Of a stretch of 64,000 bases of DNA, positions 1-64,000 are shown in pieces. The stretch's first letter is position 1. Each line of letters opens with the position of its first letter. Source of the stretch: Thermanaerothrix daxensis (GTDB taxonomy: Bacteria > Chloroflexota > Anaerolineae > Anaerolineales > Anaerolineaceae); NCBI RefSeq assembly GCF_001306145.1, contig NZ_LGKO01000002.1:124001-188000 (forward strand), given 5' to 3'. A program made the translations under genes and the position numbers. Below the pieces are notes generated by a model. That model saw only the letters and a program-made list of their open reading frames with translations. It was not told where the DNA came from and did not search any database.

Positions 1-406
<406 letters not shown>

Positions 407-1059
407 TCATTCGCGAGCCTTAGTAAAACCGAACTATATGCGGGAAACTCCTCGTACAGCCACGCGGTACTCGTTCATCCTGAGGATGGGCAGTAAAAAT
501 CCGCTGGACATGGGGACAATCCGCAGGGAAGGCTTCCATGAATGACACAGAGTGGAATGAAAATTTGGAAGAACCCTCAGAGACTTTACGTTCGGTCCCG
601 TCTGGTATGAAACTTGAGGCGCAGTGGGTAGTGGGCTTTGTGGATGGCGAGGGATGCTTCTATGTGGGCATCAATCCGCATCCGGAGACGAGCACGGGCT
701 ATCAGGTGCTGCCGGAATTCACGGTGGTTCAACACGAACGTGATGTGCAGATCCTGTATGCTCTCAAGCAGTTCTTTGGGTGTGGGGTGGTGCGGCGTAA
801 TCACGGTGATCGAATGGCGTACCGCGTACGCAAGATTGAACACCTGCGTGAACGGATCATTCCGTTCTTCGAGAAGCATCCGCTTAAAACCAAAAAGCAC
901 CTGGATTTTCTCAAATTCCGTCGTGTCTTGCTCCTGATGGAGCGCAATGAACATCTCACGGCGGAGGGCATTGAAAAAATCCGCGCCATTGCTGCCACGA
1001 TGAATACCGGGCGGGAAAGATAAAGTCCGGCTCCTCTGGAAACAGAGCGAGGTAAACCG
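407..1059 (+). mobile_element. Group I intron in 23S rRNA (E. coli position 1931 site) with homing endonuclease ORF
   Basis: 653-nt insertion with group I hallmarks visible in the sequence. P1: exon CTAAGGT (400-406) pairs with intron GCCTTAG (417-423), giving the U.G wobble at the 5' splice site; the intron ends in G (1059). P10: intron TTCGC (410-414) pairs with exon GCGAA (1061-1065). Core elements are recognisable: P near 436-450 (ATGCGGGAAAC), Q near 516-527 (ACAATCCGCAGG), R near 575-588 (CCTCAGAGACTTTA) and S near 1015-1029. P7 is GACTTTA (582-588) with TAAAGTC (1021-1027), 7 of 7 bases. Thermotoga 23S introns at site 1931 with LAGLIDADG ORFs are known; this one has the same position. 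Removing 407-1059 restores a normal 23S sequence. Confidence 0.93.
538..1023 (+). CDS. Intron-encoded LAGLIDADG homing endonuclease (single motif, I-CreI-like)
   Basis: 161-aa protein with one LAGLIDADG motif, WVVGFVDGEGCFYV at about residues 30-43, followed by the mixed beta/alpha layout of single-motif enzymes (QVLPEFTVVQHERDVQIL, then GCGVV and YRV strands). With one motif it should act as a homodimer that cuts the intronless 23S allele and so spreads the intron. ATG 538 has an AAGG Shine-Dalgarno-like stretch 5 nt upstream (GGGAAGGCTTCC). The first 23 residues look unlike the family, and ATG 607 (MKLEAQW) is an alternative start that would place the ORF wholly between the R and S core elements. 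The TAA stop (1021-1023) lies inside the S strand of P7. Function is inferred from family; activity is untested. Confidence 0.93.
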   Translation: MNDTEWNENLEEPSETLRSVPSGMKLEAQWVVGFVDGEGCFYVGINPHPETSTGYQVLPEFTVVQHERDVQILYALKQFFGCGVVRRNHGDRMAYRVRKIEHLRERIIPFFEKHPLKTKKHLDFLKFRRVLLLMERNEHLTAEGIEKIRAIAATMNTGRER

Positions 1060-2028
<969 letters not shown>

Positions 2029-2119
2029 GTGGTGCGGAGAACTCAGGTCTCTTTGACCGGTTGGGTCTTAGGTAGGCCCACTCACACTATTCACGGCAAC
2101 TTAACAAACGACCAAAAAG

Positions 2120-2241
2120 TCTCTTGGTGACTTGAGCGACGGTGGTACACCCGGTTACATCCCGAACCCGGTCGTTAAGCCCGTCAGCGCCGATGGTACT
2201 TGGGGGGCGACCCCCTGGGAGAGTAGGTCGTTGCCAAGAGA
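2120..2241 (+). rRNA. rrf: 5S rRNA
   Basis: About 120 nt with the closing helix TCTCTTGG (2120-2127) paired to CCAAGAGA (2234-2241), and the conserved internal segments ACACCCGGTTACATCCCGAAC (2147-2167) and GATGGTACTTGGGG. It sits 91 nt after the 23S 3' end, in the normal operon order. Ends are set from helix I and may be off by 1-3 nt. Confidence 0.93.
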
Positions 2242-2260
2242 CTTTTTTGGTTTAAAAGAG

Positions 2261-2284
2261 AGCCCCCTGCGGGGCTTCTTTATT
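2261..2284 (+). terminator. Intrinsic terminator of the rRNA operon
   Basis: AGCCCC (2261-2266), loop CTGC, GGGGCT (2271-2276), followed by the T-rich TCTTTATTT. It is 20 nt after 5S and upstream of the next start codon. Confidence 0.85.
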
Positions 2285-2341
2285 TGCATTTCCCGTTTTA
2301 TACTATCCTCAAACTCCATAACCCTTTAGCCGAGGTGAGAG

Positions 2342-3514
2342 ATGAGCCCTGCAACGGTCTATTTCGGTTCACCCCGTCAGGCCCGCCTGGATTGGCGCGA
2401 AACCCTGCCGGCGAAACTGGATTTGATTCTCGAGCGCCTGAACCTGCGCGAGCGTCTCAAGGATGAATTGGTGGTCATCAAGATGCACACCGGCAACAAC
2501 GTGGGCTATTCGACCGTGCACCCGGTTTTTGTGCGCCGGGTGGTGCAGGCGGTGAAGGAGGGCGGCGGTAAGCCCTTCATTGCTGATGTCTCTTGGGATG
2601 TGGCGGGTGCGGAAACGCGCGGTTATACGCCTGAGGTGGTGGGATGTCCGATCTACCCCGCTGCCGGTCCTCAGGAACGCTACTACTACGCGCATCACCG
2701 GCCCTACAAGAACATTCAAGACTGGAAAGTGGCCGGACTGATCGAGGAGGCAACTTTCCTGATCAACCTGGCCCATGCCAAGGGGCATCCTTCCTGCGGC
2801 TATGGCGGTGCAATCAAGAACCTGGCGCTGGGCTGCATGGTTGCCGAGACGCGCAGTGCCATGCATGATGTCTGTCATTATGATCCCTACTGGTTTCCGG
2901 AAAAGTGCCCCGACCCGGCTGTGCGCCAGAAGATCATAGAATCCTGCCCCCATGAGGCGCTGGTGCAAGATAAAGAACGCCCGGATCATCTGCACCTCCA
3001 CGTGGATAACTGCAATCAGTGCGGGCGCTGCTTGCAGGTTGCGCCTCCGGGCAGCCTGAAGATTGACCCGGTGAACTTTGCTTCGTTTCAAGAAGCCTGC
3101 GCTATCAGTGCCTCAATTGTGATGTCTACTTTTGCGCCTGGCAAAGCCGTGCACATCGTCTTGGCCACCCACATGACCCCAGTTTGTGATTGTTTTGGTT
3201 TTACTGGCATGCCCATCTTGCCCGATGCCGGCATTTTTGGTTCGGATGATCTGGTTGCCTTGGATCAGGCCGTGCTGGATGCAACAGCACGCACACCCCT
3301 CATCGAGGAGAATATCCCCACCTCAATGGAAGTGCATACACGTGAGGGCCACCCCTTACGCTGGCTGCATGGGCCCTACAAGGATCCTTACCTGGTCACC
3401 CAATATGCAGAAGCCCTGGGCGTGGGTACCCGCCAGTACGAACTGGTGGATGTTCTACCGGTTGAGTCGTTTGTGCGTGGTCCTCTGCCGTATGTTTCGG
3501 CTTCAGGACGATAG
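2342..3514 (+). CDS. DUF362 domain protein with ferredoxin-like Cys cluster
   Basis: 390 aa. The N-terminal two thirds match the DUF362 family (residues about 43-170: VVIKMHTG, AGLIEEATFLINLAHAKGH, CGYGGAIKNLALGC), a group of cytoplasmic proteins thought to be Fe-S linked but with no settled reaction. A CxxCxxC set (C224, C227, C230; DNCNQCGRCLQ) follows a CP at 202-203. The usual fourth Cys of a CxxCxxCxxxCP motif is replaced by Ala (LQVAPPG), so any 4Fe-4S cluster would need another ligand, perhaps C202. ATG 2342 is preceded by a GAGGTGAGAG purine stretch. It follows the rRNA terminator and is not obviously co-transcribed with it. Family assignment is firm; function is unknown. Confidence 0.85.
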   Translation: MSPATVYFGSPRQARLDWRETLPAKLDLILERLNLRERLKDELVVIKMHTGNNVGYSTVHPVFVRRVVQAVKEGGGKPFIADVSWDVAGAETRGYTPEVVGCPIYPAAGPQERYYYAHHRPYKNIQDWKVAGLIEEATFLINLAHAKGHPSCGYGGAIKNLALGCMVAETRSAMHDVCHYDPYWFPEKCPDPAVRQKIIESCPHEALVQDKERPDHLHLHVDNCNQCGRCLQVAPPGSLKIDPVNFASFQEACAISASIVMSTFAPGKAVHIVLATHMTPVCDCFGFTGMPILPDAGIFGSDDLVALDQAVLDATARTPLIEENIPTSMEVHTREGHPLRWLHGPYKDPYLVTQYAEALGVGTRQYELVDVLPVESFVRGPLPYVSASGR

Positions 3515-3554
3515 ACATTCCTCATAAATATGTCAGACAAATTACCCGGTTTTC

Positions 3555-3583
3555 TTGATTTTCTTCCTATCCTGGGAGATAAT
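3555..3583 (+). promoter_or_regulatory. Candidate sigma-70 type promoter for fhs
   Basis: TTGATT (3555-3560), 17-nt spacer, GATAAT (3578-3583), about 48 nt upstream of the fhs start codon. Pattern match only. Confidence 0.45.
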
Positions 3584-3631
3584 ATGAAGTAAAGCCGTAA
3601 AGCCAAAAATTTACCCCAGGAGAAAGCAGCC

Positions 3632-5560
3632 ATGTCACAAAAAGCCGGCCTCATTAAGCGCCGTCCGTTTCAGCCTACACCCCTGAAGCGGCGCAGTCCT
3701 GTTCCGCCTGATTTTGAAATTGCTCAGGAAGCCGAATTAAAACCCATCACCCAGGTGGCTGAAGAACTCGGTCTCTTACCTGACGAGATCGAGCTTTACG
3801 GCCCGTATAAGGCAAAGGTGCGCTTGGAGGTGTTGGAACGTCTTAAGGACGTGCCCGACGGCAAGTATATTGACGTGACGGCCATTACTCCCACTCCCCT
3901 GGGAGAGGGGAAAACCACCACCACGGTGGGGTTGAGTCAGGCGCTGGGTGCTCATCTGGGTTATAGCGTGGTGACCTGTTTGCGTCAGCCCAGCCAGGGC
4001 CCGACTTTTGGGATCAAAGGTGGGGCGGCAGGAGGGGGGTACAGCCAGGTCATCCCCATGGAAGAATTCAACCTGCATTTGACCGGTGATATTCATGCCA
4101 TTACTGCGGCTAACAACCTGCTGGCAGCCGCCATTGATGCGCGCATCTTACACGAAGCCGGTGCCACGGATGAGCAGCTTTTTGAGCGCCTTTTCCCCAA
4201 GGATAAGAACGGCAAGCGCCATTTCGCCCGCAATATGTGGAACCGCTTGCGCAAATTGGGAATTGACAAAACCGATCCCGATGAGATGACCCCCGAGGAG
4301 CGCAGTCGGTTTGTACGCCTGGATATTGACCCCGATTCCATTACCTGGCGGCGGGTCATTGATACCAGTGATCGCTTTCTGCGGGCCATCACCATTGGCC
4401 AGGGCCCCGAAGAAAAGGGTATGGAACGTAAAACCGGCTTCGATATCACTGTGGCCAGTGAATTGATGGCGATCCTGGCCCTGACCACCGACCTGGCGGA
4501 CATGCGCCGCCGTATTGGGCGTGTGGTGATCGGCACCAACCGCAAAGGCGAACCCATAGACGCCGATGACCTGGGCGTTGCAGGCGCTATGACCGTCCTA
4601 ATGAAAGATGCTATTAAGCCCACGCTGATGCAAACCCTGGAAGGGACGCCGGTTTTTGTCCACGCTGGCCCGTTTGCGAATATTGCCCATGGCAACAGCA
4701 GCATCATCGCGGATAAGATTGCCCTCAAACTGGCCGATTACGTGGTCACCGAATCCGGCTTCGGTTCGGATATGGGCATGGAGAAGTTCTTTAACATCAA
4801 ATGCCGTTACTCCGGCTTGGTGCCCAATGTGGTGGTCATGGTGGCAACCGTGCGTGCGCTCAAGATGCACGGCGGGGGGCCCAAGGTGGTGGCCGGCAAA
4901 CCCCTCGATCATGCTTATACCGAGGAAAACCTGGATCTCCTACGCGCGGGTTTAGGCAACCTGCTGGCGCACATCGGCATTGCACGCAAATTCGGTGTGC
5001 CAGTGGTCGTGGCGATCAACGCGTTTGCCACCGATACCCCGGCTGAATTGGAACTCATCCGCAAGGTTGCGGTTGAAGAAGGCGGGGCTGAGGCGGCGGT
5101 GGTCTGCCGCCATTGGGAACTGGGTGGTGAAGGTGCGGTAGAACTGGCGGAGGCGGTGGTCAAAGCGGCTGAAAAGCCCTCTCAATTCCGCTTCCTCTAC
5201 CCGCTGGATTTGCCGATTAAGGAAAAGATTGAGATCATCGCCCGCGAGGTTTACGGCGCGGATGGAGTGGATTATCTGCCCGAGGCGGAGGCCAAGATCG
5301 CCGAATACACCCGCATGGGGTTTGATAAACTGCCCATCTGCATGGCCAAGACCCATCTGAGCCTGAGCCACGACCCCAATTTGAAGGGTGTGCCCAAGGG
5401 CTTCCGCATCCCGGTGCGGGATATCCGCGCTTCGGTGGGAGCGGGCTTCCTCTACCCGTTGCTGGGTACCATCAGTACCATGCCCGGTTTGCCAACCCGT
5501 CCCGCCTTTTTCGATATTGATATTGACCCTGAGACCGGGCGCGTACTGGGGCTTTCTTAA
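3632..5560 (+). CDS. fhs: Formate--tetrahydrofolate ligase
   Basis: 642 aa. ATP-dependent conversion of formate and THF to 10-formyl-THF, the entry of formate into one-carbon metabolism. The P-loop is [15 protein letters not shown] (about residues 87-101), followed by the family hallmarks [19 protein letters not shown] and HLTGDIHAI. The usual bacterial enzyme is about 555-560 residues. This one is longer, with an N-terminal extension of some 40 residues and an insert around residues 185-245 ([16 protein letters not shown] ... [11 protein letters not shown]) that resembles the long form seen in the synthetase domain of eukaryotic C1-THF synthase. ATG 3632 has a good AGGAGAAA site. The gene is monocistronic by appearance, between its own promoter and a strong terminator. 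Confidence 0.97.
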
Positions 5561-5578
5561 TGGCTTGATGCATCGTGC

Positions 5579-5612
5579 AAGCGCCCGCCTCCGTTGGGGC
5601 GGGCGCTTTTTA
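5579..5612 (+). terminator. Intrinsic terminator after fhs
   Basis: AAGCGCCCGCC, loop TCCGTTG, GGGCGGGCGCTT, then TTTAT. A long GC stem ending in a T-run, 19 nt after the fhs stop codon. Confidence 0.9.
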
Positions 5613-5643
5613 TCCCGGTTTGGCCGGACAAGCCCGCCGGGCA

Positions 5644-5672
5644 TTGACGATTGCCCTTGGGGACGGTATGAT
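5644..5672 (+). promoter_or_regulatory. Promoter of the glycan block
   Basis: TTGACG (5644-5649), exactly 17 nt, TATGAT (5667-5672): close to sigma-70 consensus, 43 nt before the neuB-like start codon and just downstream of the fhs terminator. Confidence 0.75.
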
Positions 5673-5714
5673 TCTGCCCTGCTTGAATTTGATACCTAAT
5701 CTTGAGGAGAGATC

Positions 5715-6593
5715 ATGGCCAGAGCAATTAAAATCGGCGACCAGTGGGTGGGAGAAGGTTACCCAACCTACATCGTGGCCGAAATTGGGATCAATCATAA
5801 TGGCGATATTGAGATTGCAAAACGGTTGATGAACGCCGCGTACCTAGCGGGCGTAGATGCGGTCAAGTTCCAGAAGCGCACTCCCGAGTTGTGTGTACCC
5901 CCCGACCAGCAGAATGTGATGCGGGAGACCCCCTGGGGGTATATTACCTACCTGGAATACCGCCGCAAAATGGAATTTGGTGAAGCAGAATACCGTGAGA
6001 TTGATGCTCACGCGCGTGAACTGGGGATCACCTGGTTCGCTTCGGTCTGGGATGAACCCTCGGTGGATTTCCTGGAGGCTTTCAATCCGGTGGCCTATAA
6101 AATCCCCTCGGCGGCTTTGACCGATCATGGGTTGTTGCGCAAGGTGCGCGCAACGGGTCGGCCAATCATCCTTTCAACCGGTATGTCCACCTTTGAGCAA
6201 ATTCGAGAAGCCGTCAAGTTGCTGGATGCCGATAACCTGCTGATCTGCCACACCACCAGCACCTACCCCTGCCCGCCGGAGGAACTCAACCTGCGCATGA
6301 TTCAGACCCTGAAGCGCGAGTATCCTGACATCCCTGTGGGCTATTCCGGGCACGAGGTGGGACTGATTCCCTCGGTGGTGGCCGTAGCGCTGGGCGCCTG
6401 TCTGATTGAACGGCATATTACCCTGGATCGGGCAATGTGGGGGAGCGATCAGGCGGCCTCGGTAGAACCGGGCGGGTTCGAGCGTTTGGTCAAGTACATT
6501 CGCGTGACCGAGCAAGCGCTGGGCGATGGTGTTAAGCGCGTGTATGAAAGCGAGTTGCCCTCTCTGCGTAAACTACGCCGCTTTGGAGTTTAG
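5715..6593 (+). CDS. NeuB/SpsE-type nonulosonate (sialic-acid-like) synthase
   Basis: 292 aa. Members condense PEP with an N-acylated hexosamine to make nine-carbon sugars such as N-acetylneuraminate or its bacterial analogues. Visible motifs are EIGINHNGD (about residues 23-31), VKFQKR, ILSTGMST, HTTSTYPCP, GYSGHEVG and ERHITLDRAMWGSDQAASVE, which cover the PEP- and metal-binding TIM barrel. The C-terminal SAF (antifreeze-like) domain of classical NeuB (about 340-350 aa) is missing, so the protein is the barrel only. SD GAGGAGAG lies before ATG 5715. It is first in a block with two glycosyltransferase genes. No CMP-sugar synthetase (neuA) is visible in the window, so the exact sugar is open. 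Confidence 0.88.
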   Translation: MARAIKIGDQWVGEGYPTYIVAEIGINHNGDIEIAKRLMNAAYLAGVDAVKFQKRTPELCVPPDQQNVMRETPWGYITYLEYRRKMEFGEAEYREIDAHARELGITWFASVWDEPSVDFLEAFNPVAYKIPSAALTDHGLLRKVRATGRPIILSTGMSTFEQIREAVKLLDADNLLICHTTSTYPCPPEELNLRMIQTLKREYPDIPVGYSGHEVGLIPSVVAVALGACLIERHITLDRAMWGSDQAASVEPGGFERLVKYIRVTEQALGDGVKRVYESELPSLRKLRRFGV

Positions 6594-6596
6594 CCC

Positions 6597-8243
6597 TTGC
6601 CTGCTGTGCTTCAGAGGGTGAATCGGTTACCGCGGGCTCTGCGCACGCGAGCGCGCCGCTGGCACTATAACCTGCAACTGCGCCTGCTGGCACGCCGGGT
6701 GGCGGCTCAGGCTCCTGCCGAAGCGCGCACGCCGCCGGTGATTCTATTCAATGCCTCAACCCGTTTGGTGGGAATGAGCCTCAATGCCGCGTTTTCACTG
6801 CTCACCGGCTGGGCTTTACGCCTGAGCGGGACGCCAGTGGTGCATTTTGTCTGTCAGGGGGGGCTGCAGCCGTGTGTGTTGGGCACTCAGCGCGATGACC
6901 CTGCCCAACCGCCGCCGTGCGCGGCCTGCCAGGCCCAATCGCGGGCCACTTACGCCCACGCCGATGTGGCGACGTTTGTCTATCAGGAAGATGCGGAATT
7001 ACAGCAAGCCATTCGTGATCTGCCTCTTCCGGCGCTGATGAACTTTACTTACCACGAGATGCCGTTGGGGGCGTTGGTCTTGCCAGCCATCCGCTGGATT
7101 TTGCGCCGCCACACCCTGGAAGATGATGCGCCTACACGGTTGCTTTATCGTCGTTACATGCTCTCGGCATGGAGTCTGGGACAGCAGTTTGCGGCGCTCC
7201 TGGAACGCGTTCACCCCATGGCCGTGGTGGTCTTCAACGGGCAGTTTTACCCCGAAGCCACTGCTCGCTGGATCGCCCGGCAGCGCGGCATTCGTGTGAT
7301 CACTCACGAGGTGGGGTTGCGTCCTTTTTCGGCTTTCTTCACCGAGGGCGAAGCCACGGCTTATCCCATTCACATTCCTGAGGATTTTACCCTTACGCCC
7401 GAACGGGAGCACCGTCTGGAGGCGTACCTTTCCCAGCGTTTTCAGGGGCAGTTCACCATGGCCGGCATTCGCTTCTGGCCCGAGATGCGCGACTTGGATG
7501 CAACCTGGCAGGAGCGGTTGAGCGCTTTTCAGCAGGTTGTGCCCGTCTTTACCAACGTGATTTTTGATACCAGTCAGCCCCACGCCAATACCCTCTTCCC
7601 GGATATGTTTGCCTGGTTGGATGCGGTGCTGGAGGTGATGCGCGCCCATCCTGAAACCCTTTTTATCATCCGTGCGCACCCGGATGAATTGCGCCCTGGC
7701 AAAGAAAGCCGCGAGACGGTAGAAGCCTGGGTGGAACGCCGGGGGGTGCGCACTCTCCCCAACGTGGTTTTTGTGGGCCCGCGCGAATACCTCAGTTCTT
7801 ATGCGTTAATCCAACGCTCGAAGTTCGTCATGGTTTACAACTCCTCAATTGGTTTAGAGGCCTCTATCATGGGGGTGCCAGTGTTGTGTGCCGGACGGGC
7901 ACGCTACACCCAATATCCAACGGTATTCTTCCCACCTACGGCAGAGGCCTATCTGCATCAGGTGGAGGATTTTCTGCGTGCCGAACACATTGAGGTGCCG
8001 CCGGAATTCATTCGGGAAGCGCGGCGTTTCCTGTACTACCAGTTATTCGTGACCTCATTGCCCTTCGATGCCTATCTGGAAGAAGATAGCATCTGGCCGG
8101 GCTTTGTGCGTCTCAAGCCGTTCGCCTGGTCGGCGCTGCTGCCCGAAAATTCACCCACACTGAAAGTGATCGTAGAGGGCGTCCGTGATAGGAAGCCCTT
8201 TATTCTCGAGGAGATGTCGGCGTCTCTGTCGTTATCGGGGTAA
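6597..8243 (+). CDS. Capsule-type glycosyltransferase / polysaccharide biosynthesis protein (GT-B-like)
   Basis: 548 aa, TTG start three bases after the previous stop codon, with GGAG upstream; tight coupling to the neuB-like gene. The C-terminal half (about residues 315-480) carries the pattern of KpsS/LipB or CDP-glycerol-transferase-like GT-B enzymes: FIIRAHPDELRPGKESRE, NVVFVGP, then YNSSIGLEASIMGVPVLCAG, where the donor nucleotide normally binds. The N-terminal half contains CAACQAQ and CxxG-rich stretches that I do not recognise. The role is probably transfer of a sugar, perhaps the nonulosonate made by its neighbour, in cell-surface glycan synthesis. Exact family and substrate are not established. 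The first ATG (6771) is far inside, so the TTG is preferred. Confidence 0.65.
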   Translation: MPAVLQRVNRLPRALRTRARRWHYNLQLRLLARRVAAQAPAEARTPPVILFNASTRLVGMSLNAAFSLLTGWALRLSGTPVVHFVCQGGLQPCVLGTQRDDPAQPPPCAACQAQSRATYAHADVATFVYQEDAELQQAIRDLPLPALMNFTYHEMPLGALVLPAIRWILRRHTLEDDAPTRLLYRRYMLSAWSLGQQFAALLERVHPMAVVVFNGQFYPEATARWIARQRGIRVITHEVGLRPFSAFFTEGEATAYPIHIPEDFTLTPEREHRLEAYLSQRFQGQFTMAGIRFWPEMRDLDATWQERLSAFQQVVPVFTNVIFDTSQPHANTLFPDMFAWLDAVLEVMRAHPETLFIIRAHPDELRPGKESRETVEAWVERRGVRTLPNVVFVGPREYLSSYALIQRSKFVMVYNSSIGLEASIMGVPVLCAGRARYTQYPTVFFPPTAEAYLHQVEDFLRAEHIEVPPEFIREARRFLYYQLFVTSLPFDAYLEEDSIWPGFVRLKPFAWSALLPENSPTLKVIVEGVRDRKPFILEEMSASLSLSG

Positions 8244-8269
8244 ATTGGGTTGGGAGCGAGGACCTAGCC

Positions 8270-9232
8270 ATGCCGTTGTGTTCAGTGGTTATTCGCGCCT
8301 ATAATGAGGCCCAACACATTGGGCGGCTGCTGGAAGGCATTCGCCATCAGACTGTGCGCGATGTCGAGGTGATTCTGGTTGATTCGGGCTCAACGGATTC
8401 TACGGTTGCCATTGCAAGTCGCCATGGGGTTAAGATCACCCACATCAGCCCGCAGGAGTTTACCTTCGGACGTTCGCTCAATTACGGCATTCGTGAAGCA
8501 ACGGCGCCGTTCATTGTGATTGCCAGTGCTCATGTGTACCCGGTTTATCCGGACTGGCTGGAGCGTTTGCTGGAGCCCTTCAATGATCCACAGGTAGCGC
8601 TGACCTATGGCAAGCAGCGCGGCCATCCGGTGACCAAATTCTCGGAGCACCAGATTTTCCGCCGCTGGTATCCCGATCATTCCATTCCTCGCCAACCGCA
8701 TCCCTTCTGTAACAATGCCAATGCGGCAATTCGACGGTCGTTGTGGGAACAGCATCCTTATGACGAATCACTGCCCGCGCTGGAGGATCTGGCCTGGGCA
8801 CGCTGGGCGCAGGCACAGGGGTATGCCATCAGTTACGTGGCCGAGGCCGAGGTCATTCACATCCATCGCGAGACCTGGCACGGGGTGTATAACCGCTATC
8901 GTCGGGAGGGAATGGCTTTCAAGCAGATTTACCCGCATGAGCGCTTTGGCATCCGGGATTTACTACGCCTCTGGCTGAGCAATGTGTGGAGCGATTGGCA
9001 GGTGGCCAGGCAGGAGGGAGTCTGGCGGCGGGAGTGGTGGAACGTTGTGCGCTTCCGCTGGGCGCAATTTTGGGGGACCTATCACGGCTACCGTCAAAGT
9101 GGACCGCTCACCTGGGCACTCCGTCAGACGTTTTACTATCCCCAAATGCCGGCACCCGCGCAGCAGAGGACGGAAGTGCGCCGTGAGGTTGCCCCGATCC
9201 CCTATCACGAGGTAGAGGATTGGGAGGTCTGA
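8270..9232 (+). CDS. Family 2 glycosyltransferase
   Basis: 320 aa. GT-A fold: SVVIRAYNEAQHIGRLLEGI at the N-terminus (nucleotide-sugar binding), VDSGSTDST (about residues 38-46), then the SAHVYP variant at the DXD position and ALEDLAWARWAQ with the ED acceptor/base motif near residue 171. The C-terminal 60 residues are rich in Trp and Arg and have no clear membrane span. Third gene of the glycan block, 26 nt after the capsule-type gene, so probably one transcript from the promoter at 5644. Rhamnosyltransferase-like by general look, but the sugar is unknown. Confidence 0.85.
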   Translation: MPLCSVVIRAYNEAQHIGRLLEGIRHQTVRDVEVILVDSGSTDSTVAIASRHGVKITHISPQEFTFGRSLNYGIREATAPFIVIASAHVYPVYPDWLERLLEPFNDPQVALTYGKQRGHPVTKFSEHQIFRRWYPDHSIPRQPHPFCNNANAAIRRSLWEQHPYDESLPALEDLAWARWAQAQGYAISYVAEAEVIHIHRETWHGVYNRYRREGMAFKQIYPHERFGIRDLLRLWLSNVWSDWQVARQEGVWRREWWNVVRFRWAQFWGTYHGYRQSGPLTWALRQTFYYPQMPAPAQQRTEVRREVAPIPYHEVEDWEV

Positions 9233-9341
9233 GGTGCAGGGGCACAACTGGCTTGGGATTATAATAAATATAATAAAAAAAGAGGGGTCAGTAAAAAACC
9301 TTGATTGTCCGTCCAAATTCAGTGAGGGAAAGGAGTGAGCC

Positions 9342-9809
9342 ATGAAAGGAAGTCCGAAGGTCATCGAGGTTCTTAACCACCTGCTGGCGGATGAATTGAC
9401 CGCCATTAATCAGTACATGGTGCATTCGGAGATGTGTGCAAACTGGGGGTATGCGAAATTGCATGAGGCCATTGAGAAACGCGCTATCACCGAAATGCAT
9501 CACGCTGAAAAATTGATCGGGCGGATTATCTTTCTGGAGGGTAAACCCATTGTCAGCCAGTTAAATCCGCTCTATATCGGGGAGGATGTGGAATCCCAGT
9601 TGAAGGATGACTTGCAAGCCGAATATGAAGCGGTAAAAGCCTATAATGCCGCTATCCGGCTGGCCGTGGAAGAGAGTGACCACGGCACTCGGGCTTTGCT
9701 GGAGAGTATCCTTCAGGATGAAGAGGAGCATGCCGATTGGATCGAAGCCCAGTTGGATCAGATTGCTCACATGGGATTGCAGAATTACCTGGTTGAGCAA
9801 ACCGATTAG
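9342..9809 (+). CDS. bfr: Bacterioferritin
   Basis: 155 aa, the normal length. All diiron ferroxidase ligands are present at canonical numbers: E18, E51, H54, E94, E127, H130; the haem-ligand Met52 is also present (EMHHAEK). It should form the 24-mer that oxidises and stores iron, with haem at two-fold interfaces. AAAGGAGTGAGCC lies before ATG 9342. The 109-nt upstream gap is strongly AT-rich (about 9255-9290, TTATAATAAATATAATAAAA), a likely promoter or Fur-type control region, but I see no clear 19-bp Fur box. Confidence 0.96.
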   Translation: MKGSPKVIEVLNHLLADELTAINQYMVHSEMCANWGYAKLHEAIEKRAITEMHHAEKLIGRIIFLEGKPIVSQLNPLYIGEDVESQLKDDLQAEYEAVKAYNAAIRLAVEESDHGTRALLESILQDEEEHADWIEAQLDQIAHMGLQNYLVEQTD

Positions 9810-9823
9810 TCAAGGCGCTGGGT

Positions 9824-10534
9824 GTGATTAAGCCGCTTATTGGTATCACATTAGGATCCAGACAAAAAGAATCTGAGCGCTCGTTCGTTTTGAATGAGTT
9901 GTATGTAACGGCCATCGAGCAGGCGGGAGGCATTCCAGTATTGCTTCCCGCCTTGCTCGAAGAGGCGGCGGTTCGCGAAGCCCGCCGGCGGCTGGATGGC
10001 TTGCTGTTGACCGGTGGAGCGGATGTGGATCCCACCCTATATGGGGGAGCGCTACATCCCAGGGTGTACGGGGTGGATGCGCGCCGCGACACCACCGAAA
10101 TTGCTCTGGTGCGCCTGGCCGTTCAAACCGGCTGGCCTTTCCTGGGAATCTGCCGCGGCATTCAGGTCATCAATGTAGCGCTCGGCGGCACGCTCTATGC
10201 GGACCTCCCCGATCAGTTGGGCCAGGTAGTAAACCACTGGTCGGAGGAGACAGGGCATTCGGTGCGGGTTGAGCCGCAAAGCCGATTATCGAGCCTAGTG
10301 GGGGCGGGCGAGTTCAATGTGAATAGTTACCACCATCAGGGCATTGAACGCCTGGCACCGGGGCTGAAGCCCGTGGGCTGGGCGCCCGATGGTCTGGTCG
10401 AGGCCGTGGAGATTCCGGATTATCCTTTTGCAGTGGGGGTGCAGTGGCACCCCGAGCGCCGGCAGAATTCACCCCAGCATCGGGTGCTGTTCGAGGCACT
10501 GGTACAGGCGGCGCATGATGGGCGACGGGGTTAA
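9824..10534 (+). CDS. Class I glutamine amidotransferase, gamma-glutamyl-GABA hydrolase (PuuD) family
   Basis: 236 aa, GTG start 14 nt after bfr. The catalytic triad of class I amidotransferase-like hydrolases is visible: C110 in PFLGICRGIQVIN, H209 and E211 in VGVQWHPER. The N-terminal GIT and LLLTGGADVDP motifs are typical of peptidase C26/PuuD proteins, which hydrolyse gamma-glutamyl amides. The putrescine pathway partners are absent nearby, so the real substrate is uncertain. Its 3' end overlaps the murI start by 20 bases, which suggests translational coupling. Confidence 0.88.
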   Translation: MIKPLIGITLGSRQKESERSFVLNELYVTAIEQAGGIPVLLPALLEEAAVREARRRLDGLLLTGGADVDPTLYGGALHPRVYGVDARRDTTEIALVRLAVQTGWPFLGICRGIQVINVALGGTLYADLPDQLGQVVNHWSEETGHSVRVEPQSRLSSLVGAGEFNVNSYHHQGIERLAPGLKPVGWAPDGLVEAVEIPDYPFAVGVQWHPERRQNSPQHRVLFEALVQAAHDGRRG

Positions 10535-11357
10535 ACCGGCTTGCATTGGGGTATTTGATTCGGGAGTGGGAGGGCTTTCGGTCCTGCGCGCCATTCGCGC
10601 CCTTTTGCCCCAACACCCGGTGCTTTACCTGGCCGATCAGGCGCATGTGCCCTACGGCCCACGCACGCTTGAGGAGGTGCGTGGGTTTGCCGAGGGAATC
10701 ACCCGTTTCTTGCTGGCGCAGGGGGCCCGGGTGATTGTGGTGGCGTGCAATACGGCTTCGGCCGCGGCTTTGCATTATCTGCGTGCAGCTTTCCCGGAGG
10801 TACCCTTTGTTGGCATGGAGCCTGCGGTTAAACCCGCTGCTGAGCAGACCAACAGCGGTCGTGTGGGGGTGTTGGCTACTCCGGCTACCTTTCAGGGGGC
10901 ACTGTATGCCTCGGTGGTGGAACGCTTTGCCCGTCACGTTCGTCTTTATCAGGATACCTGCCCGGGCCTGGTTGAAGCCATTGAGGCCGGCGATTTGGAA
11001 GGAGAGCGCGCACGTCACATACTCGAACAAGCCCTGAAGCCCATGCTGGCGGAGGGAATTGATACGGTGGTTTTAGGATGCACGCACTACCCCTTCGTCA
11101 TCCCGCTCATTCAAGAAATCGCTGGGCCGGGGGTGCGTGTGATTGATCCGGCGCCGGCGGTTGCCCGCCAGACCCGGCGCGTTTTGGAGATGCGGGGGTG
11201 GCTGGCTCCCGAGGGAGGCCGTGCGCCGATGCGTTTCTTTACCAGCGGCGATGTGGACAGGTTGCAGGCGCAGGTACGGCGCCTTTTGGGGGATGAGCCT
11301 TGTGAGGTTGAAGGCGTGCTCTGGGAGCGGGGGGACTTAAGGCGGGCACCTTTCTAG
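10515..11357 (+). CDS. murI: Glutamate racemase
   Basis: 280 aa from ATG 10515 (ATG 10518 is equally possible). Interconverts L- and D-glutamate for peptidoglycan. Both catalytic cysteines are visible: VVACNTASA (about residue 76) and VLGCTHYPF (about residue 190), along with the N-terminal IGVFDSGVGGLSVL and YLADQAHVPYG. The open frame extends upstream to 10389, but that part lies inside the amidotransferase gene and does not resemble MurI, so the internal ATG is chosen. It implies a D-Glu-containing cell wall or D-Glu use, which is of note in a phylum with poorly characterised envelopes. Confidence 0.95.
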   Translation: MMGDGVKPACIGVFDSGVGGLSVLRAIRALLPQHPVLYLADQAHVPYGPRTLEEVRGFAEGITRFLLAQGARVIVVACNTASAAALHYLRAAFPEVPFVGMEPAVKPAAEQTNSGRVGVLATPATFQGALYASVVERFARHVRLYQDTCPGLVEAIEAGDLEGERARHILEQALKPMLAEGIDTVVLGCTHYPFVIPLIQEIAGPGVRVIDPAPAVARQTRRVLEMRGWLAPEGGRAPMRFFTSGDVDRLQAQVRRLLGDEPCEVEGVLWERGDLRRAPF

Positions 11358-11497
11358 AAGCCTTTGAACAACACACGTTACAAGCGGGCCATACTCTCAG
11401 AGGGGTGGATACGTTAAGCAAGTGCGTGTTTAAGGGCGCGAGGTCGGGTATACTGGGTATACTATATAAACAGGACTAAGGAGGCTCAACTTATCCT

Positions 11498-12025
11498 ATG
11501 CCGCGCACTGAAATTGATTTAGATCCCGTAACGCACATAACCGCGGATGCGATTGGCAAGCCCGGGCAACGCGTCTTTTATCTGCAAGCCTGGCAGGGAG
11601 CGCAATCGGTCACCCTGCTGATTGAAAAGATACAGTTGCAGACTCTGGCGCTGGGTGTGACCCAGTTTCTGGAAGAATTGAGCCGTCGTTACCCTGACCT
11701 GCCCCCGGCCTCGCCGCTTTATCAGGAGGCAGCAATGCACATCCAGCCACCAGTAGATCCGCTGTTCCGTGTGGGTGAAATGGGACTGGCTTACGATCCT
11801 GAACGTGATCTGGCTTGTCTGGTGGCTTATGAACTGGTGACCGACGAGCGTAGTGAGGAGGAGGGCTCGGTGGTGCGGTTCTGGTGTACGCGCTCCCAAT
11901 TACTGGCGCTTTCGGCATGGGGGCTGGAAGTGGTGAATCGGGGTCGTCCGATTTGTCCGCAGTGTGGCGAGCCCATGGACCCGGAGGGGCATTTTTGCCC
12001 CCGCCGCAACGGGCATAAACACTGA
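11498..12025 (+). CDS. DUF3090 family protein
   Basis: 175 aa. Matches the small conserved DUF3090 family by its opening (DPVTHITADAIGKPGQRVFYLQA), central LAYDPERDLACLVAYEL and C-terminal zinc-ribbon-like CPQCGEPMDPEGHFCPRRNGH. No reaction is known for the family. In Actinobacteria it sits beside an SCO1664-family protein and a phosphoglycerate-mutase-like protein; here the SCO1664 partner follows 27 nt downstream and the mutase is absent. AAGGAGG lies 13 nt before ATG 11498. The upstream gap (11358-11497) holds two tandem TATACT boxes (11449-11454, 11458-11463), probably the promoter. Confidence 0.85.
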   Translation: MPRTEIDLDPVTHITADAIGKPGQRVFYLQAWQGAQSVTLLIEKIQLQTLALGVTQFLEELSRRYPDLPPASPLYQEAAMHIQPPVDPLFRVGEMGLAYDPERDLACLVAYELVTDERSEEEGSVVRFWCTRSQLLALSAWGLEVVNRGRPICPQCGEPMDPEGHFCPRRNGHKH

Positions 12026-12052
12026 TGCCGAGGTGGCTGACCGAAATCAGGG

Positions 12053-12787
12053 ATGAGTGAAGGTCAGGAGGTAGTGCCCATCATCCAGGCCCTGGAGCAG
12101 GGAGAGATTACCCTTCAGGGGGAGTTGCTACTGGGCTCCAATTACACCTTTCTGGTCCGGGTGGTCCATCAAGGGGGCGAGTTTCTGGCGGTGTACAAGC
12201 CCACGCGGGGCGAACAACCCCTGTGGGATTTTCCACCCGGCACACTGGCGCTGCGCGAGGTGGCGGCCTATGTGGTCAGCCAGGCGCTTGGCTGGGACCT
12301 GGTGCCACCAACGGTATATCGTCGGCGGGGGCCCCTGGGCAGGGGTTCGCTTCAACTCTATATTGAGCACGATCCGGAGTACCACTACTTTACTTTTACT
12401 CCCGAGGATCGCCAGCGCCTGCGCCCGGTAGCATTGTTTGATTACCTGGTCAATAATGCAGATCGCAAAGGCGGGCACATTCTCTTCGATTCCGAGCACC
12501 ATCTGTGGCTAATTGACCACGGAATCTGCTTCCATGTTGAAGATAAGTTGCGCACGGTGGTGTGGGATTTTGCAGGTGAACCCATCCCGCCAGAATACTT
12601 GCAGGCCATTGAGACCTTTGGCGCTGGTTTGAAGGACATCTCCAGCCCGCTGAACGCAGCGCTGGAGCGATTACTCAGCCCGGCAGAGGTGCGGGCGCTG
12701 GCCCGGCGGGCTCAACGCCTTCTGGAGAGCGGGCGCTTTCCTCTTCCCCCTGCAGGACGGCGCTATTACCCATGGCCGCCGGTCTGA
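12053..12787 (+). CDS. SCO1664 family protein, kinase-like fold
   Basis: 244 aa. The layout recalls the PI3/PI4-kinase or HipA-like fold: Lys in VYKPTRGEQPLWDFPPGTL (about residue 49), then ALFDYLVNNADRKGGHILFD with a catalytic-loop-like N-x-D-R-K-x2-H (about residues 135-144) and WLIDHGICFH as the metal-binding D motif. Substrate and activity are unknown. It directly follows the DUF3090 gene as in Actinobacteria, so the two probably work together. The sequence between the DUF3090 stop codon and this ATG has a weak AGGG site. Confidence 0.82.
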   Translation: MSEGQEVVPIIQALEQGEITLQGELLLGSNYTFLVRVVHQGGEFLAVYKPTRGEQPLWDFPPGTLALREVAAYVVSQALGWDLVPPTVYRRRGPLGRGSLQLYIEHDPEYHYFTFTPEDRQRLRPVALFDYLVNNADRKGGHILFDSEHHLWLIDHGICFHVEDKLRTVVWDFAGEPIPPEYLQAIETFGAGLKDISSPLNAALERLLSPAEVRALARRAQRLLESGRFPLPPAGRRYYPWPPV

Positions 12788-12789
12788 AT

Positions 12790-12817
12790 TTGACATTCTG
12801 GGGGTTTGTGGTACAAC
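12790..12817 (+). promoter_or_regulatory. Candidate promoter for hom and the fol genes
   Basis: TTGACA (12790-12795), 16-nt spacer, TACAAC (12812-12817), 47 nt before the hom start. The -35 is perfect and the -10 weak. Confidence 0.5.
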
Positions 12818-12864
12818 ATGCATGACATTTGCTTCGATCTCAATGATGTGGAGGGCAAAATACG

Positions 12865-13902
12865 ATGGCGCGACAGGTGACCCTGGCAATGGTTGGTTTC
12901 GGTAATGTTGGACGAGCGTTTGCGCGTCTGCTTTTGCGCAAGCAGCCCGAACTGCTTAAGCAATTCGGCTGGCAGGTCATTGTGACGGGAATTGTCACAG
13001 GGCGACATGGGGCGGCCATTAACCCCGGGGGCATCAACCTCAACCATGCGCTGGAATTAAGCGAGCGCGGTCAGTCGCTGAATGTGCTTTCGGCACAGCC
13101 GGTGCCACAAAACACGCTGGAATTTCTGTATGCCAGTTCGGCAGAGGTGATGATTGAGACCTCGCCCGTGAATCACCTGACCGGCCAGCCCGCCATTGAC
13201 CATATCAAGGCGGCGCTGCAGAAGGGCATGCATGCCATTACCGCCAATAAGGGTCCGGTGGTGCACGCTTACAAAGAGTTGACCGAAATGGCCGCGACGC
13301 GGGGGAAGCGTTTTCTCTTTGAGGCCGCCGTCATGGATGGAGCACCGATTTTCTCGCTTTTCCGCGGGTCGTTGCCGGCGGTGAACTTACTGGGCTTTCG
13401 CGGCATTCTCAACTCCACCACGAACTACATTCTTGGGGAGATGGAGCAAGGGCGTACCTTTGAGGAGGCCGTGCGCCAGGCCCAGGCCATTGGTATTGCC
13501 GAGACCGATCCCAGCGCGGATGTGGATGGCTGGGATGCGGCGATTAAAGTGGCGGCACTGGTGACGGTGCTCATGGGCATTCCGCTAAAGCCCCAGGAGG
13601 TGGAACGGCAGGGAATTCGCGACCTGACGCCGGAGCACATTGCAGAAGCCCGCGCAGCGGGTGAACGCTGGAAACTGGTCTGCACAGCGCGTCGCCAGGG
13701 TGATCTGCTGCTAGAGGCACGCGTGCGCCCAGAGCGTGTCTCGGCGGATTCGCCCCTTTACGCTATTGGCGGCACCAGTTCTTACGTGGAGTTTCAACTG
13801 GATGTACTGCCGGGTTTGGGGATCGTAGAAAGCAATCCTGGCCCTGAGACCACCGCCTACGGGCTGCTTGCCGATCTGATCAACGCGCTACGTCATCAAT
13901 AG
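12865..13902 (+). CDS. hom: Homoserine dehydrogenase
   Basis: 345 aa. NAD(P)-dependent reduction of aspartate semialdehyde to homoserine for Thr, Met and Ile synthesis. The Rossmann motif VGFGNVGRAFA is at about residues 10-20, followed by ETSPVNH, ANKGPVVHAYKEL and the substrate-binding block GILNSTTNYILGEME and AETDPSADVDGWDAA. No C-terminal ACT domain, so this is the short form, not expected to be inhibited by Thr through ACT. It starts a run of four closely spaced plus-strand genes ending with folP. Confidence 0.95.
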   Translation: MARQVTLAMVGFGNVGRAFARLLLRKQPELLKQFGWQVIVTGIVTGRHGAAINPGGINLNHALELSERGQSLNVLSAQPVPQNTLEFLYASSAEVMIETSPVNHLTGQPAIDHIKAALQKGMHAITANKGPVVHAYKELTEMAATRGKRFLFEAAVMDGAPIFSLFRGSLPAVNLLGFRGILNSTTNYILGEMEQGRTFEEAVRQAQAIGIAETDPSADVDGWDAAIKVAALVTVLMGIPLKPQEVERQGIRDLTPEHIAEARAAGERWKLVCTARRQGDLLLEARVRPERVSADSPLYAIGGTSSYVEFQLDVLPGLGIVESNPGPETTAYGLLADLINALRHQ

Positions 13903-13908
13903 GGGCTT

Positions 13909-14541
13909 ATGGGTGAGGCTTACTGGGTTGCGGGCGGGGTTGCCACCGAGGCCGGGCTGGTACATGCCCTGGCAGAGGCCGGTTTGCGATCTGCTTGGAT
14001 GGAAGAAAGTCATGTCTGGGGCGTTCCGCTCGCACAAGCCCTGCCCGGCCTAATGTATGCCTGGCCGTTTCTGCCTGCCCCCAGCGCATTGCGGTGGCTA
14101 CAAAGTCAGGTCGCTGCGCTGCGGCACGGTGAACGTGAGTGGCTTCTCTTGGTGCAATCAGAAGAGGGCAAGCCACTTGTTTGGAGTGCCCTGGCCAGCG
14201 CAGGAGGGGTAGGCCGTTACAATGTGCTTCCACGGACGCGCTTACGTGATCTTCCCCCCTGGCAGTTTCAGGCCTCTCCGCAGGCCTGGCGGGACTGGCT
14301 TGCAGAGGGTGGGGTGGAGGCGGCCCACCTCCGTTACCTGGTCGCCTTGGGGGCGCCTCCGGCTTTGCCCGGCGAGGAAGAAATGGCCTTGACCCGCCTC
14401 TCAGTGCCCTGGCCGGGAGACTCCTTGCCGGCTGTGCTGACGCAATGGGGTGAACGGGTTGAACACGAAGCCCCTGCCGTTGCGCTGATGATGAGCCAGG
14501 TTGGTGGGGCCATGGTTGCCGTGATTCTGGAAGCGGTTTAG
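13909..14541 (+). CDS. Protein of unknown function between hom and folK
   Basis: 210 aa, not recognised. It starts 6 nt after hom and ends 18 nt before folK, so is very likely in the same transcript. It is acidic, Trp- and Ala-rich, with no signal peptide or membrane span and no Cys cluster. The order of short strand/helix stretches and the ending (VALMMSQVGGAMVAVILEAV) are faintly like the C-terminus of thiolase/ketoacyl-synthase folds, but no catalytic Cys or His motif is present. I treat this as a hint only. Codon use looks like the neighbours, which supports it as a real gene. Confidence 0.7.
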   Translation: MGEAYWVAGGVATEAGLVHALAEAGLRSAWMEESHVWGVPLAQALPGLMYAWPFLPAPSALRWLQSQVAALRHGEREWLLLVQSEEGKPLVWSALASAGGVGRYNVLPRTRLRDLPPWQFQASPQAWRDWLAEGGVEAAHLRYLVALGAPPALPGEEEMALTRLSVPWPGDSLPAVLTQWGERVEHEAPAVALMMSQVGGAMVAVILEAV

Positions 14542-14559
14542 TCCAGTTGGGTTGGTCCT

Positions 14560-15099
14560 ATGGGAAGATATCCGATCATCGTTTATCTGGCACTGGGGAC
14601 GAACCTGGGGGATCGGCTCCAGAATTTGCGGCAGGCGCTGGCGGCCCTACCGCCGGTGGCTCAACCGCGCCGGGCCTCGGCGGTTTACGAAACCCTTCCC
14701 TGGGGTATTACTGACCAGCCCCTCTTTCTCAATATGGTAATTGAAGCAGAGACCTATCTTGCCCCTCAGGCTTTGCTGGGCGAACTTAAGGCTCTGGAAC
14801 GGCGCCTGGGACGAAAGGAAGGGATACGATACGGCCCGCGCTTGATAGACCTGGATATTTTGCTCTACGATGAGGCCGTCATTGATCTGCCCGATCTTTG
14901 CATTCCGCATCCTCGCATGGCGGAGCGTGCCTTTGTGCTGGTGCCGTTGTGCGATCTCTATCCCCACGGACGTCATCCCCACTTGGGGGAGACGTTTGAG
15001 GCGTTGCGGGCGCGCTTGGATTGCAGTGGAGTGAGGTTTTGGGCGGGACCGGAGGCCGTGTGGCCGTTTGGGCCATATTCTGAGCAGGAGGTGACGTAA
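14560..15099 (+). CDS. folK: 2-amino-4-hydroxy-6-hydroxymethyldihydropteridine pyrophosphokinase
   Basis: 179 aa. Transfers pyrophosphate from ATP to 6-hydroxymethyl-dihydropterin in folate synthesis. The start YLALGTNLGDRLQNLRQA is typical, and the signature GPRLIDLDILLYD (about residues 91-103) carries the two metal-binding Asp. IPHPRMAERAFVLVPL completes the family pattern. It runs into folP with a 2-nt gap; the pair makes consecutive steps. A second in-frame-shifted open stretch at 14552 is a shadow. Confidence 0.95.
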   Translation: MGRYPIIVYLALGTNLGDRLQNLRQALAALPPVAQPRRASAVYETLPWGITDQPLFLNMVIEAETYLAPQALLGELKALERRLGRKEGIRYGPRLIDLDILLYDEAVIDLPDLCIPHPRMAERAFVLVPLCDLYPHGRHPHLGETFEALRARLDCSGVRFWAGPEAVWPFGPYSEQEVT

Positions 15100-15101
15100 T
15101 C

Positions 15102-15965
15102 ATGTTTGCTGTTCCTCTGCCACGCTGGGGAGAGCGTACCTATACCATGGGAATCCTCAATGTGACGCCAGATAGCTTTTCGGGAGATGGCTTGCTAACC
15201 GAGGGTCAAGTAGTGGAAAGGGCGTTGGAACAGGCTCGCCGCTTTGTGCAGGCAGGGGCGGACATTTTAGATATTGGCGGGGAGAGCACGCGCCCGGGAT
15301 CAAGGCCGGTCAGTGCCGAGGAGGAGATGGCACGGGTCCTGCCGGTCATTGAGGCTTTGGTCAAACAGGATTGGGGGGTGATCCTTTCGGTGGATACCTA
15401 CAAGGCTGTGGTGGCGGAGGCCGCTCTGCGTTTGGGGGCTCACTGGGTGAACGATGTGTGGGCAATGCGGGCGGATGAACGCATGGCCGAAGTCGTGGCG
15501 CGATACGGGGCAGTGGTGATTTTGATGCACAATCGTAGTCAGCCCGAGAACGCGGAACTTCGTGAACGGCTGGGCGGGCGCTATGTGAATATCGCCTACA
15601 CTAATCTGATCGAGGATATCAAGGCGGAATTACTGGCAAGCGTGGATCTGGCGCTTGCGGCCGGGGTGCCCCGTGAGCATATTATCCTCGATCCGGGCAT
15701 TGGGTTTGGTAAGACGGTGGAGCAAAACCTGCATTTGATCCGCCACTTAGATGCTTTCAAAACCCTGGGTTTTCCCCTTTTGTTGGGACCTTCACGAAAA
15801 TCGTTCATCGGCTATACCCTCAATCTCCCACCCGATCAGCGTCTGGAGGGAACGTTGGCGGCGGCGGTGCTGGGGGTGGAGCGAGGTGCAGACATCTTGC
15901 GCGTGCACGATGTGGAAGCCGTGGTGCGGGCTGTGCGCATGACCGAGGCCATCCTGCGCGCGTGA
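15102..15965 (+). CDS. folP: Dihydropteroate synthase
   Basis: 287 aa. Condenses the pyrophosphorylated pterin with p-aminobenzoate. Both family signatures are present: GILNVTPDSFSGDGLL (residues about 17-32) and DIGGESTRPGSRPVSAEEE (about 57-75), then SVDTYK, VNDVWA, ILDPGIGFGKTVEQN and GPSRKSFIG. Last gene of the hom-orphan-folK-folP run, followed by a strong terminator. GAGGTGACGTAATC precedes ATG 15102. Confidence 0.97.
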   Translation: MFAVPLPRWGERTYTMGILNVTPDSFSGDGLLTEGQVVERALEQARRFVQAGADILDIGGESTRPGSRPVSAEEEMARVLPVIEALVKQDWGVILSVDTYKAVVAEAALRLGAHWVNDVWAMRADERMAEVVARYGAVVILMHNRSQPENAELRERLGGRYVNIAYTNLIEDIKAELLASVDLALAAGVPREHIILDPGIGFGKTVEQNLHLIRHLDAFKTLGFPLLLGPSRKSFIGYTLNLPPDQRLEGTLAAAVLGVERGADILRVHDVEAVVRAVRMTEAILRA

Positions 15966-15988
15966 TCGAGCAAACTCAGTGCGGGGGT

Positions 15989-16027
15989 ATCGCTGAGGGC
16001 GGTCCTTGCGCCGCCCTCAGCGATTTT
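15989..16027. terminator. Terminator between convergent genes (folP / repeat-domain protein)
   Basis: Perfect 14-bp stem ATCGCTGAGGGCGG (15989-16002), loop TCCTTGCG, CCGCCCTCAGCGAT (16011-16024), then TTT. It serves folP on the plus strand; in the opposite direction it lies just past the stop codon at 16040 and could serve both. Confidence 0.85.
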
Positions 16028-16039
16028 GGGGTTTGAGTT

Positions 16040-16810
16040 TTACGGCGCGATATTGTTCCAGAACCAGTTGAAGGCGTAGTAGCCAGCGGGGCTATCCAGG
16101 CGGATGGCAATGCGGGTCTGGCCTTTCAACTCAGCCGGGATGGTGTAGGTGAACTCCAGTCTGCCTCCCGTGCCCGAGTCGCTGATCCCAACTACAATGC
16201 CGCCAATGCCTTTCGTGCCATATTTGCCCATGCGCACGGTAAAGGTCTGGTTGGCAGGGAAGTTGTTAGTGCGGATGGTGACCTTATCATCCTTTACAAC
16301 GCTCAAGATGGCAAAGGTGGGAATTCCACTGTAACCGCTACTGGTGGGTTTGGGTGTGGGGGTGGGGCCGGGGGTGGCCGTTGGGCCGGGGGTTGCGGTG
16401 GCGGGGGTGCTCAGATTGTAGAACCAGTTGTAGGCATAGTAGCCGCCCGGTTTGCTATCCATGCGGATCGAGATCTGGCGCAGTCCTTTAAGGGCAGCGG
16501 GAATGTTATACGTCAGAGTCTGAGTACCACCGCTTCCTGAGGTAAACTGCCCCACCTCAATACCGCCTATGGCGCGGGTGCCAATCTTGCCCATGCGCAC
16601 AGTGAAAGTTTGATTGGGGGGGAGATTGACGGCTTTGATGGTCACCGATTCGTCGGGCTTGACCGAGACAATGTCAAAGGTGGGGTAACCGGTGTAGGCC
16701 TGCACCAACCCGGTGGGCAGCACCAGGGGGAGAGCCAGGGCAAGGATGAGGCCCCAACCGATCCAGAAGCGGCGGTTAAGGCGCACACGGAAAAAAGAAA
16801 GGGGTTTCAT
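16040..16810 (-). CDS. Secreted protein with two copies of a ~90-aa domain
   Basis: 256 aa from ATG 16810, chosen because AGGAG lies 7 nt upstream; a GTG at 16828 is in frame but lacks a site. Signal peptide (WIGWGLILALALPLVLPTGLV) ends near residue 38. Two near-identical domains follow, about residues 43-132 and 163-252, each with (I/Y)PTFxI(V/L)SV, NQTFTVRMGK, GIGGIxVG, (N/T)IPAxLKG and YYA(Y/F)NWF(Y/W)N. They are separated by a linker of TPGPTATPGPTPTPKPT type. No known enzyme motif and no sortase or membrane anchor at the C-terminus. Probably an exported surface-binding protein; function not known. Pairs with the lipoprotein gene upstream at 16887. Confidence 0.8.
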   Translation of the reverse strand: MKPLSFFRVRLNRRFWIGWGLILALALPLVLPTGLVQAYTGYPTFDIVSVKPDESVTIKAVNLPPNQTFTVRMGKIGTRAIGGIEVGQFTSGSGGTQTLTYNIPAALKGLRQISIRMDSKPGGYYAYNWFYNLSTPATATPGPTATPGPTPTPKPTSSGYSGIPTFAILSVVKDDKVTIRTNNFPANQTFTVRMGKYGTKGIGGIVVGISDSGTGGRLEFTYTIPAELKGQTRIAIRLDSPAGYYAFNWFWNNIAP

Positions 16811-16842
16811 GGGTTTACTCCTGGGCACTCAGGCCCACTTTG

Positions 16843-16875
16843 AAAATTCCGGCCCCCGTTGTTGCAGAGGGCCGG
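16843..16875 (-). terminator. Terminator after the NBR1-Ig lipoprotein
   Basis: On the minus strand CCGGCCC, loop of 11 nt, GGGGGCCGG, then AATTTT. Lies between the two secreted-protein genes, so they may be separate transcripts. Confidence 0.7.
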
Positions 16876-16886
16876 GTGGAAGGGTT

Positions 16887-18059
16887 TTAGCGCACCACAC
16901 GTGGCGCCAGCCAGAAGGCCAGGTCATCCTGGGAGTTGCCGTTGTTGAGCACTTTGAGGATAAACTGCACCGACTTGCCATCCAGGCTGCTCAGGTCCAC
17001 ATCCAGGCTCTCCCATTTGCCGTCGTAAGTCTGCGTCCAGGAGCCCAGGTTTTGTTCAGCGCCACCATCGGCAACGTAGTTCAACTGGAACATCACGTTG
17101 CAATTCGAGGCGCCATCCAGACAGCCGATGATGGCCTTGAAGCGATCCCCTTTGGCGACTTTGAAAGTCGGGAACTTCCCACTGATGAAGCCTCCATCCC
17201 CGGCAGAAGGCACGGTGATGAGGGCCGGCTCATCTTCCTGGCGGCCTCCTTCCAATTTGGGAGCGTTGTTGATGGTGATGGAGCCGTTGGTGGTGTCAAT
17301 CCCGCTTGAGGGGCAGGTGAGCACACCGGCGGAAGTGCGCCATTCGGCTGCACAGTAGTTTGCTGCCAGATCAAAGGCCACCTGCGAGGGTTCCCGCACT
17401 TTAATCTTGACCCAGAAGGGCTGGCTGGCATCGCGGCCCAGGCCAAAGATGACGCCATCGGCGCTGCGCAGTTTCCAATTGCCGGTATAATCGCCGGGTT
17501 TTGTCGGAGCCTTGAGGTTGACGGAGATATCAACCGTCTCGCCCGGGCGCACGGTGGTGCCAAGTTTTTGTGAGGCCGGGCCGTCCATGGCGTTGCCGCT
17601 GGCGAAGACGAGGGCGTATTCTGCCGTCCAGGTACAAGAACCGATGTTCTGCAAGCGCCAGGTCTTGGTGAAGGCTTCACCCGGGCGGAATTGGGCGCCA
17701 TCGGGCACGGTTACGTCCTTGACGAACTTCGCCCAATTGCAGGGGATGGGGGTCGCCGTGGGTGTGGGCGGCACCAGAGTGGGCAGAGCGGTGGGAGCCG
17801 TCGTTGGGGGTGCTGGGGTTGCGGTGGCCTCCTGCGGGCCAGGGGTGGCGGTTGGGAAGGGACTGGGAATGGCTGGCGTTACTGTCAGTTGAGCGATGAG
17901 GGTTTGTAGGGCCATCTCGGTCAGGCGGGCTTCCACGGTTTGCGCCGCGTAGGTGGCAGCCTGGTTGGTGGTGGGGCGCGGCTCACGCGGGAAGCACCCG
18001 CTAACCAGCATGGCCAGGATCAGGATGCTCAGTGTGAGCCATGGGAATGCCTTTTTCAT
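16887..18059 (-). CDS. Lipoprotein with NBR1-Ig-like domain
   Basis: 390 aa. Lipobox LVSGC at about residues 19-23 predicts lipid attachment at the outer face of the membrane. A Thr/Pro-rich linker (residues about 63-107) precedes an NBR1-Ig-like (FW) domain at about 108-220, recognised by WAKFVKDVTVPDGAQFRPG, FTKTWRLQNIGSCTW, TTVRPGETVDISV and PGDYTGNWKLRSADG. The C-terminal half (about 225-390) is another beta-rich segment ending SLDVDLSSLDGKSVQFILKV, like a carbohydrate- or ligand-binding jelly roll. No catalytic motif. AAGGAGGAGAAGATT precedes ATG 18059. Such linker-plus-FW lipoproteins are common in Anaerolineae; the ligand is unknown. Confidence 0.82.
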   Translation of the reverse strand: MKKAFPWLTLSILILAMLVSGCFPREPRPTTNQAATYAAQTVEARLTEMALQTLIAQLTVTPAIPSPFPTATPGPQEATATPAPPTTAPTALPTLVPPTPTATPIPCNWAKFVKDVTVPDGAQFRPGEAFTKTWRLQNIGSCTWTAEYALVFASGNAMDGPASQKLGTTVRPGETVDISVNLKAPTKPGDYTGNWKLRSADGVIFGLGRDASQPFWVKIKVREPSQVAFDLAANYCAAEWRTSAGVLTCPSSGIDTTNGSITINNAPKLEGGRQEDEPALITVPSAGDGGFISGKFPTFKVAKGDRFKAIIGCLDGASNCNVMFQLNYVADGGAEQNLGSWTQTYDGKWESLDVDLSSLDGKSVQFILKVLNNGNSQDDLAFWLAPRVVR

Positions 18060-18307
18060 AATCTTCTCCTCCTTGCCTTCCAGATATTGGCATCATTATT
18101 CAGGATAAAAACACGGGATCTTTATCTAAATAATGACGTTGGATCCCCAGCAATAGTTCCATTGGGGGTCTTGTGAATGATTCAGGAAGAAGGGGAAATG
18201 CAAGTTGCGATGCCCCCGCTAACAGGATTATAGCAGAGTAAAGGGTGGAGGAGCGAGGGAATCGGATGCTGGGATATGGAGGGTGCAAGCGGGGTGGAGC
18301 AAAGGGA

Positions 18308-18354
18308 TAAAAAACAAAAGCCCTTTGGCTTTTTGATTCATCCACCAAAGGGCT
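18308..18354 (-). terminator. Terminator of tRNA-Pro
   Basis: On the minus strand AGCCCTTTGG, loop, CCAAAGGGCT, then TTTGTTTTTT. It lies directly after the tRNA 3' end. The remaining 250 nt up to the lipoprotein start at 18059 show nothing further that I can name. Confidence 0.92.
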
Positions 18355-18359
18355 CTTCC

Positions 18360-18437
18360 TGGTCGGGGCGCTGGGATTTGAACCCAGGACCTCTTGCACC
18401 CCATGCAAGCGCGCTAGCCGGGCTGCGCCACGCCCCG
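18360..18437 (-). tRNA. tRNA-Pro (anticodon GGG)
   Basis: A full cloverleaf can be drawn: acceptor CGGGGCG/CGCCCCG, D arm GCGC/GCGC, anticodon stem CTTGC/GCAAG with loop ATGGGGT (anticodon GGG), T arm CTGGG/CCCAG with TTCAAAT, and discriminator A followed by an encoded CCA (18362-18360). All four stems pair without mismatch. Confidence 0.97.
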
Positions 18438-18448
18438 TGACGACCTTT

Positions 18449-18477
18449 ATTATAGCCGGGAAACCCGGATTTGGCAA
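18449..18477 (-). promoter_or_regulatory. Promoter of tRNA-Pro
   Basis: On the minus strand TTGCCA (18477-18472), 17 nt, TATAAT (18454-18449), ending 12 nt before the tRNA 5' end. Strong match; back to back with the btu promoter. Confidence 0.85.
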
Positions 18478-18484
18478 TCCTTTC

Positions 18485-18513
18485 TTGACAATACCCCTTT
18501 CCCTGCTTACAAT
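18485..18513 (+). promoter_or_regulatory. Promoter of the B12 riboswitch / btu operon
   Basis: Perfect TTGACA (18485-18490), 17-nt spacer, TACAAT (18508-18513), just upstream of the cobalamin riboswitch. The -35 boxes of this and the tRNA-Pro promoter are only 7 nt apart. Confidence 0.88.
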
Positions 18514-18539
18514 CACTTTAGTTTGACAACCTCATAACA

Positions 18540-18760
18540 CCTGCCGGGTGCCAGTCTTCCCGGATGGAGCGGCTTAAAGGCGAAACCGGTGCAAGTCCGG
18601 TGCTGTCCCGCAGCTGTAAGGAGGGCGAATGCCCTCCAAGCCAGATCGCCCGCCCGGTAGGGGTTCGCCAACCTCTCGCGGAAAGGAGGTGGGAACCGAT
18701 GCTCTGGCGGCCTTGGTCTCTCACCTCCCTGTCCTCACGACAGGGAGGTTCCGTTTTGAT
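18540..18760 (+). promoter_or_regulatory. Cobalamin riboswitch with transcription-attenuator expression platform
   Basis: Aptamer about 18542-18659: P1 TGCCGGG (18542-18548) with CCCGGTA (18653-18659), core GGTGCAAGTCCGGTGCTGTC and CCCGCAGCTGTAA, and the B12 box GCCAGATCGCCCGCC (about 18640-18654). Expression platform: terminator ACCTCCCTGTC (18723-18733) with GACAGGGAGGT (18739-18749), then TCCGTTTT. The competing antiterminator pairs GGAGGTGGGA (18685-18694) with TCTCACCTCC (18719-18728), which would destroy the terminator stem. Ligand-bound RNA should favour termination, so uptake genes are off when B12 is plentiful. The logic is inferred; the aptamer match is strong. Confidence 0.92.
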
Positions 18761-18911
18761 TGCCGGAGCCGCGGCCAAGATCATACCTATCCTCATGTAA
18801 CCCCCACCTGGTCAGTTGGCCCGCTGGCCGGGGGCAGTATGCCTTACGAGAGGGCCAAACCTTAGTAAACCGACACGATTGCGTTGGTAAATGCAAAAGG
18901 AGAAGTGGACA

Positions 18912-19913
18912 ATGAAGCGATTTTCTCAACTTTTGATCATCTTCGTGTTACTTGGGTGGGTCCTTGGCGCGTGTGCTCCTGCAACACCCGAGGTATCTAC
19001 GCCAGGCCCAACCCTCACTGAAACGGCGGTTCTCCTGGCAACGGCAACGCCAGCACCAACGGTTACGCCGGTAGCGCAGATCTCGGCCACTGATGGGCTG
19101 GGACGTGAGGTGACTCTGGAAGCACCTGCCCAGCGCATCATCTCTCTGGCGCCCTCAAATACCGAAATCCTATTCGCGCTGGGGGCAGGGAGACAGGTGA
19201 TTGCCCGGGATGCGTTCTCCGATTATCCTCCTGAGGTTGCCTCTGTGACGGATATTGGCTCCACGTGGGAGGTGCTTAACCTGGAGCAACTGGTTGCATT
19301 GCAGCCCGATTTGGTTCTGGCTGCGGGCATCCAATCTCCAGAGCAGGTAAAAGCCATGGAAGAGGCTGGATTGACGGTGTTCCTGGTCCCCAATCCTGTA
19401 ACCCTGGAGGACCTTTATGCCAATCTGGACGTGGTAGGACGACTGACCGGGCACGAGGATGAAGCCGCCGCTCTCATCGAGAGTCTCAAGGCGCGAGTGG
19501 CTGCAGTAGATGCGAAGATTGCGACGGTGAGCCGGAGGCCCAGAGTTTTTTATGAATTGGATGCTTCGCAAGACCCAACCAAACCCTGGACGGCAGGGCC
19601 AGGCTCGTTCCACGATGCGCTGATTGCTCGTGCGGGTGGGATCAACATTGCAGCAGTGTTGGATAGCTCCTGGGCGCAGATGAGCCTGGAACAAATCGTG
19701 GCTGCCGATCCTGATCTGATTTTGCTTGGGGATACCAAATGGGGCACCACACCCGAGGCGGTGGCACAGCGCCCTGGCTGGGGCAATCTGCGTGCAGTGA
19801 AAAGTGGACAGGTCATTCCCTTTGATGATGACCTTATCAGCCGGCCCGGCCCGCGTTTGGTGGATGCCCTGGAGAATCTGGCTAAAATCTTCCACCCCGA
19901 ATTGTTCAAGTAA
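18912..19913 (+). CDS. btuF: Cobalamin ABC transporter substrate-binding lipoprotein
   Basis: 333 aa from ATG 18912, preceded by AAAGGAGAAGTGGACA; an upstream in-frame ATG at 18891 lacks a site. Signal peptide with lipobox VLGAC (Cys near residue 20) anchors it at the membrane. A Thr-rich linker leads into the helical-backbone metal receptor fold: TDGLGREVTLEAPAQRIISLAPSNTEI, LEQLVALQPDLVLAAG, TKPWTAGPGSFHDALI, ADPDLILLGD. The cobalamin specificity comes from the riboswitch in front and the BtuC/BtuD partners behind; iron-siderophore binding would be the alternative for this fold. Confidence 0.9.
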   Translation: MKRFSQLLIIFVLLGWVLGACAPATPEVSTPGPTLTETAVLLATATPAPTVTPVAQISATDGLGREVTLEAPAQRIISLAPSNTEILFALGAGRQVIARDAFSDYPPEVASVTDIGSTWEVLNLEQLVALQPDLVLAAGIQSPEQVKAMEEAGLTVFLVPNPVTLEDLYANLDVVGRLTGHEDEAAALIESLKARVAAVDAKIATVSRRPRVFYELDASQDPTKPWTAGPGSFHDALIARAGGINIAAVLDSSWAQMSLEQIVAADPDLILLGDTKWGTTPEAVAQRPGWGNLRAVKSGQVIPFDDDLISRPGPRLVDALENLAKIFHPELFK

Positions 19914-19921
19914 AAGACGCT

Positions 19922-19957
19922 GGACCCCATCCCGAACCCCGGGTTTGGGGTGGGGTC
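19922..19957 (+). repeat. Near-perfect 35-nt palindrome between btuF and btuC
   Basis: GACCCCATCCCGAACCC followed by GGGTTTGGGGTGGGGTC; 17-bp arms with two G.T pairs and almost no loop. No T-run follows, so it is not an intrinsic terminator. It may stabilise the upstream mRNA end or be a dispersed palindromic repeat. Confidence 0.7.
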
Positions 19958-19965
19958 AACCTGAT

Positions 19966-20973
19966 ATGACGATGAAAAAAACAATTTCCTGGTATGTGCT
20001 TCTGGTTGGGTTGGGACTGGCGCTTGGGCTCAGCGCTGCAATGGGTTCGGTGAGCATTCCGCTGCCGGAAATCTGGCGCACGCTCATCGGGCAGGCCACT
20101 CATGCGGCCCACCACACCATTTTGTGGGAGATACGTTTGCCCCGCACGGTGCTGATTGCGTTGACCGGGGCGGCGCTGGGCGGGAGTGGAGCGGCCTATC
20201 AGGGGCTTTTCCGCAATCCGCTGGCCGATCCCTACTTGATTGGGGTGGCCTCGGGAGCCGGGCTGGGTGCGGTTGTGGCAATGAGCCTGCGCTGGCCCTA
20301 CTCATTTTGGGGGTTGATGGCTGTGCCGGCCATGGCTTTTGTTGGGGCCATGTTGACCGTGCTGGTGGTCATGGCATTGGCCCGCAGTGGTCACGCTCTG
20401 CCTACCGCCAACCTGATTCTCGCGGGTGTAGCGGTCTCCTCGTTTGCCTCGGCATTGACCTCCTTTTTGATGTTGCGTTCAACTGGTGAGTTACGGCGGG
20501 CCCTGGCGTGGCTGTTGGGAGGCGCCGCTCTGGGGGGGTGGCCAGCGGTGGGGGGCATGCTGCCTTATCTGATCGTGGGGCTAGGTGGTCTGATGATCAG
20601 CGGGCATGCGCTGAACGTGCTCCAATTTGGTGACGAGCAGGCTCAGCAATTGGGGCTGAACGTGTCTCGGGTGCGAACCTGGATTCTGCTTGCCGCAGCG
20701 CTCAGCACGGCTGCCGCAGTCTCGTTTGCGGGCATCATCGGCTTTATCGGGCTGATCGTGCCGCATGTGATGCGTCTGATCTTCACACCGGATTATCGTT
20801 ACCTGATCCCGTTGAGCGTTCTGGGTGGATCAACAGCATTGCTACTGGCGGATGTGCTGGCACGAGTGCTTTTAGCCCCTCAAGAACTGCCGGTGGGAAT
20901 TATCACCGCATTAGCGGGGGCACCGTTCTTTCTCTGGCTTTTGCGCCGCAGCAAGGTGCAGGGAGTGGGATGA
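19966..20973 (+). CDS. btuC: Cobalamin/iron-family ABC transporter permease
   Basis: 335 aa from ATG 19966 (ATG 19972 also possible); the open frame reaches upstream into btuF but that part is not FecCD-like. About ten membrane helices. FecCD/BtuC hallmarks: EIRLPRTVLIALTGAALGGSG (N-terminal coupling region), NPLADPYLIGVASGAGLGAV, and near the end SFAGIIGFIGLIVPHVMRL, the segment that contacts the ATPase. It stops one base before the next gene starts. It forms the translocation channel of the B12 uptake complex. Confidence 0.93.
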   Translation: MTMKKTISWYVLLVGLGLALGLSAAMGSVSIPLPEIWRTLIGQATHAAHHTILWEIRLPRTVLIALTGAALGGSGAAYQGLFRNPLADPYLIGVASGAGLGAVVAMSLRWPYSFWGLMAVPAMAFVGAMLTVLVVMALARSGHALPTANLILAGVAVSSFASALTSFLMLRSTGELRRALAWLLGGAALGGWPAVGGMLPYLIVGLGGLMISGHALNVLQFGDEQAQQLGLNVSRVRTWILLAAALSTAAAVSFAGIIGFIGLIVPHVMRLIFTPDYRYLIPLSVLGGSTALLLADVLARVLLAPQELPVGIITALAGAPFFLWLLRRSKVQGVG

Positions 20974-20974
20974 G

Positions 20975-21808
20975 ATGGCGACTAAATTGCGCTTGTTTTG
21001 TGATCCATTGGGGCAGAGGGTGGAACTGGCTTTTCCGCCTCAGCGGATTGTGAGCCTGGTGTCGGGGCTGACTGAGGCGCTTTTTGCACTGGGGTGTGGA
21101 GAACGCGTGGTGGGGGTTTCAACCTACTGTCGGCGCTATGTTCCGGACCTACAGGCCGAGGTAGTGGGGGATTACCTTAAAGTGGATCTGGATCGCTTGC
21201 AAGAAGTGCGTCCGGACCTGATACTACTTACCACTGGGGTGCAGCGATCATTGGCGCTCCACCTGGTGCGGCAGGGGTGGCCTGTGTTTGTGTTGCCACT
21301 GCCCAACAGCGTGTACGGGATTTGGGAGAATCTCGTGATGCTGGGGGGATTGGTAGGGGCGGTACAGGCCGCGCGCAACCTGGTGGCGCGCTGGCAGGCT
21401 TGTTTTGCCGACCTGGCGACGCGGGCGCTTCAGCCGCGCCCACGGGTCTACGCTGAACTCTGGTTTGGCCCTCATCCACGCACACCGGGGGCGCTAACGT
21501 TCATCCACGATTTGATTGAAGCGGCGGGAGGGGAGAATCTTTTTGGGTCTCAGCCTGCCGGGTATCTCCCTCTGGATTTGGATGCTGTGATGCAGCAAAA
21601 ACCCGATATATGGTTGCTTTTCTCGGAGCCAGAGTATCCGGTTGATGCGGCGGCGCTTATGCGGATGCGTGGGTGGGATGTCGGCTTACCGGATATGCGG
21701 ATTGTGGTCTCAACGGTGCAACGAGGGCAAAACCTGATCCATGATGGGCCCTCAATGATGGAGACGGCAGCCTGGTTGCAGGCTCGTTTTGCGGAGGTTG
21801 TGGCATGA
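20975..21808 (+). CDS. BtuF-like cobalamin/metal receptor without signal peptide
   Basis: 277 aa. The fold is again the helical-backbone metal receptor (PQRIVSLVSGLTEALFALGCGERVVGVSTYC at residues about 22-52, LDRLQEVRPDLILLTTG, ELWFGPHPRTPGALTFIHDLIEAAGG, MQQKPDIWLLFSEPEY), as in BtuF, but it begins MATKLRLFCDPLG with no signal peptide, no lipobox and no membrane helix. It is nested in the uptake operon between btuC and the ATPase gene and overlaps the ATPase by ATGA. A cytoplasmic cobalamin- or corrinoid-binding role is possible. An exported protein with a missed upstream start is unlikely because btuC ends one base before. Export or partner cannot be told from sequence. Confidence 0.82.
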   Translation: MATKLRLFCDPLGQRVELAFPPQRIVSLVSGLTEALFALGCGERVVGVSTYCRRYVPDLQAEVVGDYLKVDLDRLQEVRPDLILLTTGVQRSLALHLVRQGWPVFVLPLPNSVYGIWENLVMLGGLVGAVQAARNLVARWQACFADLATRALQPRPRVYAELWFGPHPRTPGALTFIHDLIEAAGGENLFGSQPAGYLPLDLDAVMQQKPDIWLLFSEPEYPVDAAALMRMRGWDVGLPDMRIVVSTVQRGQNLIHDGPSMMETAAWLQARFAEVVA

Positions 21809-22725
21809 ACACCCCATTGAAATCAGAAAATGCTTCCCAGGCCGATGTAGGTCGGCTATACCTGGAAGGGGTGACAGTCATCTTGCAGGGGCAACACATC
21901 CTGGAGGATGTGTCTATGAGCCTTGAGCGAGGGCAGGTGGTAGCCCTCATTGGGCCAAACGGCGCCGGCAAATCCACCCTGATTCGGGCTATCAGCGGCC
22001 TGATCGCCCCCCAGGCAGGGGTTATTCGAGTGGGTGACTTGGACTTGATACGTGCGACCCCCTGGCAACGTGCCCGGTATCTGGCAGTAGTGCCCCAGGT
22101 CAATCAGTTACCACCTGCTTTCACCGTGTGGCAGACGGTGCTCCTGGGGCGCACTCCCTATCTGAATTTCCTGGGGCAGGTTTCTCCGCGTGATGAAGCC
22201 ATGGCCCGCCAGGCCCTGGAGCAGGTGGAAGCCCTGCATCTGGCGGAGCGTTGCCTGTCCGAACTTTCCGGCGGAGAGTTGCAACGAATTTTGCTGGCGC
22301 GCGCGCTGGCTCAGCAGACGCCTTTCCTGCTTTTGGACGAACCGACCACGCATCTGGATTTGCAGTACCAGATTGCCTTACTAACCCACCTGCGTCATCT
22401 GGCGGATAACAGCATGACCTCAGATCTCCCCCGTCGAGGGGTGCTGATGGTGCTGCATGATCTGAATCTGACGGTACGCTACGCTGACTGTGTGGCGCTT
22501 CTGGTCGGAGGTCGCCTGTGGGCCTGGGGCACAACCCGTGAGGTCCTCCAGCCGGGCTTGCTGAGCCGCGCTTTTGGGGTACCGATTTCGATGACCGAGA
22601 CCTCACCCGATGGCTACCCGTTATTCGTGCCACTCTCCCCGGCCCAAAGCGGGATAGAGCATCTTTCTGCCCATCCGGAGGCTGAGGGGGTGCTGACTTT
22701 TGCCGAACTGCCCCCATCCGCATAG
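21805..22725 (+). CDS. btuD: Cobalamin/iron-family ABC transporter ATP-binding protein
   Basis: 306 aa. Walker A GPNGAGKST (about residues 51-59), Q-loop VPQVNQLPPAFTVWQTV, signature LSGGELQRILLARALA, Walker B FLLLDEPTTHLD, H-loop VLHDLNLTVRYAD: a complete FecE/BtuD-type ATPase. ATG overlaps the preceding stop (ATGA), showing translational coupling. It is last in the operon; I see no clear terminator within the 130 nt before the next gene. Confidence 0.93.
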   Translation: MNTPLKSENASQADVGRLYLEGVTVILQGQHILEDVSMSLERGQVVALIGPNGAGKSTLIRAISGLIAPQAGVIRVGDLDLIRATPWQRARYLAVVPQVNQLPPAFTVWQTVLLGRTPYLNFLGQVSPRDEAMARQALEQVEALHLAERCLSELSGGELQRILLARALAQQTPFLLLDEPTTHLDLQYQIALLTHLRHLADNSMTSDLPRRGVLMVLHDLNLTVRYADCVALLVGGRLWAWGTTREVLQPGLLSRAFGVPISMTETSPDGYPLFVPLSPAQSGIEHLSAHPEAEGVLTFAELPPSA

Positions 22726-22821
22726 AAAAGTGTTCCGATGCGGTCTGTCTGAAGGTTTAGGGGTAATTCACCTGCTCGAGAACTCCTTCCTTGAGGGGCG
22801 TTCTGCGGCGGTAAAATCCTG

Positions 22822-22827
22822 TATAAT
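22822..22827 (+). promoter_or_regulatory. -10 box upstream of the receiver/roadblock gene
   Basis: Consensus TATAAT (22822-22827), 32 nt before ATG 22860. No good -35 at 16-18 nt (TTGAGG at 22791 is 25 nt away), so this is a weak promoter call. Confidence 0.4.
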
Positions 22828-22859
22828 AGGCTCAACCGAACCTTGCCAGGGGAGTGCCT

Positions 22860-23972
22860 ATGGCCGTGCGCCGGGTATTGATTGTCGAAGATACGCTAGA
22901 ACTGGGGCGCATGTTGCGCAGCGCCCTGCTGACCCTTGACCCCGCTCTGGATATCCAGGTAATGCCCTCGGCAGAGGAAGCCCTGTTGGAGATATCGCGC
23001 CAGCATGCCGATCTGTTGATCGCTGATATTCGCCTTCCGGGAATGTCGGGGCTGGATCTGGTCAGCAAATTACACCAGCGTTTTCCTCAAACTCCCTGCA
23101 TTCTGATCACGGCATTAACGGAGGAGGGATTGGCGCACCGTGCTCAGGAGGCGGGCGCGGTGTATTTTCTGCGCAAGCCGCTGAGCATGGGCACGTTTCT
23201 AGATGCGGTTGCCAAGGTACTGGGAATAACCCCGTCTGCGCCGTCGCTTGCTGAAGCCAGGGTAGAGAAGGAAGAAGGTCCTCGTCTCTCGATGCGGTTG
23301 GGGCGTTTGCGCCAGACCTTAAACGCGTTAGCCGTGTACTTGCTGGATGATCGCGGTCACATTGTGGCCCAGGCGGGAGATTGGTTACCCTCTTACTTCG
23401 AGCCCGAGTGGATCCCTCCACTGATGACGGCGCTCAGTGCGGGAATCAAGGTCTCACGCCTGATTCGTCCCGGCCCACCCCAGGGGGTGATGGCCTTCAA
23501 GGGCACTGAAGTAGATGTGATTTTTGCGCCGGTGGGGGTCTTTGGACTGGTGCTGGTGACCCCGGCCGCGGAGAGCACCGTACGTCTGCCGCTGGCTTTT
23601 GAGGCGGTGCTCCAGGCGGCGCAGGAGGTGGCGCGGATCTTGGACGAGATGGGCGCACCCTATCTCACCGTGACTACCGCTACACCGCCTCCTGAACCGC
23701 CCCTGACCCTGCCCCCCGGTGTGGAGGCAGAGGTCATTCCAGAAGAAGTTCTACCGGCCGAAGCACCCGAACTGGAGCCTTTGATGGAAAGCCTGCAGCA
23801 GCCCCCTCTACCGGGTGATCCGCAAGCGATTGATGCCTTCTGGGAGGCTGCTGTTGAAGGGGAAGCGGCGCCTCCGCTCACGCCCGAGGCTCTGACCTAC
23901 GAGCAGGCACGTCGTTTGGGCCTGGCTCCTGAAAGCGAATCTGAAACCGAGGATGACGACACACATGAGTGA
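22860..23972 (+). CDS. Receiver-domain protein with C-terminal roadblock/LC7-like domain
   Basis: 370 aa from ATG 22860 (AGGGGAG 6 nt upstream; GTG 22854 is the alternative). N-terminal CheY-like receiver, residues about 1-120: VLIVEDT acidic pocket, LLIADIRLPGMSG with the phospho-Asp, ILITAL Thr and FLRKPLS with the conserved Lys-Pro, so it should be phosphorylatable. Residues about 145-270 (LRQTLNALAVYLLDDRGHIVAQAGDW ... VFGLVLVTP) have the pattern of a roadblock/LC7 domain, as in MglB-type regulators of small GTPases. The last 100 residues are Pro/Glu-rich and likely disordered. There is no DNA-binding output domain and no kinase adjacent. Confidence 0.8.
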   Translation: MAVRRVLIVEDTLELGRMLRSALLTLDPALDIQVMPSAEEALLEISRQHADLLIADIRLPGMSGLDLVSKLHQRFPQTPCILITALTEEGLAHRAQEAGAVYFLRKPLSMGTFLDAVAKVLGITPSAPSLAEARVEKEEGPRLSMRLGRLRQTLNALAVYLLDDRGHIVAQAGDWLPSYFEPEWIPPLMTALSAGIKVSRLIRPGPPQGVMAFKGTEVDVIFAPVGVFGLVLVTPAAESTVRLPLAFEAVLQAAQEVARILDEMGAPYLTVTTATPPPEPPLTLPPGVEAEVIPEEVLPAEAPELEPLMESLQQPPLPGDPQAIDAFWEAAVEGEAAPPLTPEALTYEQARRLGLAPESESETEDDDTHE

Positions 23973-24723
23973 ATCAATGCCGCTACCGGAGACTCCCGAC
24001 TCATTCAGTCCCCCTGTTTCTACGCCACAGCCCAGGCCTTCCCGGCGTTGGGTAGTGGTGGGGCTTGGCCTGGCCGCTTTCCTGCTGGGATTGGCGGCAG
24101 GTTATGGAATCTGGGGGCGCGAGGTTGCCAGTCTGAAAGCCCAACTGGCTGCTCAACAAGCCGAGGCGGACACACCGCGTCAGGTGACTCGTTACGATGT
24201 GCCGGTGGATGATGACCCGGTATATGGACCGGCGGATGCGCCCATCACGATCATTGAATTCAGCGACTTTCAGTGCCCGTACTGCCAACGTTGGCATGTT
24301 CAGGTCTGGCCGAAGATTCAGGCGGCGTATGGGGATAAGGTGCGCCTGGTGTATCGCGATTTTCCGCTGTATAGTATTCATCCGGAGGCTGGGCCGGCTG
24401 CCGAGGCGGCGAATTGTGCCAACGAGCAGGGCAAATTCTGGGAGTTCCACGACCTGCTTTTCAGCGGGGAACTTACTTTGGGGCGAGAAGCCTATTTGGC
24501 CTATGCCGAGCGCCTGGGCTTGAAAATGCAACAGTTCACCACCTGTCTGGATGAACGGCGCTACCAGGGCGAGGTGGAAGATGATTACGCCTATGCGGTT
24601 GACCTGGGCATCAATTCCACCCCCACCTTTTTCATCAACGGGATTGCCCTGCTGGGCGCACAGCCGTTTGAGGTCTTTCAGCAAGTGATCGAACTGGAAC
24701 TGGCAGGGAAACTCAGCAAATGA
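23953..24723 (+). CDS. Membrane-anchored DsbA-family thiol-disulfide oxidoreductase
   Basis: 256 aa from ATG 23953; ATG 23965 is equally plausible and neither has a clear SD. Both overlap the previous gene, so they are translationally coupled. Cytoplasmic N-terminus, one membrane span (VVVGLGLAAFLLGLAAGYGIW, about residues 34-54), short coiled linker, then a thioredoxin/DsbA domain with the active site CPYC in FSDFQCPYCQRWHVQ (about residue 112) and the cis-Pro loop NSTPTFFING near the C-terminus. It should oxidise or isomerise disulfides in exported proteins. A DsbB/VKOR partner is not visible in the window. Confidence 0.92.
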   Translation: MTTHMSESMPLPETPDSFSPPVSTPQPRPSRRWVVVGLGLAAFLLGLAAGYGIWGREVASLKAQLAAQQAEADTPRQVTRYDVPVDDDPVYGPADAPITIIEFSDFQCPYCQRWHVQVWPKIQAAYGDKVRLVYRDFPLYSIHPEAGPAAEAANCANEQGKFWEFHDLLFSGELTLGREAYLAYAERLGLKMQQFTTCLDERRYQGEVEDDYAYAVDLGINSTPTFFINGIALLGAQPFEVFQQVIELELAGKLSK

Positions 24724-25370
24724 AAAAATATATCATTGTGGCAGGTAATATTGGGGTGGGAAAATCTACCCTGGTGCGCTTGTTGTGCGAGCGCATGGCC
24801 TGGCAACCTTATTACGAGCCGGAGATCGAAAACCCCTACCTGAGCGATTTCTACCGTGATATGCAGGCGTGGGCGTTCCATTCGCAGGTGTTTTTCCTGG
24901 CTCATCGCCTGCGCATTCACCTCCAAATTCAACGTAGTCCTCATTCAGCCGTGCAGGATCGCAGTCTGTATGAGGATGCGGAGATTTTTGCTCACGGGCT
25001 TTTCTTGCAAGGGGCGCTAAGTGAACGTGATTATGCTACGTACTGGGCGCTCTACCAAGCGGCATGTGATTGCCTGACCCCGCCCGATCTGATGATTTAC
25101 CTGCGCGCCTCAACCGCGACCCTGCAGCGGCGCATTGCTCAGCGCCACCGTCCCTATGAACGAGAAATCCCACTCGGTTACCTGGAACGGCTCAATGCGC
25201 TTTATGAGGCGTGGGTGGCAGGTTTTACCCTCTGTCCGGTCTTGACGGTACCCGCCGATGACCTGGACTACGTTGCACGCCCCCGCCATTTTGAACTGGT
25301 CCTGCAAAAGGTTCAGGAGAAACTAACCGGTAAGGAAGAAGTACGGTTTGATCCGGCAGAGGTCGCCTGA
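24720..25370 (+). CDS. Deoxynucleoside kinase
   Basis: 216 aa. Phosphorylates deoxynucleosides for salvage. P-loop GNIGVGKST (residues 9-17), substrate-binding QDRSLYEDAEIFA (about 78-90, the DRS motif), and the LID arginines in LQRRIAQRHRPYER. Overlaps the DsbA-like stop codon by ATGA, so is coupled although functionally unrelated. Base specificity (dA/dG against dC/T) cannot be assigned from sequence alone. Confidence 0.92.
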   Translation: MKKYIIVAGNIGVGKSTLVRLLCERMAWQPYYEPEIENPYLSDFYRDMQAWAFHSQVFFLAHRLRIHLQIQRSPHSAVQDRSLYEDAEIFAHGLFLQGALSERDYATYWALYQAACDCLTPPDLMIYLRASTATLQRRIAQRHRPYEREIPLGYLERLNALYEAWVAGFTLCPVLTVPADDLDYVARPRHFELVLQKVQEKLTGKEEVRFDPAEVA

Positions 25371-25408
25371 ACTTTGCTGGTTCACTGCGCGCTCAGGGGA
25401 GGCAGGGT

Positions 25409-25669
25409 TCAGCGTGGTTCAACAATCAGTTTAATCGCGGTGCGGATTTTCCCTTCGATGTCCACATCCACAAACTCGGGGATGCACACGATGGAGATAC
25501 CATCCTCCATCAGATACCCCCTGGCCAGCACCAATGCTTTGATGGCCTGGTTGACGGCGCCGGCGCCGATGGCCTGCACCTCGGCACGTTTGTGCTCGCG
25601 GACTACGCCAGCGATGGCTCCTGCTACGGCTGCGGTGCGGGAATTTGCCTTGACCTTGATGACGTCCAT
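25409..25669 (-). CDS. spoVS: Stage V sporulation protein S homologue
   Basis: 86 aa, full length for the family. Near-textbook SpoVS: MDVIKVKANSRTAAVAGAIAG, AIGAGAVNQAIKALVLARGYL, CIPEFVDVDIEGKIRTAIKL. The fold is Alba-like and may bind nucleic acid; in Bacillus it affects sporulation, but homologues occur in many non-sporulating bacteria such as Thermus and Chloroflexota, where the role is unknown. AAGGAG lies 6 nt before ATG 25669, and a strong promoter is upstream. Its end faces the deoxynucleoside kinase end (convergent). Confidence 0.95.
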   Translation of the reverse strand: MDVIKVKANSRTAAVAGAIAGVVREHKRAEVQAIGAGAVNQAIKALVLARGYLMEDGISIVCIPEFVDVDIEGKIRTAIKLIVEPR

Positions 25670-25741
25670 TGCGCGCTCCTTTTCTTCGGTGTCTAGCCCA
25701 CGTGCAACATGCTCCCTGCATGCAAATTTAATGTGTATTTC

Positions 25742-25770
25742 ATTGTAGCGAAAATATTTTGTGCATTCAA
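25742..25770 (-). promoter_or_regulatory. Promoter of spoVS
   Basis: On the minus strand TTGAAT (25770-25765), 17 nt, TACAAT (25747-25742), about 75 nt before the spoVS start. The leader between holds GCATGCAGGGAGCATG, a small inverted repeat. Confidence 0.7.
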
Positions 25771-25840
25771 GTCAAAATGCGCAGGAATTTTTTTGGGCCG
25801 CCTCTTGCCGCGCTGGCCAGGGGGATCTCCTTGCTCTGCC

Positions 25841-27250
25841 TTAATCTGCCATATGGTGGATGATGGCATCGCCAAATTCGGAGCAGCGCACTTCGGTGGC
25901 ATCGGGCATTAAGCGGGCAAAATCATAAGTCACCGTGCGGGCTGAAATGGCGCCCTCCATTCCCTTGATAATCAGGTCTGCGGCTTCGTGCCAGCCTAGA
26001 TAGCGTAGCATCATCTCCCCCGAAAGAATCACCGAGCCCGGGTTGACTTTATCCAGGTCGGCGTATTTGGGGGCAGTGCCGTGGGTGGCCTCAAAGATGG
26101 CATGGCCACTCTCAAAGTTAATATTGGCACCGGGGGCGATGCCGATTCCGCCTACCTGTGCCGCCAGGGCATCGGAGAGGTAATCCCCATTCAGATTGGG
26201 GGTGGCTAGGACGTCGAAATCGCGTGGGCGGGTCAGCACGTGCTGGAAGGTTACATCGGCGATGGTATCTTTGATGAGCAGGAGGTGCTTCCATTTGCCG
26301 TCCCCATGGGTGGGCCAGAGGGTGGCCAGGGTGTTTTCAACTTCCGCTCGTATTGCTGCTTGCTGGTCAGGAGGGAGCATATCGTAGCCCGGTTCGATCA
26401 GGCGGGCATTCTCCTCGATGCTCAGATTGGGATTCTGCTCGCGGTTGGAAAGAATCCAGGCTTCGCGTTCGGTGACGATTTGGTGCCGAAACTCCCGCTT
26501 GGCCAGGGCGTACCCCCAGTCACGAAAGGCTCCCTCGGTGAATTTCATGATGTTGCCCTTATGCACCAGCGTCACACTGCGGCGGCGGTTTTCCAAAGCC
26601 CAGCGAATGGCGGCGCGCACCAAGCGCTCGGTACCCTGCACCGAGATGGGCTTGAGACTGAAGCCAGCGGTCTCTGGAAAGCGGATTTTGGCAAACTGAT
26701 CGGGGAAGTGCTCTCGCAAGAGGGCCTTAAAGCGCTCGGCGTCGGCGGTACCGTGCTGAAATTCGATCCCGGTGTAGATATCTTCAGTGTTTTCACGGAA
26801 AATGACCATATCTACCAGTTCGGGCTGGCGCACCGGCGAGGGAACGCCTTCGAAGTAGCGAACCGGACGCAAGCAGACGTAAAGATCAAGAGCCTTGCGC
26901 AGTGCCACATTCAGGGAGCGGATGCCGCCCCCGATGGGTGTGGTGAGCGGACCTTTGATCCCTACTCTGAATTCTTGAAAGGCTTGCAGGGTTTCATCCG
27001 GCAACCAGGTGTGGAACTGGCGGAAGGATTTCTCGCCGGCATACACTTCCATCCAGTAAATCTTGCGTCGGCCGCCGTAGGCGCGGGCAACGGCAGCATC
27101 AAAGACGCGCACGGCGGCGCGCCAGATATCCCGCCCTGTGCCATCTCCCTCCACATAGGGAATGATGGGGTTATCGGGAACGTGAAGTCGTCCTTCTGAG
27201 AATTGAATGGCTTCCCCGGCGGGGGGAACCTGAATCAATTGGTAGGCCAT
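25841..27250 (-). CDS. icd: Isocitrate dehydrogenase (NADP+)
   Basis: 469 aa, about 50 longer than E. coli Icd. Oxidative decarboxylation of isocitrate to 2-oxoglutarate. GDGTGRDIW near the N-terminus; S112 in [11 protein letters not shown] corresponds to the phosphorylated substrate-binding Ser of E. coli. The NADP-specifying Lys-Tyr pair is present in [17 protein letters not shown]. The extra length is an insert around residues 280-330 ([20 protein letters not shown] ... [15 protein letters not shown]). GGAGGAGGTGTC precedes ATG 27250. Confidence 0.95.
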
Positions 27251-27282
27251 GACACCTCCTCCAAGCCGTGATTTAACCGCGG

Positions 27283-27291
27283 ATTATATCA
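27283..27291 (-). promoter_or_regulatory. Extended -10 promoter of icd
   Basis: TGATATAAT on the minus strand, i.e. TGn followed by perfect TATAAT, 32 nt upstream of the icd start. No good -35 is visible, as is usual for extended -10 promoters. Confidence 0.6.
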
Positions 27292-27419
27292 CGGCTGATT
27301 GGGTCAGATTAGCCCGTATTCGGTTGACCGGGGATGAAGCAACCGGAAAAGCCACCTGGGGAAGATGCGGGGCTCGTCGCACCCCATTCTGCTACCGGGT
27401 GGAGGTGCGCTCGGCACTT

Positions 27420-28619
27420 TTATAGTCGTTTCAGGAAGCGCTCAATGCGGCGCAGGGCTTCCTCGATCTTCTCGTAAGCGGTGGCATACGAGCAACGCAC
27501 AAAGCCCTCCCCACCGGCTCCAAATGCTGAACCGGGCACCACGGCAACGTGTTCTTCCTGGAGCAGGCGCTGGGCGAAGGTTTCATCATCCAACCCGGTC
27601 ACGCTGACCTTGGGAAAAGCGTAGAAGGCTCCCTTGGGTTCAAAGGTGGGCAGCCCCATGCGATTTAGTTCGCTGACGATCAGACGGCGTCGGCGGTCGT
27701 ATTCTTCAACCATCATCTGCACTGCCTCATCGCGGTCGTAAAGGGCCGTCAGTGCGGCAATCTGCGACATGGTCGGGGCCGACATCACCGTGTACTGGTG
27801 CACACGGAGCAGACCCTGCATCAGATGCTGGGGACCACAGGCATAGCCGATGCGCCAGCCGGTCATGGCGTAGTCTTTTGAGAATCCCCCCAGCAGGAGT
27901 GAGCGTCCTTTCATCCCTGGCAAGGAGGGGAAGCAGACGTGCTGATGACCCGCATAGACCAGGCGGTCGTAAATCTCATCTGAAATGACGATCAAATCGT
28001 GTTTCTCGGCCAGGCGGGCGATCTCCAGCAGGCGTTCACGGGTGGCGACGGCTCCGGTGGGGTTGTTGGGGAAGCCAATCAGGATGGCTTTGGTGCGCGG
28101 AGTAATGGCCGCCTCGATGGCTTGCGGGTTTACATCGAAGTTGTCTTCCATGCGGCAGGGAATTTCAATGGGTACCCCACCCGCCAGGTATACCTGGGCC
28201 TGGTAGGAGACAAAGCAGGGTGTGGGGATGATGACCTCATCACCCGGGTCAAGCAGGGCGGTGGCCGCCAGATAAAGAGCTTCCGACCCACCCACGGTAA
28301 TGATGATCTCGGTTTGGGGATCGTAACTCACGCCGTAAAGCCGTTCCAGATGGGCGGCCAGGGCCTGGCGCAATTCCAGGATGCCGGCATTAGAGGTGTA
28401 ATGGGTTTGACCACTGCGCAAGGCCTGAATACCCGCCTCAATCACCGAGGGGGGCGTATCAAAATCGGGTTCGCCGATGCCCAGGGAGATGACGTCTTTC
28501 ATGGTGGCGGCAATGTCAAAAAAGCGCCGAATGCCGGAGGGCTTGAGGCTGGCCACGCGCTGTGAGAGGTAGGTGGTGCGTGTAGAGGCGGTGGGAAAGG
28601 TGGAGGAAGTGGAAGACAT
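27420..28619 (-). CDS. Class I/II pyridoxal-phosphate aminotransferase
   Basis: 399 aa. Aspartate-aminotransferase-like fold type I enzyme: SLGIGEPDFDTPPSVIEAG, HYTSNAGILELRQALA, GGSEALYLAATALL, GFPNNPTGAVA, and the PLP-lysine in LLGGFSKDYAMTGWRIGY (about residues 242-259). FVRCSYATAYEKIEEAL closes the family pattern. Likely an aromatic or aspartate/alanine aminotransferase; substrate cannot be fixed. The 33-nt gap to the small gene upstream on the same strand could make it distal in that operon. Confidence 0.93.
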   Translation of the reverse strand: MSSTSSTFPTASTRTTYLSQRVASLKPSGIRRFFDIAATMKDVISLGIGEPDFDTPPSVIEAGIQALRSGQTHYTSNAGILELRQALAAHLERLYGVSYDPQTEIIITVGGSEALYLAATALLDPGDEVIIPTPCFVSYQAQVYLAGGVPIEIPCRMEDNFDVNPQAIEAAITPRTKAILIGFPNNPTGAVATRERLLEIARLAEKHDLIVISDEIYDRLVYAGHQHVCFPSLPGMKGRSLLLGGFSKDYAMTGWRIGYACGPQHLMQGLLRVHQYTVMSAPTMSQIAALTALYDRDEAVQMMVEEYDRRRRLIVSELNRMGLPTFEPKGAFYAFPKVSVTGLDDETFAQRLLQEEHVAVVPGSAFGAGGEGFVRCSYATAYEKIEEALRRIERFLKRL

Positions 28620-28652
28620 GGTGCTCTGGCTCCTTCTTACAATAATGAGATC

Positions 28653-28868
28653 TTATAACGGATTAACCCGCCACTCGTCGTAAAGTTCGCCGTAAAACAA
28701 CTCAAAACGCCGTCCATCGCGAACCCGAATGCGAAAACACTTTCCACCGGGGATGCGCCAACGCTCCTCGATGACGTCAACCTCCAGGCGTTCCCCTTCC
28801 CAATGAATGGCGATAGGGCGTTCGGCATATTCATAACCGGAATGACATTCCACCGGCTCGGGGTTCAT
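28653..28868 (-). CDS. Small conserved-looking protein coupled to the nucleotidyltransferase
   Basis: 71 aa from ATG 28868, which overlaps the upstream stop codon as ATGA. The sequence (YAERPIAIHWEGERLEVDVI, then WRIPGGKCFRIRV, RRFELFYGELYDEWRV) has the strand pattern of the small DUF6504-like proteins found in many Gram-positives and Chloroflexota, but I am not certain of the match. No Cys cluster, signal or membrane helix. The tight overlap and codon use argue it is expressed. Function unknown. Confidence 0.68.
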   Translation of the reverse strand: MNPEPVECHSGYEYAERPIAIHWEGERLEVDVIEERWRIPGGKCFRIRVRDGRRFELFYGELYDEWRVNPL

Positions 28869-29875
28869 CTCACCCATGCATCATCTCCCAGATTCGCGCG
28901 CTGGGCCGATCCCTCAACGCGCGTGCGTCGCCCCAGCAAGGAGGCTTTCAGCACGACCTCGCGTACCTGGGCTTCCTCATCTAAAATGCTATCGCTGATC
29001 ACGCACGACTCCAAAACGCACCCACGTCCCACCGATACGTGTGGCCCGACGACCACGTTTTGCAGGTGGGCTTCGGGGTGAACAAAGACTGGCGGGATCA
29101 CGGCCACGCCGGGGCGTTGCGCCACCTCGGCGCTGTTGTCATGCCCGTGTTCGAGCAAGTAGCGATTGGTTTCCAGCAGGGCATCGGGGATACCGGCATC
29201 CAGCCAGACCTCAACGGTCTGGGTGCGGAAGCGCGCGCCGCGCTCGAGAAGAATGTTGATGGCATCTACCAGGAAGAACTCATTGCGCAGTGCCAGTCCG
29301 CGCCGCATTTGCTCCTCAATGGCCTCTACCAGCGCCTCGCCGCTGCGGAAGTAGTAGAAGCCCACCACCACCAAATTGTTCGAGAGGTCTTGGGGCTTCT
29401 CAACCAGCCGGGTGACCCAGCCCTCGGCGTTGACCTCAGCCACGCCAAAGCGCCGTGGATCCGGCACCGGTTTCACCCAGGCGATCCCGTCTACATCGGT
29501 GTGTGAGAGGAAGGATAGATCGGTTTCAATGAGGGTATCGGAGAATGCCATCAGCACGGGGCCGTGCAAGAACTCGCGCGCCAGGTAGAGCGCATCTGAC
29601 TGTCCACGCATGACCTCCTGCACCACGTAGTGCACCTTCATGTCGGGGTGGTGCTGGCGCATGTGGGCTTCTACCGGCGCCTGCTGACCGGGACCTACGA
29701 TGAACACATACGTCACGGAATAGTGGGAAGGCACGGTATTGAATTGGGCCAGCACATAATCCAGAACGGTCTTACCCGCCAGAGGAAGAAGGGGCTTGGG
29801 TTTGTTCCAGGTGTGGGGGCGCATGCGAGTGCCGAAGCCGGCCATTGGGATGGTGATCGTGAGCGTCTGAGTCAA
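28865..29875 (-). CDS. Sugar-phosphate nucleotidyltransferase with left-handed beta-helix tail
   Basis: 336 aa from TTG 29875, chosen because GGAGG lies 5 nt upstream; a TTG at 29935 adds 20 low-complexity residues and has no site. N-terminal NTP-transferase domain: IPMAGFGTRMRPHTWNKPKPLL (nucleotide-binding loop with the signature GxGTRxxPxTxxxPK), FSDTL, WVKPVPDPRRFGVAEV, FYYFRSG, VEVWLDAG. The C-terminal hexapeptide-repeat-like section is AHLQNVVVGPHVSVGRGCVL. Glucose-1-phosphate thymidylyl/uridylyltransferase type; the precise sugar is open. Starts 57 nt after the P-type ATPase gene on the same strand. Confidence 0.88.
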   Translation of the reverse strand: MTQTLTITIPMAGFGTRMRPHTWNKPKPLLPLAGKTVLDYVLAQFNTVPSHYSVTYVFIVGPGQQAPVEAHMRQHHPDMKVHYVVQEVMRGQSDALYLAREFLHGPVLMAFSDTLIETDLSFLSHTDVDGIAWVKPVPDPRRFGVAEVNAEGWVTRLVEKPQDLSNNLVVVGFYYFRSGEALVEAIEEQMRRGLALRNEFFLVDAINILLERGARFRTQTVEVWLDAGIPDALLETNRYLLEHGHDNSAEVAQRPGVAVIPPVFVHPEAHLQNVVVGPHVSVGRGCVLESCVISDSILDEEAQVREVVLKASLLGRRTRVEGSAQRANLGDDAWVR

Positions 29876-29931
29876 GCCTGCCTCCAAAGATGAGGAATGA
29901 GAGGGATGTGTGTTAATTGTATCATTGCCGC

Positions 29932-32790
29932 TCAACGTTGTACCTTACGCATTCCTAACACTGCTTTGGTGATCTCGGCTACCACAGCAGGCAGAAAGAT
30001 CAGGGGCAAGATGAGTTTCCAGTGCTCCCAGGTGAGAGGAACCGTGGCAAAGATGGGGTTAAAGAAAGGCACATACACCACCATCAATAGCAGGGCCATC
30101 GAACTGAGTACCGCCAGGTTCATCCAGCGATTGCTGAAGACCCCGATTTTCAGCAGTGGGTAGCGCTCGGAGCGGGCGGTGTAGGCGCGCAGTAATTCCG
30201 AACTGGAGAGGGTGACAAACGCCAGTGTCCCTGCCAGGGTGGTGTCCTGGCGCAGGCCCAGGCTAAAAGCAAGCAGGGTGGCAGCGGTAATGGCAACCGT
30301 TTGCGCGGCTACCCCGATTTGCATGAACCGGTTGATAATGGGCTCCTTGGGGGGGCGAGGTGGGTGGTCCATGATATCGGGTTCGCCTTTCTCCGTGCCC
30401 AGCGCCAGCGCGGGCGCGCCATCGGTGATGAGATTGAGCCAGAGCAGTTGGATGGGCAGAAGCGGTGAGAGCACCCTTCCCGCCACGGGGAAGAGCCAGC
30501 GTCCAAAGGCAGTGGGAAGGAAGATGATAAATATTTCAGCCAGATTGCACGAGATAAGGTAATAAACGAATTTGCGGATGTTGCTGTAAATAATGCGCCC
30601 CTGCTCTACCGCGGCGACGATGCTGGCGTAATTATCGTCCATCAGTACCATGTCGGCGGTCTCTTTCGTAACATCTGTGCCGGTAATGCCCATGGCAATG
30701 CCAATGTCGGCCCGCTTGATCGCCGGAGCGTCGTTGACGCCGTCGCCGGTCATGGCTACGATTTCCTCATTAGCCTTGAGGGCTTCAACGATGCGCAATT
30801 TGTGTTGGGGCGAGACGCGTGCGAAAACATCCGTGCGCTGCACTTCATGTTGTAGGGTGGCATCGTCCATGGCATCCAGTTGCGCACCCGTCAGCACTTG
30901 ATGGTGCGGGTGCAGTAAACCGATGGCCTCAGCAATGGCGCGGGCTGTATTGGGGTAGTCGCCGGTGATCATGAGGGTGCGGATGCCGGCACGGGTGGCC
31001 TTCTGCAAAGCGGGGATCACCTCGGGGCGAGGCGGGTCAATCATTCCGATCAGGCCCACAAAGACCAGATCGTGCTCCAGGGCTTCAGGCTCGGTGTGCT
31101 CCGGCAGAGTGGGGACCACGCGGTAGGCCACACCCAAGACCCGCAATGCCTCGCGGGTCATGGCGTCATTGGCTTGCAAGATGCGCTGACGACTCGCTTC
31201 ATCCAGTGGTTGGGGCTGGTCGTAACGATCCTGGTAGTAGCGGCACAAGCGCAACACCTCATCGGGTGCCCCTTTGACGGTAATTACATGCACGTTAGGG
31301 GAGATCGTCTCATTAAAGGGGGAAGCATCATCAGCACGAGGGGCGCGCACGGCGTGGACGGTTACCATGCGTTTGCGCACCGAATCGAAGGGAATTTCGT
31401 CCTCGCGTGGGTAAGCCATCTGCAGTTGCTCTGGAAGCGCGCCGGCTTTGGCCGCTGCCACCAGCAGAGCGCCCTCGGTGGGATCGCCCACTACGCGGTA
31501 GGCATTTTCGCCGTTGTTGGGATTGACCTCAAGCACAGCATCATTGTTGAGAGCGCCGATCCACAGCGCGGTAAGGACGGCGGGGTACTCATTGAAATCA
31601 ACGGGTTGGCCGTTGATGGTGAATTCTCCTTCGGGCACATATCCCCTGCCGTTGATCTCGATGAAGGTCCCATCTACCCATAAGCGGGTGACGGTCATGG
31701 CGTTTTGAGTGAGCGTGCCGGTTTTATCTGAACAAATGACCGTGGCAGAGCCCAGTGTTTCTACCGAAGAGAGGCGGCGGATCAGCGCGTGGCGCCGGAT
31801 CATCTCACGCATACCCAGGGCCAGGCTGATCGTCACAATGGCCGGCAGACCTTCCGGTACGGCGGCAATCGCCAAACTGACTGCCACCATGAACATTTCC
31901 AGGATGTTGCCCCCTTGCAAGATGCCGGTGAGGAAAACCAGCCCACAAATGACCAGCGCAGCAATGCCCAGAGTCCGGCCCAGTTGATCCAGTTTGCGCT
32001 GCAAGGGGGTTTCTTCTTCTTCCATGCTCTGAAGCAGGGTGGCAATCATGCCTAGTTGGGTGCGCATTCCGGTGCTGACCACGACCCCGCGCCCGCGGCC
32101 ATACACCACCAGGGTGCCCATGAAAGCGGTATTCTTACGATCGCCAAGCGGTGCGTTTTCCTGGAGCAGGCTGGTCGCGTCCTTCTCGACTGCGATGGAT
32201 TCGCCCGTTAGTGCAGCCTCTTCAATGCGCAGGTTGATGGCTTCAAGCAGGCGCAGGTCAGCCGGGACGTAGTTGCCCGCTTCCAGAAAGACAATATCAC
32301 CGGGTACCAGATCACGTGCGGGGATGGTCTGGCGTCGTCCATCTCGCAAGACCTGGGCTTCCGGCGCTGCCAACTGGCGCAGGGCAGCCAGAGCCTGCTC
32401 GGCACGGCTCTCCTGGATCACCCCCAGCACAGCATTGAGGATCACAATGGCAATGATGGCCGCCGAATCTACCAGAGGCTCATGTTGTGAAATGCTGATG
32501 ATACCCGAGATCACCGCGGCCACGATGAGCAGGATAACCACAAAGCTCTTTAGTTGGGCAACGACCATCTGCAGGAAGGTACGACGCCTGGCTTCGGCCA
32601 GCTGGTTAGGCCCAAACTGCGCCAGACGGCGCGCCGCTTCTTCGGTGGTCAGCCCGCTCTCCAGGGGAGTGCGCAGGCGTCGAATGGTTTCATGTGCGTT
32701 GAGGGCGTGCCAGGCAATGTTTAGGTCAGCGGGTGGCAGCGATGAAGCCAGTGAAGGGGTGGGGGTGAGTGAATTAGCCGTCATGCGCAA
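29932..32790 (-). CDS. Cation-translocating P-type ATPase (calcium-pump type, P2)
   Basis: 952 aa, full length. All P-ATPase landmarks are present: TGES (residues about 195-198, actuator), PEGLPAIVTISLA (M4 ion-binding motif of Ca/SERCA-type pumps, about 312-324), phosphorylated D355 in SDKTGTLTQN, TGDYPNTA and TGDGVNDAPAIKRADIGIAMG. About ten membrane helices, N-terminal cation-ATPase domain HETIRRLRTPLESGLTTEEA. There are no N-terminal heavy-metal-binding domains. Likely exports Ca2+ (Mn2+ possible) from the cytoplasm. ATG 32790 and 32784 are alternative starts; GGAG is before the first. Confidence 0.95.
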   Translation of the reverse strand: MRMTANSLTPTPSLASSLPPADLNIAWHALNAHETIRRLRTPLESGLTTEEAARRLAQFGPNQLAEARRRTFLQMVVAQLKSFVVILLIVAAVISGIISISQHEPLVDSAAIIAIVILNAVLGVIQESRAEQALAALRQLAAPEAQVLRDGRRQTIPARDLVPGDIVFLEAGNYVPADLRLLEAINLRIEEAALTGESIAVEKDATSLLQENAPLGDRKNTAFMGTLVVYGRGRGVVVSTGMRTQLGMIATLLQSMEEEETPLQRKLDQLGRTLGIAALVICGLVFLTGILQGGNILEMFMVAVSLAIAAVPEGLPAIVTISLALGMREMIRRHALIRRLSSVETLGSATVICSDKTGTLTQNAMTVTRLWVDGTFIEINGRGYVPEGEFTINGQPVDFNEYPAVLTALWIGALNNDAVLEVNPNNGENAYRVVGDPTEGALLVAAAKAGALPEQLQMAYPREDEIPFDSVRKRMVTVHAVRAPRADDASPFNETISPNVHVITVKGAPDEVLRLCRYYQDRYDQPQPLDEASRQRILQANDAMTREALRVLGVAYRVVPTLPEHTEPEALEHDLVFVGLIGMIDPPRPEVIPALQKATRAGIRTLMITGDYPNTARAIAEAIGLLHPHHQVLTGAQLDAMDDATLQHEVQRTDVFARVSPQHKLRIVEALKANEEIVAMTGDGVNDAPAIKRADIGIAMGITGTDVTKETADMVLMDDNYASIVAAVEQGRIIYSNIRKFVYYLISCNLAEIFIIFLPTAFGRWLFPVAGRVLSPLLPIQLLWLNLITDGAPALALGTEKGEPDIMDHPPRPPKEPIINRFMQIGVAAQTVAITAATLLAFSLGLRQDTTLAGTLAFVTLSSSELLRAYTARSERYPLLKIGVFSNRWMNLAVLSSMALLLMVVYVPFFNPIFATVPLTWEHWKLILPLIFLPAVVAEITKAVLGMRKVQR

Positions 32791-32959
32791 TCTCCATGTC
32801 GTAATCGCTGAAGCAGGACAAAAGGAAGGCTTCCCTCAGGGAGGTAACCTGGGGCGCCCCAACGGTTAATTCTACTCTCATCTGCCGGGAATGAATACCA
32901 CCACCCCACCCGCTGTTGGTAGGGTTTCTCCCTATAAACGTTGTTGGGATTGAAGGAGG

Positions 32960-34282
32960 TCAGGCTTTTTCTCCTGCCACCTGCACCTTTGGTTCTGAGG
33001 GTTTGAGTTCCGGGCCAATATAAGTTCCGGGTTTGATCAAAGCGTCTTTGGGAATCACCACGATGCCATCACGCACCACCCAGCCATCTCCATCCAGGTC
33101 GGTACCGCGCGGGAAGGGGCGGATAATCACGCCACGCCCAATGCGGGCGTTCTTGTCAATAATTGCACCCGAGATTTCGCAGCCGGGTCCAATGCCGATG
33201 GGAATGATCCCCAGCATGGTTTCATCGTAATCCTCACAACCGACCTTCTCATAATAATCGGCCCCCATGAGCACGGTGTTCTCGATGCGCGCTCCGTTGC
33301 GGATGCGACTGCGCAGGCCGATGACCGAACGGCGGATCTCCGCGTTGCGAATGCAGCACCCCTCTGCCAGGAGCACGTTTTCCAGCACACTGCGCTCAAT
33401 GGTTGAACCGGGGAGAAAGCGAGGATGGGAATAAATGGGAAATTCTGGGTCGAAGAAGTTGAAGGGTGGATTCGGATCGGTCAAGGCAAGGTTGGTTTCA
33501 TAGAAGGAACGGATGGTTCCAATGTCTTCCCAGTAGCCATCGAAATCGTAGGAGTAGACATGATGATAATTAATGGCATAGGGAATGACCTCCCCGCCGA
33601 AATCATCGAATTCCGGATGCTCTTCCAGTAGTTTCACCAGCACTTCAGTGTTAAAGAGGTAAATGCCCATAGAGCCGATATAAGGGCGTTCGGGATCGTC
33701 GCGGCTCACCATTTCAGCCAGCAAGTCGGGGTCTTTGGGCTTTTCGGCAAAGCGCACAATGCGCCCGGTCAGGTCGCGCTTGAGAATGCCGAAGCGTGGG
33801 GCTTCGGAGGTGGGCACGGGTTTGACGGCCACGGTGATTTCAGCCCCGCTCTCCAGGTGCTGGCGGAACATGGGCGCGTAATTCATGCGGTAAAGGTGGT
33901 CACCGGCCAGGATGAGTACATACCGTGCTCGGGTGGCGCGGATTTCAAAGAGCTGTTTGCGCACTGCATCGGCTGTACCCTGGTACCAATCACTGCTGGA
34001 AAGGGTTTGTTCTGCCGCCCAAATCTGCACCCAGCCGCGATGGAAGTTATCGAATTGGTAAGTATTGGTGATGTGACGATGCAGAGAGACGGAGTTGTAC
34101 TGAGTGAGCACGGCAATGCGGAAAATGCCTGAGTTGATACAATTGCTAATGGGAATATCAATCAGGCGGTACTTGCCAGCAATGGGTACGGCCGGTTTGG
34201 AGCGCAGCAGGGTGAGCGGGAAAAGACGGGTACCCCGCCCGCCTCCCAAAATCACGGCTAAAACCTCATCTAATGCAGGCAT
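32960..34282 (-). CDS. glgC: Glucose-1-phosphate adenylyltransferase
   Basis: 440 aa. Makes ADP-glucose for glycogen. VILGGGRGTRLFPLTLLRSKPAVPI (nucleotide loop), the IPISNCINSGI block, ILAGDHLYRM, DFDGYWEDIGTI and the FAEKPKDPD loop with the glucose-1-P Lys. The C-terminal beta-helix (residues about 300-420) has the regulatory hexapeptide repeats and a long form as in plant/cyanobacterial-like GlgC. AAAAGGAGGCCCC before ATG 34282. A weak promoter (TTGTGC, 18 nt, TAAAAT at 34341-34312) is upstream. No other glg gene is in the window. Confidence 0.95.
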   Translation of the reverse strand: MPALDEVLAVILGGGRGTRLFPLTLLRSKPAVPIAGKYRLIDIPISNCINSGIFRIAVLTQYNSVSLHRHITNTYQFDNFHRGWVQIWAAEQTLSSSDWYQGTADAVRKQLFEIRATRARYVLILAGDHLYRMNYAPMFRQHLESGAEITVAVKPVPTSEAPRFGILKRDLTGRIVRFAEKPKDPDLLAEMVSRDDPERPYIGSMGIYLFNTEVLVKLLEEHPEFDDFGGEVIPYAINYHHVYSYDFDGYWEDIGTIRSFYETNLALTDPNPPFNFFDPEFPIYSHPRFLPGSTIERSVLENVLLAEGCCIRNAEIRRSVIGLRSRIRNGARIENTVLMGADYYEKVGCEDYDETMLGIIPIGIGPGCEISGAIIDKNARIGRGVIIRPFPRGTDLDGDGWVVRDGIVVIPKDALIKPGTYIGPELKPSEPKVQVAGEKA

Positions 34283-34360
34283 GGGGCCTCCTTTTCAAAC
34301 CGTTTAACCTTATTTTACAGATTTTTATCCCCCTAGCACAACCGGGTATGGGGCGATTTT

Positions 34361-34855
34361 TTATGTCAAATCGTTCCCGGCCGAGGGCGCAGTTGGGGTC
34401 TGGCGCGCTTCCAGTTCGGTAATCTGTGCCAGGCAAGCATCATCGGTGGGGTTGGGCTGATAGCGGGTTTGAAACCAGGTCGTGAGGATTTCCTTCGCCA
34501 CTGGCCAGGAGGTAAGGCGCAGCGACAAGCACAGCACGTTGGCATTGTTCCAAAGGCGGGCGCCCCGGGCCGTTTCGGCATCCACACACAGCGCGGCGCG
34601 AATGCCGGGTACCTTGTTGGCGGCGATGCTAACGCCGGTACCGGTCCAGCAAAATAAGATGCCCTCATCTGCCGCCCCGCTGACTACCGCTTCGGCTACG
34701 CGGCGGGCCACTGCGGGCCAATACGTCTCGGGTGTGGTGTAGCTTTCACCCACCGGAGGCCCATAATACGTGACCTGATGGCCTTCTGCCTCTAAGTACT
34801 TAAGCACCTCTTCAACCACGTAGATCCTTTCATCTGCTCCAACCGCCAGTTTCAT
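34361..34855 (-). CDS. RpiB/LacAB-type sugar-phosphate isomerase
   Basis: 164 aa. Ribose-5-phosphate isomerase B family: KLAVGADERIYVVEEVLKYLEAEGHQVTYYGP at the start, YWPAVARRVAEAV, and the active-site block ILFCWTGTGVSIAANKVPGIRAALC. The usual CGTGIG loop is altered to CWTGTG, with Trp next to the catalytic Cys. His of the classical D-H-x-G start is replaced (ADERIYVV), so activity may differ from housekeeping RpiB. AAGGAGGTCAAG is before ATG 34855. It points away from the next gene; the 52-nt gap (34856-34907) must hold both promoters. Confidence 0.85.
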   Translation of the reverse strand: MKLAVGADERIYVVEEVLKYLEAEGHQVTYYGPPVGESYTTPETYWPAVARRVAEAVVSGAADEGILFCWTGTGVSIAANKVPGIRAALCVDAETARGARLWNNANVLCLSLRLTSWPVAKEILTTWFQTRYQPNPTDDACLAQITELEARQTPTAPSAGNDLT

Positions 34856-34907
34856 CTTGACCTCCTTCTCGGCCTACGCTTAAAAAGTACGATAAAATAG
34901 GAGCGCT

Positions 34908-35504
34908 ATGCGCGAGATCCACCCGCGTCTTCTGGCAAGCGAACCCCTTCGTCGCTGTGACTGGCCGCAGTGCAAAGCGGCGTGTTGTGCCTACGGAGTA
35001 TGGCTGGATGAAGGCGAATGGCGGGAGATCCTCGCCCATGCGGCTTTAATCATACCGCATTTACCGCCGGGCTGGCGCGATCCGGCTCGCTGGTTGGATG
35101 GTCGTCGTGAGGCGGATGCCTTTGTGCCCAGCGGGTGGGTATTACATACACGGGTGCGACCCGATCCCGGCCACTATGCGGGGAGTGCGTGCGTATTCCT
35201 GCGCTCCGATTATAAATGTGCACTTCAGGTGGCGGGCGAAGCGGCGGGTCAGCACCCCTGGCGCTTTAAGCCCTTTTATTGCATTCTGCATCCGCTGGAC
35301 CTGGACGAAGATGGCCGTATCACGCTGGATGAGGCGGCGGCATTGGCTGAGGAGCCGGGCAGTTGCCTGCGCTGGGCAGACCAGGCGCAGCCTCTTTTAG
35401 ACCTCTTCGAGGAGGAACTGCGCTATTTGTTGGGGGATACGGCATACCAGAACCTGCGCACCCGGCTCAGCCCTAAGGAACACACGTCTGGATCAGAGGA
35501 TTAG
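34908..35504 (+). CDS. Cysteine-cluster protein (DUF3109/YkgJ-like)
   Basis: 198 aa. Cys pattern RRCDWPQCKAACC (residues about 17-28), then SACVFLRSDYKCAL, FYCILHPLDLDEDG and GSCLRWAD: a widely spaced set as in DUF3109/YkgJ-type putative zinc or Fe-S binding proteins. No reaction is known. No signal peptide. Cytoplasmic location is likely. Single gene between divergent rpiB-like and convergent permease genes. A TAAAAT box (34893-34898) is a few bases before the SD (AGGAGC). Confidence 0.78.
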   Translation: MREIHPRLLASEPLRRCDWPQCKAACCAYGVWLDEGEWREILAHAALIIPHLPPGWRDPARWLDGRREADAFVPSGWVLHTRVRPDPGHYAGSACVFLRSDYKCALQVAGEAAGQHPWRFKPFYCILHPLDLDEDGRITLDEAAALAEEPGSCLRWADQAQPLLDLFEEELRYLLGDTAYQNLRTRLSPKEHTSGSED

Positions 35505-35624
35505 CCCAGGGTTTGGCGGCGCAAATCCCACCCCTGATGGCTGCCCTTAAGGTTTGTGCGGCTGGAGTGGGCAGGAAGGAGCGGTTTTTTAGAGAGACTT
35601 TCTAAGAACGGGTGTTAGCCTCTT

Positions 35625-36941
35625 TCAGCGCGCCAGAACAGCACCAAAGAGATAACCTGCCAGGGTACTCAGGACTGCTACCAGGCCAACATAAGTGGCG
35701 GTCTTTTTCCCCTTCATAATCCCGTTGAGCACCAGAATGGACTGGAGAGAAAGTTCCGGGTCAGCCAGCAAGTAGGCCAGGAGCGGCCCTCTGGCCATGC
35801 CGAGATCCAGGAACATGCGTGCAACCGGCACCTCTACCAGGGTCGGGAAGTACATGAACACACCAAAAAGCACCCCGGCCAGGTTCGCCCAGAGGGTGTT
35901 CTGGCCTGCCACGGCCCGCACCCAGGCCTCGGGGATTAAGGCTTTGGCAGCGCCGGCTAGAAAAACACCTACAATCAGCAGGGGAAAGATTTGCTTGACG
36001 AACTTCCAGGTTTCAGCAATCCAGTTGCTTATCTCGTCTCGGTCAAAAGCGCGTGTGGCCACCCAACTTAAGGCGATGACAAGCGCCAGAAGGGCAAAAA
36101 ACCGCCCTGTCAACCCAATGGTCAGGCTTCCGCTTTGAGTCACTGTTGCTGCCAGTAAGATGGTTGCGCCGATGGCAAGGATGGCGCCCACGGCCCAGCC
36201 CGAGAGGCCTCTTTCAATGGCCTCAAAACCCCTCCACGCCAGAAAGGCGATGAGAAGGAGTAGGCCAATCAGCCCCGCACCCTGGATTGTCAAGTGGGCC
36301 TGTTCCAGCGCGGTGAGAAGCCCCGGTGAGAGATGCCAGGGAAGGTGCAGGGTGGCGTAAACACTCGTCAGGGCCGGTATTTGCAGGGTTCCGGCAATCA
36401 AGATGGCGATTAGCAACCCAAAGACCACCCAAATCGCCGGACGCACCTTGACCTCGCTTTCAAAGAGTGCGGTGCCTGTTCGGGCGAGCGTCTCTTCTTT
36501 GCGGAAGAGCCAGGCCATGATCAAGCCGATAATGATTCCGAAGAAGATGGACAGGATCAAGCGGGCGAGCGCCACATCAAACCCAATGGCGGCACCTGTG
36601 TAGGTAAGTGCCAGGATGTTAATGGCCGGGCCTACGAAGAGAAACGTTACGGCGGGTCCCAGGCCGGCCCCGCGCTTCCAGATGCCGGCGAAGAGGGGGA
36701 GAATGGTGCATGAACAAACTGCCAGGATGAAACCCCCGAAGGCGGCTGCAGGGTAACTGACCCACTTAGAGGCTTGAGGACCCAGGTAGCGCGTGATGGC
36801 TTCCTTGGGGATCATTGCGCTCATATAGCCGGCAATTATGAAAGCCGGTAAAAGACATAAAAGGACGTGGGCAGCCAGGTAATCGAGCAGGCTGATCCAT
36901 CCCGACCAGAAAACAGACTGTAAAGTGGAGCCCCAATCCAT
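35625..36941 (-). CDS. ArsP-type permease (DUF318 family), putative metal or metalloid exporter
   Basis: 438 aa with about ten membrane helices. The family signature is visible in the first third: YPAAAFGGFILAVCSCTILP followed by LFAGIWKRGAGLGPAVTFLFVGPAINILA, with the vicinal-type CSC typical of ArsP-like and heavy-metal permeases. A second half repeat is around FLAGAAKALIPEAWVRAV, FMYFPTLVEVPVARMFLDLGM. The gene lies downstream of an ArsR regulator (37044-37424), 102 nt away, so it is probably controlled by it. Substrate (arsenical, Zn, Cu) is not readable. SD GAGGAGAAATTTC is before ATG 36941. Confidence 0.87.
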   Translation of the reverse strand: MDWGSTLQSVFWSGWISLLDYLAAHVLLCLLPAFIIAGYMSAMIPKEAITRYLGPQASKWVSYPAAAFGGFILAVCSCTILPLFAGIWKRGAGLGPAVTFLFVGPAINILALTYTGAAIGFDVALARLILSIFFGIIIGLIMAWLFRKEETLARTGTALFESEVKVRPAIWVVFGLLIAILIAGTLQIPALTSVYATLHLPWHLSPGLLTALEQAHLTIQGAGLIGLLLLIAFLAWRGFEAIERGLSGWAVGAILAIGATILLAATVTQSGSLTIGLTGRFFALLALVIALSWVATRAFDRDEISNWIAETWKFVKQIFPLLIVGVFLAGAAKALIPEAWVRAVAGQNTLWANLAGVLFGVFMYFPTLVEVPVARMFLDLGMARGPLLAYLLADPELSLQSILVLNGIMKGKKTATYVGLVAVLSTLAGYLFGAVLAR

Positions 36942-37043
36942 GAAATTTCTCCTCGATGCGTTTTGTTTAAAATAATCTTCGCAAAAAGATGAGCCGGTGG
37001 GATCTCTGCCGGCTTCAACCGTATGGATGCGTACCCCCAGAAG

Positions 37044-37424
37044 TCACTGCATCTGGGGAGCAATACGGCATTTCGGACAGGTGCACTGGCTTGCTGGTGT
37101 GCGCGGTAGAGGTGGGAGCGGGGCGGGCAGCATGGCTCGGGCCTGATCCAGGACCTCGAAAACGCGCGGGTCGCTGATGTAGTAAAACACGTTCCAACCC
37201 TGACGCCGCATGCTCACCAACCTGCTCTGACGCAGGAGCATCAGTTGCTGCGAAACGTAAGCCTGGCGGAGCCCCAGCAACGTCTCAATGTGGCACACGC
37301 AGGCTTCGCCCTCGCGCAGCACCTCTAAAATCGCCAAGCGTGCCGGGTGAGATAAGGCGCGAAAGAGGGCAGCAAGCGAATCATAGGGATCGGTAAAGGC
37401 GCTATTCTCATTCATATTCATCAT
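37044..37424 (-). CDS. ArsR/SmtB-family metal-responsive repressor
   Basis: 126 aa (start 37424 or ATG 37421/37415). Winged helix: LFRALSHPARLAILEVLREGEACVCHIETLLGLRQAYVSQQLMLLRQSRLVSMRRQGWNVFYYI in outline. The metal-sensing alpha3 motif ACVCHIE (CxC, residues about 42-48) matches ArsR/CadC/CzrA relatives. A second Cys cluster CTCPKC sits near the C-terminus (residues about 115-120), as in CmtR-like sensors. An imperfect inverted repeat (ATTCATAT ... ATATTGAAT, 37410-37431) overlaps the start codons and is the probable operator, so the gene is likely autoregulated together with the permease. Confidence 0.93.
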   Translation of the reverse strand: MMNMNENSAFTDPYDSLAALFRALSHPARLAILEVLREGEACVCHIETLLGLRQAYVSQQLMLLRQSRLVSMRRQGWNVFYYISDPRVFEVLDQARAMLPAPLPPLPRTPASQCTCPKCRIAPQMQ

Positions 37425-37431
37425 ATTGAAT
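37410..37431 (-). promoter_or_regulatory. Probable ArsR operator overlapping its start codon
   Basis: ATTCATAT, 5-nt centre, ATATTGAAT on the plus strand: imperfect dyad of the size ArsR-family repressors bind. Inferred from sequence and position only. Confidence 0.5.
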
Positions 37432-37445
37432 GTTATCTTAAATCT

Positions 37446-37471
37446 AAACGGCGCTGTGTCAAGCGCCGTTT
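37446..37471. terminator. Hairpin after the Cys-rich mini-protein
   Basis: AAACGGCGCT (37446-37455), loop, AGCGCCGTTT (37462-37471): perfect 10-bp stem between arsR and the small gene. The following T-run is weak, so terminator use is likely but not certain. Confidence 0.6.
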
Positions 37472-37548
37472 ATCACCGAAATAGGGTGAGGTTTGACCCG
37501 TTCCCCGCGTTCTGGGGAGATCGGGCCATCAGACCATGTTTGGGGTGG

Positions 37549-37737
37549 CTAGGCGACCTGGCGCAATTCGGCCAATTCGCGTTCCACCGCCTCGATTTCA
37601 GCACGCAGTTCGCGCAGGTAGGCTTCCAGGCGCTGGATATACTCTTCGCGCGTGAGGGCAATCATCGCCCCGTGCTCACCGCTGCAACCACACTGACCAC
37701 CGCAACCGCAAGCATCGAATTCAGCCTCTGGGTACAT
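37549..37737 (-). CDS. Small Cys-rich protein with coiled-coil tail
   Basis: 62 aa. N-terminal metal-cluster-like segment ACGCGGQCGCSGEHG (residues about 9-23: four Cys in CxC-x3-CxC spacing plus His), followed by a 38-residue helix rich in Glu, Leu and Arg (LTREEYIQRLEAYLRELRAE) with heptad-like spacing, so a probable coiled coil. It resembles DUF5320-type small proteins. SD AAAAGGAGC upstream of ATG 37737. Neighbours are an ArsR sensor and a metal permease on the same strand, which makes metal binding a sensible inference. Real by its SD, length and codon use. Confidence 0.72.
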   Translation of the reverse strand: MYPEAEFDACGCGGQCGCSGEHGAMIALTREEYIQRLEAYLRELRAEIEAVERELAELRQVA

Positions 37738-37821
37738 GAGCGGGCTCCTTTTAGGGTCGGGTTAATAGGACCGTATTTATCGTAATTATATCATGTCTTC
37801 CTGGCTTTGCCAGGGTGATTT

Positions 37822-38832
37822 TCATGCCCGAATCTCGTCTGTGATCATGGTGAGGTGGGGCCAGCCGAGGAGCAGAGTTTCTCCCAGCAAACGGGCGTTT
37901 AGATTGGCATCCAGGTAGGCAATCCCTTGCTCCAGCGCCGCCAGACATCGCGCCGCCTGTCCCTCATCCAGGGAATGGGCTAGCGTACGGATGGAGGTCT
38001 CGAAGGCCAGGTTGGTCAAAGGTACTGGGGCATTCGCGGCGCATAACCAGAGATCCCGCCAGAGCGTGGTCCAGGCTTGAAATGCGGCGCGCATTTTCTC
38101 GCGGTCTCGGCTGAGATTTTCAATGTACTGAAAGCGTTCCAACCGCTTTTGACCTAGCAGGTAAAGCCCATCGTGAATCCAGCGTTGGTGTTCTTGATAG
38201 CGCTCCGGCTCGGTGTAAAAACGCAGCGCCAAACCGGGGCGTCCACCCGCAAGGTGGGCCAGTTCGCGGGCGTATTCAGGGGGCAGACCCTGAAGGGTAC
38301 AAAGCATGGCCTCAAGGTCAGCAATCGGTAGTGGGCGCAGGCGCAGGACTTCGCAGCGCGAGACAATTGTGGGTAATAATGCCTCAGGGGCTTCGGCGGT
38401 GATCAGGAGAATCACATGGGCGGGGGGCTCCTCCAGCGTTTTCAGGAGGGCGTTTTGGGCGCTGGGAGTGGCCCGTTCCAGGTTGAGTAGCAAGGCAACC
38501 CGGTAGGGGCTTTCGTAGGGGGCCAGTTGCAGATCGTGCTGAAGGGCACGCACCTGCTCGACCTTGAGCATGCCACCGCCTTCGGCCTGGACAGGGAATA
38601 AATCCGGGTGGGCCATTTGGGCAATCTGGCGGCAGGTGCGGCAGGTGCCGCAGGGCTGTCCGGCTTCCGGGGCCGCGGGGCAGTTAAGTGCTTGAGCGAA
38701 GCGCAGTGCCAGAGTGCGCCGGCCTACCCCCGTCGGTCCGCAGAAAAGATAGGCGTGACGCAAGCGCTGTTGGTGTAAATGCCCCTGTAGCAGGTTAACC
38801 GCCCAGGTATGGCCCCAAATCTCCCAACCCAT
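37822..38832 (-). CDS. holB: DNA polymerase III subunit delta'
   Basis: 336 aa. Clamp-loader subunit. The AAA+ start is LFCGPTGVGRRTLALRFAQAL: the P-loop Lys is replaced by Arg (GVGRRT), which fits delta' being unable to hydrolyse ATP in well-studied relatives. The zinc-binding Cys set is CPAAPEAGQPCGTCRTC (about residues 50-66). LLKTLEEPPAHVILLITAEAPEALLPTIVSRCEVLRLRPL is the sensor-1/SRC arginine-finger region (SRC at residues about 159-161). It is divergent from the pheS T-box leader. Confidence 0.93.
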   Translation of the reverse strand: MGWEIWGHTWAVNLLQGHLHQQRLRHAYLFCGPTGVGRRTLALRFAQALNCPAAPEAGQPCGTCRTCRQIAQMAHPDLFPVQAEGGGMLKVEQVRALQHDLQLAPYESPYRVALLLNLERATPSAQNALLKTLEEPPAHVILLITAEAPEALLPTIVSRCEVLRLRPLPIADLEAMLCTLQGLPPEYARELAHLAGGRPGLALRFYTEPERYQEHQRWIHDGLYLLGQKRLERFQYIENLSRDREKMRAAFQAWTTLWRDLWLCAANAPVPLTNLAFETSIRTLAHSLDEGQAARCLAALEQGIAYLDANLNARLLGETLLLGWPHLTMITDEIRA

Positions 38833-38880
38833 AGCGTTACGATTTTAGCCCAAGGGGTGGGTTCTGGCAACGTCTTTCCC

Positions 38881-38908
38881 TTGACAACCCCCGGCTTTTG
38901 CCGATAAT
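38881..38908 (+). promoter_or_regulatory. Promoter of the pheST T-box leader
   Basis: TTGACA (38881-38886), 16 nt, GATAAT (38903-38908), about 30 nt before the first leader helix. The -35 is perfect. Confidence 0.7.
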
Positions 38909-38939
38909 AAAGCCAGGTTTTCTAACACCCCTAGGAAGT

Positions 38940-39240
38940 GAATGGCGCTGACGGAGGAAAGTAAGTCGGCGGAACGCGCCAGAGAGGCTGGGGCAAGGGC
39001 TGCGACCCCGGCTCGCCGGAAACCGACCGAAGTTCCCTCCTGAGCCGCTCAGGTGAAACCTGCCCAGAGATGGCACTGTACCGCGCAGGCAAGTAGTCTG
39101 AGCCGATTGGCCCCCGTTAATGGGCACACCAATCGCCACCCCCAGGTGGCCGTTGGGTTGAGCGGGCTGTGTCGCTTCACAGCCAATCAGGGTGGTACCG
39201 CGGGCATGTAACCCCGTCCCTGGCCGGGACGGGATTTTTA
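38940..39240 (+). promoter_or_regulatory. T-box leader (tRNA-Phe) controlling pheS-pheT
   Basis: Stem I can be drawn: GGAGG (38953-38957), left internal loop AAAGTAA with the AGUA element, GTCGG (38965-38969), pairing with CCGAC (39023-39027), right loop ending in the specifier TTC (39033-39035, a Phe codon), then CCTCC (39036-39040). The AGAGAGGCTGGGG element (about 38981-38993) is the usual stem I apical start. T-box AGGGTGGTACCGCGG at 39189-39203. Terminator CCCGTCCC (39213-39220)/GGGACGGG (39226-39233) with TTTTT. Uncharged tRNA-Phe (GAA) should bind the specifier and T-box and allow read-through. This fills the gap between holB and pheS. Confidence 0.92.
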
Positions 39241-39258
39241 TTTCGTGGAGGTTACTCG

Positions 39259-40299
39259 ATGAGTGAGATTCCCGAGATCAATGAACTGGACGCCTTACAA
39301 ACGCGTGCCCTGGAAGAGTTGAAAATGGTCAGCGACGAGGCGGCTTTGCAGGCCTGGCGCGTGGCACATTTGGGAAGGAATGCACCTCTGATGCAGGTCT
39401 TCTCGCGCCTGGGCCAATTGCCTAAAGAGTTGCGCCCCCAGGTCGGTCAGCGCGCCAACCAGGTTAAGCAGGCGCTGGAGGCGGCACTGGAAGAGCGCGC
39501 GGCAGCCCTTCGGGCCGAAGCCCTGCACCGTGCACTGGAAAGTGAGCGCCTGGATGTGACCCTGCCGGGGCGGCGGCCAGAGCAGGGGAGACTGCATCCC
39601 ACTACCCGCACCCTGCGCCGCATTGTGCGCATCTTTGCCGAAATGGGCTTTCAGGTTTACCGCAGCCGCGAGGTGGAGAGCGATGCATATAACTTCGAGT
39701 TGCTGAACATGCCGGCTCATCATCCGGCGCGCGACCTGTGGGATACCTTTTACACAACGATCCCCGGCGTGCTACTGCGCACCCACACTTCGCCGGGGCA
39801 GATTCACGTGATGCGCGAGCGGGCACCCGAGCCGGTTCGGGTGATCCTACCGGGGATGTGTTACCGCTATGAGCAGATCAGTGCTCGCTCCGAGATCCAA
39901 TTCAACCAGGTGGAGGTGCTGGCGGTTGGGCGGAACATCACCTTCAGCGATCTGAAAGGCACTCTGAATACCTTTGCCCGCCGTCTCTTCGGCGAGCAGG
40001 CGCGCACTCGATTGCGTCCCTCTTACTTCCCCTTCACGGAACCCAGTGCCGAGATGGATGTGGAGTGTTTTGTGTGTGGGGGTAAGGGGTGCACGGTGTG
40101 CAAAGGTTCAGGCTGGTTGGAGATCTTGGGCTGTGGGATGGTCCACCCTACCGTGCTCCAAAACGGCGGTTATGACCCGCAGGTCTTCAGCGGATTTGCT
40201 GCTGGGATGGGGCTGGAGCGAATCACCATGTTGCTCCACCGAATTGAGGACATTCGCTACTTCTGGGCGAATGACGTGCGCTTCTTGAATCAGTTCTGA
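39259..40299 (+). CDS. pheS: Phenylalanine--tRNA ligase alpha subunit
   Basis: 346 aa from ATG 39259 (GTGGAGG 8 nt upstream). The open frame runs back to 39169, inside the T-box, and that part is not protein-like. Class II synthetase: N-terminal coiled coil, motif 1/2 region (HPTTRTLRRIVRIFAEMGF-type opening, LLRTHTSPGQIH), motif 2 VILPGMCYRYEQ, and motif 3 GMGLERITMLLHRI. The insert CFVCGGKGCTVCKGSGWLEILGCGM (in two parts around residues 270-294) is common in this family. Forms alpha2beta2 with PheT; regulated by the T-box. Confidence 0.97.
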   Translation: MSEIPEINELDALQTRALEELKMVSDEAALQAWRVAHLGRNAPLMQVFSRLGQLPKELRPQVGQRANQVKQALEAALEERAAALRAEALHRALESERLDVTLPGRRPEQGRLHPTTRTLRRIVRIFAEMGFQVYRSREVESDAYNFELLNMPAHHPARDLWDTFYTTIPGVLLRTHTSPGQIHVMRERAPEPVRVILPGMCYRYEQISARSEIQFNQVEVLAVGRNITFSDLKGTLNTFARRLFGEQARTRLRPSYFPFTEPSAEMDVECFVCGGKGCTVCKGSGWLEILGCGMVHPTVLQNGGYDPQVFSGFAAGMGLERITMLLHRIEDIRYFWANDVRFLNQF

Positions 40300-40331
40300 T
40301 CGGTTATCTTCTCGCATGGCATGGAGGTCAC

Positions 40332-42863
40332 ATGAAAGTTCCTCTCTCGTGGTTGAAGGATTTTGTGGAGATTGATCTCTCGCTGCCCGAATTGGCTTAT
40401 CGTCTGACCATGGCCGGGCTGGAAGTGGAAGAAATTCGCCTGGTGGGATTGCCCATGCCCGAAGGGGCCCACGAGTTTAAGATCGAAGGCCTCTCGTGGG
40501 ATCCGGATAAGATTGTAGTTGCGCAGATTGAAGAGGTCATGCCGCATCCCAACGCGGATCGTCTGGTGCTGTGCCGCCTTAACGATGGTCGTGAGACGCT
40601 TACCGTGCTCACCGGTGCGCCTAATCTGTTCCCGTATAAGGGCCAGGGGCCACTGCCCAGGCCGTTGAAGGTCGCCTATGCACGCGAAGGGGCGCGTATT
40701 TACGATGGGCATCAGCCAGGTTTTGTGCTGACCACTCTCAAGCGGGCTAAAATCCGCGGCATTGAATCCTTCTCAATGGTATGTTCGGAGAAGGAATTGG
40801 GAATTTCCGAAGAACACGAGGGCATCATTATTCTAGATGAGGAAGCCCCTGTGGGGATGCCGCTGGTGGATTATATGGGGGATGCGGTGCTGGAGATCGC
40901 CATCCTGCCCAATATGATTCGTAATGCCAGCATCCTGGGCGTGGCGCGTGAACTGGCGGCTCTGACAGGCAAACCCCTGCGTCAACCACCCCTGCCTCCT
41001 TTTGAACGGGGGGCTTCCATCGAAGGGCGAGCAGCGATCCAGATCACCGATCCTGAGCTCAACCCGCGTTTTGTGCTGGGGCTGATCGAGGGGGTCACCC
41101 CGCGCCCCAGTCCCTATTGGGTGCAACGGCGTTTGCGCCTGGCAGGTATGCGACCGATTAACAGTGTGGTGGATGCGACCAATTACGTCATGCTGATGCT
41201 GGGCGAGCCGCTGCACGCTTTCGATTACGATGTGCTCACCGCCCGCGCCGGGGGCAAGCCCCCCACCATTATCACACGGACGGCTCGGGAGGGGGAGCGC
41301 CTGACCACTTTGGATGGCGTGGAGCGTGTGCTGGAGCCCTACATGATCCTGGTTACCGACACGGCCGGTCCCCTTTCGCTGGCGGGCATCATGGGAGGGC
41401 TGGAAAGCGAGGTGACCGAAAACACGCACAATGTGCTCCTGGAAGGAGCAACCTGGAATCCGGTCAATGTGAGGCGTACGGCGTCAGCCCTGCGTCTGAG
41501 TTCTGAAGCGGCTTACCGCTTTGTCCGCGGTGTGCACCCTGCCCTGGCCCCCGAGGCAGTGCGCGTGTGCCTGGCTTACATGGCGGCCTGGAGCGGTGGT
41601 CGGGTGGCGGAGGGGCTGGTGGACGCCTACCCGAAACCTCAGGTGGATCCGGAAGTTACCTTGAGCGAGGCGGAAGTCCAGCGCTGGCTGGGGATTTCAC
41701 TCCGGGCTGAGGAGGTAGCGGATCTCTTGCGGCGTCTGGAATTCACCTGCCGGGTTGAAGGCGAGACGGTGGTTGCAAGGGTCCCGCCGCATCGCCTGGA
41801 TATTGGGGAGGGGGTGATTGGCAAGGCAGATCTGATTGAGGAGATCGCGCGCCTGTACGGTTACGACCGTTTACCGGAGACCCTGCCCGCCGATCCCCTG
41901 CCGTGGCAGCGCAACCAGCCTTTATTAGAGGCCGAGGAGGCTTTGCGTGATGTCCTGGCAGGGCTGGGATTGCAGGAGGTCGTCACCTACCGGCTGACCT
42001 CGCCGGAGCGTGAGGCGCGCTGGTTGGCGCCTGCCGAGGGTGAGTACTTGCCGCCAGATTACGTGCGCCTGGCTAATCCGATTGCACCGGAGCGGAGCGT
42101 CATGCGCCGCAGCCTGCTCGCGGCGGTACTGGAAGTGGCTGAGCGTAACGCCCGCCTGACTGAGCGGCTGGCATTTTTTGAAATCGGGCCGATCTTCTTG
42201 CCGTTGGCCGGGCAGGACCTGCCTGAAGAACCCTTGCGTCTGGCCCTGGTGCTCAGTGGAATGCGTCATCTGCCCGCCTGGGATCGGGCTGAGCCCCCAT
42301 TGGCCGATTTCTTCGATCTCAAAGGAATTTTAGAGGGGATGGCAGAGGCCTTGCATGTGCCTCAATGGCGCATTGAACCTGCTTCTCATCCCGGCCTGCA
42401 TCCTGGCAAGTGCGCTGCACTTTACAGCGGTGAGCGTGAATTGGGCTACCTGGGTGAGTTGCACCCTCTGGTTAAGGCGCGCTACGACTTTGGGCCGGTG
42501 CCTGTGCTGGTGGCTGAACTGGATGCCACGGCGTTGCTTTCCCTGGTCCCGGAGCGCTTTGAGGTCCAGGGGGTGCCGGTTTACCCGCCCGTGATTGAGG
42601 ATATTGCGGTGGTGGTAGATGAGGCGGTACCGGCTGCTCAGGTGGAAGCGGTCATTCGTCAGGCGGGTGGAAAATTGCTGACACGGGTGCGCCTGTTTGA
42701 TGTTTTCCGCGGGGAGCAAATTGGGGTCGGAAAGAAGAGCCTGGCGTATAATTTGACCTATCAGGCGCCGGATCATACCTTGACCGATGCCGAAGCGGCG
42801 CAAATTCGCCAAAAGATCATCCGTCGCCTGGAGCAAACCTTGGGTGCACGCTTGCGCGGCTAG
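40332..42863 (+). CDS. pheT: Phenylalanine--tRNA ligase beta subunit
   Basis: 843 aa. N-terminal tRNA-binding (EMAP-like) insert (VVAQIEEVMPHPNADRL), B3/4 editing domain (about residues 210-400, RPINSVVDATNYVMLMLGEPLHAFD), B5 domains, and a C-terminal anticodon-binding FDX-ACB domain ending (VYPPVIEDIAVVVDE, RVRLFDVFRGEQIGVGKKSLAY). Follows pheS by 32 nt with GGAGG before ATG 40332. Complete. Confidence 0.97.
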   Translation: MKVPLSWLKDFVEIDLSLPELAYRLTMAGLEVEEIRLVGLPMPEGAHEFKIEGLSWDPDKIVVAQIEEVMPHPNADRLVLCRLNDGRETLTVLTGAPNLFPYKGQGPLPRPLKVAYAREGARIYDGHQPGFVLTTLKRAKIRGIESFSMVCSEKELGISEEHEGIIILDEEAPVGMPLVDYMGDAVLEIAILPNMIRNASILGVARELAALTGKPLRQPPLPPFERGASIEGRAAIQITDPELNPRFVLGLIEGVTPRPSPYWVQRRLRLAGMRPINSVVDATNYVMLMLGEPLHAFDYDVLTARAGGKPPTIITRTAREGERLTTLDGVERVLEPYMILVTDTAGPLSLAGIMGGLESEVTENTHNVLLEGATWNPVNVRRTASALRLSSEAAYRFVRGVHPALAPEAVRVCLAYMAAWSGGRVAEGLVDAYPKPQVDPEVTLSEAEVQRWLGISLRAEEVADLLRRLEFTCRVEGETVVARVPPHRLDIGEGVIGKADLIEEIARLYGYDRLPETLPADPLPWQRNQPLLEAEEALRDVLAGLGLQEVVTYRLTSPEREARWLAPAEGEYLPPDYVRLANPIAPERSVMRRSLLAAVLEVAERNARLTERLAFFEIGPIFLPLAGQDLPEEPLRLALVLSGMRHLPAWDRAEPPLADFFDLKGILEGMAEALHVPQWRIEPASHPGLHPGKCAALYSGERELGYLGELHPLVKARYDFGPVPVLVAELDATALLSLVPERFEVQGVPVYPPVIEDIAVVVDEAVPAAQVEAVIRQAGGKLLTRVRLFDVFRGEQIGVGKKSLAYNLTYQAPDHTLTDAEAAQIRQKIIRRLEQTLGARLRG

Positions 42864-42877
42864 GAAACGGGAGGCTT

Positions 42878-43501
42878 ATGACGGATCTCAAGTGGTTGAA
42901 TTGGGCGCAGCGCATCCAGGCGCTGGCCCAATCCGGCCTGGCATACACCCATAACCCCTATGATGTAGAACGCTATCGCGCTTTGCAGGCCATTGCGGCG
43001 GAGATCATCGCCGCTCACAGTGACGTTGAGCCAAAGGCGGTGGCCAAGGTGCTGATGCGTGAGGCGGGCTATGCCACGCCCAAAGTGGATATCCGTGGGG
43101 TGGTTTTCGACGACCAGGGGCGTTTGTTGCTGGTCAAAGAGCGCGTGGATGGCGGTTGGACGTTGCCTGGCGGTTGGGTGGATGTGGGTGAGCCTCCCAG
43201 CCATGCTGTGGAGCGCGAGGTGTGGGAAGAGTCGGGATACCGCGTGCGGGCGGTCAAATTACTAGCACTGTACGACCATAAGCGCCATGGGCACACACCC
43301 TATATTTTCCACCTGTATAAAATTTTCATCCGCTGCGAGATTTTAAGCGGTGAACCCCAGAGCAGTTTGGAGACGGATGGGGTGGGCTTTTTCGCTGAGG
43401 ATGCCATTCCAGCGCTCTCGCTAGGGCGCACCACACCGGATGAGATTGCACGCATGTTTGCTCACTACCGCCACCCCGAATGGCCGGCCGATTTTGATTG
43501 A
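42878..43501 (+). CDS. Nudix hydrolase with N-terminal helical domain
   Basis: 207 aa. Nudix box GGWVDVGEPPSHAVEREVWEESGY (in two halves, residues about 102-125; G, E, REXXEE and G all present) follows the GWTLPGG approach. The first 65 residues (WLNWAQRIQALAQSGLAYTHNPYDVERYRALQAIAAEII, described in outline) form the NUDIX_N helical domain typical of a family acting on ADP-ribose or CDP-choline. Substrate unknown. Starts 14 nt after pheT with CGGGAGG, so it may be read through from the pheST operon. Confidence 0.93.
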   Translation: MTDLKWLNWAQRIQALAQSGLAYTHNPYDVERYRALQAIAAEIIAAHSDVEPKAVAKVLMREAGYATPKVDIRGVVFDDQGRLLLVKERVDGGWTLPGGWVDVGEPPSHAVEREVWEESGYRVRAVKLLALYDHKRHGHTPYIFHLYKIFIRCEILSGEPQSSLETDGVGFFAEDAIPALSLGRTTPDEIARMFAHYRHPEWPADFD

Positions 43502-43504
43502 GCC

Positions 43505-44920
43505 ATGAGGCGGCGGTGTTCCCTTGCGTACGTGGCGCTACTTCTCTGGCTAATTGGGCTGGCAGCCTGCCAGGGGCCTCAATCACCCACGCCTCCCCTC
43601 CCTTCCCCACCCGCATCCACCACTGTGTCGCCTCGTTTGCCCTCCCCCTCGCCGGAGGTAGGGGTGACGCCAACCCTTGCTGTCGAGAGCCTGCGGGGAG
43701 TGGAGGTGCACGTCTGGTATCCCTGGGTGGGAACTCTGGACGAGGTGATGGGACGTCTGGCAGAGCAATTCACCCGTGATAATCCCTGGGGTATTCGCGT
43801 GCACGTGCGTTCGGCAGGGAGCAGCATGGTGCTGGCCGACTGGGTGGAGAGCGGTCAACCCGATGGCGAAACTCCGCATGGAGTCGTGGCGCCCCCGGCC
43901 ACCCTGCTGACCTGGCACCTGCGGGATGGGCGCATGCGCCCGCTCAATGATTGGCTCAACGATGGCGAACTGGGGCTGAGTGAGGCGCGGCGAGCAGAGA
44001 TTCCGCTGGTTTTTTGGCAGAGCGATCAGGTGGATGGCTGGCAGATTGGCCTGCCTGCTCAGCGCAGTGCGACCGTGTTGGTTTATAACCTGACCTGGGC
44101 CGCTGAACTGGGCTTCCATGCCCCGCCCCAAACGCCCGAGGAATGGCGAGAACAAGCGTGTGCTGCGGCGGCGGCCAATCGCCGTGATGCCGACCGCACC
44201 AATGACGGCACAGGGGGCTGGCTGGTGAACACCGATCCCCTGGCGGCGTTGACCTGGATGCGCGCCTTTGGCCTGCGACATGAGTGGGATGCTTCCACCG
44301 AGCGCCTGCGCTTCAATCAGCCTGCTGCGCTTGCCGCGTGGACCTTCCTGCGCGATCTGGTGGATAGCGGCTGTGCCTGGGTGGGGCGGGATCCTTCTCC
44401 TTACGCTTACTTCGCACAGCGTCGGGCGCTTTTCTACAGCGGGGAGGTGCTGGATCTGGCCTTTCAACAGCAAGTCATGAGGCGCCAAGAAAGTGTGGAT
44501 GTGTGGACGGTGCGCCCCTACCCGGGGCAGGACAAGCCTCTGGTGATGATAAGCGGACTTTCGTACGGCATCCTGCGCACCACCCCGCAGACCGAGCTGG
44601 CGACCTGGCTTTTCATTCGCTGGTTGATGGAACCCGCCCAGCAGGCGGCGCTGGTGAGAGCCGGTGGGGGCTACCCAATGGGGCCATCTACGGCCGCACT
44701 GCTGGAGGATTACCGAGCGTCCCTTCCTGTGTGGAACGAGGCATTAGGCTTGATCCCCATTGCGCAGATCCCCCCAAACACCCCGGCGTGGCGCCAGGCA
44801 CAGTGGGTATTGCAGGATGCCTTTGCCCAGGCACTTCAGGGTACAACCCCGCGGGAAAGCCTGCCGGCCATTCTGGAAGAATTGGATGCTACTCTGGCCG
44901 AGGTGGTGCAGGGGTTTTGA
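43505..44920 (+). CDS. Extracellular solute-binding lipoprotein (family 1 sugar type), orphan
   Basis: 471 aa. Signal peptide with lipobox LAACQ (Cys near residue 22), a Ser/Pro/Thr linker (residues 27-60), then a type-I sugar-binding receptor: VEVHVWYPWVGTLDEVMGRLAEQF, NPWGIRVHV, LLTWHLRDGRM, TVLVYNLTWAAELGF. Start ATG 43505 is 3 nt after the Nudix stop. No permease or ATPase gene is linked, so it either serves a transporter elsewhere or has another role. Its stop codon abuts the stop codon of the convergent epimerase gene with zero spacing. Confidence 0.88.
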   Translation: MRRRCSLAYVALLLWLIGLAACQGPQSPTPPLPSPPASTTVSPRLPSPSPEVGVTPTLAVESLRGVEVHVWYPWVGTLDEVMGRLAEQFTRDNPWGIRVHVRSAGSSMVLADWVESGQPDGETPHGVVAPPATLLTWHLRDGRMRPLNDWLNDGELGLSEARRAEIPLVFWQSDQVDGWQIGLPAQRSATVLVYNLTWAAELGFHAPPQTPEEWREQACAAAAANRRDADRTNDGTGGWLVNTDPLAALTWMRAFGLRHEWDASTERLRFNQPAALAAWTFLRDLVDSGCAWVGRDPSPYAYFAQRRALFYSGEVLDLAFQQQVMRRQESVDVWTVRPYPGQDKPLVMISGLSYGILRTTPQTELATWLFIRWLMEPAQQAALVRAGGGYPMGPSTAALLEDYRASLPVWNEALGLIPIAQIPPNTPAWRQAQWVLQDAFAQALQGTTPRESLPAILEELDATLAEVVQGF

Positions 44921-45916
44921 TTATCGTTCCCCCTGAAACCAGGCCCAGGCTTCGCGAATGGCCGTTTCTACGGTGTATTGCGGAGTATAGCCGAGTTCGG
45001 CCTGGGCTTTGGCGTGGCTGTAGTAGAAATAATATCCGGCCAGGGCGAGCGTACGTGCCTCCACAGGTAGGTTTACATAGGCCTCTAATGCTCTTAACGG
45101 GAGGCTGAGAGCACGAAGCAGCCCGGCTGGCCATTCTAGAGTGGGGGCTGGAACGCCGCACACCCCGGCGATGGTGGCGACCAGCGTGCCCAGGGTGAGG
45201 TTTTCACCGCCCAGCAGGTAGCGCTCCCCGCAGCCTCCGCGCTCCAGTGCCAGCAGGTGACCCTGAACCACATCCGCAACGTGGACGGCATTCAGGCCAC
45301 CAGAGGTAATAAAAGGCAACCGTCGCCGGGCGACCTGGACAATGATGGAGCGGGTGCGACGGTAGTGGTCGCCGGGGCCGATGACCAGGGTGGGGTTAAC
45401 GATGACTGCATCCAGCCCCAGTGCCACCGCACGCTGCACTTCCATCTCGGCCAGGTATTTGGCATAGGCGTAGGGCCAGCGTTCCGGCGGGTAGTTCCAG
45501 GTATGGGTCTCGTCCATCAGATACAAATTTGGGGCCTCGTTTGCGCGAGGCGGACCGGGGGGAATTCCCAATGCCACGGCGGAACTGGTGTGAACAACCC
45601 GCTGTACCCCGGCGCGCAGGGCGGCCATGAGCAGATTACGGGTTCCCTCTACCGTCACGGCGTAGTGCTGGGCCGGGTTGGCCCGATCGCCCAGGAGAGC
45701 CGCGGTGTGGAAGACCACCTCCACACCTTCCAGCGCGGACTCCACGCTCTCGGGCTGGGTCAAATCGCCCACAACGTGCTCCACTGGCAGGTCGGCCAAT
45801 AAACGCAATGAACTGGTGGGGCGGTGAAAAGCGCGCACGGCATGCCCGCGTGCGATCAATTCGCGGCACAGATGCCCACCGATGAACCCGCTGGCACCAG
45901 TCACCAGGACGCGCAT
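44921..45916 (-). CDS. NAD-dependent epimerase/dehydratase (extended SDR)
   Basis: 331 aa. Rossmann TGASGFIGGHLCREL (residues 6-20), GDLTQPESVESALEGVEVVFHTAA, Ser in VVHTSSAVALGIP and the catalytic Tyr-Lys in YAYAKYLAEMEV (about residues 155-167), then NPTLVIGPGD. The nearest look-alikes are HpnA-type hopanoid-associated sugar epimerases and dihydroflavonol-reductase-like SDRs; I cannot choose between them. Ends directly opposite the lipoprotein stop codon. Start 45916 is 3 nt after the thiolase stop on the same strand, so is coupled to it. Confidence 0.87.
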   Translation of the reverse strand: MRVLVTGASGFIGGHLCRELIARGHAVRAFHRPTSSLRLLADLPVEHVVGDLTQPESVESALEGVEVVFHTAALLGDRANPAQHYAVTVEGTRNLLMAALRAGVQRVVHTSSAVALGIPPGPPRANEAPNLYLMDETHTWNYPPERWPYAYAKYLAEMEVQRAVALGLDAVIVNPTLVIGPGDHYRRTRSIIVQVARRRLPFITSGGLNAVHVADVVQGHLLALERGGCGERYLLGGENLTLGTLVATIAGVCGVPAPTLEWPAGLLRALSLPLRALEAYVNLPVEARTLALAGYYFYYSHAKAQAELGYTPQYTVETAIREAWAWFQGER

Positions 45917-45919
45917 GGC

Positions 45920-47137
45920 TCAATCCACCCATTCCACCAGCGTGGCCTCGCCCTGGCCCACGCCCACGCAGAGGGTGGCCAGGCCGTAGAAGGGGCGCGG
46001 CATTTCCGAAGCGCGGCGGCGCATTTCATGCACCAGGGTGGTCAGGATGCGTGCACCGGAACAACCCAGCGGGTGGCCCAGGGCAATGGCACCACCGTTG
46101 ACATTGACAATCTCTTCATTGAGCCCTAATTCCCGTATGACTGCCAGGGTCTGGACGGCAAATGCTTCGTTAATTTCTATCAACCCGATCTGATCCAGGG
46201 CCACGCCGGCTCGCTTTAGGACCTTACGCGTGGCCGGCACCGGCCCCAGGCCCATCAGGCGCGGCACGACTCCGGCAGCGGCGCTGGCAAGGATGCGTGC
46301 CAGGGGGCGCAGGCCCAGGTCCCGGGCGCGCTCCTCGCTCATGATGAGCAAAGCCGCCGCTCCGTCGTTCAGCCCGGAGGAGTTGCCGGCTGTCACCGTG
46401 CCCCCCGGACGGAAGGCGGGCTTGAGCCGAGCCAGGGCTTCCAGAGTGGTATCGCGGCGCGGGCGCTCATCCGTGGTTGCCAATACGGGTTCTCCCTTGG
46501 GTTGAGGAACCGGCACCGGAATAATTTCTTCGGCAAAACGACCCGAGTCAATGGCGGCGATGGCGCGCTGATGGCTGCGCAAGGCAAAGCGATCTTGCTC
46601 TTCGCGTGTAATACCTGTCATCTCGGCAATGTTTTCAGCGGTCTCGCCCATGGACTCAATGCCGTACATTTCCACCATGTGAGGATTGGGGTAACGCCAC
46701 CCCAGTGCGGTATCCCAGGCGGTCAGGTTGCCAAAGGGGAAGGCTTTTTCGGCTTTAGGGATGGAGTAGGGTGCCCGGGACATGCTTTCAACCCCGCCAG
46801 CGATGAAAATCTCACCTTCCCCCACGCGAATGGCACGCGCGGCCATGTTGACCGCCGTTAGGCCCGAGGCGCACAGGCGATTAAATGTCACCCCAGCCAC
46901 TTCTACTGGCAGACCTGCCAGTAACCCGGCCATGCGGGCAATATTGCGGTTGTCTTCTCCGGCCTGGTTGGCACAGCCGAAATAGACTTCCTCGATCTGG
47001 GTGGGGTCAAGGTGATTGCGTTCGACGATGGCCCGGATGACCAAAGCGGCCAGGTCGTCCGGGCGCACGGCGGCCAGAATGCCGCCCAGGTTGCCGATGG
47101 GGGTACGAATGGCATCCACGATGACAGGGGTAGGCAT
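45920..47137 (-). CDS. Acetyl-CoA acetyltransferase / thiolase
   Basis: 405 aa. Catalytic Cys89 in [16 protein letters not shown], His in [19 protein letters not shown], and the second Cys in [12 protein letters not shown]: a complete thiolase triad. [13 protein letters not shown] and [17 protein letters not shown] fit the 3-oxoadipyl-CoA/acetyl-CoA C-acyltransferase branch. Converts acetoacetyl-CoA (or longer 3-oxoacyl-CoA) and CoA to acetyl-CoA, or the reverse. ATG 47137 has GGAGGATCTCCT upstream. It is first of a two-gene unit with the epimerase. Confidence 0.94.
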
Positions 47138-47175
47138 AGGAGATCCTCCGGAAGGGAAGCAATTGGAATGGGTCT

Positions 47176-48099
47176 TTAAGGAATCCTGAAGCGTGCTGTT
47201 GCCAGCGCCAGGATGCGTCCATCCGCTGCGCTCAGGTCGGCAATTTCAAGCACGTACTCATCCGCAGGCAGGTTGCCGATTTGCAGACTCTCGTCGAAAG
47301 TCCCCGGCGCGCCAGGGTCAGCGGCGTCCACCATGAGTGGCCCCACCTGCCAGGTACTGCCCTGGGCGGTGCTGAGGCGATAGCGCAGGGTATTTTCAAA
47401 GGGGGCAACGGTCACCCGACCGCGCACACGCAGGGTGCCCCCGCTTATCACCGCGCCGTCAACGGGTTCATTCAGATCAATGCGGCGCTCCTGGCCCGTG
47501 GGGGTTTGCGAGGTGGCCTGAGTGAGCATTAAGTTGTTTCCCACCAGGCGGAAGGTATACGTCATGGGCAGGGCCGGGCAGCAACCGGGGTCATCCGGGC
47601 CGTGCACCGTGGCCGCCAGGTGAATAAGCCCCTTGCGAATGTCCAGTGATTCCAGGATGGGGCGGTCATCAATAAAGTAAGAGGCCACGTGACGGGGCAA
47701 CCCGTTCTGGTTGAGGAGGGCCACGAGATTGACAAAAACGCCGGTTCCCCCGTAATTTTCGGCAATGGTTGCCACGGCATCTCCCAGTCCATCGCCATTG
47801 AGATCTCCAAAGGCCATTAATTCACCCAGGCGCACCGTCCAAAAGTCGGGTTTAGCCGGGTCATTGCCTGTCTGGTAGGTCCCGTCGCTCAAACGGATGG
47901 TGCGTGGGTTGCCGCTAGAATCCAGGAGGGTGTATTCGGCATTGAGCAGGTCCAGTGCGGTCAGTGGGGCGAAGACAGGGGTGGCGGTGAGGGTGGGTGT
48001 GGGAGGAAGCGGCGTAGGCGAAGGGGAGAGATATGTGGGCAGGCAAGCCACCAGGGAAAGTGAAACAACCATCCAGGTAACCAGGGTGCGAAAGCGCAT
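47176..48099 (-). CDS. Lipoprotein with FG-GAP-like and Gmad2-like domains
   Basis: 307 aa. Lipobox LVACL (Cys near residue 19) and a Pro/Thr-rich linker. Residues about 90-120 contain [16 protein letters not shown], a calcium-loop pattern as in FG-GAP/dockerin-type repeats. The C-terminal ~95 residues ([21 protein letters not shown] ... [19 protein letters not shown]) match the Gmad2 Ig-like domain seen in exported and spore-germination proteins. No enzymatic motif. Exported, membrane-anchored; ligand unknown. Follows guaB on the minus strand 13 nt later, so it may be co-transcribed. Confidence 0.78.
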
Positions 48100-48112
48100 T
48101 TTTATCTCCGGA

Positions 48113-49567
48113 TTAGATCAGTTCCACGTCGTGGGCGCCGGATTCGACTTTACCGGCCGGCGTAATGCGGATGAACTCGGCTTTTTCCCACAATTCGGGG
48201 AGGTTGTGAGCCCCCACGTAACTCATTCCAGAGCGCACTCCGCCAACTATCTGATGGAGAATGTCTTTGACCTTGCCGCGGTAAGGCACCAGAGCCTCTA
48301 CACCTTCGGGGACGACCTCACTCCATTCTTCTTCCTCCACGTCTTCCTCATTGCGTTCCAACCGACGACGCTGAACATTGGCAGTGAGAGAGGCCATACC
48401 ACGCACGATTTTGTAGCGGCGCCCCTGGCGCACGACCTCGGGCCCGGGGCTTTCCTCGGTGCCGGCGAGCATGTTGCCCAGCATCACGGCGCTGGCCCCG
48501 GCGGCCAGGGCCTTGGTGACATCACCCGAGGTGCGCATCCCGCCATCGGCAATGATGGGCACGTTCAGACGGTGCCCTTCGGCAGCGCACTCGGCAATGG
48601 CGGTGAGCTGGGGCACCCCGCATCCGGTCACGATGCGGGTTGTGCAGATGGAACCTGCCCCCACCCCCACTTTCACCGCATCGGCCCCTGCTTTGACCAG
48701 ATCGCGCACGCCCTCGGCAGTTGCGACGTTGCCGGCCATGAGCGGCATGTTCGGGAATCTCTGTTTCAGCGCACGCACCATGCGCAGGGCGTGCTCGGAG
48801 TGCCCGTGGGCAATATCCAGCACCAACAGGTCAGCACCAGCCTCCACGCAGGCCTGAGCACGTTCGATCTCTTCTGGCTTCACCCCAATCGCCACCCCCA
48901 CACGTAAACGTCCCAAGCCGTCTTTGGTTGCGTGAGGATGTTCCTGAATTTTGACAATATCCTGAACCGTGATCAGGCCGGCCAGGCGATCTTCGGCATC
49001 TACCAGAGGCAGTTTTTCAATGCGGTGGGTGTAGAGTTTGTGGCGCGCGGCTTCCAGTGTTTCGTTTTCGCGGGCAACGATCAGGCGCTCGCGTGGGGTC
49101 ATCACCGTGCTGACCGGGGCACTGGCATCGGGTGCCAGGAGCACGTCCCGCGTGGTGACCAGCCCCAGCAAGTGCTGGTGCTCATCCACGACCACCAGCC
49201 CGCCAATGCCTTCTTCGGCCATCAGGTGGCGCGCTTCGGCAACACTGGCGCTGGGGAGAATGGTCAGGGGTGTCAGGACCACCATGCTCTCGGCCCGTTT
49301 GACTTTGCGCACCATCTCGACCATGCGCTCAATGCTCATGAAGCGATGCAGCACACCCAGCCCGCCTTGCTGGGCCATGGCGATAGCCATGCTGGCTTCA
49401 GTGACGGTATCCATGTTGGCCGAGAGGATGGGGATGTGCAGGCGAATGCCCGGGGTCAGCCAGGTGCTGGTATCCACGTCTTTACGGCTGCGAATATCAG
49501 AATATTTGGGGACCAGCAGGACATCATCAAACGTCAAGCCGGGGTCGGGGCGCAAGTTCATGGACAC
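48113..49567 (-). CDS. guaB: Inosine-5'-monophosphate dehydrogenase
   Basis: 484 aa. NAD-dependent oxidation of IMP to XMP, first step to [18 protein letters not shown] start, two CBS repeats at about residues 95-210 ([31 protein letters not shown]), active-site loop [18 protein letters not shown] with the catalytic Cys, and the flap with YRG near the end ([12 protein letters not shown]). Complete length. Initiates divergently from the 3-methyladenine glycosylase gene. Confidence 0.97.
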
Positions 49568-49593
49568 CTCACAAACTGTAGAGTGGCTTTTTC

Positions 49594-49601
49594 ATTATAA
49601 T
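49594..49601. promoter_or_regulatory. Palindromic -10 element between guaB and mpg
   Basis: ATTATAAT (49594-49601) is its own reverse complement, so both strands carry TATAAT at nearly the same place: 27-29 nt from the guaB start and 37 nt from the glycosylase start. Spacing suits both genes; no good -35 on either side. Confidence 0.5.
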
Positions 49602-49637
49602 GCTTCCACTTATTCCAACACCGAGATTAGAAAAAAT

Positions 49638-50339
49638 ATGCGACCGTTGCCTGCGGATTTTTACCTGGATGACGTCACTCGCGTGGCGCGGGCGCTGTTG
49701 GGTCAGCGCCTGGTGCGCATTCTGGAAGATGGACGCCGCCTGGCCGGCTACATCCTCGAAACAGAAGCCTACGCTGGTGAGGAGGACCAGGCCTGCCATG
49801 CCAGCCGCGGGCGCACACCGCGCAACGCGGTGATGTTCGGCCCGCCCGGACGCGCCTATGTCTATTTTACCTACGGCATGCATTGGTGCCTGAACGCCGT
49901 GGTCGGCCCGGAGGGTCAGCCGGCGGCGGTGCTGATCCGTGCGATTGTGCCCTGCGAGGGGGTGGAGCAGATCGCTCACAACCGCGCCGGGCGGCCGCCT
50001 GAGGAATGGACGAATGGCCCGGCGAAGATCTGTCAGGCGCTGCAGATTGACGGACGTCTTAACGGCTGTGACCTGACTATTCCGGAAAGCCCCCTGCGTA
50101 TTGAACCCGGCTTTGCCGTGCCGGAGGCATGGGTGCGGGTGGGCCCGCGGGTGGGCATTGACCGTGCTCCCGAACCCTGGCGTTCCATCCCCTGGCGATT
50201 CATCGCCCGCCTTCCCGCTGAGGCTTACGTTGCCTGGGGCCTTCCGCCGCTCGTCTGGCCCGAGCGAGAAAAGATGACCCCCCGGCGGCGAGAGCAACAC
50301 CGGGGGGCAAAGCACGAGGAGCCAGGTGATTACTCGTAG
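49638..50339 (+). CDS. 3-methyladenine DNA glycosylase (AAG/MPG family)
   Basis: 233 aa from ATG 49638; the open frame reaches back to 49038 inside guaB and that part is a shadow. Alkyladenine glycosylase hallmarks: ADFYLDDVTRVARALLGQRLV, GYILETEAYAGEEDQACHAS with the catalytic Glu, MFGPPGRAYVYFTYGMHWCL and NGPAKICQALQI. Excises alkylated and deaminated purines. The C-terminal 25 residues are Arg-rich. Its end overlaps the convergent MacB-type permease end by 10 bp. Confidence 0.94.
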   Translation: MRPLPADFYLDDVTRVARALLGQRLVRILEDGRRLAGYILETEAYAGEEDQACHASRGRTPRNAVMFGPPGRAYVYFTYGMHWCLNAVVGPEGQPAAVLIRAIVPCEGVEQIAHNRAGRPPEEWTNGPAKICQALQIDGRLNGCDLTIPESPLRIEPGFAVPEAWVRVGPRVGIDRAPEPWRSIPWRFIARLPAEAYVAWGLPPLVWPEREKMTPRRREQHRGAKHEEPGDYS

Positions 50340-51556
50340 CGCAGGGCTTCAACAGGTTCCAGGTTAGCGGCACGGTTGGCCGGGTAAAGCCCGAAGAACA
50401 GACCCACAGCGGTGGAGAACATGGTGGCCAGCAAGATGGCATCTATGCCCACCTGGGGGTTGAGCGGGGTGTTATTGGCGGCGGCAATCTGCCCCACCAC
50501 AAAGGCGATCAGCCAGCCAAAGGCAATTCCGATCAACCCGCCGAAGAGGCTGAGCAGTGAGGATTCGGTGAGAAACTGGATCAGAATATCGCGCTTGCGA
50601 GCACCAACGGCCTTGCGCAGACCAATTTCGCGCGTGCGCTCGGTCACCGAAACCAGCATGATGTTCATAATCCCAATGCCCCCCACCAGCAAGGAGATGG
50701 CCGCAATGCCCCCCAGGAAGATGGTGAGCACCCCGGTGATGGTTTGAGCAGTGCTGACGAAATCTTGCTGGGAGAAGATGGTAAAGTCATCCACCCCCAG
50801 TTCGGTGCGGTGACGGGTGCGAAGGACCTGTGCAATCTCCTCGATGGCCTGGGGGACGAGTTCAGGCCTGCTAACCTGGGCGTAGATGAGATCCACGCGG
50901 TTGCGGTCGCGCCGCAGGACGCGCACCTGCGCCGTTGTCAGGGGAATGAGGACAATATCATCCTGACTGCCGAAACTGCTCCCGCCCTTGGGGGCGGTGA
51001 CGCCAATGATACGGAAGGGTTGCCCTTCAATGCGAATCGCCTCGCCGATCAGTCCCTCGCGGTGGCCAAACAGCCGATCCGCGACTTCCGGGCCGATCAC
51101 GGCAACCGAAGCCTGCCCCAGGATGTGCTCTTCATTGATAAATTCGCCTTCCAGTAGGCTGTAGTTGCGCACGGCTGCATAGTTCGAGGTGACCCCAAAA
51201 ATCTGCACGCTGGTGCGCTCGCTTCCGAATGTCACTTCACGCGTGCCGCTTAATACGGGCGCCACCGCCGTGACCGAAGGAACCTGAAAGGGATCTGCCA
51301 GAGCCTGCGCATCTGCCAGGGTGAGGGGCTGGGGATTACGCACGCGTTCGGTGAAGTTGCCGGGGAAGATGAAGAGCAGGTTGCTGCCCAGGCCGCTGAT
51401 GGAGCCGGTGATGACGTTCTGGGCGCCGGTGCCGACCGCCAGCATGGCGATCACGGCAGCCACGCCGATCACGATGCCCAGGATGGTGAGGCCGGAGCGC
51501 AGTTTATTGGCGCTGAGGCTTTCCAGGGCTTCCAAAATAGCCTGTCCCAGGTTCAT
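50330..51556 (-). CDS. MacB/FtsX-type ABC transporter permease
   Basis: 408 aa. One N-terminal membrane helix, a large periplasmic-type MacB core domain (about residues 45-270, [40 protein letters not shown]), and the three C-terminal helices of the FtsX domain ([34 protein letters not shown], the coupling helix). It pairs with the upstream ATPase (start overlaps its stop by ATGA) and the adaptor at 52248-53654: a MacAB-like export system, last gene of the six-gene minus-strand operon. Confidence 0.93.
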
Positions 51557-52245
51557 AATCCATCCTCCACCACTAATCCATCCTGAATGCGGATGATGCG
51601 CTGGGTTTGCTGTGCCACCGTAGGATCGTGGGTGACGATGATCACGGTAGTGCCCAAATCACGGTTCAGGCGCAGGATCAGTTCCAGGATTTCTTTGCCC
51701 GATTTGGAATCCAGGTTTCCGGTGGGCTCATCGGCCAGGATGATGGCCGGATCGTTGACCAGGGCGCGGGCGATGGCCACCCGTTGTTGCTGGCCGCCGG
51801 AGAGCTCAGTCGGACGATGGTGCAGACGGTCGCCCAGCCCCACCGCCTCCAGCGCCTGACGCGCGCGCTCACGACGGTTGCCGTTGTAACCCGCGTAGCG
51901 CAGGGGCAGTTCCACGTTGGCGAGGGCGGTTGCCCGCGGCAGCAGGTTGAAGTTTTGAAACACAAACCCCACCTTGCGGTTGCGGATGCGCGCCAGATCG
52001 TCGTCTTTGAGACGTGAGACATCCTCGCCGTCCAGGATATAGGTGCCGCTGGTGGGTTTATCCAGGCAGCCCAGGATGTTCATCAGGGTAGATTTACCCG
52101 AGCCGGAAGGCCCCATGATGGCAACCACCTCACCACGACGGATGCGCACATCCACGCCGCGCAGAGCGTGCACCTCAATCTGCCCCATTTTGTAGACTTT
52201 AGTCAGGCCGTAGGCCTCGATGACCCAGTCCTGCTGTTCCACCAT
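51553..52245 (-). CDS. MacB/LolD-type ABC transporter ATPase
   Basis: 230 aa. Walker [10 protein letters not shown] (about residues 45-53), Q-loop [10 protein letters not shown], signature [16 protein letters not shown], Walker [14 protein letters not shown]-loop [12 protein letters not shown]. The [14 protein letters not shown] opening is typical of the MacB/LolD subgroup (mechanotransmission exporters). Two bases after the adaptor gene, and overlapping the permease start: strictly coupled. Confidence 0.95.
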
Positions 52246-52247
52246 GG

Positions 52248-53654
52248 CTATTGCTCTCGACTAAAAGGAGGTTGGCCGCCGAACGTCGTTGTCGTGGGCG
52301 GGTTCAAAATGACCAAATCGCCCTCGCGCAGGTCCCCTTCCAGCACCTGGCTGTAAGTCTCGGAAGTGGCGCCCAGGCGGATAGGCACGGGTGTTGGCAG
52401 GCCATTGCGCAGCACATAAACCACCCGCTGGCCCTCGCGCAGACGCACAGCGCGGTTGGGTACCAGCAAGACATCTTCCAATTGCTGAACCAGAATGGTC
52501 ACGGCTGCGGTCATACCGGGTTTAACCTGCTCATCGGCATCGTTCAATTCCAGAGTGACGTTGAAGTTAACCACACCATTGACCAGGGTGCCTACGCGCC
52601 CCACCTCAACCACCTTGGCGGCGTACTCCTTACCGGGGATGGCGTCGAAGGTCAGTTTGGCCGATTGGCCAACCCGAATGCGGTTGATGTCCACCTCCAG
52701 TACCTGGACCTCCACTAACAGGCGGCTGAGGTCGTCAAGGCGGAAGGAAACGGTGCCGGGGGCCACCTGATCCCCGACCTTGGAGCGCACCTCGGTAATC
52801 ACGCCTGTGAAAGGCGCCTCCAGGCGGGCCAATTTGAGGGTAGCTTCAAGCGCGGCAATGCGTGCCTGCGCAGCCTGAATATCCCGCGGGTCAGGGCCGT
52901 TTTTGAGCCGTTCCCACTCGCGCTGGGCGTCTTTGAGTCTGGCTTCTGCCAGCGCCACGTTCGCGTCGGCCTCAGCCACTTCCAGATCATTGGGTTTGCC
53001 CAGCAGGTAGTTCAAATTCGCCAGGGCACGGTCGCGAGCGCGTTGGGCGTTGGCCAGATTGGAAAGCGCCAGAGCCCGGCGCGGATCATCCTCAGGCAGG
53101 CTGGCAAAGCCTTCGTAAATTTCTTTCTGCTTTTCATACTCATTCTGTGCCAGGATGTAGTTGGCGCGTGCCTCATCAATGGTGGCCTGGCTGGCACGGG
53201 CGTAATCCTTGCTCTGACGACGCTTTTGCGCGTCTTCCAGGTTCTTCTGCGCCTGCACCAGGGCCAATTGTGCCTGTGCGCGTGCCAGATCGGAGTTGAG
53301 CAGTTCCTCCAGGTTGCGCCTGGCAGCGACCAGGTCGGCTTCGGCCAGGATGATGTTTTGCGCGAGCGAAGATTTTTCCAGTTCAGCCAGCACCTGCCCG
53401 GCGGTGACGGTATCGCCGACTGCCACGGTGATCTTGCCAATCTGACCGCTGGTTTGCCAGGCCAGGAGAGCGCTTTGATTGGCCCGCACACTGCCGGTGG
53501 CACCGACCGAGGCGGTCAGGTTACCGCGCTGGATGGGTTCGGTTTGAAAGGCGGTGTTGAGGGCTGCACGGGCATTTTGCCAGGCACGCAAGCCCAGAAA
53601 TGCCGCAGCAATGATGCCTGCAATGACCAGGTAGAGAATCCACTTCCGCTTCAT
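52248..53654 (-). CDS. MacA-like membrane-fusion/adaptor protein (HlyD family)
   Basis: 468 aa from ATG 53654 (GGGAGC upstream); an earlier start at 53699 lies outside the expected signal. N-terminal membrane anchor [20 protein letters not shown]. The split lipoyl domain starts [19 protein letters not shown] ... [16 protein letters not shown], then a long coiled-coil hairpin (about residues 90-240, unusually Ala/Gln/Arg-rich), the second lipoyl half [20 protein letters not shown], beta-barrel and membrane-proximal domains. In a phylum often considered monoderm-like, it would link the MacB permease to the outside or the cell wall. The partner outer-membrane TolC is not in the window. Confidence 0.9.
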
Positions 53655-53701
53655 AGCGTTGCTCCCTTGTTTCCCAGATCTACCTCTTATTATTACCACA
53701 A

Positions 53702-54778
53702 TTAATCAGCCTGGGCTGAGCCATTTACAGGGTTGGCGGTTTCGAGCGCCAGGATCTCACGGTAGGTGAGTGTCCACAGGCTGGAAAGGAAGACGTGCTC
53801 CCATCCTCCCAGCAGCCCCAGCGGTGCGAACACGATCAGGAAGAACAGCGGAAGCACCAAAATGAGGGTGGTGAGAACGGCCAGAGGTTGGGCCAGGAAC
53901 AGCGAAGTGAGACCGTAGATCAGCAAGCCGGGCAGGCCGGCCACAATCAAAGCCGGGAAGGCGAGGAGAAGGTAGAGGGGGATGAGCAGGAAGAGAAGAA
54001 TCAGCGTCACAATGCCCAACCCAATTCCCAGTCCAAACACGACCAGCCACATCAAGCCGACGTTCTTCCACTGGCGACGGATCAGGCCAAATGCCTGCCC
54101 CAGCGCGTCCAGGACGCCTCTCTCTTGCAGTACGCAGATTCGACGGGCCATTTCCCCGACGACATTGAGCACAACGCCAACCACGATGAGCAAAAGCACC
54201 AGCACCACGAGCGCCCCGATGCCGATGAGCACGGTGGGCACGGTCACCACGGGGGTTTGGGCAGAGGCACCGGCAATCAAAAGTCCAACCACCAGCAGCA
54301 TCAGTACCACCAGGAGAAAGATGGGCACGCCAAGCAGAAGGTCAATCAGGAAGAGGCGCCAGGCCGAACGCGACCACCCAAGGCGCCAGCCCTCGCGGAA
54401 GGGGAGCCGCAGGCCCCGGGCTTCGTAGTCATCCACCAGGCGGATCAGGGCGACCCGGCTGACATAAGCGGCTATGGTGAACAGAACCCCCACCAGCAAA
54501 AAGACGCACAGCAAGGCCATTCCAATGCCGATCAGAGTGGAAATCAACCGCTCTTCGGGAATCTGGGCCAGCGGGGCAAAGAAGTTCTCCAGCCAGCGCT
54601 CGAATTCACTGAGCGGGGGCTGACCGCTTTCACGGTAGGAAAACAGGTTGCTGAAGTTGCCCCCATTCCCGCCGCCTCCTGAGGTGGTTAGCGCCAGGAT
54701 CAGCCCAAAGAGCCAGAGTGTGCGGTAATTCCAGAGGATGTGCCAGGAACGCTTTAAGAGTTTGATCGGGTCTATCAT
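53702..54778 (-). CDS. Polytopic membrane protein of the sigma/efflux operon
   Basis: 358 aa, about seven membrane helices in a glycerophosphoryl-diester-like/DUF7544-like arrangement: an opening [20 protein letters not shown], paired long helices, the cytoplasmic loop [36 protein letters not shown] (two halves), and further helices. No catalytic motif recognised. It sits between the anti-sigma gene (18 nt gap) and the adaptor gene (47 nt gap). It may be an envelope-stress sensor partner or a transport accessory; this is inference from context. Confidence 0.75.
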
Positions 54779-54796
54779 GGTATCTCTCCTTTTTCA

Positions 54797-55432
54797 CTAA
54801 GCCAGAAGGGTTCCGTTGGTCTTACTCGGCACCGAGGGGGTGCGCGGGTGGCGCAGGAGGCAGAAAGCTAACCAGAGCCAGTAGAGGAAGATAATCCGCC
54901 CCTGCCAGGTCAGCACCCCCAACCAATCCCCCAACCAGCGGTCGGCTTGAAGTAGCCAGTGCAGTACCGGTTGCAAGCCGGGCGCAGGGGCTGCGCCTCC
55001 CAGAGCCGAGAGCAGGCCAACCCACAGGCTGTTGCTCCCGGCAGGGCGAAGGCCGGGCAGCAGATGGCTCAGCCAACCGCTGGACACTCCTAGTTGAAGC
55101 CATGCGTTCAGGATCGAGATGGCTTGCAAAAGGCCCCAGGCCAGCAGCAGGATCAGGGGCAGTGCCCAGGGAAGGAGATTGGGCGGTGTGGAGGCGACGG
55201 GAGTGCGGCGCGCGGGTAAGCGGAGCATGACCTGGGCGGTGAAGCGCTCGGAGGGCGTGAGGGGTAGGTCGGCGGGAAGATCACGTAACCAGGCGCTCAG
55301 GGCCTGGCGAGCGGCGAGTTCCTCCCGACACGCTGAGCATTCGGCCAGGTGGGCTTCCACCTTTCTGCGTTGGGAGGGGCGCAGTTCTCCATCCTGGTAG
55401 GCATCCAGCCAGGCAGTGACATGCTCGTTCAT
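54797..55432 (-). CDS. Anti-sigma factor with zinc-finger (zf-HC2) domain
   Basis: 211 aa. The N-terminal zinc-binding anti-sigma domain has the H-x3-C-x2-C motif HLAECSAC (residues about 28-35) after DAYQDGELRPSQRRKV. The rest has Pro-rich linker and probable membrane helices (LLPWALPLILLLAWGLLQAI, residues about 86-105, and RIIFLYWLWLAFCLL near the end), so it should hold the sigma factor at the membrane. Overlaps the sigma gene stop by ATGA. The partner relation is deduced from adjacency and domain type. Confidence 0.9.
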   Translation of the reverse strand: MNEHVTAWLDAYQDGELRPSQRRKVEAHLAECSACREELAARQALSAWLRDLPADLPLTPSERFTAQVMLRLPARRTPVASTPPNLLPWALPLILLLAWGLLQAISILNAWLQLGVSSGWLSHLLPGLRPAGSNSLWVGLLSALGGAAPAPGLQPVLHWLLQADRWLGDWLGVLTWQGRIIFLYWLWLAFCLLRHPRTPSVPSKTNGTLLA

Positions 55433-56001
55433 GAGGTTACCTCCTGAAGGGCGAGCCAGGGCGCCAGTTGCTCACGCAGACGTTGGCGGGCAGCACTGAG
55501 GCGCGACATCACCGTGCCAAGCGGAATATCCAGCGCCTCGGCGATCTCGCGGTAGGAAAGACCGCCGTATTCCCGGAGCACCAGCACGGCGCGGGTTGCC
55601 GGTGGCAGGGCCAGGATGGTCTGGCGCACCCGGATCTCGCGCTCTTTCTGTTCCAGGTGTGCCTGGGGGTCGGACTGTCCATCCCGCACGTCTGAGGTCG
55701 CATTGAGGCTGCGCAGGTGGCGCTCGCGGCGCAGTGTGTCCAGAGCCGCATTGATGGCAATGCGGTAAAGCCAGTTGCGCCAGGGCATGAGGGGGCGGTA
55801 GGTGTTAAGGTTCAACCAGGCTTTGATGAAAGCCTCCTGGGCGGCGTCTTCGGCCAGTTGCAGGTCTCCGCACAGGCGGTAAACCACCCCGACCACACCG
55901 GGGTGGTAGCGGCGCACCAGTTCGGCAAAGGCACTGCGATCCCCTTGCTGTGCCCGGTGCACCAGGTCCGCATCCTGTGCAGAGAGGGGGGTGATCTCCA
56001 T
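55429..56001 (-). CDS. ECF-type RNA polymerase sigma factor
   Basis: 190 aa from ATG 56001, preferred for an AAAGGG site; ATG 56034 (201 aa) has no Shine-Dalgarno. Region 2: RSAFAELVRRYHPGVVGVVYRLCGD, LAEDAAQEAFIKAWLNLNTYR. Region 4: ALPPATRAVLVLREYGGLSYREIAEALDIPLGTVMSRL (in two parts), binding the -35. No regions 1.1/3. First gene of an operon sigma / anti-sigma / membrane protein / adaptor / ATPase / permease, so it probably controls its own efflux module. It runs divergently from the surface-protein gene whose leader starts about 100 nt away. Confidence 0.92.
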   Translation of the reverse strand: MEITPLSAQDADLVHRAQQGDRSAFAELVRRYHPGVVGVVYRLCGDLQLAEDAAQEAFIKAWLNLNTYRPLMPWRNWLYRIAINAALDTLRRERHLRSLNATSDVRDGQSDPQAHLEQKEREIRVRQTILALPPATRAVLVLREYGGLSYREIAEALDIPLGTVMSRLSAARQRLREQLAPWLALQEVTS

Positions 56002-56149
56002 GCCTGACCCTTTCGGCTTGCCTGATAGCTTCATAGGATTAAACGAATATTACCCTCGATTTATTCAGGAGGATGGAGTCTGCGGGGATGTTGCCTGAAA
56101 AATCGGATTTTTTAATCCAATCTGCTTGCTTTTTGGGTGCCATCCCTTA

Positions 56150-56530
56150 ATAAAAGACCTTACAAAATTGTAAGGTCGGAAACCTGAGGATCGTACCGAT
56201 TAGCCCTGGAAAGGGGTGCAGATTAAGGCGCTGACTACATTGATAAACCGAATAGATAACTTGTTAGTTCTTCTAACGTTACGATCCCAACGAGACGTAG
56301 CGGAGTGGGTGCTTTGTATTGGCCCCGACTGCCGGAAGCCGGAAAGGGGGTGATGTAAAACGGGAAAAGGGAAGTATCAGGTTTTACCCCACCACTTCAA
56401 GTGCCTCTCAGGGAGGCGATGATCTGATAACTCCATTGGTCGTACGAAGTTATCAGGGAGCCAAAGTGAAACCGGCCCGTTGTATCGGATTGTTGTTTCA
56501 CCGGCGAAAAAAATTGGTCTGGAATCTAAA
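56150..56530 (+). other. Highly structured ~380-nt leader upstream of the surface protein gene
   Basis: The 512-nt gap between the sigma gene and the next start codon holds a chain of hairpins: GACCTTACAA/TTGTAAGGTC (56156-56177), GTTAG/CTAAC (56263-56277), GGTG-AT-GTAAAAC/GTTTTAC-CC-CACC (about 56349-56393), GCCTC/GAGGC (56403-56417), CTGATAACT/AGTTATCAG (56424-56456), GTGAAAC/GTTTCAC (56466-56501). No known riboswitch signature was recognised. No clear promoter is seen. It ends 17 nt before the AGGAGG of the surface-protein gene. It could be an unclassified regulatory RNA or cis-leader; the first palindrome might instead be a protein operator. Confidence 0.55.
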
Positions 56531-56546
56531 AATTAGGAGGTAAGCC

Positions 56547-56876
56547 ATGAAAGACAAGGTAAAGATCTTCCTCAGCCTGGCGCTGACGCTGATGCTCCTG
56601 GCGGGCTATGTAGGTGCCGCGCTGGCTTTTGACTCGGGAGGAACCCCCGAAGCCACAGGCCCTGATACCATTACCTGGACAGGGCAGGGAACCCAAAATG
56701 GTCGGTTGGAGGACGTAAAGTGTTCGTCAGACTACACCCCCTACCTGCACTGGATCCTCACCACCGATGGCGGTTCTGCAGACTCGGCAACCCTCTACCT
56801 TGGTGGCACGGGAAGTGGTACCTACTCTGGCAGCAATACAGGTGGGGCTTTCCATTTCGAGACACCTTATTTTTGA
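56547..56876 (+). CDS. Surface protein, N-terminal fragment (broken by frameshift)
   Basis: 109 aa as read. ATG 56547 with AGGAGG 9 nt upstream. Signal peptide (MKDKVKIFLSLALTLMLLAG, cleavage after about residue 27), then the start of a beta-rich domain (TWTGQGTQNGRLEDVKCSSDYTPYLHW). The frame ends FHFETPYF then TGA at 56874-56876, but dropping one T from the TTTTT run at 56870-56874 gives ...TPYFDLSGLTAYAG and continues in the frame of the next entry to 58041. The whole product would be 497 aa. So this is one gene interrupted by a +1 error, a homopolymer sequencing slip or real phase variation; the sequence cannot tell which. Confidence 0.8.
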   Translation: MKDKVKIFLSLALTLMLLAGYVGAALAFDSGGTPEATGPDTITWTGQGTQNGRLEDVKCSSDYTPYLHWILTTDGGSADSATLYLGGTGSGTYSGSNTGGAFHFETPYF

Positions 56877-58041
56877 TCTTAGCGGGCTTACGGCTTACGC
56901 GGGGATCAATGTTACCGATACGGGGGAAGGTGCCTGGATCTTGACCATCAGCCACGGCTGTCCGGGTAAACCGGACTACGAGAAACTGACCGTTTCTAAG
57001 ACCGTCACAACCTCCTACACCCGCACTCACAATTGGTCCATTGCGAAGTCGGTTGATCCGAGCGACATTTATCTCTACATGCCCGGTCAGGGGGCTAATA
57101 AGCCCAGCCAGGCGACCGCCACCTGGACCGTTGATGTGACCTACGAAGGCTATACCGACAGCGATTGGAACGTTTCCGGCACAATCACCATTAAGAACAC
57201 CGGCACGCTGGACGCCGTCATCACCGGTGTGGAGGATGTTCTGGCGGGCACTTCTATCAGCGTGAACTGCGGGGTGGGCTTCCCCTATACCCTTCCCAAG
57301 GGCAGCACGCTTACCTGCACTTACAGTGAAGATGGCTACGTTACGGGCTCTAATGTGGTCACCGTTACTACTGAGCGTGCGACTTATTCTGATGAGAAAC
57401 CCATCGTTTGGGGCGCTCCCACCAAGGAAATCAACAAGACCGTTACCATCAAGGATAATGGCACTGAACTGGGTACGGCCACTGCCCCGAATGACGCGCA
57501 GTTCAGCTACACAAAAACCTTTGAATGGGGAGATTATGGGGAGGCCAACTGCGGAGATCACACCTACGCCAATACCGCCAGCGTAATCAGTGATAATGGT
57601 GAGGTTCTCGCTTCGGCCACCGCTACGCTCACCGTTCATGTGCAATGCTACGTGTACGAAACCGCCTACGGCCAGGGGAGTGGCTCCATCTGCTTTATCC
57701 CCACCTTCTCCAACTGGGGCTGGACCACGCCCATTGCTCCTGGATCTACCACGGTCTTGGACCTGTGGGCCGGGGCTGGCCAGTGCGACACCGGCAAGGG
57801 CACCCCAGTCGGTAGCGTGGAGGTCACGTACTATAATGGTTACGTAACGGCATACTACAGTGTCTCCTCGCCTCACATCATCAAGGAAACCCACTTCTAC
57901 GCCGGCACTACGCCGTTCCCGAAGTTCGGTAAGAGCTACACGGTCGCGCCGGGACAGTACACCAATAAAGGGCCGTTCTCCGGTACGGTCTACGTGATCG
58001 CCCATGCGAAGGTCGGAATACCTGACCCGAACTTTCGGTAG
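56870..58041 (+). CDS. Surface protein, C-terminal fragment (same gene after frameshift)
   Basis: About 390 aa continuing the signal-bearing N-terminus. The open frame actually starts at ATG 56767, but residues before DLSGLTAYAG are out of phase with the real protein. Repeating Ig/DUF11-like segments: YTRTHNWSIAKSVDPSDIYLY, DVTYEGYTDSDWNVSGTITIKNTGTLDAVITGVEDVL, TKEINKTVTIKDNGTELGTA, HTYANTASVISDNGEVLAS. Thr/Ser-rich and with Cys pairs (SCGVGFPYTLPKGSTLTC). No LPXTG or membrane anchor at the end. Likely an exported cell-surface or adhesive protein. A 415-aa ORF lies opposite and is a shadow. Confidence 0.8.
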
Positions 58042-58054
58042 GGCTTAGGCCCCT

Positions 58055-58091
58055 GATCCCCGCGGGTGCGGCCTGCCGCGAGGATTGAAAC
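58055..58091 (+). repeat. Solitary CRISPR-repeat-like sequence
   Basis: 37 nt ending in GAGGATTGAAAC with a short inner palindrome GCGGC..GCCGC, the size and 3' motif of many thermophile CRISPR repeats. Only one copy is present; the next 40 nt show no second copy and there are no cas genes in the window. It lies 14 nt after the surface-protein stop. A chance resemblance cannot be excluded. Confidence 0.4.
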
Positions 58092-58115
58092 AGCCGGATT
58101 CCCCCTCATTGGGTG

Positions 58116-58162
58116 AGCCGGGCAGCGGTGAGCATGGATTGCCGCCGCTGCCCCGGCTTTTA
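58116..58162 (+). terminator. Terminator of the surface protein gene
   Basis: AGCCGGGCAGCGG (58116-58128), loop, CCGCTGCCCCGGCT (58145-58158), then TTTTAA: 13-bp stem with one bulged C. The rest of the gap up to the EamA gene end (58163-58388) is GC-rich, with a direct repeat CCATGGCGA (near 58256 and 58278), and shows no gene. Confidence 0.75.
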
Positions 58163-58388
58163 AAGCCGCGCCTTTCGCCGTTGTATCTTCGCCGGCGGCA
58201 GGGGGCAGCGACCGGAAACCCGCGGCCGCTCCGCGTTTGCACAGTGCGGTTTTGCCATGGCGATCTTGCCGGGCCCCCATGGCGAAGCCGGTTTGCTGTG
58301 GCGCCGGATCCCCCTCTGGCCTGAAGGGACGGACCTGGGAACCCGGCTGAGGAGCGGTTGCCCGGGGCACTTTTCGGGAGGGGGGCTC

Positions 58389-59315
58389 TCAGGGTTCGGA
58401 GAGGATTGTGGTGGCGTTGCGCGCCGGCTTCGGCGCGGGCGTGCTCAGGTTGACCAGGTAGATGCCGCTCAGCACGATCATCCCGCCCAGGATTTGGGTC
58501 AGGTTGAGCGGCTCACCCGCCAGGGGGATGGCCATCAGGGCGGTCAGCACGGGCTGGGCGACCATGGTGGGAGCAACCACTGCCGCGGGCAGGTGGCCCA
58601 GGGCATATGCCACCGAAAAGTAGCCGATCACCTGTGAAACCAGCCCGGCGCCCAAAAAAGCCAGGTAGGTGCGGGGGGCAAAGCCGATGAGCGGCTGGTG
58701 GGTGCCCAGGTTGATGCCCAGGAGCACCAACGAGGCAGTCAGGGTCACCAGGAAGATGTAAACCAGGGCCGCAAAGTGCTCACGGCCGCGCTGGGTGGTT
58801 AAAAAGTAGGCGGCGTAAAAAAGGCTGGAGCCCAGCGCAAGGAAGTTCCCCTGATTAAACTGGGGGCGGTAGATGAAATCGCTCCCCAGCACCAAGGTGG
58901 CGCCGCTCAGCGTCAGCGCCAGCCCCAGCCAAAAGCGCCCACCCAGCGCCTCACGCCAGATGAGGGCGGCAAAGAGCCCCACCCAGAGCGGTGCCAGGTT
59001 GTTCATCAGGGTTGCCGTGGCGATCCGGGTTTCGTGCAGGGCCGTGCTCCAGGTGGCATGATCCAGCGCGGTAAAGGCGCCTCCAAGGAGTGGCAGGAAG
59101 AGCCAGCGCCGGGCATTGCCAAGCCCCCGCATTTGCACTTCGTGGATGAAGAAGGGGGCGAAAACCGCCGAGGCGACGACCATGCGGTAGAAGGCGGTGA
59201 CCGTGCCGGGGGCATCGCTGGCCCAGCGCACGAAAAGTGAGGACAGGCTGAGCGCCAGAATGCCGCTCAAAAGGGCCAGATAAGGCAACCAAGGACGCCG
59301 CGGTTTCATCTCCAT
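58389..59315 (-). CDS. EamA/DMT-family transporter
   Basis: 308 aa from ATG 59315 (AGGATCGCT upstream). The open frame continues to 59456, overlapping the cyclase gene, but lacks a site there. Ten membrane helices in two EamA repeats: LALLSGILALSLSSLFVRWASDAPG, the DHATWSTALHETRIATATLMNNLAPLWVGLFAA stretch, and in the second half AFLGAGLVSQVIGYFSVAYALGHLPAAVVAPTMVAQPVLTALMAI (in parts). Family of drug/metabolite or amino-acid exporters; no substrate can be assigned. 80 nt after the cyclase stop. Confidence 0.92.
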   Translation of the reverse strand: MEMKPRRPWLPYLALLSGILALSLSSLFVRWASDAPGTVTAFYRMVVASAVFAPFFIHEVQMRGLGNARRWLFLPLLGGAFTALDHATWSTALHETRIATATLMNNLAPLWVGLFAALIWREALGGRFWLGLALTLSGATLVLGSDFIYRPQFNQGNFLALGSSLFYAAYFLTTQRGREHFAALVYIFLVTLTASLVLLGINLGTHQPLIGFAPRTYLAFLGAGLVSQVIGYFSVAYALGHLPAAVVAPTMVAQPVLTALMAIPLAGEPLNLTQILGGMIVLSGIYLVNLSTPAPKPARNATTILSEP

Positions 59316-59394
59316 AGCGATCCTGCGCGTAAAATGGCCATGATGGGCACGATTATACGCGGGCCAGGGGCATTGTGCCAGGGGGAAATGAAAA

Positions 59395-61617
59395 TCACAG
59401 CGTAAGGGCAGGCGCGTCTGCGGTAGGGGGCTTGGGCAGCAGCCGATAGACTTCAATGGGCTCCTGCTTGCCGGGCACCCGCTGCTGACCCAGGGACTGA
59501 AGATCGAAAGCCCGGGCGTGCTCGGCCAGGGCCGTGTGGGTGGCGTGGCTGATCAGCACGCCACTGCCCTGAATGAGGGTGCGGGTCAGGGCTTCGATGC
59601 GCTGGGTGGTGTTCACCGTGTCGCCGATGATGGTGTAATGCAGGCGGTCCCGCGCGCCCAGGCCGCCGGCGATCACCATGCCGGTGTGGATGCCAATCCC
59701 GGTGATCAGAGGTGGGTCCCCCCGCTCGACACGCTCGCGGTTGAGGGTTTCCAGGGCTTCCAGCATGCGTGCCGCGGCGCGGCAGGCGGCCAGCGCGCTC
59801 TTCTTGGGGCTGAGGATGCGCGGCAGGATGCCGAAAAATGCCAGCAGGGCATCCCCGTCGAATTTATTCACCACACCCCCCTCTTCAACGATGATCGGCA
59901 CCAACCGGTCGAAGTATTCGTTTAGCCATGCCAGCACGCGCGCCGGTTCCACCTGCTCGGAGAGGGTGGTAAACCCGCGGATGTCGGTCATCAAGACGGT
60001 GGCAACGGCTTCCTGACCTTCCAATCGCAGGTTGCCAGAAGCGAAGGTCTGGCGCAGTTGTTCGCGCACCTCCGGTGAGACGGTGCGCCCAAGCAAATCG
60101 CGGTAGATTGAGCCTTCTTGCAGACCGGCGATCATGGCGTTGAAGGCGTGCCCCAGGAGGGCCAGTTCGTCGTTGCCGGGCAGGTTGACTTTGATGTCCA
60201 GGTTTCCCTGGGCCACCTGGGCCGAGGCCTGCACCAATTGGGCCAGCGGGCGGGTGATGCGGTTGGCCAGGTAAACGCCGATCAGCACGACCAGGAGGAT
60301 GGCGATCATCACCAGGCCGAATACCTGCCAGCGGGTGGCCTGGCTGGTGCGGAGGACAAAGGTTTGGGGCAGGGCAATTCCCAAAATGCCGAGGTCTTCG
60401 CCGCCACGGGCTTCCCAGGGGCGGAGGAGTTCTCCGTAGGTGAGACTGCCCAGCCTCAGGGTGCGGCTCAGGCTCTGCTGATCCTGGTGAATCAGGACCT
60501 GGGCTACCTCATCCAGCCGCAGCGGGAGGGCCGGCTCGGCCTGATACAGCGTGGTGCTGAGCAGCTGGCCGTTAAAATCGTAGAAGGTGACTTCGCCGAA
60601 CAAGTCTTCCCGCATCTCACGCGCCAGGCTGGCGATGGACTTGCCGACCACGACCGCTCCCACGCGCTCATTCCCGGCGTTGAAGACCGGCCCGCTGACA
60701 AAGAAATAGCGGCCCCAGGGGGTAAGCAGACTGCCGGCAAATTTATCCCCCTGGGCGTCCACCAGCCCTTCCAGGACCTTCTGAACGAAACCGGCGGACT
60801 GAAACGTGGGGTCCTCGCGCACGGCCTGATAGGTGGCCGGGGGACTTCCTTCGGGGTGAACCAGCACCAGGGTGGCAAGCCCTTGGGGGTTGATCAGTGC
60901 CACGATTTCTTCGTTGCTGTTGATGGCCAGCGGGAGCGCGCGCAGGCGCAGGGCTTCCGCATCGTTGGCTTCCAGTGCGGCCGCTACCCCTTCACTGTTG
61001 GCGACCAGACGCAGGGTACCCAGCAGGCGATCCTCCTCGTTGGCCAGCCAATTCTGGCTTTGCTGGGCCGTGCTGATTAACTGATTCAAAAAGCGTTCCT
61101 GGACTGACTCAAAAACCACACGGGTAACCACGTACGCTGCAGCCAGGGTAAAGAGGACGGCCAGAATGAGGTAGGGTAAGATAATCTTCAGGCGCACCGG
61201 GATGCGCACCCCAGCCCGGCCTTGAGCCTGCAGGAGGCGCGCCGAGGGTTGGGTGGCGGCCCCCACGCCCTCGGCACGGCGCAGGGCTGCCTCGATCCAG
61301 CGCGGGGTAAAGGGCTGGCGCAGGAAGTTGTTCACGCCGTAAGCCCGGGCCTGCATCTCGCGTTGTAGGTCGGGGTGACGGCTGGTGAGGATGAGGCGCA
61401 CTTGCGGATGATCCTGGCGCACAAAGCGCAAAGTTTCCAACCAGGTTTCACCCGGAAAGTGAAGATCCAGAAATACCAGATCGGGGTCTATGGCGGCCCA
61501 CTGAGCGCGGATCTCATCCGGTTGGGCGCTGACCCATACCTGGTGGCCGCGGCTGCGCAAATAGCGCGCCAGCCCCTCACAAGCGCGGAGATCGTTTTGC
61601 AGCAGCAGGACGCGCAC
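59395..61617 (-). CDS. Receiver - sensor - HAMP - adenylate cyclase
   Basis: 740 aa. N-terminal receiver (1-120): phospho-acceptor D51 and T78 are present, but the acidic pocket is reduced to QND (residues 7-9) and the conserved Lys before Pro is Gln101 (FLRQPFT), so it is degenerate. Membrane helix about 144-168, extracytoplasmic sensor about 170-430 (Cache-like), second helix about 431-453, HAMP 454-505, then a class III cyclase: metal Asp D545 (LMTDIRGFTTLSEQ) and D589 (KFDGDALLAFFG), adenine-selecting Lys585 and Asp666, transition-state Asn669 and Arg673. A complete catalytic set, so cAMP is the expected product (cGMP not expected). Start ATG 61617. Confidence 0.93.
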   Translation of the reverse strand: MRVLLLQNDLRACEGLARYLRSRGHQVWVSAQPDEIRAQWAAIDPDLVFLDLHFPGETWLETLRFVRQDHPQVRLILTSRHPDLQREMQARAYGVNNFLRQPFTPRWIEAALRRAEGVGAATQPSARLLQAQGRAGVRIPVRLKIILPYLILAVLFTLAAAYVVTRVVFESVQERFLNQLISTAQQSQNWLANEEDRLLGTLRLVANSEGVAAALEANDAEALRLRALPLAINSNEEIVALINPQGLATLVLVHPEGSPPATYQAVREDPTFQSAGFVQKVLEGLVDAQGDKFAGSLLTPWGRYFFVSGPVFNAGNERVGAVVVGKSIASLAREMREDLFGEVTFYDFNGQLLSTTLYQAEPALPLRLDEVAQVLIHQDQQSLSRTLRLGSLTYGELLRPWEARGGEDLGILGIALPQTFVLRTSQATRWQVFGLVMIAILLVVLIGVYLANRITRPLAQLVQASAQVAQGNLDIKVNLPGNDELALLGHAFNAMIAGLQEGSIYRDLLGRTVSPEVREQLRQTFASGNLRLEGQEAVATVLMTDIRGFTTLSEQVEPARVLAWLNEYFDRLVPIIVEEGGVVNKFDGDALLAFFGILPRILSPKKSALAACRAAARMLEALETLNRERVERGDPPLITGIGIHTGMVIAGGLGARDRLHYTIIGDTVNTTQRIEALTRTLIQGSGVLISHATHTALAEHARAFDLQSLGQQRVPGKQEPIEVYRLLPKPPTADAPALTL

Positions 61618-61642
61618 GCCGTCTCCGGGAAGGGGGGTGGAA

Positions 61643-63280
61643 TCAGGTCAGGTATTCGCGCAGGTGGCGGCTACGGGTGGGATGACGTAACTTGCGCAGG
61701 GCTTTGGCTTCGATCTGGCGGATGCGCTCACGAGTCACATTGAAGTAGCGGCTCACTTCTTCAAGCGTGTGGTCCTTGCCGTCAATGAGGCCAAAGCGCA
61801 ATTCGAGCACCTGGCGCTCGCGTTCGGTCAGTGCTCCCAGCGCATTTTGCACCTGTTGGCGCAGCATCTCGCGGGCGGCGGCATCCATGGGCTCCAGGGC
61901 TTCTTCATCTTCAATGAAATCGCCCAATTGACTGCTTTCTTCATCACCGACCGGGCGCTCCAGGGAGACAGGCTCCTCAGCCGATTGGAGGATGCGCTGG
62001 ACTTTTGCCGTGGCGGCTTCCCACCGCCGCTGGAGTTCGGGGTCGAGGGGTTGATTACGTGAGCGGGCCAGGAGAATGGCCTGCACATCCTCTTCGCTGA
62101 GCAGTCCCGATTCCAGGGCCAGTTCCTCGTAGGTGGGTTCGCGCCCCAGTTGCTGGATCAGCGAGCGCTGAACGCGGAGTAGGCGGGTGATGGCCTCGAA
62201 GAGATGCACCGGAATGCGGATGGTGCGCGCTTGCTCAGCAATGTAGCGGCTGATGGATTGGCGAATCCACCAGGTGGCGTAGGTGCTGAACTTGTAACCC
62301 CGGGTGGCGTCGAATTTGGCGACGGCGCGCAGCAATCCCAGATTGCCTTCCTGGATCAGGTCGAGGAAGGAAACTCCCCGTCCCAGGTAGCGTTTGGCGA
62401 TGCTGACCACCAGGCGCAGGTTGGCGCGGATGAGCACGTTGTTGGCTTCTTCAGCGTTCTGGTGAATCTCCTCGCGCTGTGCGCGCAGGACCTCTTCATC
62501 GCTCAAATACGGGAAGAAGAAGGACAAATCGGGCAATTCCTTCTCGCTCTCCATGCGCTGGCTCAGGGCATTGGCTGCCTCTGCGGGGAGGAGGTAGAGA
62601 TCCAGGAAGAAGTTGAAGACATTGCGCACCAGCCCGTCCCAGAACGTATCGCGTCCCCAGGGGCCGCTATCCATGTAGGAGCGCACGTAGGAGGGGGATT
62701 TGCTCTGCCAGGTTTGGCGCAGCAAGCGTGCCTCGGCCAGCACCAGTTGTGGGTCGGGGGGCAGGGTATTCTCCAGGCGGGCAGCATCTTGCTTGACACG
62801 CTCCCACGAGGTGAGCAGATCCTCGCACACAGCCAGGAAGAGGGCTTTGTAGCGCCCGTTTCCATTACCGCGCGCGTCAATGTGCTTTTGCAGTGCATCC
62901 AGGCGTCGGTCGGCTTCGATGCAGGTGGCCAGGCGGAACTCGCTATCGGCATCCAGCAGACCAATCTGGCCGATTTCGCGTAGATAGAGCCGCACCGGGT
63001 CTTCTGAGAGTTCGGCGGCCAGCGCGGGATCCTCTAAAATCTCCAGCGGATCTTCCAGAGCCAAGTCCGACCAATCCTCGCTGGAAGGAGCGGCAATTGG
63101 TTCTTCTAACTCGGCGGCAAGCCCTTCTTCCTCGCCTTCACCCAGGACCTCGGGCAGTTCGTTTTCATCGGGGTGAGGGGCTGGCTGAGAGCCGATTGCC
63201 CCCGCCTGAGGCTTACGCGTGTTCTTGCCCTTGGAGGTTTGAGATCGCGTTCCAGAGGTGGTCTTTTTTGCCTGTGACAT
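61643..63280 (-). CDS. rpoD: Primary RNA polymerase sigma factor
   Basis: 545 aa from ATG 63280; the frame open to 63448 overlaps the promoter and dnaA end and is not used. Acidic, Lys-rich N-terminus, region 1.2 ([16 protein letters not shown], about residues 109-124), region 2 ([56 protein letters not shown]), region 3, and region 4 ([51 protein letters not shown], in parts). Together with the strong region 2.4/4.2 helices it is a group 1 sigma. No Shine-Dalgarno before ATG 63280, and the promoter places the transcription start at the ATG, so a leaderless mRNA is likely. Confidence 0.97.
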
Positions 63281-63287
63281 GTTTAAA

Positions 63288-63316
63288 ATCATACCATGAG
63301 GCCGAAATTTGGGCAA
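63288..63316 (-). promoter_or_regulatory. rpoD promoter
   Basis: On the minus strand TTGCCC (63316-63311), 17 nt, TATGAT (63293-63288) with TG one base upstream (extended -10). The ATG begins 7 nt after the -10, so the expected start of transcription is at the initiation codon. The -35 sits in the T-run of the dnaA terminator. Confidence 0.7.
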
Positions 63317-63348
63317 AAGAAAACCCGCGCCAATTTTCTGGAGCGGGT
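63315..63348 (-). terminator. dnaA terminator
   Basis: On the minus strand ACCCGC, loop with TCCAGAAAATTG, GCGGGT, then TTTCTTTT, 29 nt after the dnaA stop. It overlaps the -35 of rpoD. Confidence 0.65.
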
Positions 63349-63377
63349 GGCGGGTGTTTCTGAATCCCATCCAGGAC

Positions 63378-64000
63378 TTATCCGGCCATGCTGCGCCCGT
63401 AGAGAGCCTCGCGCACCTGGGAGACCCGGCGGCGCAGGTAATCATCACGCTCGATCATATCGGCGACCTTCTCACAGGCATAGAGCACGGTGGTGTGATC
63501 ACGTCCTCCCAGCACTTCGCCGATCTGGGGGAAAGACACGTTGGCTTCCTCACGCAGCAGGTACATGGCCACCTGGCGTGGAAGCGCCACTTCGCGCGAG
63601 CGCTCGCGGCTGAGCAGACGCTCGCGTGAGATGCCGAAAACCTGTGCTACCGCATTGACCACCTGGCCGGGGTCAATCTGGCTGCGCTGGGGGATGAGAT
63701 CGGCCAGGGCGATTTCAACCAGCGCCGGACTGAGCGGTCGCCCGCTCAGGTCGGCGTATGCCAGCACACGCGTCAATGCCCCTTCCAGTTCGCGGATATT
63801 GGATTGAATCTGACGCGCAATGGTGTACAGGATTTCCACGGGCACTTCTCGCCCGGCGCGCTCGGCCTTGGAGCGCAGGATGGCTACGCGGGTTTCCAAA
63901 TCCGGTGGCTGTATATCTACGGTCAGTCCCCACTCAAAACGGGAGCGCAGACGTTCTTCCAGGGTCATCATGGCCTTTGGAGGCCGATCGGAGGAAATGA
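63378..64000 (-). CDS. dnaA: Chromosomal replication initiator DnaA, C-terminal part (start outside the window)
   Basis: The frame runs out of the right edge ([24 protein letters not shown]), so about 205 C-terminal residues are seen. AAA+ lid ([31 protein letters not shown]), then domain IV with the DnaA signature [18 protein letters not shown] near the C-terminus. Binds DnaA boxes at the origin. The 5' half, and possibly the origin, lie beyond base 64000. It runs toward rpoD with a terminator between them. Confidence 0.97.

Follow-up and report, generated by a model that had tools for sequence, protein, structure and literature searches.

The gene that begins at position 56547 of the window (the whole 64,000-nucleotide stretch of Thermanaerothrix daxensis DNA that was analyzed) appears to encode a surface protein and is preceded by a long leader with many helices. 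Is this leader a single regulatory RNA, and if not, what are its parts? The first-pass annotation treated 56150-56530 as one chain of six hairpins and proposed that the chain could be a new riboswitch. The helices can be drawn as described there, including the inverted repeat and a GTAAAAC/GTTTTAC stem with a 2x2 internal loop. The statement there that the stretch lacks coding potential was not contradicted, although the plus strand of the leader contains reading frames of 45 amino acids (56216-56353) and 74 amino acids (56319-56543). The chain is three things: an inverted repeat, a 225-nt leader segment, and a predicted c-di-GMP-II aptamer. The best explanation of the locus, and a probable one, is that the aptamer acts as an ON switch for the surface-protein gene. 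Within this explanation, we infer that the aptamer still binds, which ligand it binds, the direction of the switch, and the output step.

The aptamer in the 3' third of the leader

Positions 56403-56486 (plus strand), which make up the 3' third of the chain, form a predicted c-di-GMP-II riboswitch aptamer, a compact 84-nt copy of a subtype found in this lineage. RF01786 matches these positions over the full length of the model (1-84), with 41.4 bits and an E-value of 1.8e-7. A scan with all Rfam models, the check named in the first-pass annotation, is blank here at default settings because 41.4 bits lies under the gathering cut-off of 53.5 bits; with an E-value threshold, the scan of the leader returns RF01786 (a further match of lower score, from the same clan, was left out). 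The gathering score was treated as reflecting curation, not a property of the RNA itself, and the sequence is therefore counted as a member of RF01786, with the caveat of a sub-gathering score. The annotation's claims of no known family and of a new one both give way to this sub-gathering match, whereas its suggestion of a riboswitch in the leader is supported for 56403-56486, where sequence and structure agree with a predicted riboswitch.

A second line of evidence is provided by the model R1, which was built from 35 further aptamers, 3 from the T. daxensis genome and 32 from relatives, with the window copy excluded, and whose structure was written by hand from the pairing frequencies of their alignment, A1. 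When R1 is run over the window, this copy scores 49.7 bits (E 8.9e-13) and the next match 12.7 bits. Over 59 loci, R1 gives 72 matches, among which the window copy ranks 69th, many of the others being training sequences. Nothing else in 55900-56700 exceeds 3.5 bits when the full model is run without filters, so a second aptamer was not found in the leader. Matches to other Rfam families upstream of the aptamer are limited to two snoRNA matches (E 8.4 and 4.1). The variant model RF03169, whose cut-off is 40 bits, does not list the window copy at E<=1 in a search of the genome; two of the genome's other aptamers score above that cut-off.

Aptamer architecture and its departures

Aligned to R1, the window copy has a P1 of three pairs (56411-56413 with 56476-56478); the fourth modeled pair is A-G and non-standard. 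P2 is GGC/GCC (56415-56417 with 56460-56462) in both RF01786 and R1. P3 consists of eight perfect pairs between CTGATAAC (56424-56431) and GTTATCAG (56449-56456). The pseudoknot joins GGTCGT (56438-56443) to GTGA (56466-56469) and CC (56472-56473); it still pairs, and two of its pairs are G-U wobbles. The AAACCGG block is intact. In common with RF01786, the window copy keeps the blocks GGAGGCGAUGA, UUGG, GGAGCCA, and AACCGG, the order of P1 to P3, and the pseudoknot. The pseudoknot strands themselves differ: the RF01786 consensus is GGGCAC / GUGC..ACC, whereas the window copy has GGUCGU/GUGA, and the strands that are usual in the lineage (GGUCGC/GCGA) are changed on both sides at two pairs relative to the RF01786 model.

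The window copy departs from RF01786 by one missing U, a score below the cut-off, and the lack of an overlapping terminator. The missing U, two positions ahead of the 3' strand of the pseudoknot, is present in 90 of 95 collected aptamers and in all 35 of A1; the window copy belongs to the five that lack it. Two further letters that are invariant in A1 are changed in the window copy, both within the pseudoknot. The accessory hairpin of most relatives is also absent.

Covariation and distribution of the aptamer in relatives

The set of 95 aptamers was drawn from among the matches to RF01786 listed at E<=1e-3, with the addition of one weak match of the same genome at E<=1; the aptamers of L011 and L027 were left out, and those of L074 and L075 are identical and were counted twice. 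A1 is a hand-chosen subset of 35, again without the window copy. In these 35 aptamers, 95.8% of cells are paired. Changes on both sides of a pair occupy 161 cells, compared with 43.0 (sd 5.9) in shuffles, and the covariation score is 0.587, compared with 0.169 for shuffled and 0.072-0.128 for slid versions; because the structure was derived from this very alignment, all of these values lean in its favor. Counting the pairs with a two-sided change is less telling: there are 13, a number attained by 39 of 500 shuffles. All eight pairs of P3 change on both sides among the 35. The aptamer family of the lineage thus covaries strongly. Pseudoknot strands across the 95 aptamers are GGTCGC/GCGA in 82, GGACGC/GCGT in 4, and GGGCGC/GCGC in 1, compensated at one pair; by automatic reading, two of the other seven (the window copy apart) keep all four scored pairs and five do not.

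The family is widespread in the lineage. At E<=1e-3, RF01786 matches 60 of 121 genomes (T. daxensis included) and none of 14 control genomes, whereas matches in only 5 of the 121 exceed its cut-off. RF01786, applied alone at its cut-off, therefore overlooks most of this lineage, in which c-di-GMP-II is in wide use. Much of this shortfall is made up by the variant model RF03169: with all Rfam models at gathering, seven of the nine loci scanned match, the exceptions being the window copy and L005. At the permissive threshold of E<=1, the T. daxensis genome has five matches, two of them in tandem, and 3 of the 14 control genomes also match. The tandem pair of this genome lies at G000:C5:44151-44407 on the minus strand. 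In relatives, as many as three aptamers occur in a row (L062:1353-1746, minus strand; L089:842-1172, plus strand), the first of the three in L089 being recognized by RF01786 only.

Several aptamers of this genome and its relatives pass RF03169 (c-di-GMP-II-GAG), with which they share the GGUCGC/GCGA pseudoknot; the RF03169 consensus is GCGAGACC, whereas most of the 95 lineage aptamers have GCGAAACC. Variant models GAG and GCG are named or used in genome scans in two papers (PMC12452182, PMC9943018), and aptamers of the lineage's kind may already be in the tables of these papers. Since the class and its variants are described, the aptamer in the window belongs to a known kind. A search of a limited literature collection returned no paper on the class II riboswitch with Chloroflexi or on a c-di-GMP riboswitch with Anaerolineae; with Chloroflexota, two papers were returned, PMC12452182 among them.

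Excerpts of PMC9481103 describe two systems that resemble this leader in part. In Paraclostridium, tandem c-di-GMP-II aptamers, of the same class and with surface-protein targets, precede surface-anchor genes, and tandems also occur in the present lineage, but the window leader has one aptamer only. In Clostridioides difficile, a c-di-GMP-II aptamer and a group I ribozyme likewise share a long structured leader; here, in contrast, the aptamer is at the 3' end and 55900-56700 has no match to the group I intron (RF00028) at E<=10.

The surface-protein gene and its locus

The 5' part of the gene (56547-56876, plus strand) encodes 109 amino acids with a start that resembles a signal peptide by eye, and the remainder lies in another frame as a 424-aa ORF (56767-58041, plus strand). 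The frame break is at 56863-56876: the ORF with the start codon ends at 56876, homology begins at about 56869 in the other frame, and the junction is in a T run. The related gene chain of G093 (L050:4074-4718) has frame breaks too, by eye. The breaks in the two may be real, programmed, or sequencing errors.

The protein has no Pfam match at 1e-3 and no NCBIfam match at 1. Homologues at E<=1e-10 are present in 8 of 151 genomes with T. daxensis counted, that is, in 7 of 150 other related genomes, at 34-43% identity. The closest homologue, L037:4001-5161, is in a metagenome-assembled genome labeled Balneolaceae (47% identity; 46% over 420 columns, 56869 to 58035, by tblastn); it may reflect a transfer or a misbinned contig, and no c-di-GMP-II aptamer was found at its locus. 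In G031, which belongs to another genus, an 82.2-bit aptamer (L049:1481-1583) directly precedes an ORF (from 1709) with a homologous stretch. In G093, a tandem aptamer pair (L050:1436-1650) precedes a 677-aa ORF (from 2068), and the homologous stretches are in the second and third ORFs of the chain, from 4101 on. No aptamer was seen in the DNA examined around the homologues of the other five of the seven genomes, among which the contigs of G001, G092, and G127 end 133, 557, and about 500 nt upstream.

The same-genus genome G001 (L144) is collinear with the window by blastn at 52088-56066 (76%) and 58428-62767 (82%). Between these blocks, it has a 493-aa ORF that is antiporter-like by eye in place of 56067-58427. 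Since the leader and the gene are both absent from the collinear place in G001, the segment 56067-58427 appears to have come or gone as a unit.

Expression platform and proposed switch

In the lineage, an intrinsic terminator overlaps 78 of the 95 aptamers when at least 5 pairs are required and 76 when at least 6 are required. When the downstream sequence is shuffled, the count averages 6.8 and never exceeds 17. When it is exchanged between loci, the average is 58 and the maximum 66, which is below the real 78, the arms being alike across loci. The 3' strand of the aptamer is the 5' arm of the terminator in relatives; because the strand is shared, bound ligand would hold it and transcription would pass, which describes an ON switch. 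According to an excerpt of PMC11477304, the class II switches of C. difficile are transcriptional ON switches, except for one that controls translation.

At 17 of the 95 aptamers, the window copy among them, no overlapping terminator was found; the window copy has no terminator detected on the plus strand. Given this absence, translation or Rho-dependent termination would be the more likely output. A candidate OFF hairpin (56460-56505, plus strand) is present in the minimum free energy (MFE) fold of 56400-56560 and pairs GTGAAAC (56466-56472) with GTTTCAC (56495-56501). The hairpin consumes the 3' strands of the pseudoknot, P1, and P2; the sequence after it is a run of A rather than of T. It ends about 30 nt before the Shine-Dalgarno-like AGGAGGT (56535-56541, plus strand, before the ATG at 56547) and does not cover it. 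The Shine-Dalgarno sequence is predicted to be mostly paired when 56395-56575 or 56440-56575 is folded, and to a lesser extent in the long fold, its pairing being with local sequence.

In the proposed switch, rising c-di-GMP would bind the pocket closed by P1 to P3 and the GGTCGT/GTGA..CC pseudoknot. In the bound aptamer, the GTGAAACCGGCC strand would be held in place, which would prevent the alternative hairpin at 56460-56505, and with the hairpin blocked, expression of the downstream secreted surface protein would be favored. Upstream, 56157-56176 would probably serve as an operator for a transcription factor, and 56178-56402 would be leader. The surface protein is thus probably under a c-di-GMP signal.

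Taken together, the missing terminator, the missing U, and the frame break in the gene mean that the window copy may work differently or be decaying. A decaying relic that no longer works, beside a broken gene, would account for these three features as well as for the low score within the lineage (rank 69 of 72) and a P1 of just three pairs. Every pseudoknot pair is nevertheless still allowed, the eight pairs of P3 are perfect, and the AAACCGG block is intact; the frame break, which lies within a run of T, may be a sequencing error. A relic is on this balance unlikely, though not negligibly so, and a predicted ON switch is the preferred reading of the aptamer.

Folding of the leader

The stability of the whole stretch is just modestly above that of dinucleotide shuffles. 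Folding of 56120-56560 gives a z of -1.86, with 4 of 100 shuffles equally stable, and 56154-56401 gives -1.82, with 6 of 200. When the leader is folded in pieces, with 150 shuffles per piece, the inverted repeat alone (56155-56178) is the sole strong outlier (z -7.6), followed by 56186-56290 (z -2.0), which contains an 8-bp helix, GGATCGTA/TACGATCC. The GTAAAAC stem (56349-56393, plus strand) consists of GTAAAAC (56355-56361) and GTTTTAC (56381-56387) nested in GGTG (56349-56352) and CACC (56390-56393), with AT opposite CC as the 2x2 internal loop. The piece that contains this stem, 56300-56401, has a z of -0.47 and therefore folds no better than chance, and its MFE fold has a different stem. 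For the aptamer, the plus-strand z of -1.79 comes from folding that ignores the pseudoknot. A single new riboswitch or RNA family spanning the chain, as first proposed, would fit several consecutive helices with a z of -1.8 to -1.9, but it can hardly be credited when c-di-GMP-II accounts for the 3' part and the hairpin at the 5' end is an inverted repeat that recurs in varied gene contexts.

Some minus-strand folds are more unusual than those of the plus strand: z is -3.84 for 56403-56486, and -3.7 compared with -1.0 for 56403-56546. For 56154-56401, the minus strand (z -1.39) is similar to the plus strand. These folds, together with a terminator-like arrangement of the inverted repeat and T-rich sequence on the minus strand (1 found, 1.0 expected), could suggest that the leader belongs to the divergent gene for an ECF sigma factor. 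That assignment is extremely improbable: G001 keeps the ECF gene (77% protein identity), yet the DNA similarity on that side stops at 56066, which lies 32 nt ahead of the start codon of this gene, and the aptamer is on the plus strand.

The inverted repeat and the 225-nt segment

The 5' end of the chain is a 20-bp inverted repeat, ACCTTACA-N4-TGTAAGGT (56157-56176), a probable DNA operator. As GACCTTACAA/TTGTAAGGTC (56156-56177), it folds into a 9-bp stem with a 4-nt loop at its MFE. The helix that the first-pass annotation saw in its 10-bp palindrome is present but is more plausibly a DNA site that recurs. In 400 genomes of the order, a search for the pattern ACCTTACA-N4-TGTAAGGT returns 17 sites in 16 genomes, compared with 0 for a reversed-pattern control. 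A DNA search with 56150-56402 likewise matches 36 of the 400 genomes (T. daxensis included), mostly at the inverted repeat. The sites occur in varied gene contexts (loci L155, L157, and L159-L171). At 8 of the 15 other loci, a TATAAT-like hexamer (5 or 6 matches, counted with no shuffled control) lies 1-12 nt before the repeat on one strand; six of these eight have, by eye, a gene onwards in the direction of the hexamer, several with a start like that of a secreted protein. At 4 of the 15, the stems are 6-11 bp longer and resemble hairpins or terminators. The shorter pattern CTTAC-N6-GTAAG occurs in this genome at the window site and once on C2. A good promoter was not found at the window locus, and the operator reading is therefore likely, not proven; on the sequence evidence, 56157-56176 is more likely a DNA operator than an RNA element. 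No paper containing the inverted-repeat strings was found in a literature search of a limited collection. The recurring site is a lead to a regulator.

Between the inverted repeat and the aptamer is the 225-nt leader segment (56178-56402, plus strand), which contains the GTAAAAC/GTTTTAC stem. The homologous leaders by which the first-pass annotation would have judged covariation were not detected for this segment in 61 and 400 genomes, plasmids, or phages. In the 61 genomes, the DNA search found, besides the window itself, a single match of 25 nt, to 56095-56118, which covers the start of an ORF that is unrelated. In the 400 genomes, there are at least 11 short matches outside the inverted repeat among the matches listed; two were read, and both are in long ORFs. 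Plasmids and phages gave no match to the leader.

The length of the segment raises the possibility of a second, undescribed sensor at 56178-56402, which with the c-di-GMP-II aptamer would form a two-input leader. The window aptamer has no promoter-like pair within 120 nt upstream, whereas 56 of the 95 aptamers do (shuffled mean 20), and so its 5' leader is long; the GGATCGTA/TACGATCC helix adds local structure, and two-input tandem RNA devices are described in an excerpt of PMC9481103. Against these points, the segment is a single sequence with no homologue detected and no Rfam match, and 56300-56401 folds no better than chance, which makes a second sensor quite improbable. A fuller proposal would combine three layers: an operator where the transcript starts, a 225-nt RNA sensor of undescribed kind, and a terminator-free c-di-GMP-II aptamer. 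If this proposal were true, the surface protein would be made only when two signals agree; we regard it as very improbable. The single c-di-GMP-II switch remains the preferred reading of the leader.

Other structured RNAs are present in the window. A group I intron (RF00028, 377-1049) is inside the 23S rRNA gene and is accompanied by a 161-aa ORF (538-1023) that is LAGLIDADG-like by eye. A cobalamin riboswitch (18529-18671) and a T-box leader (38939-39224) both score over their Rfam cut-offs.
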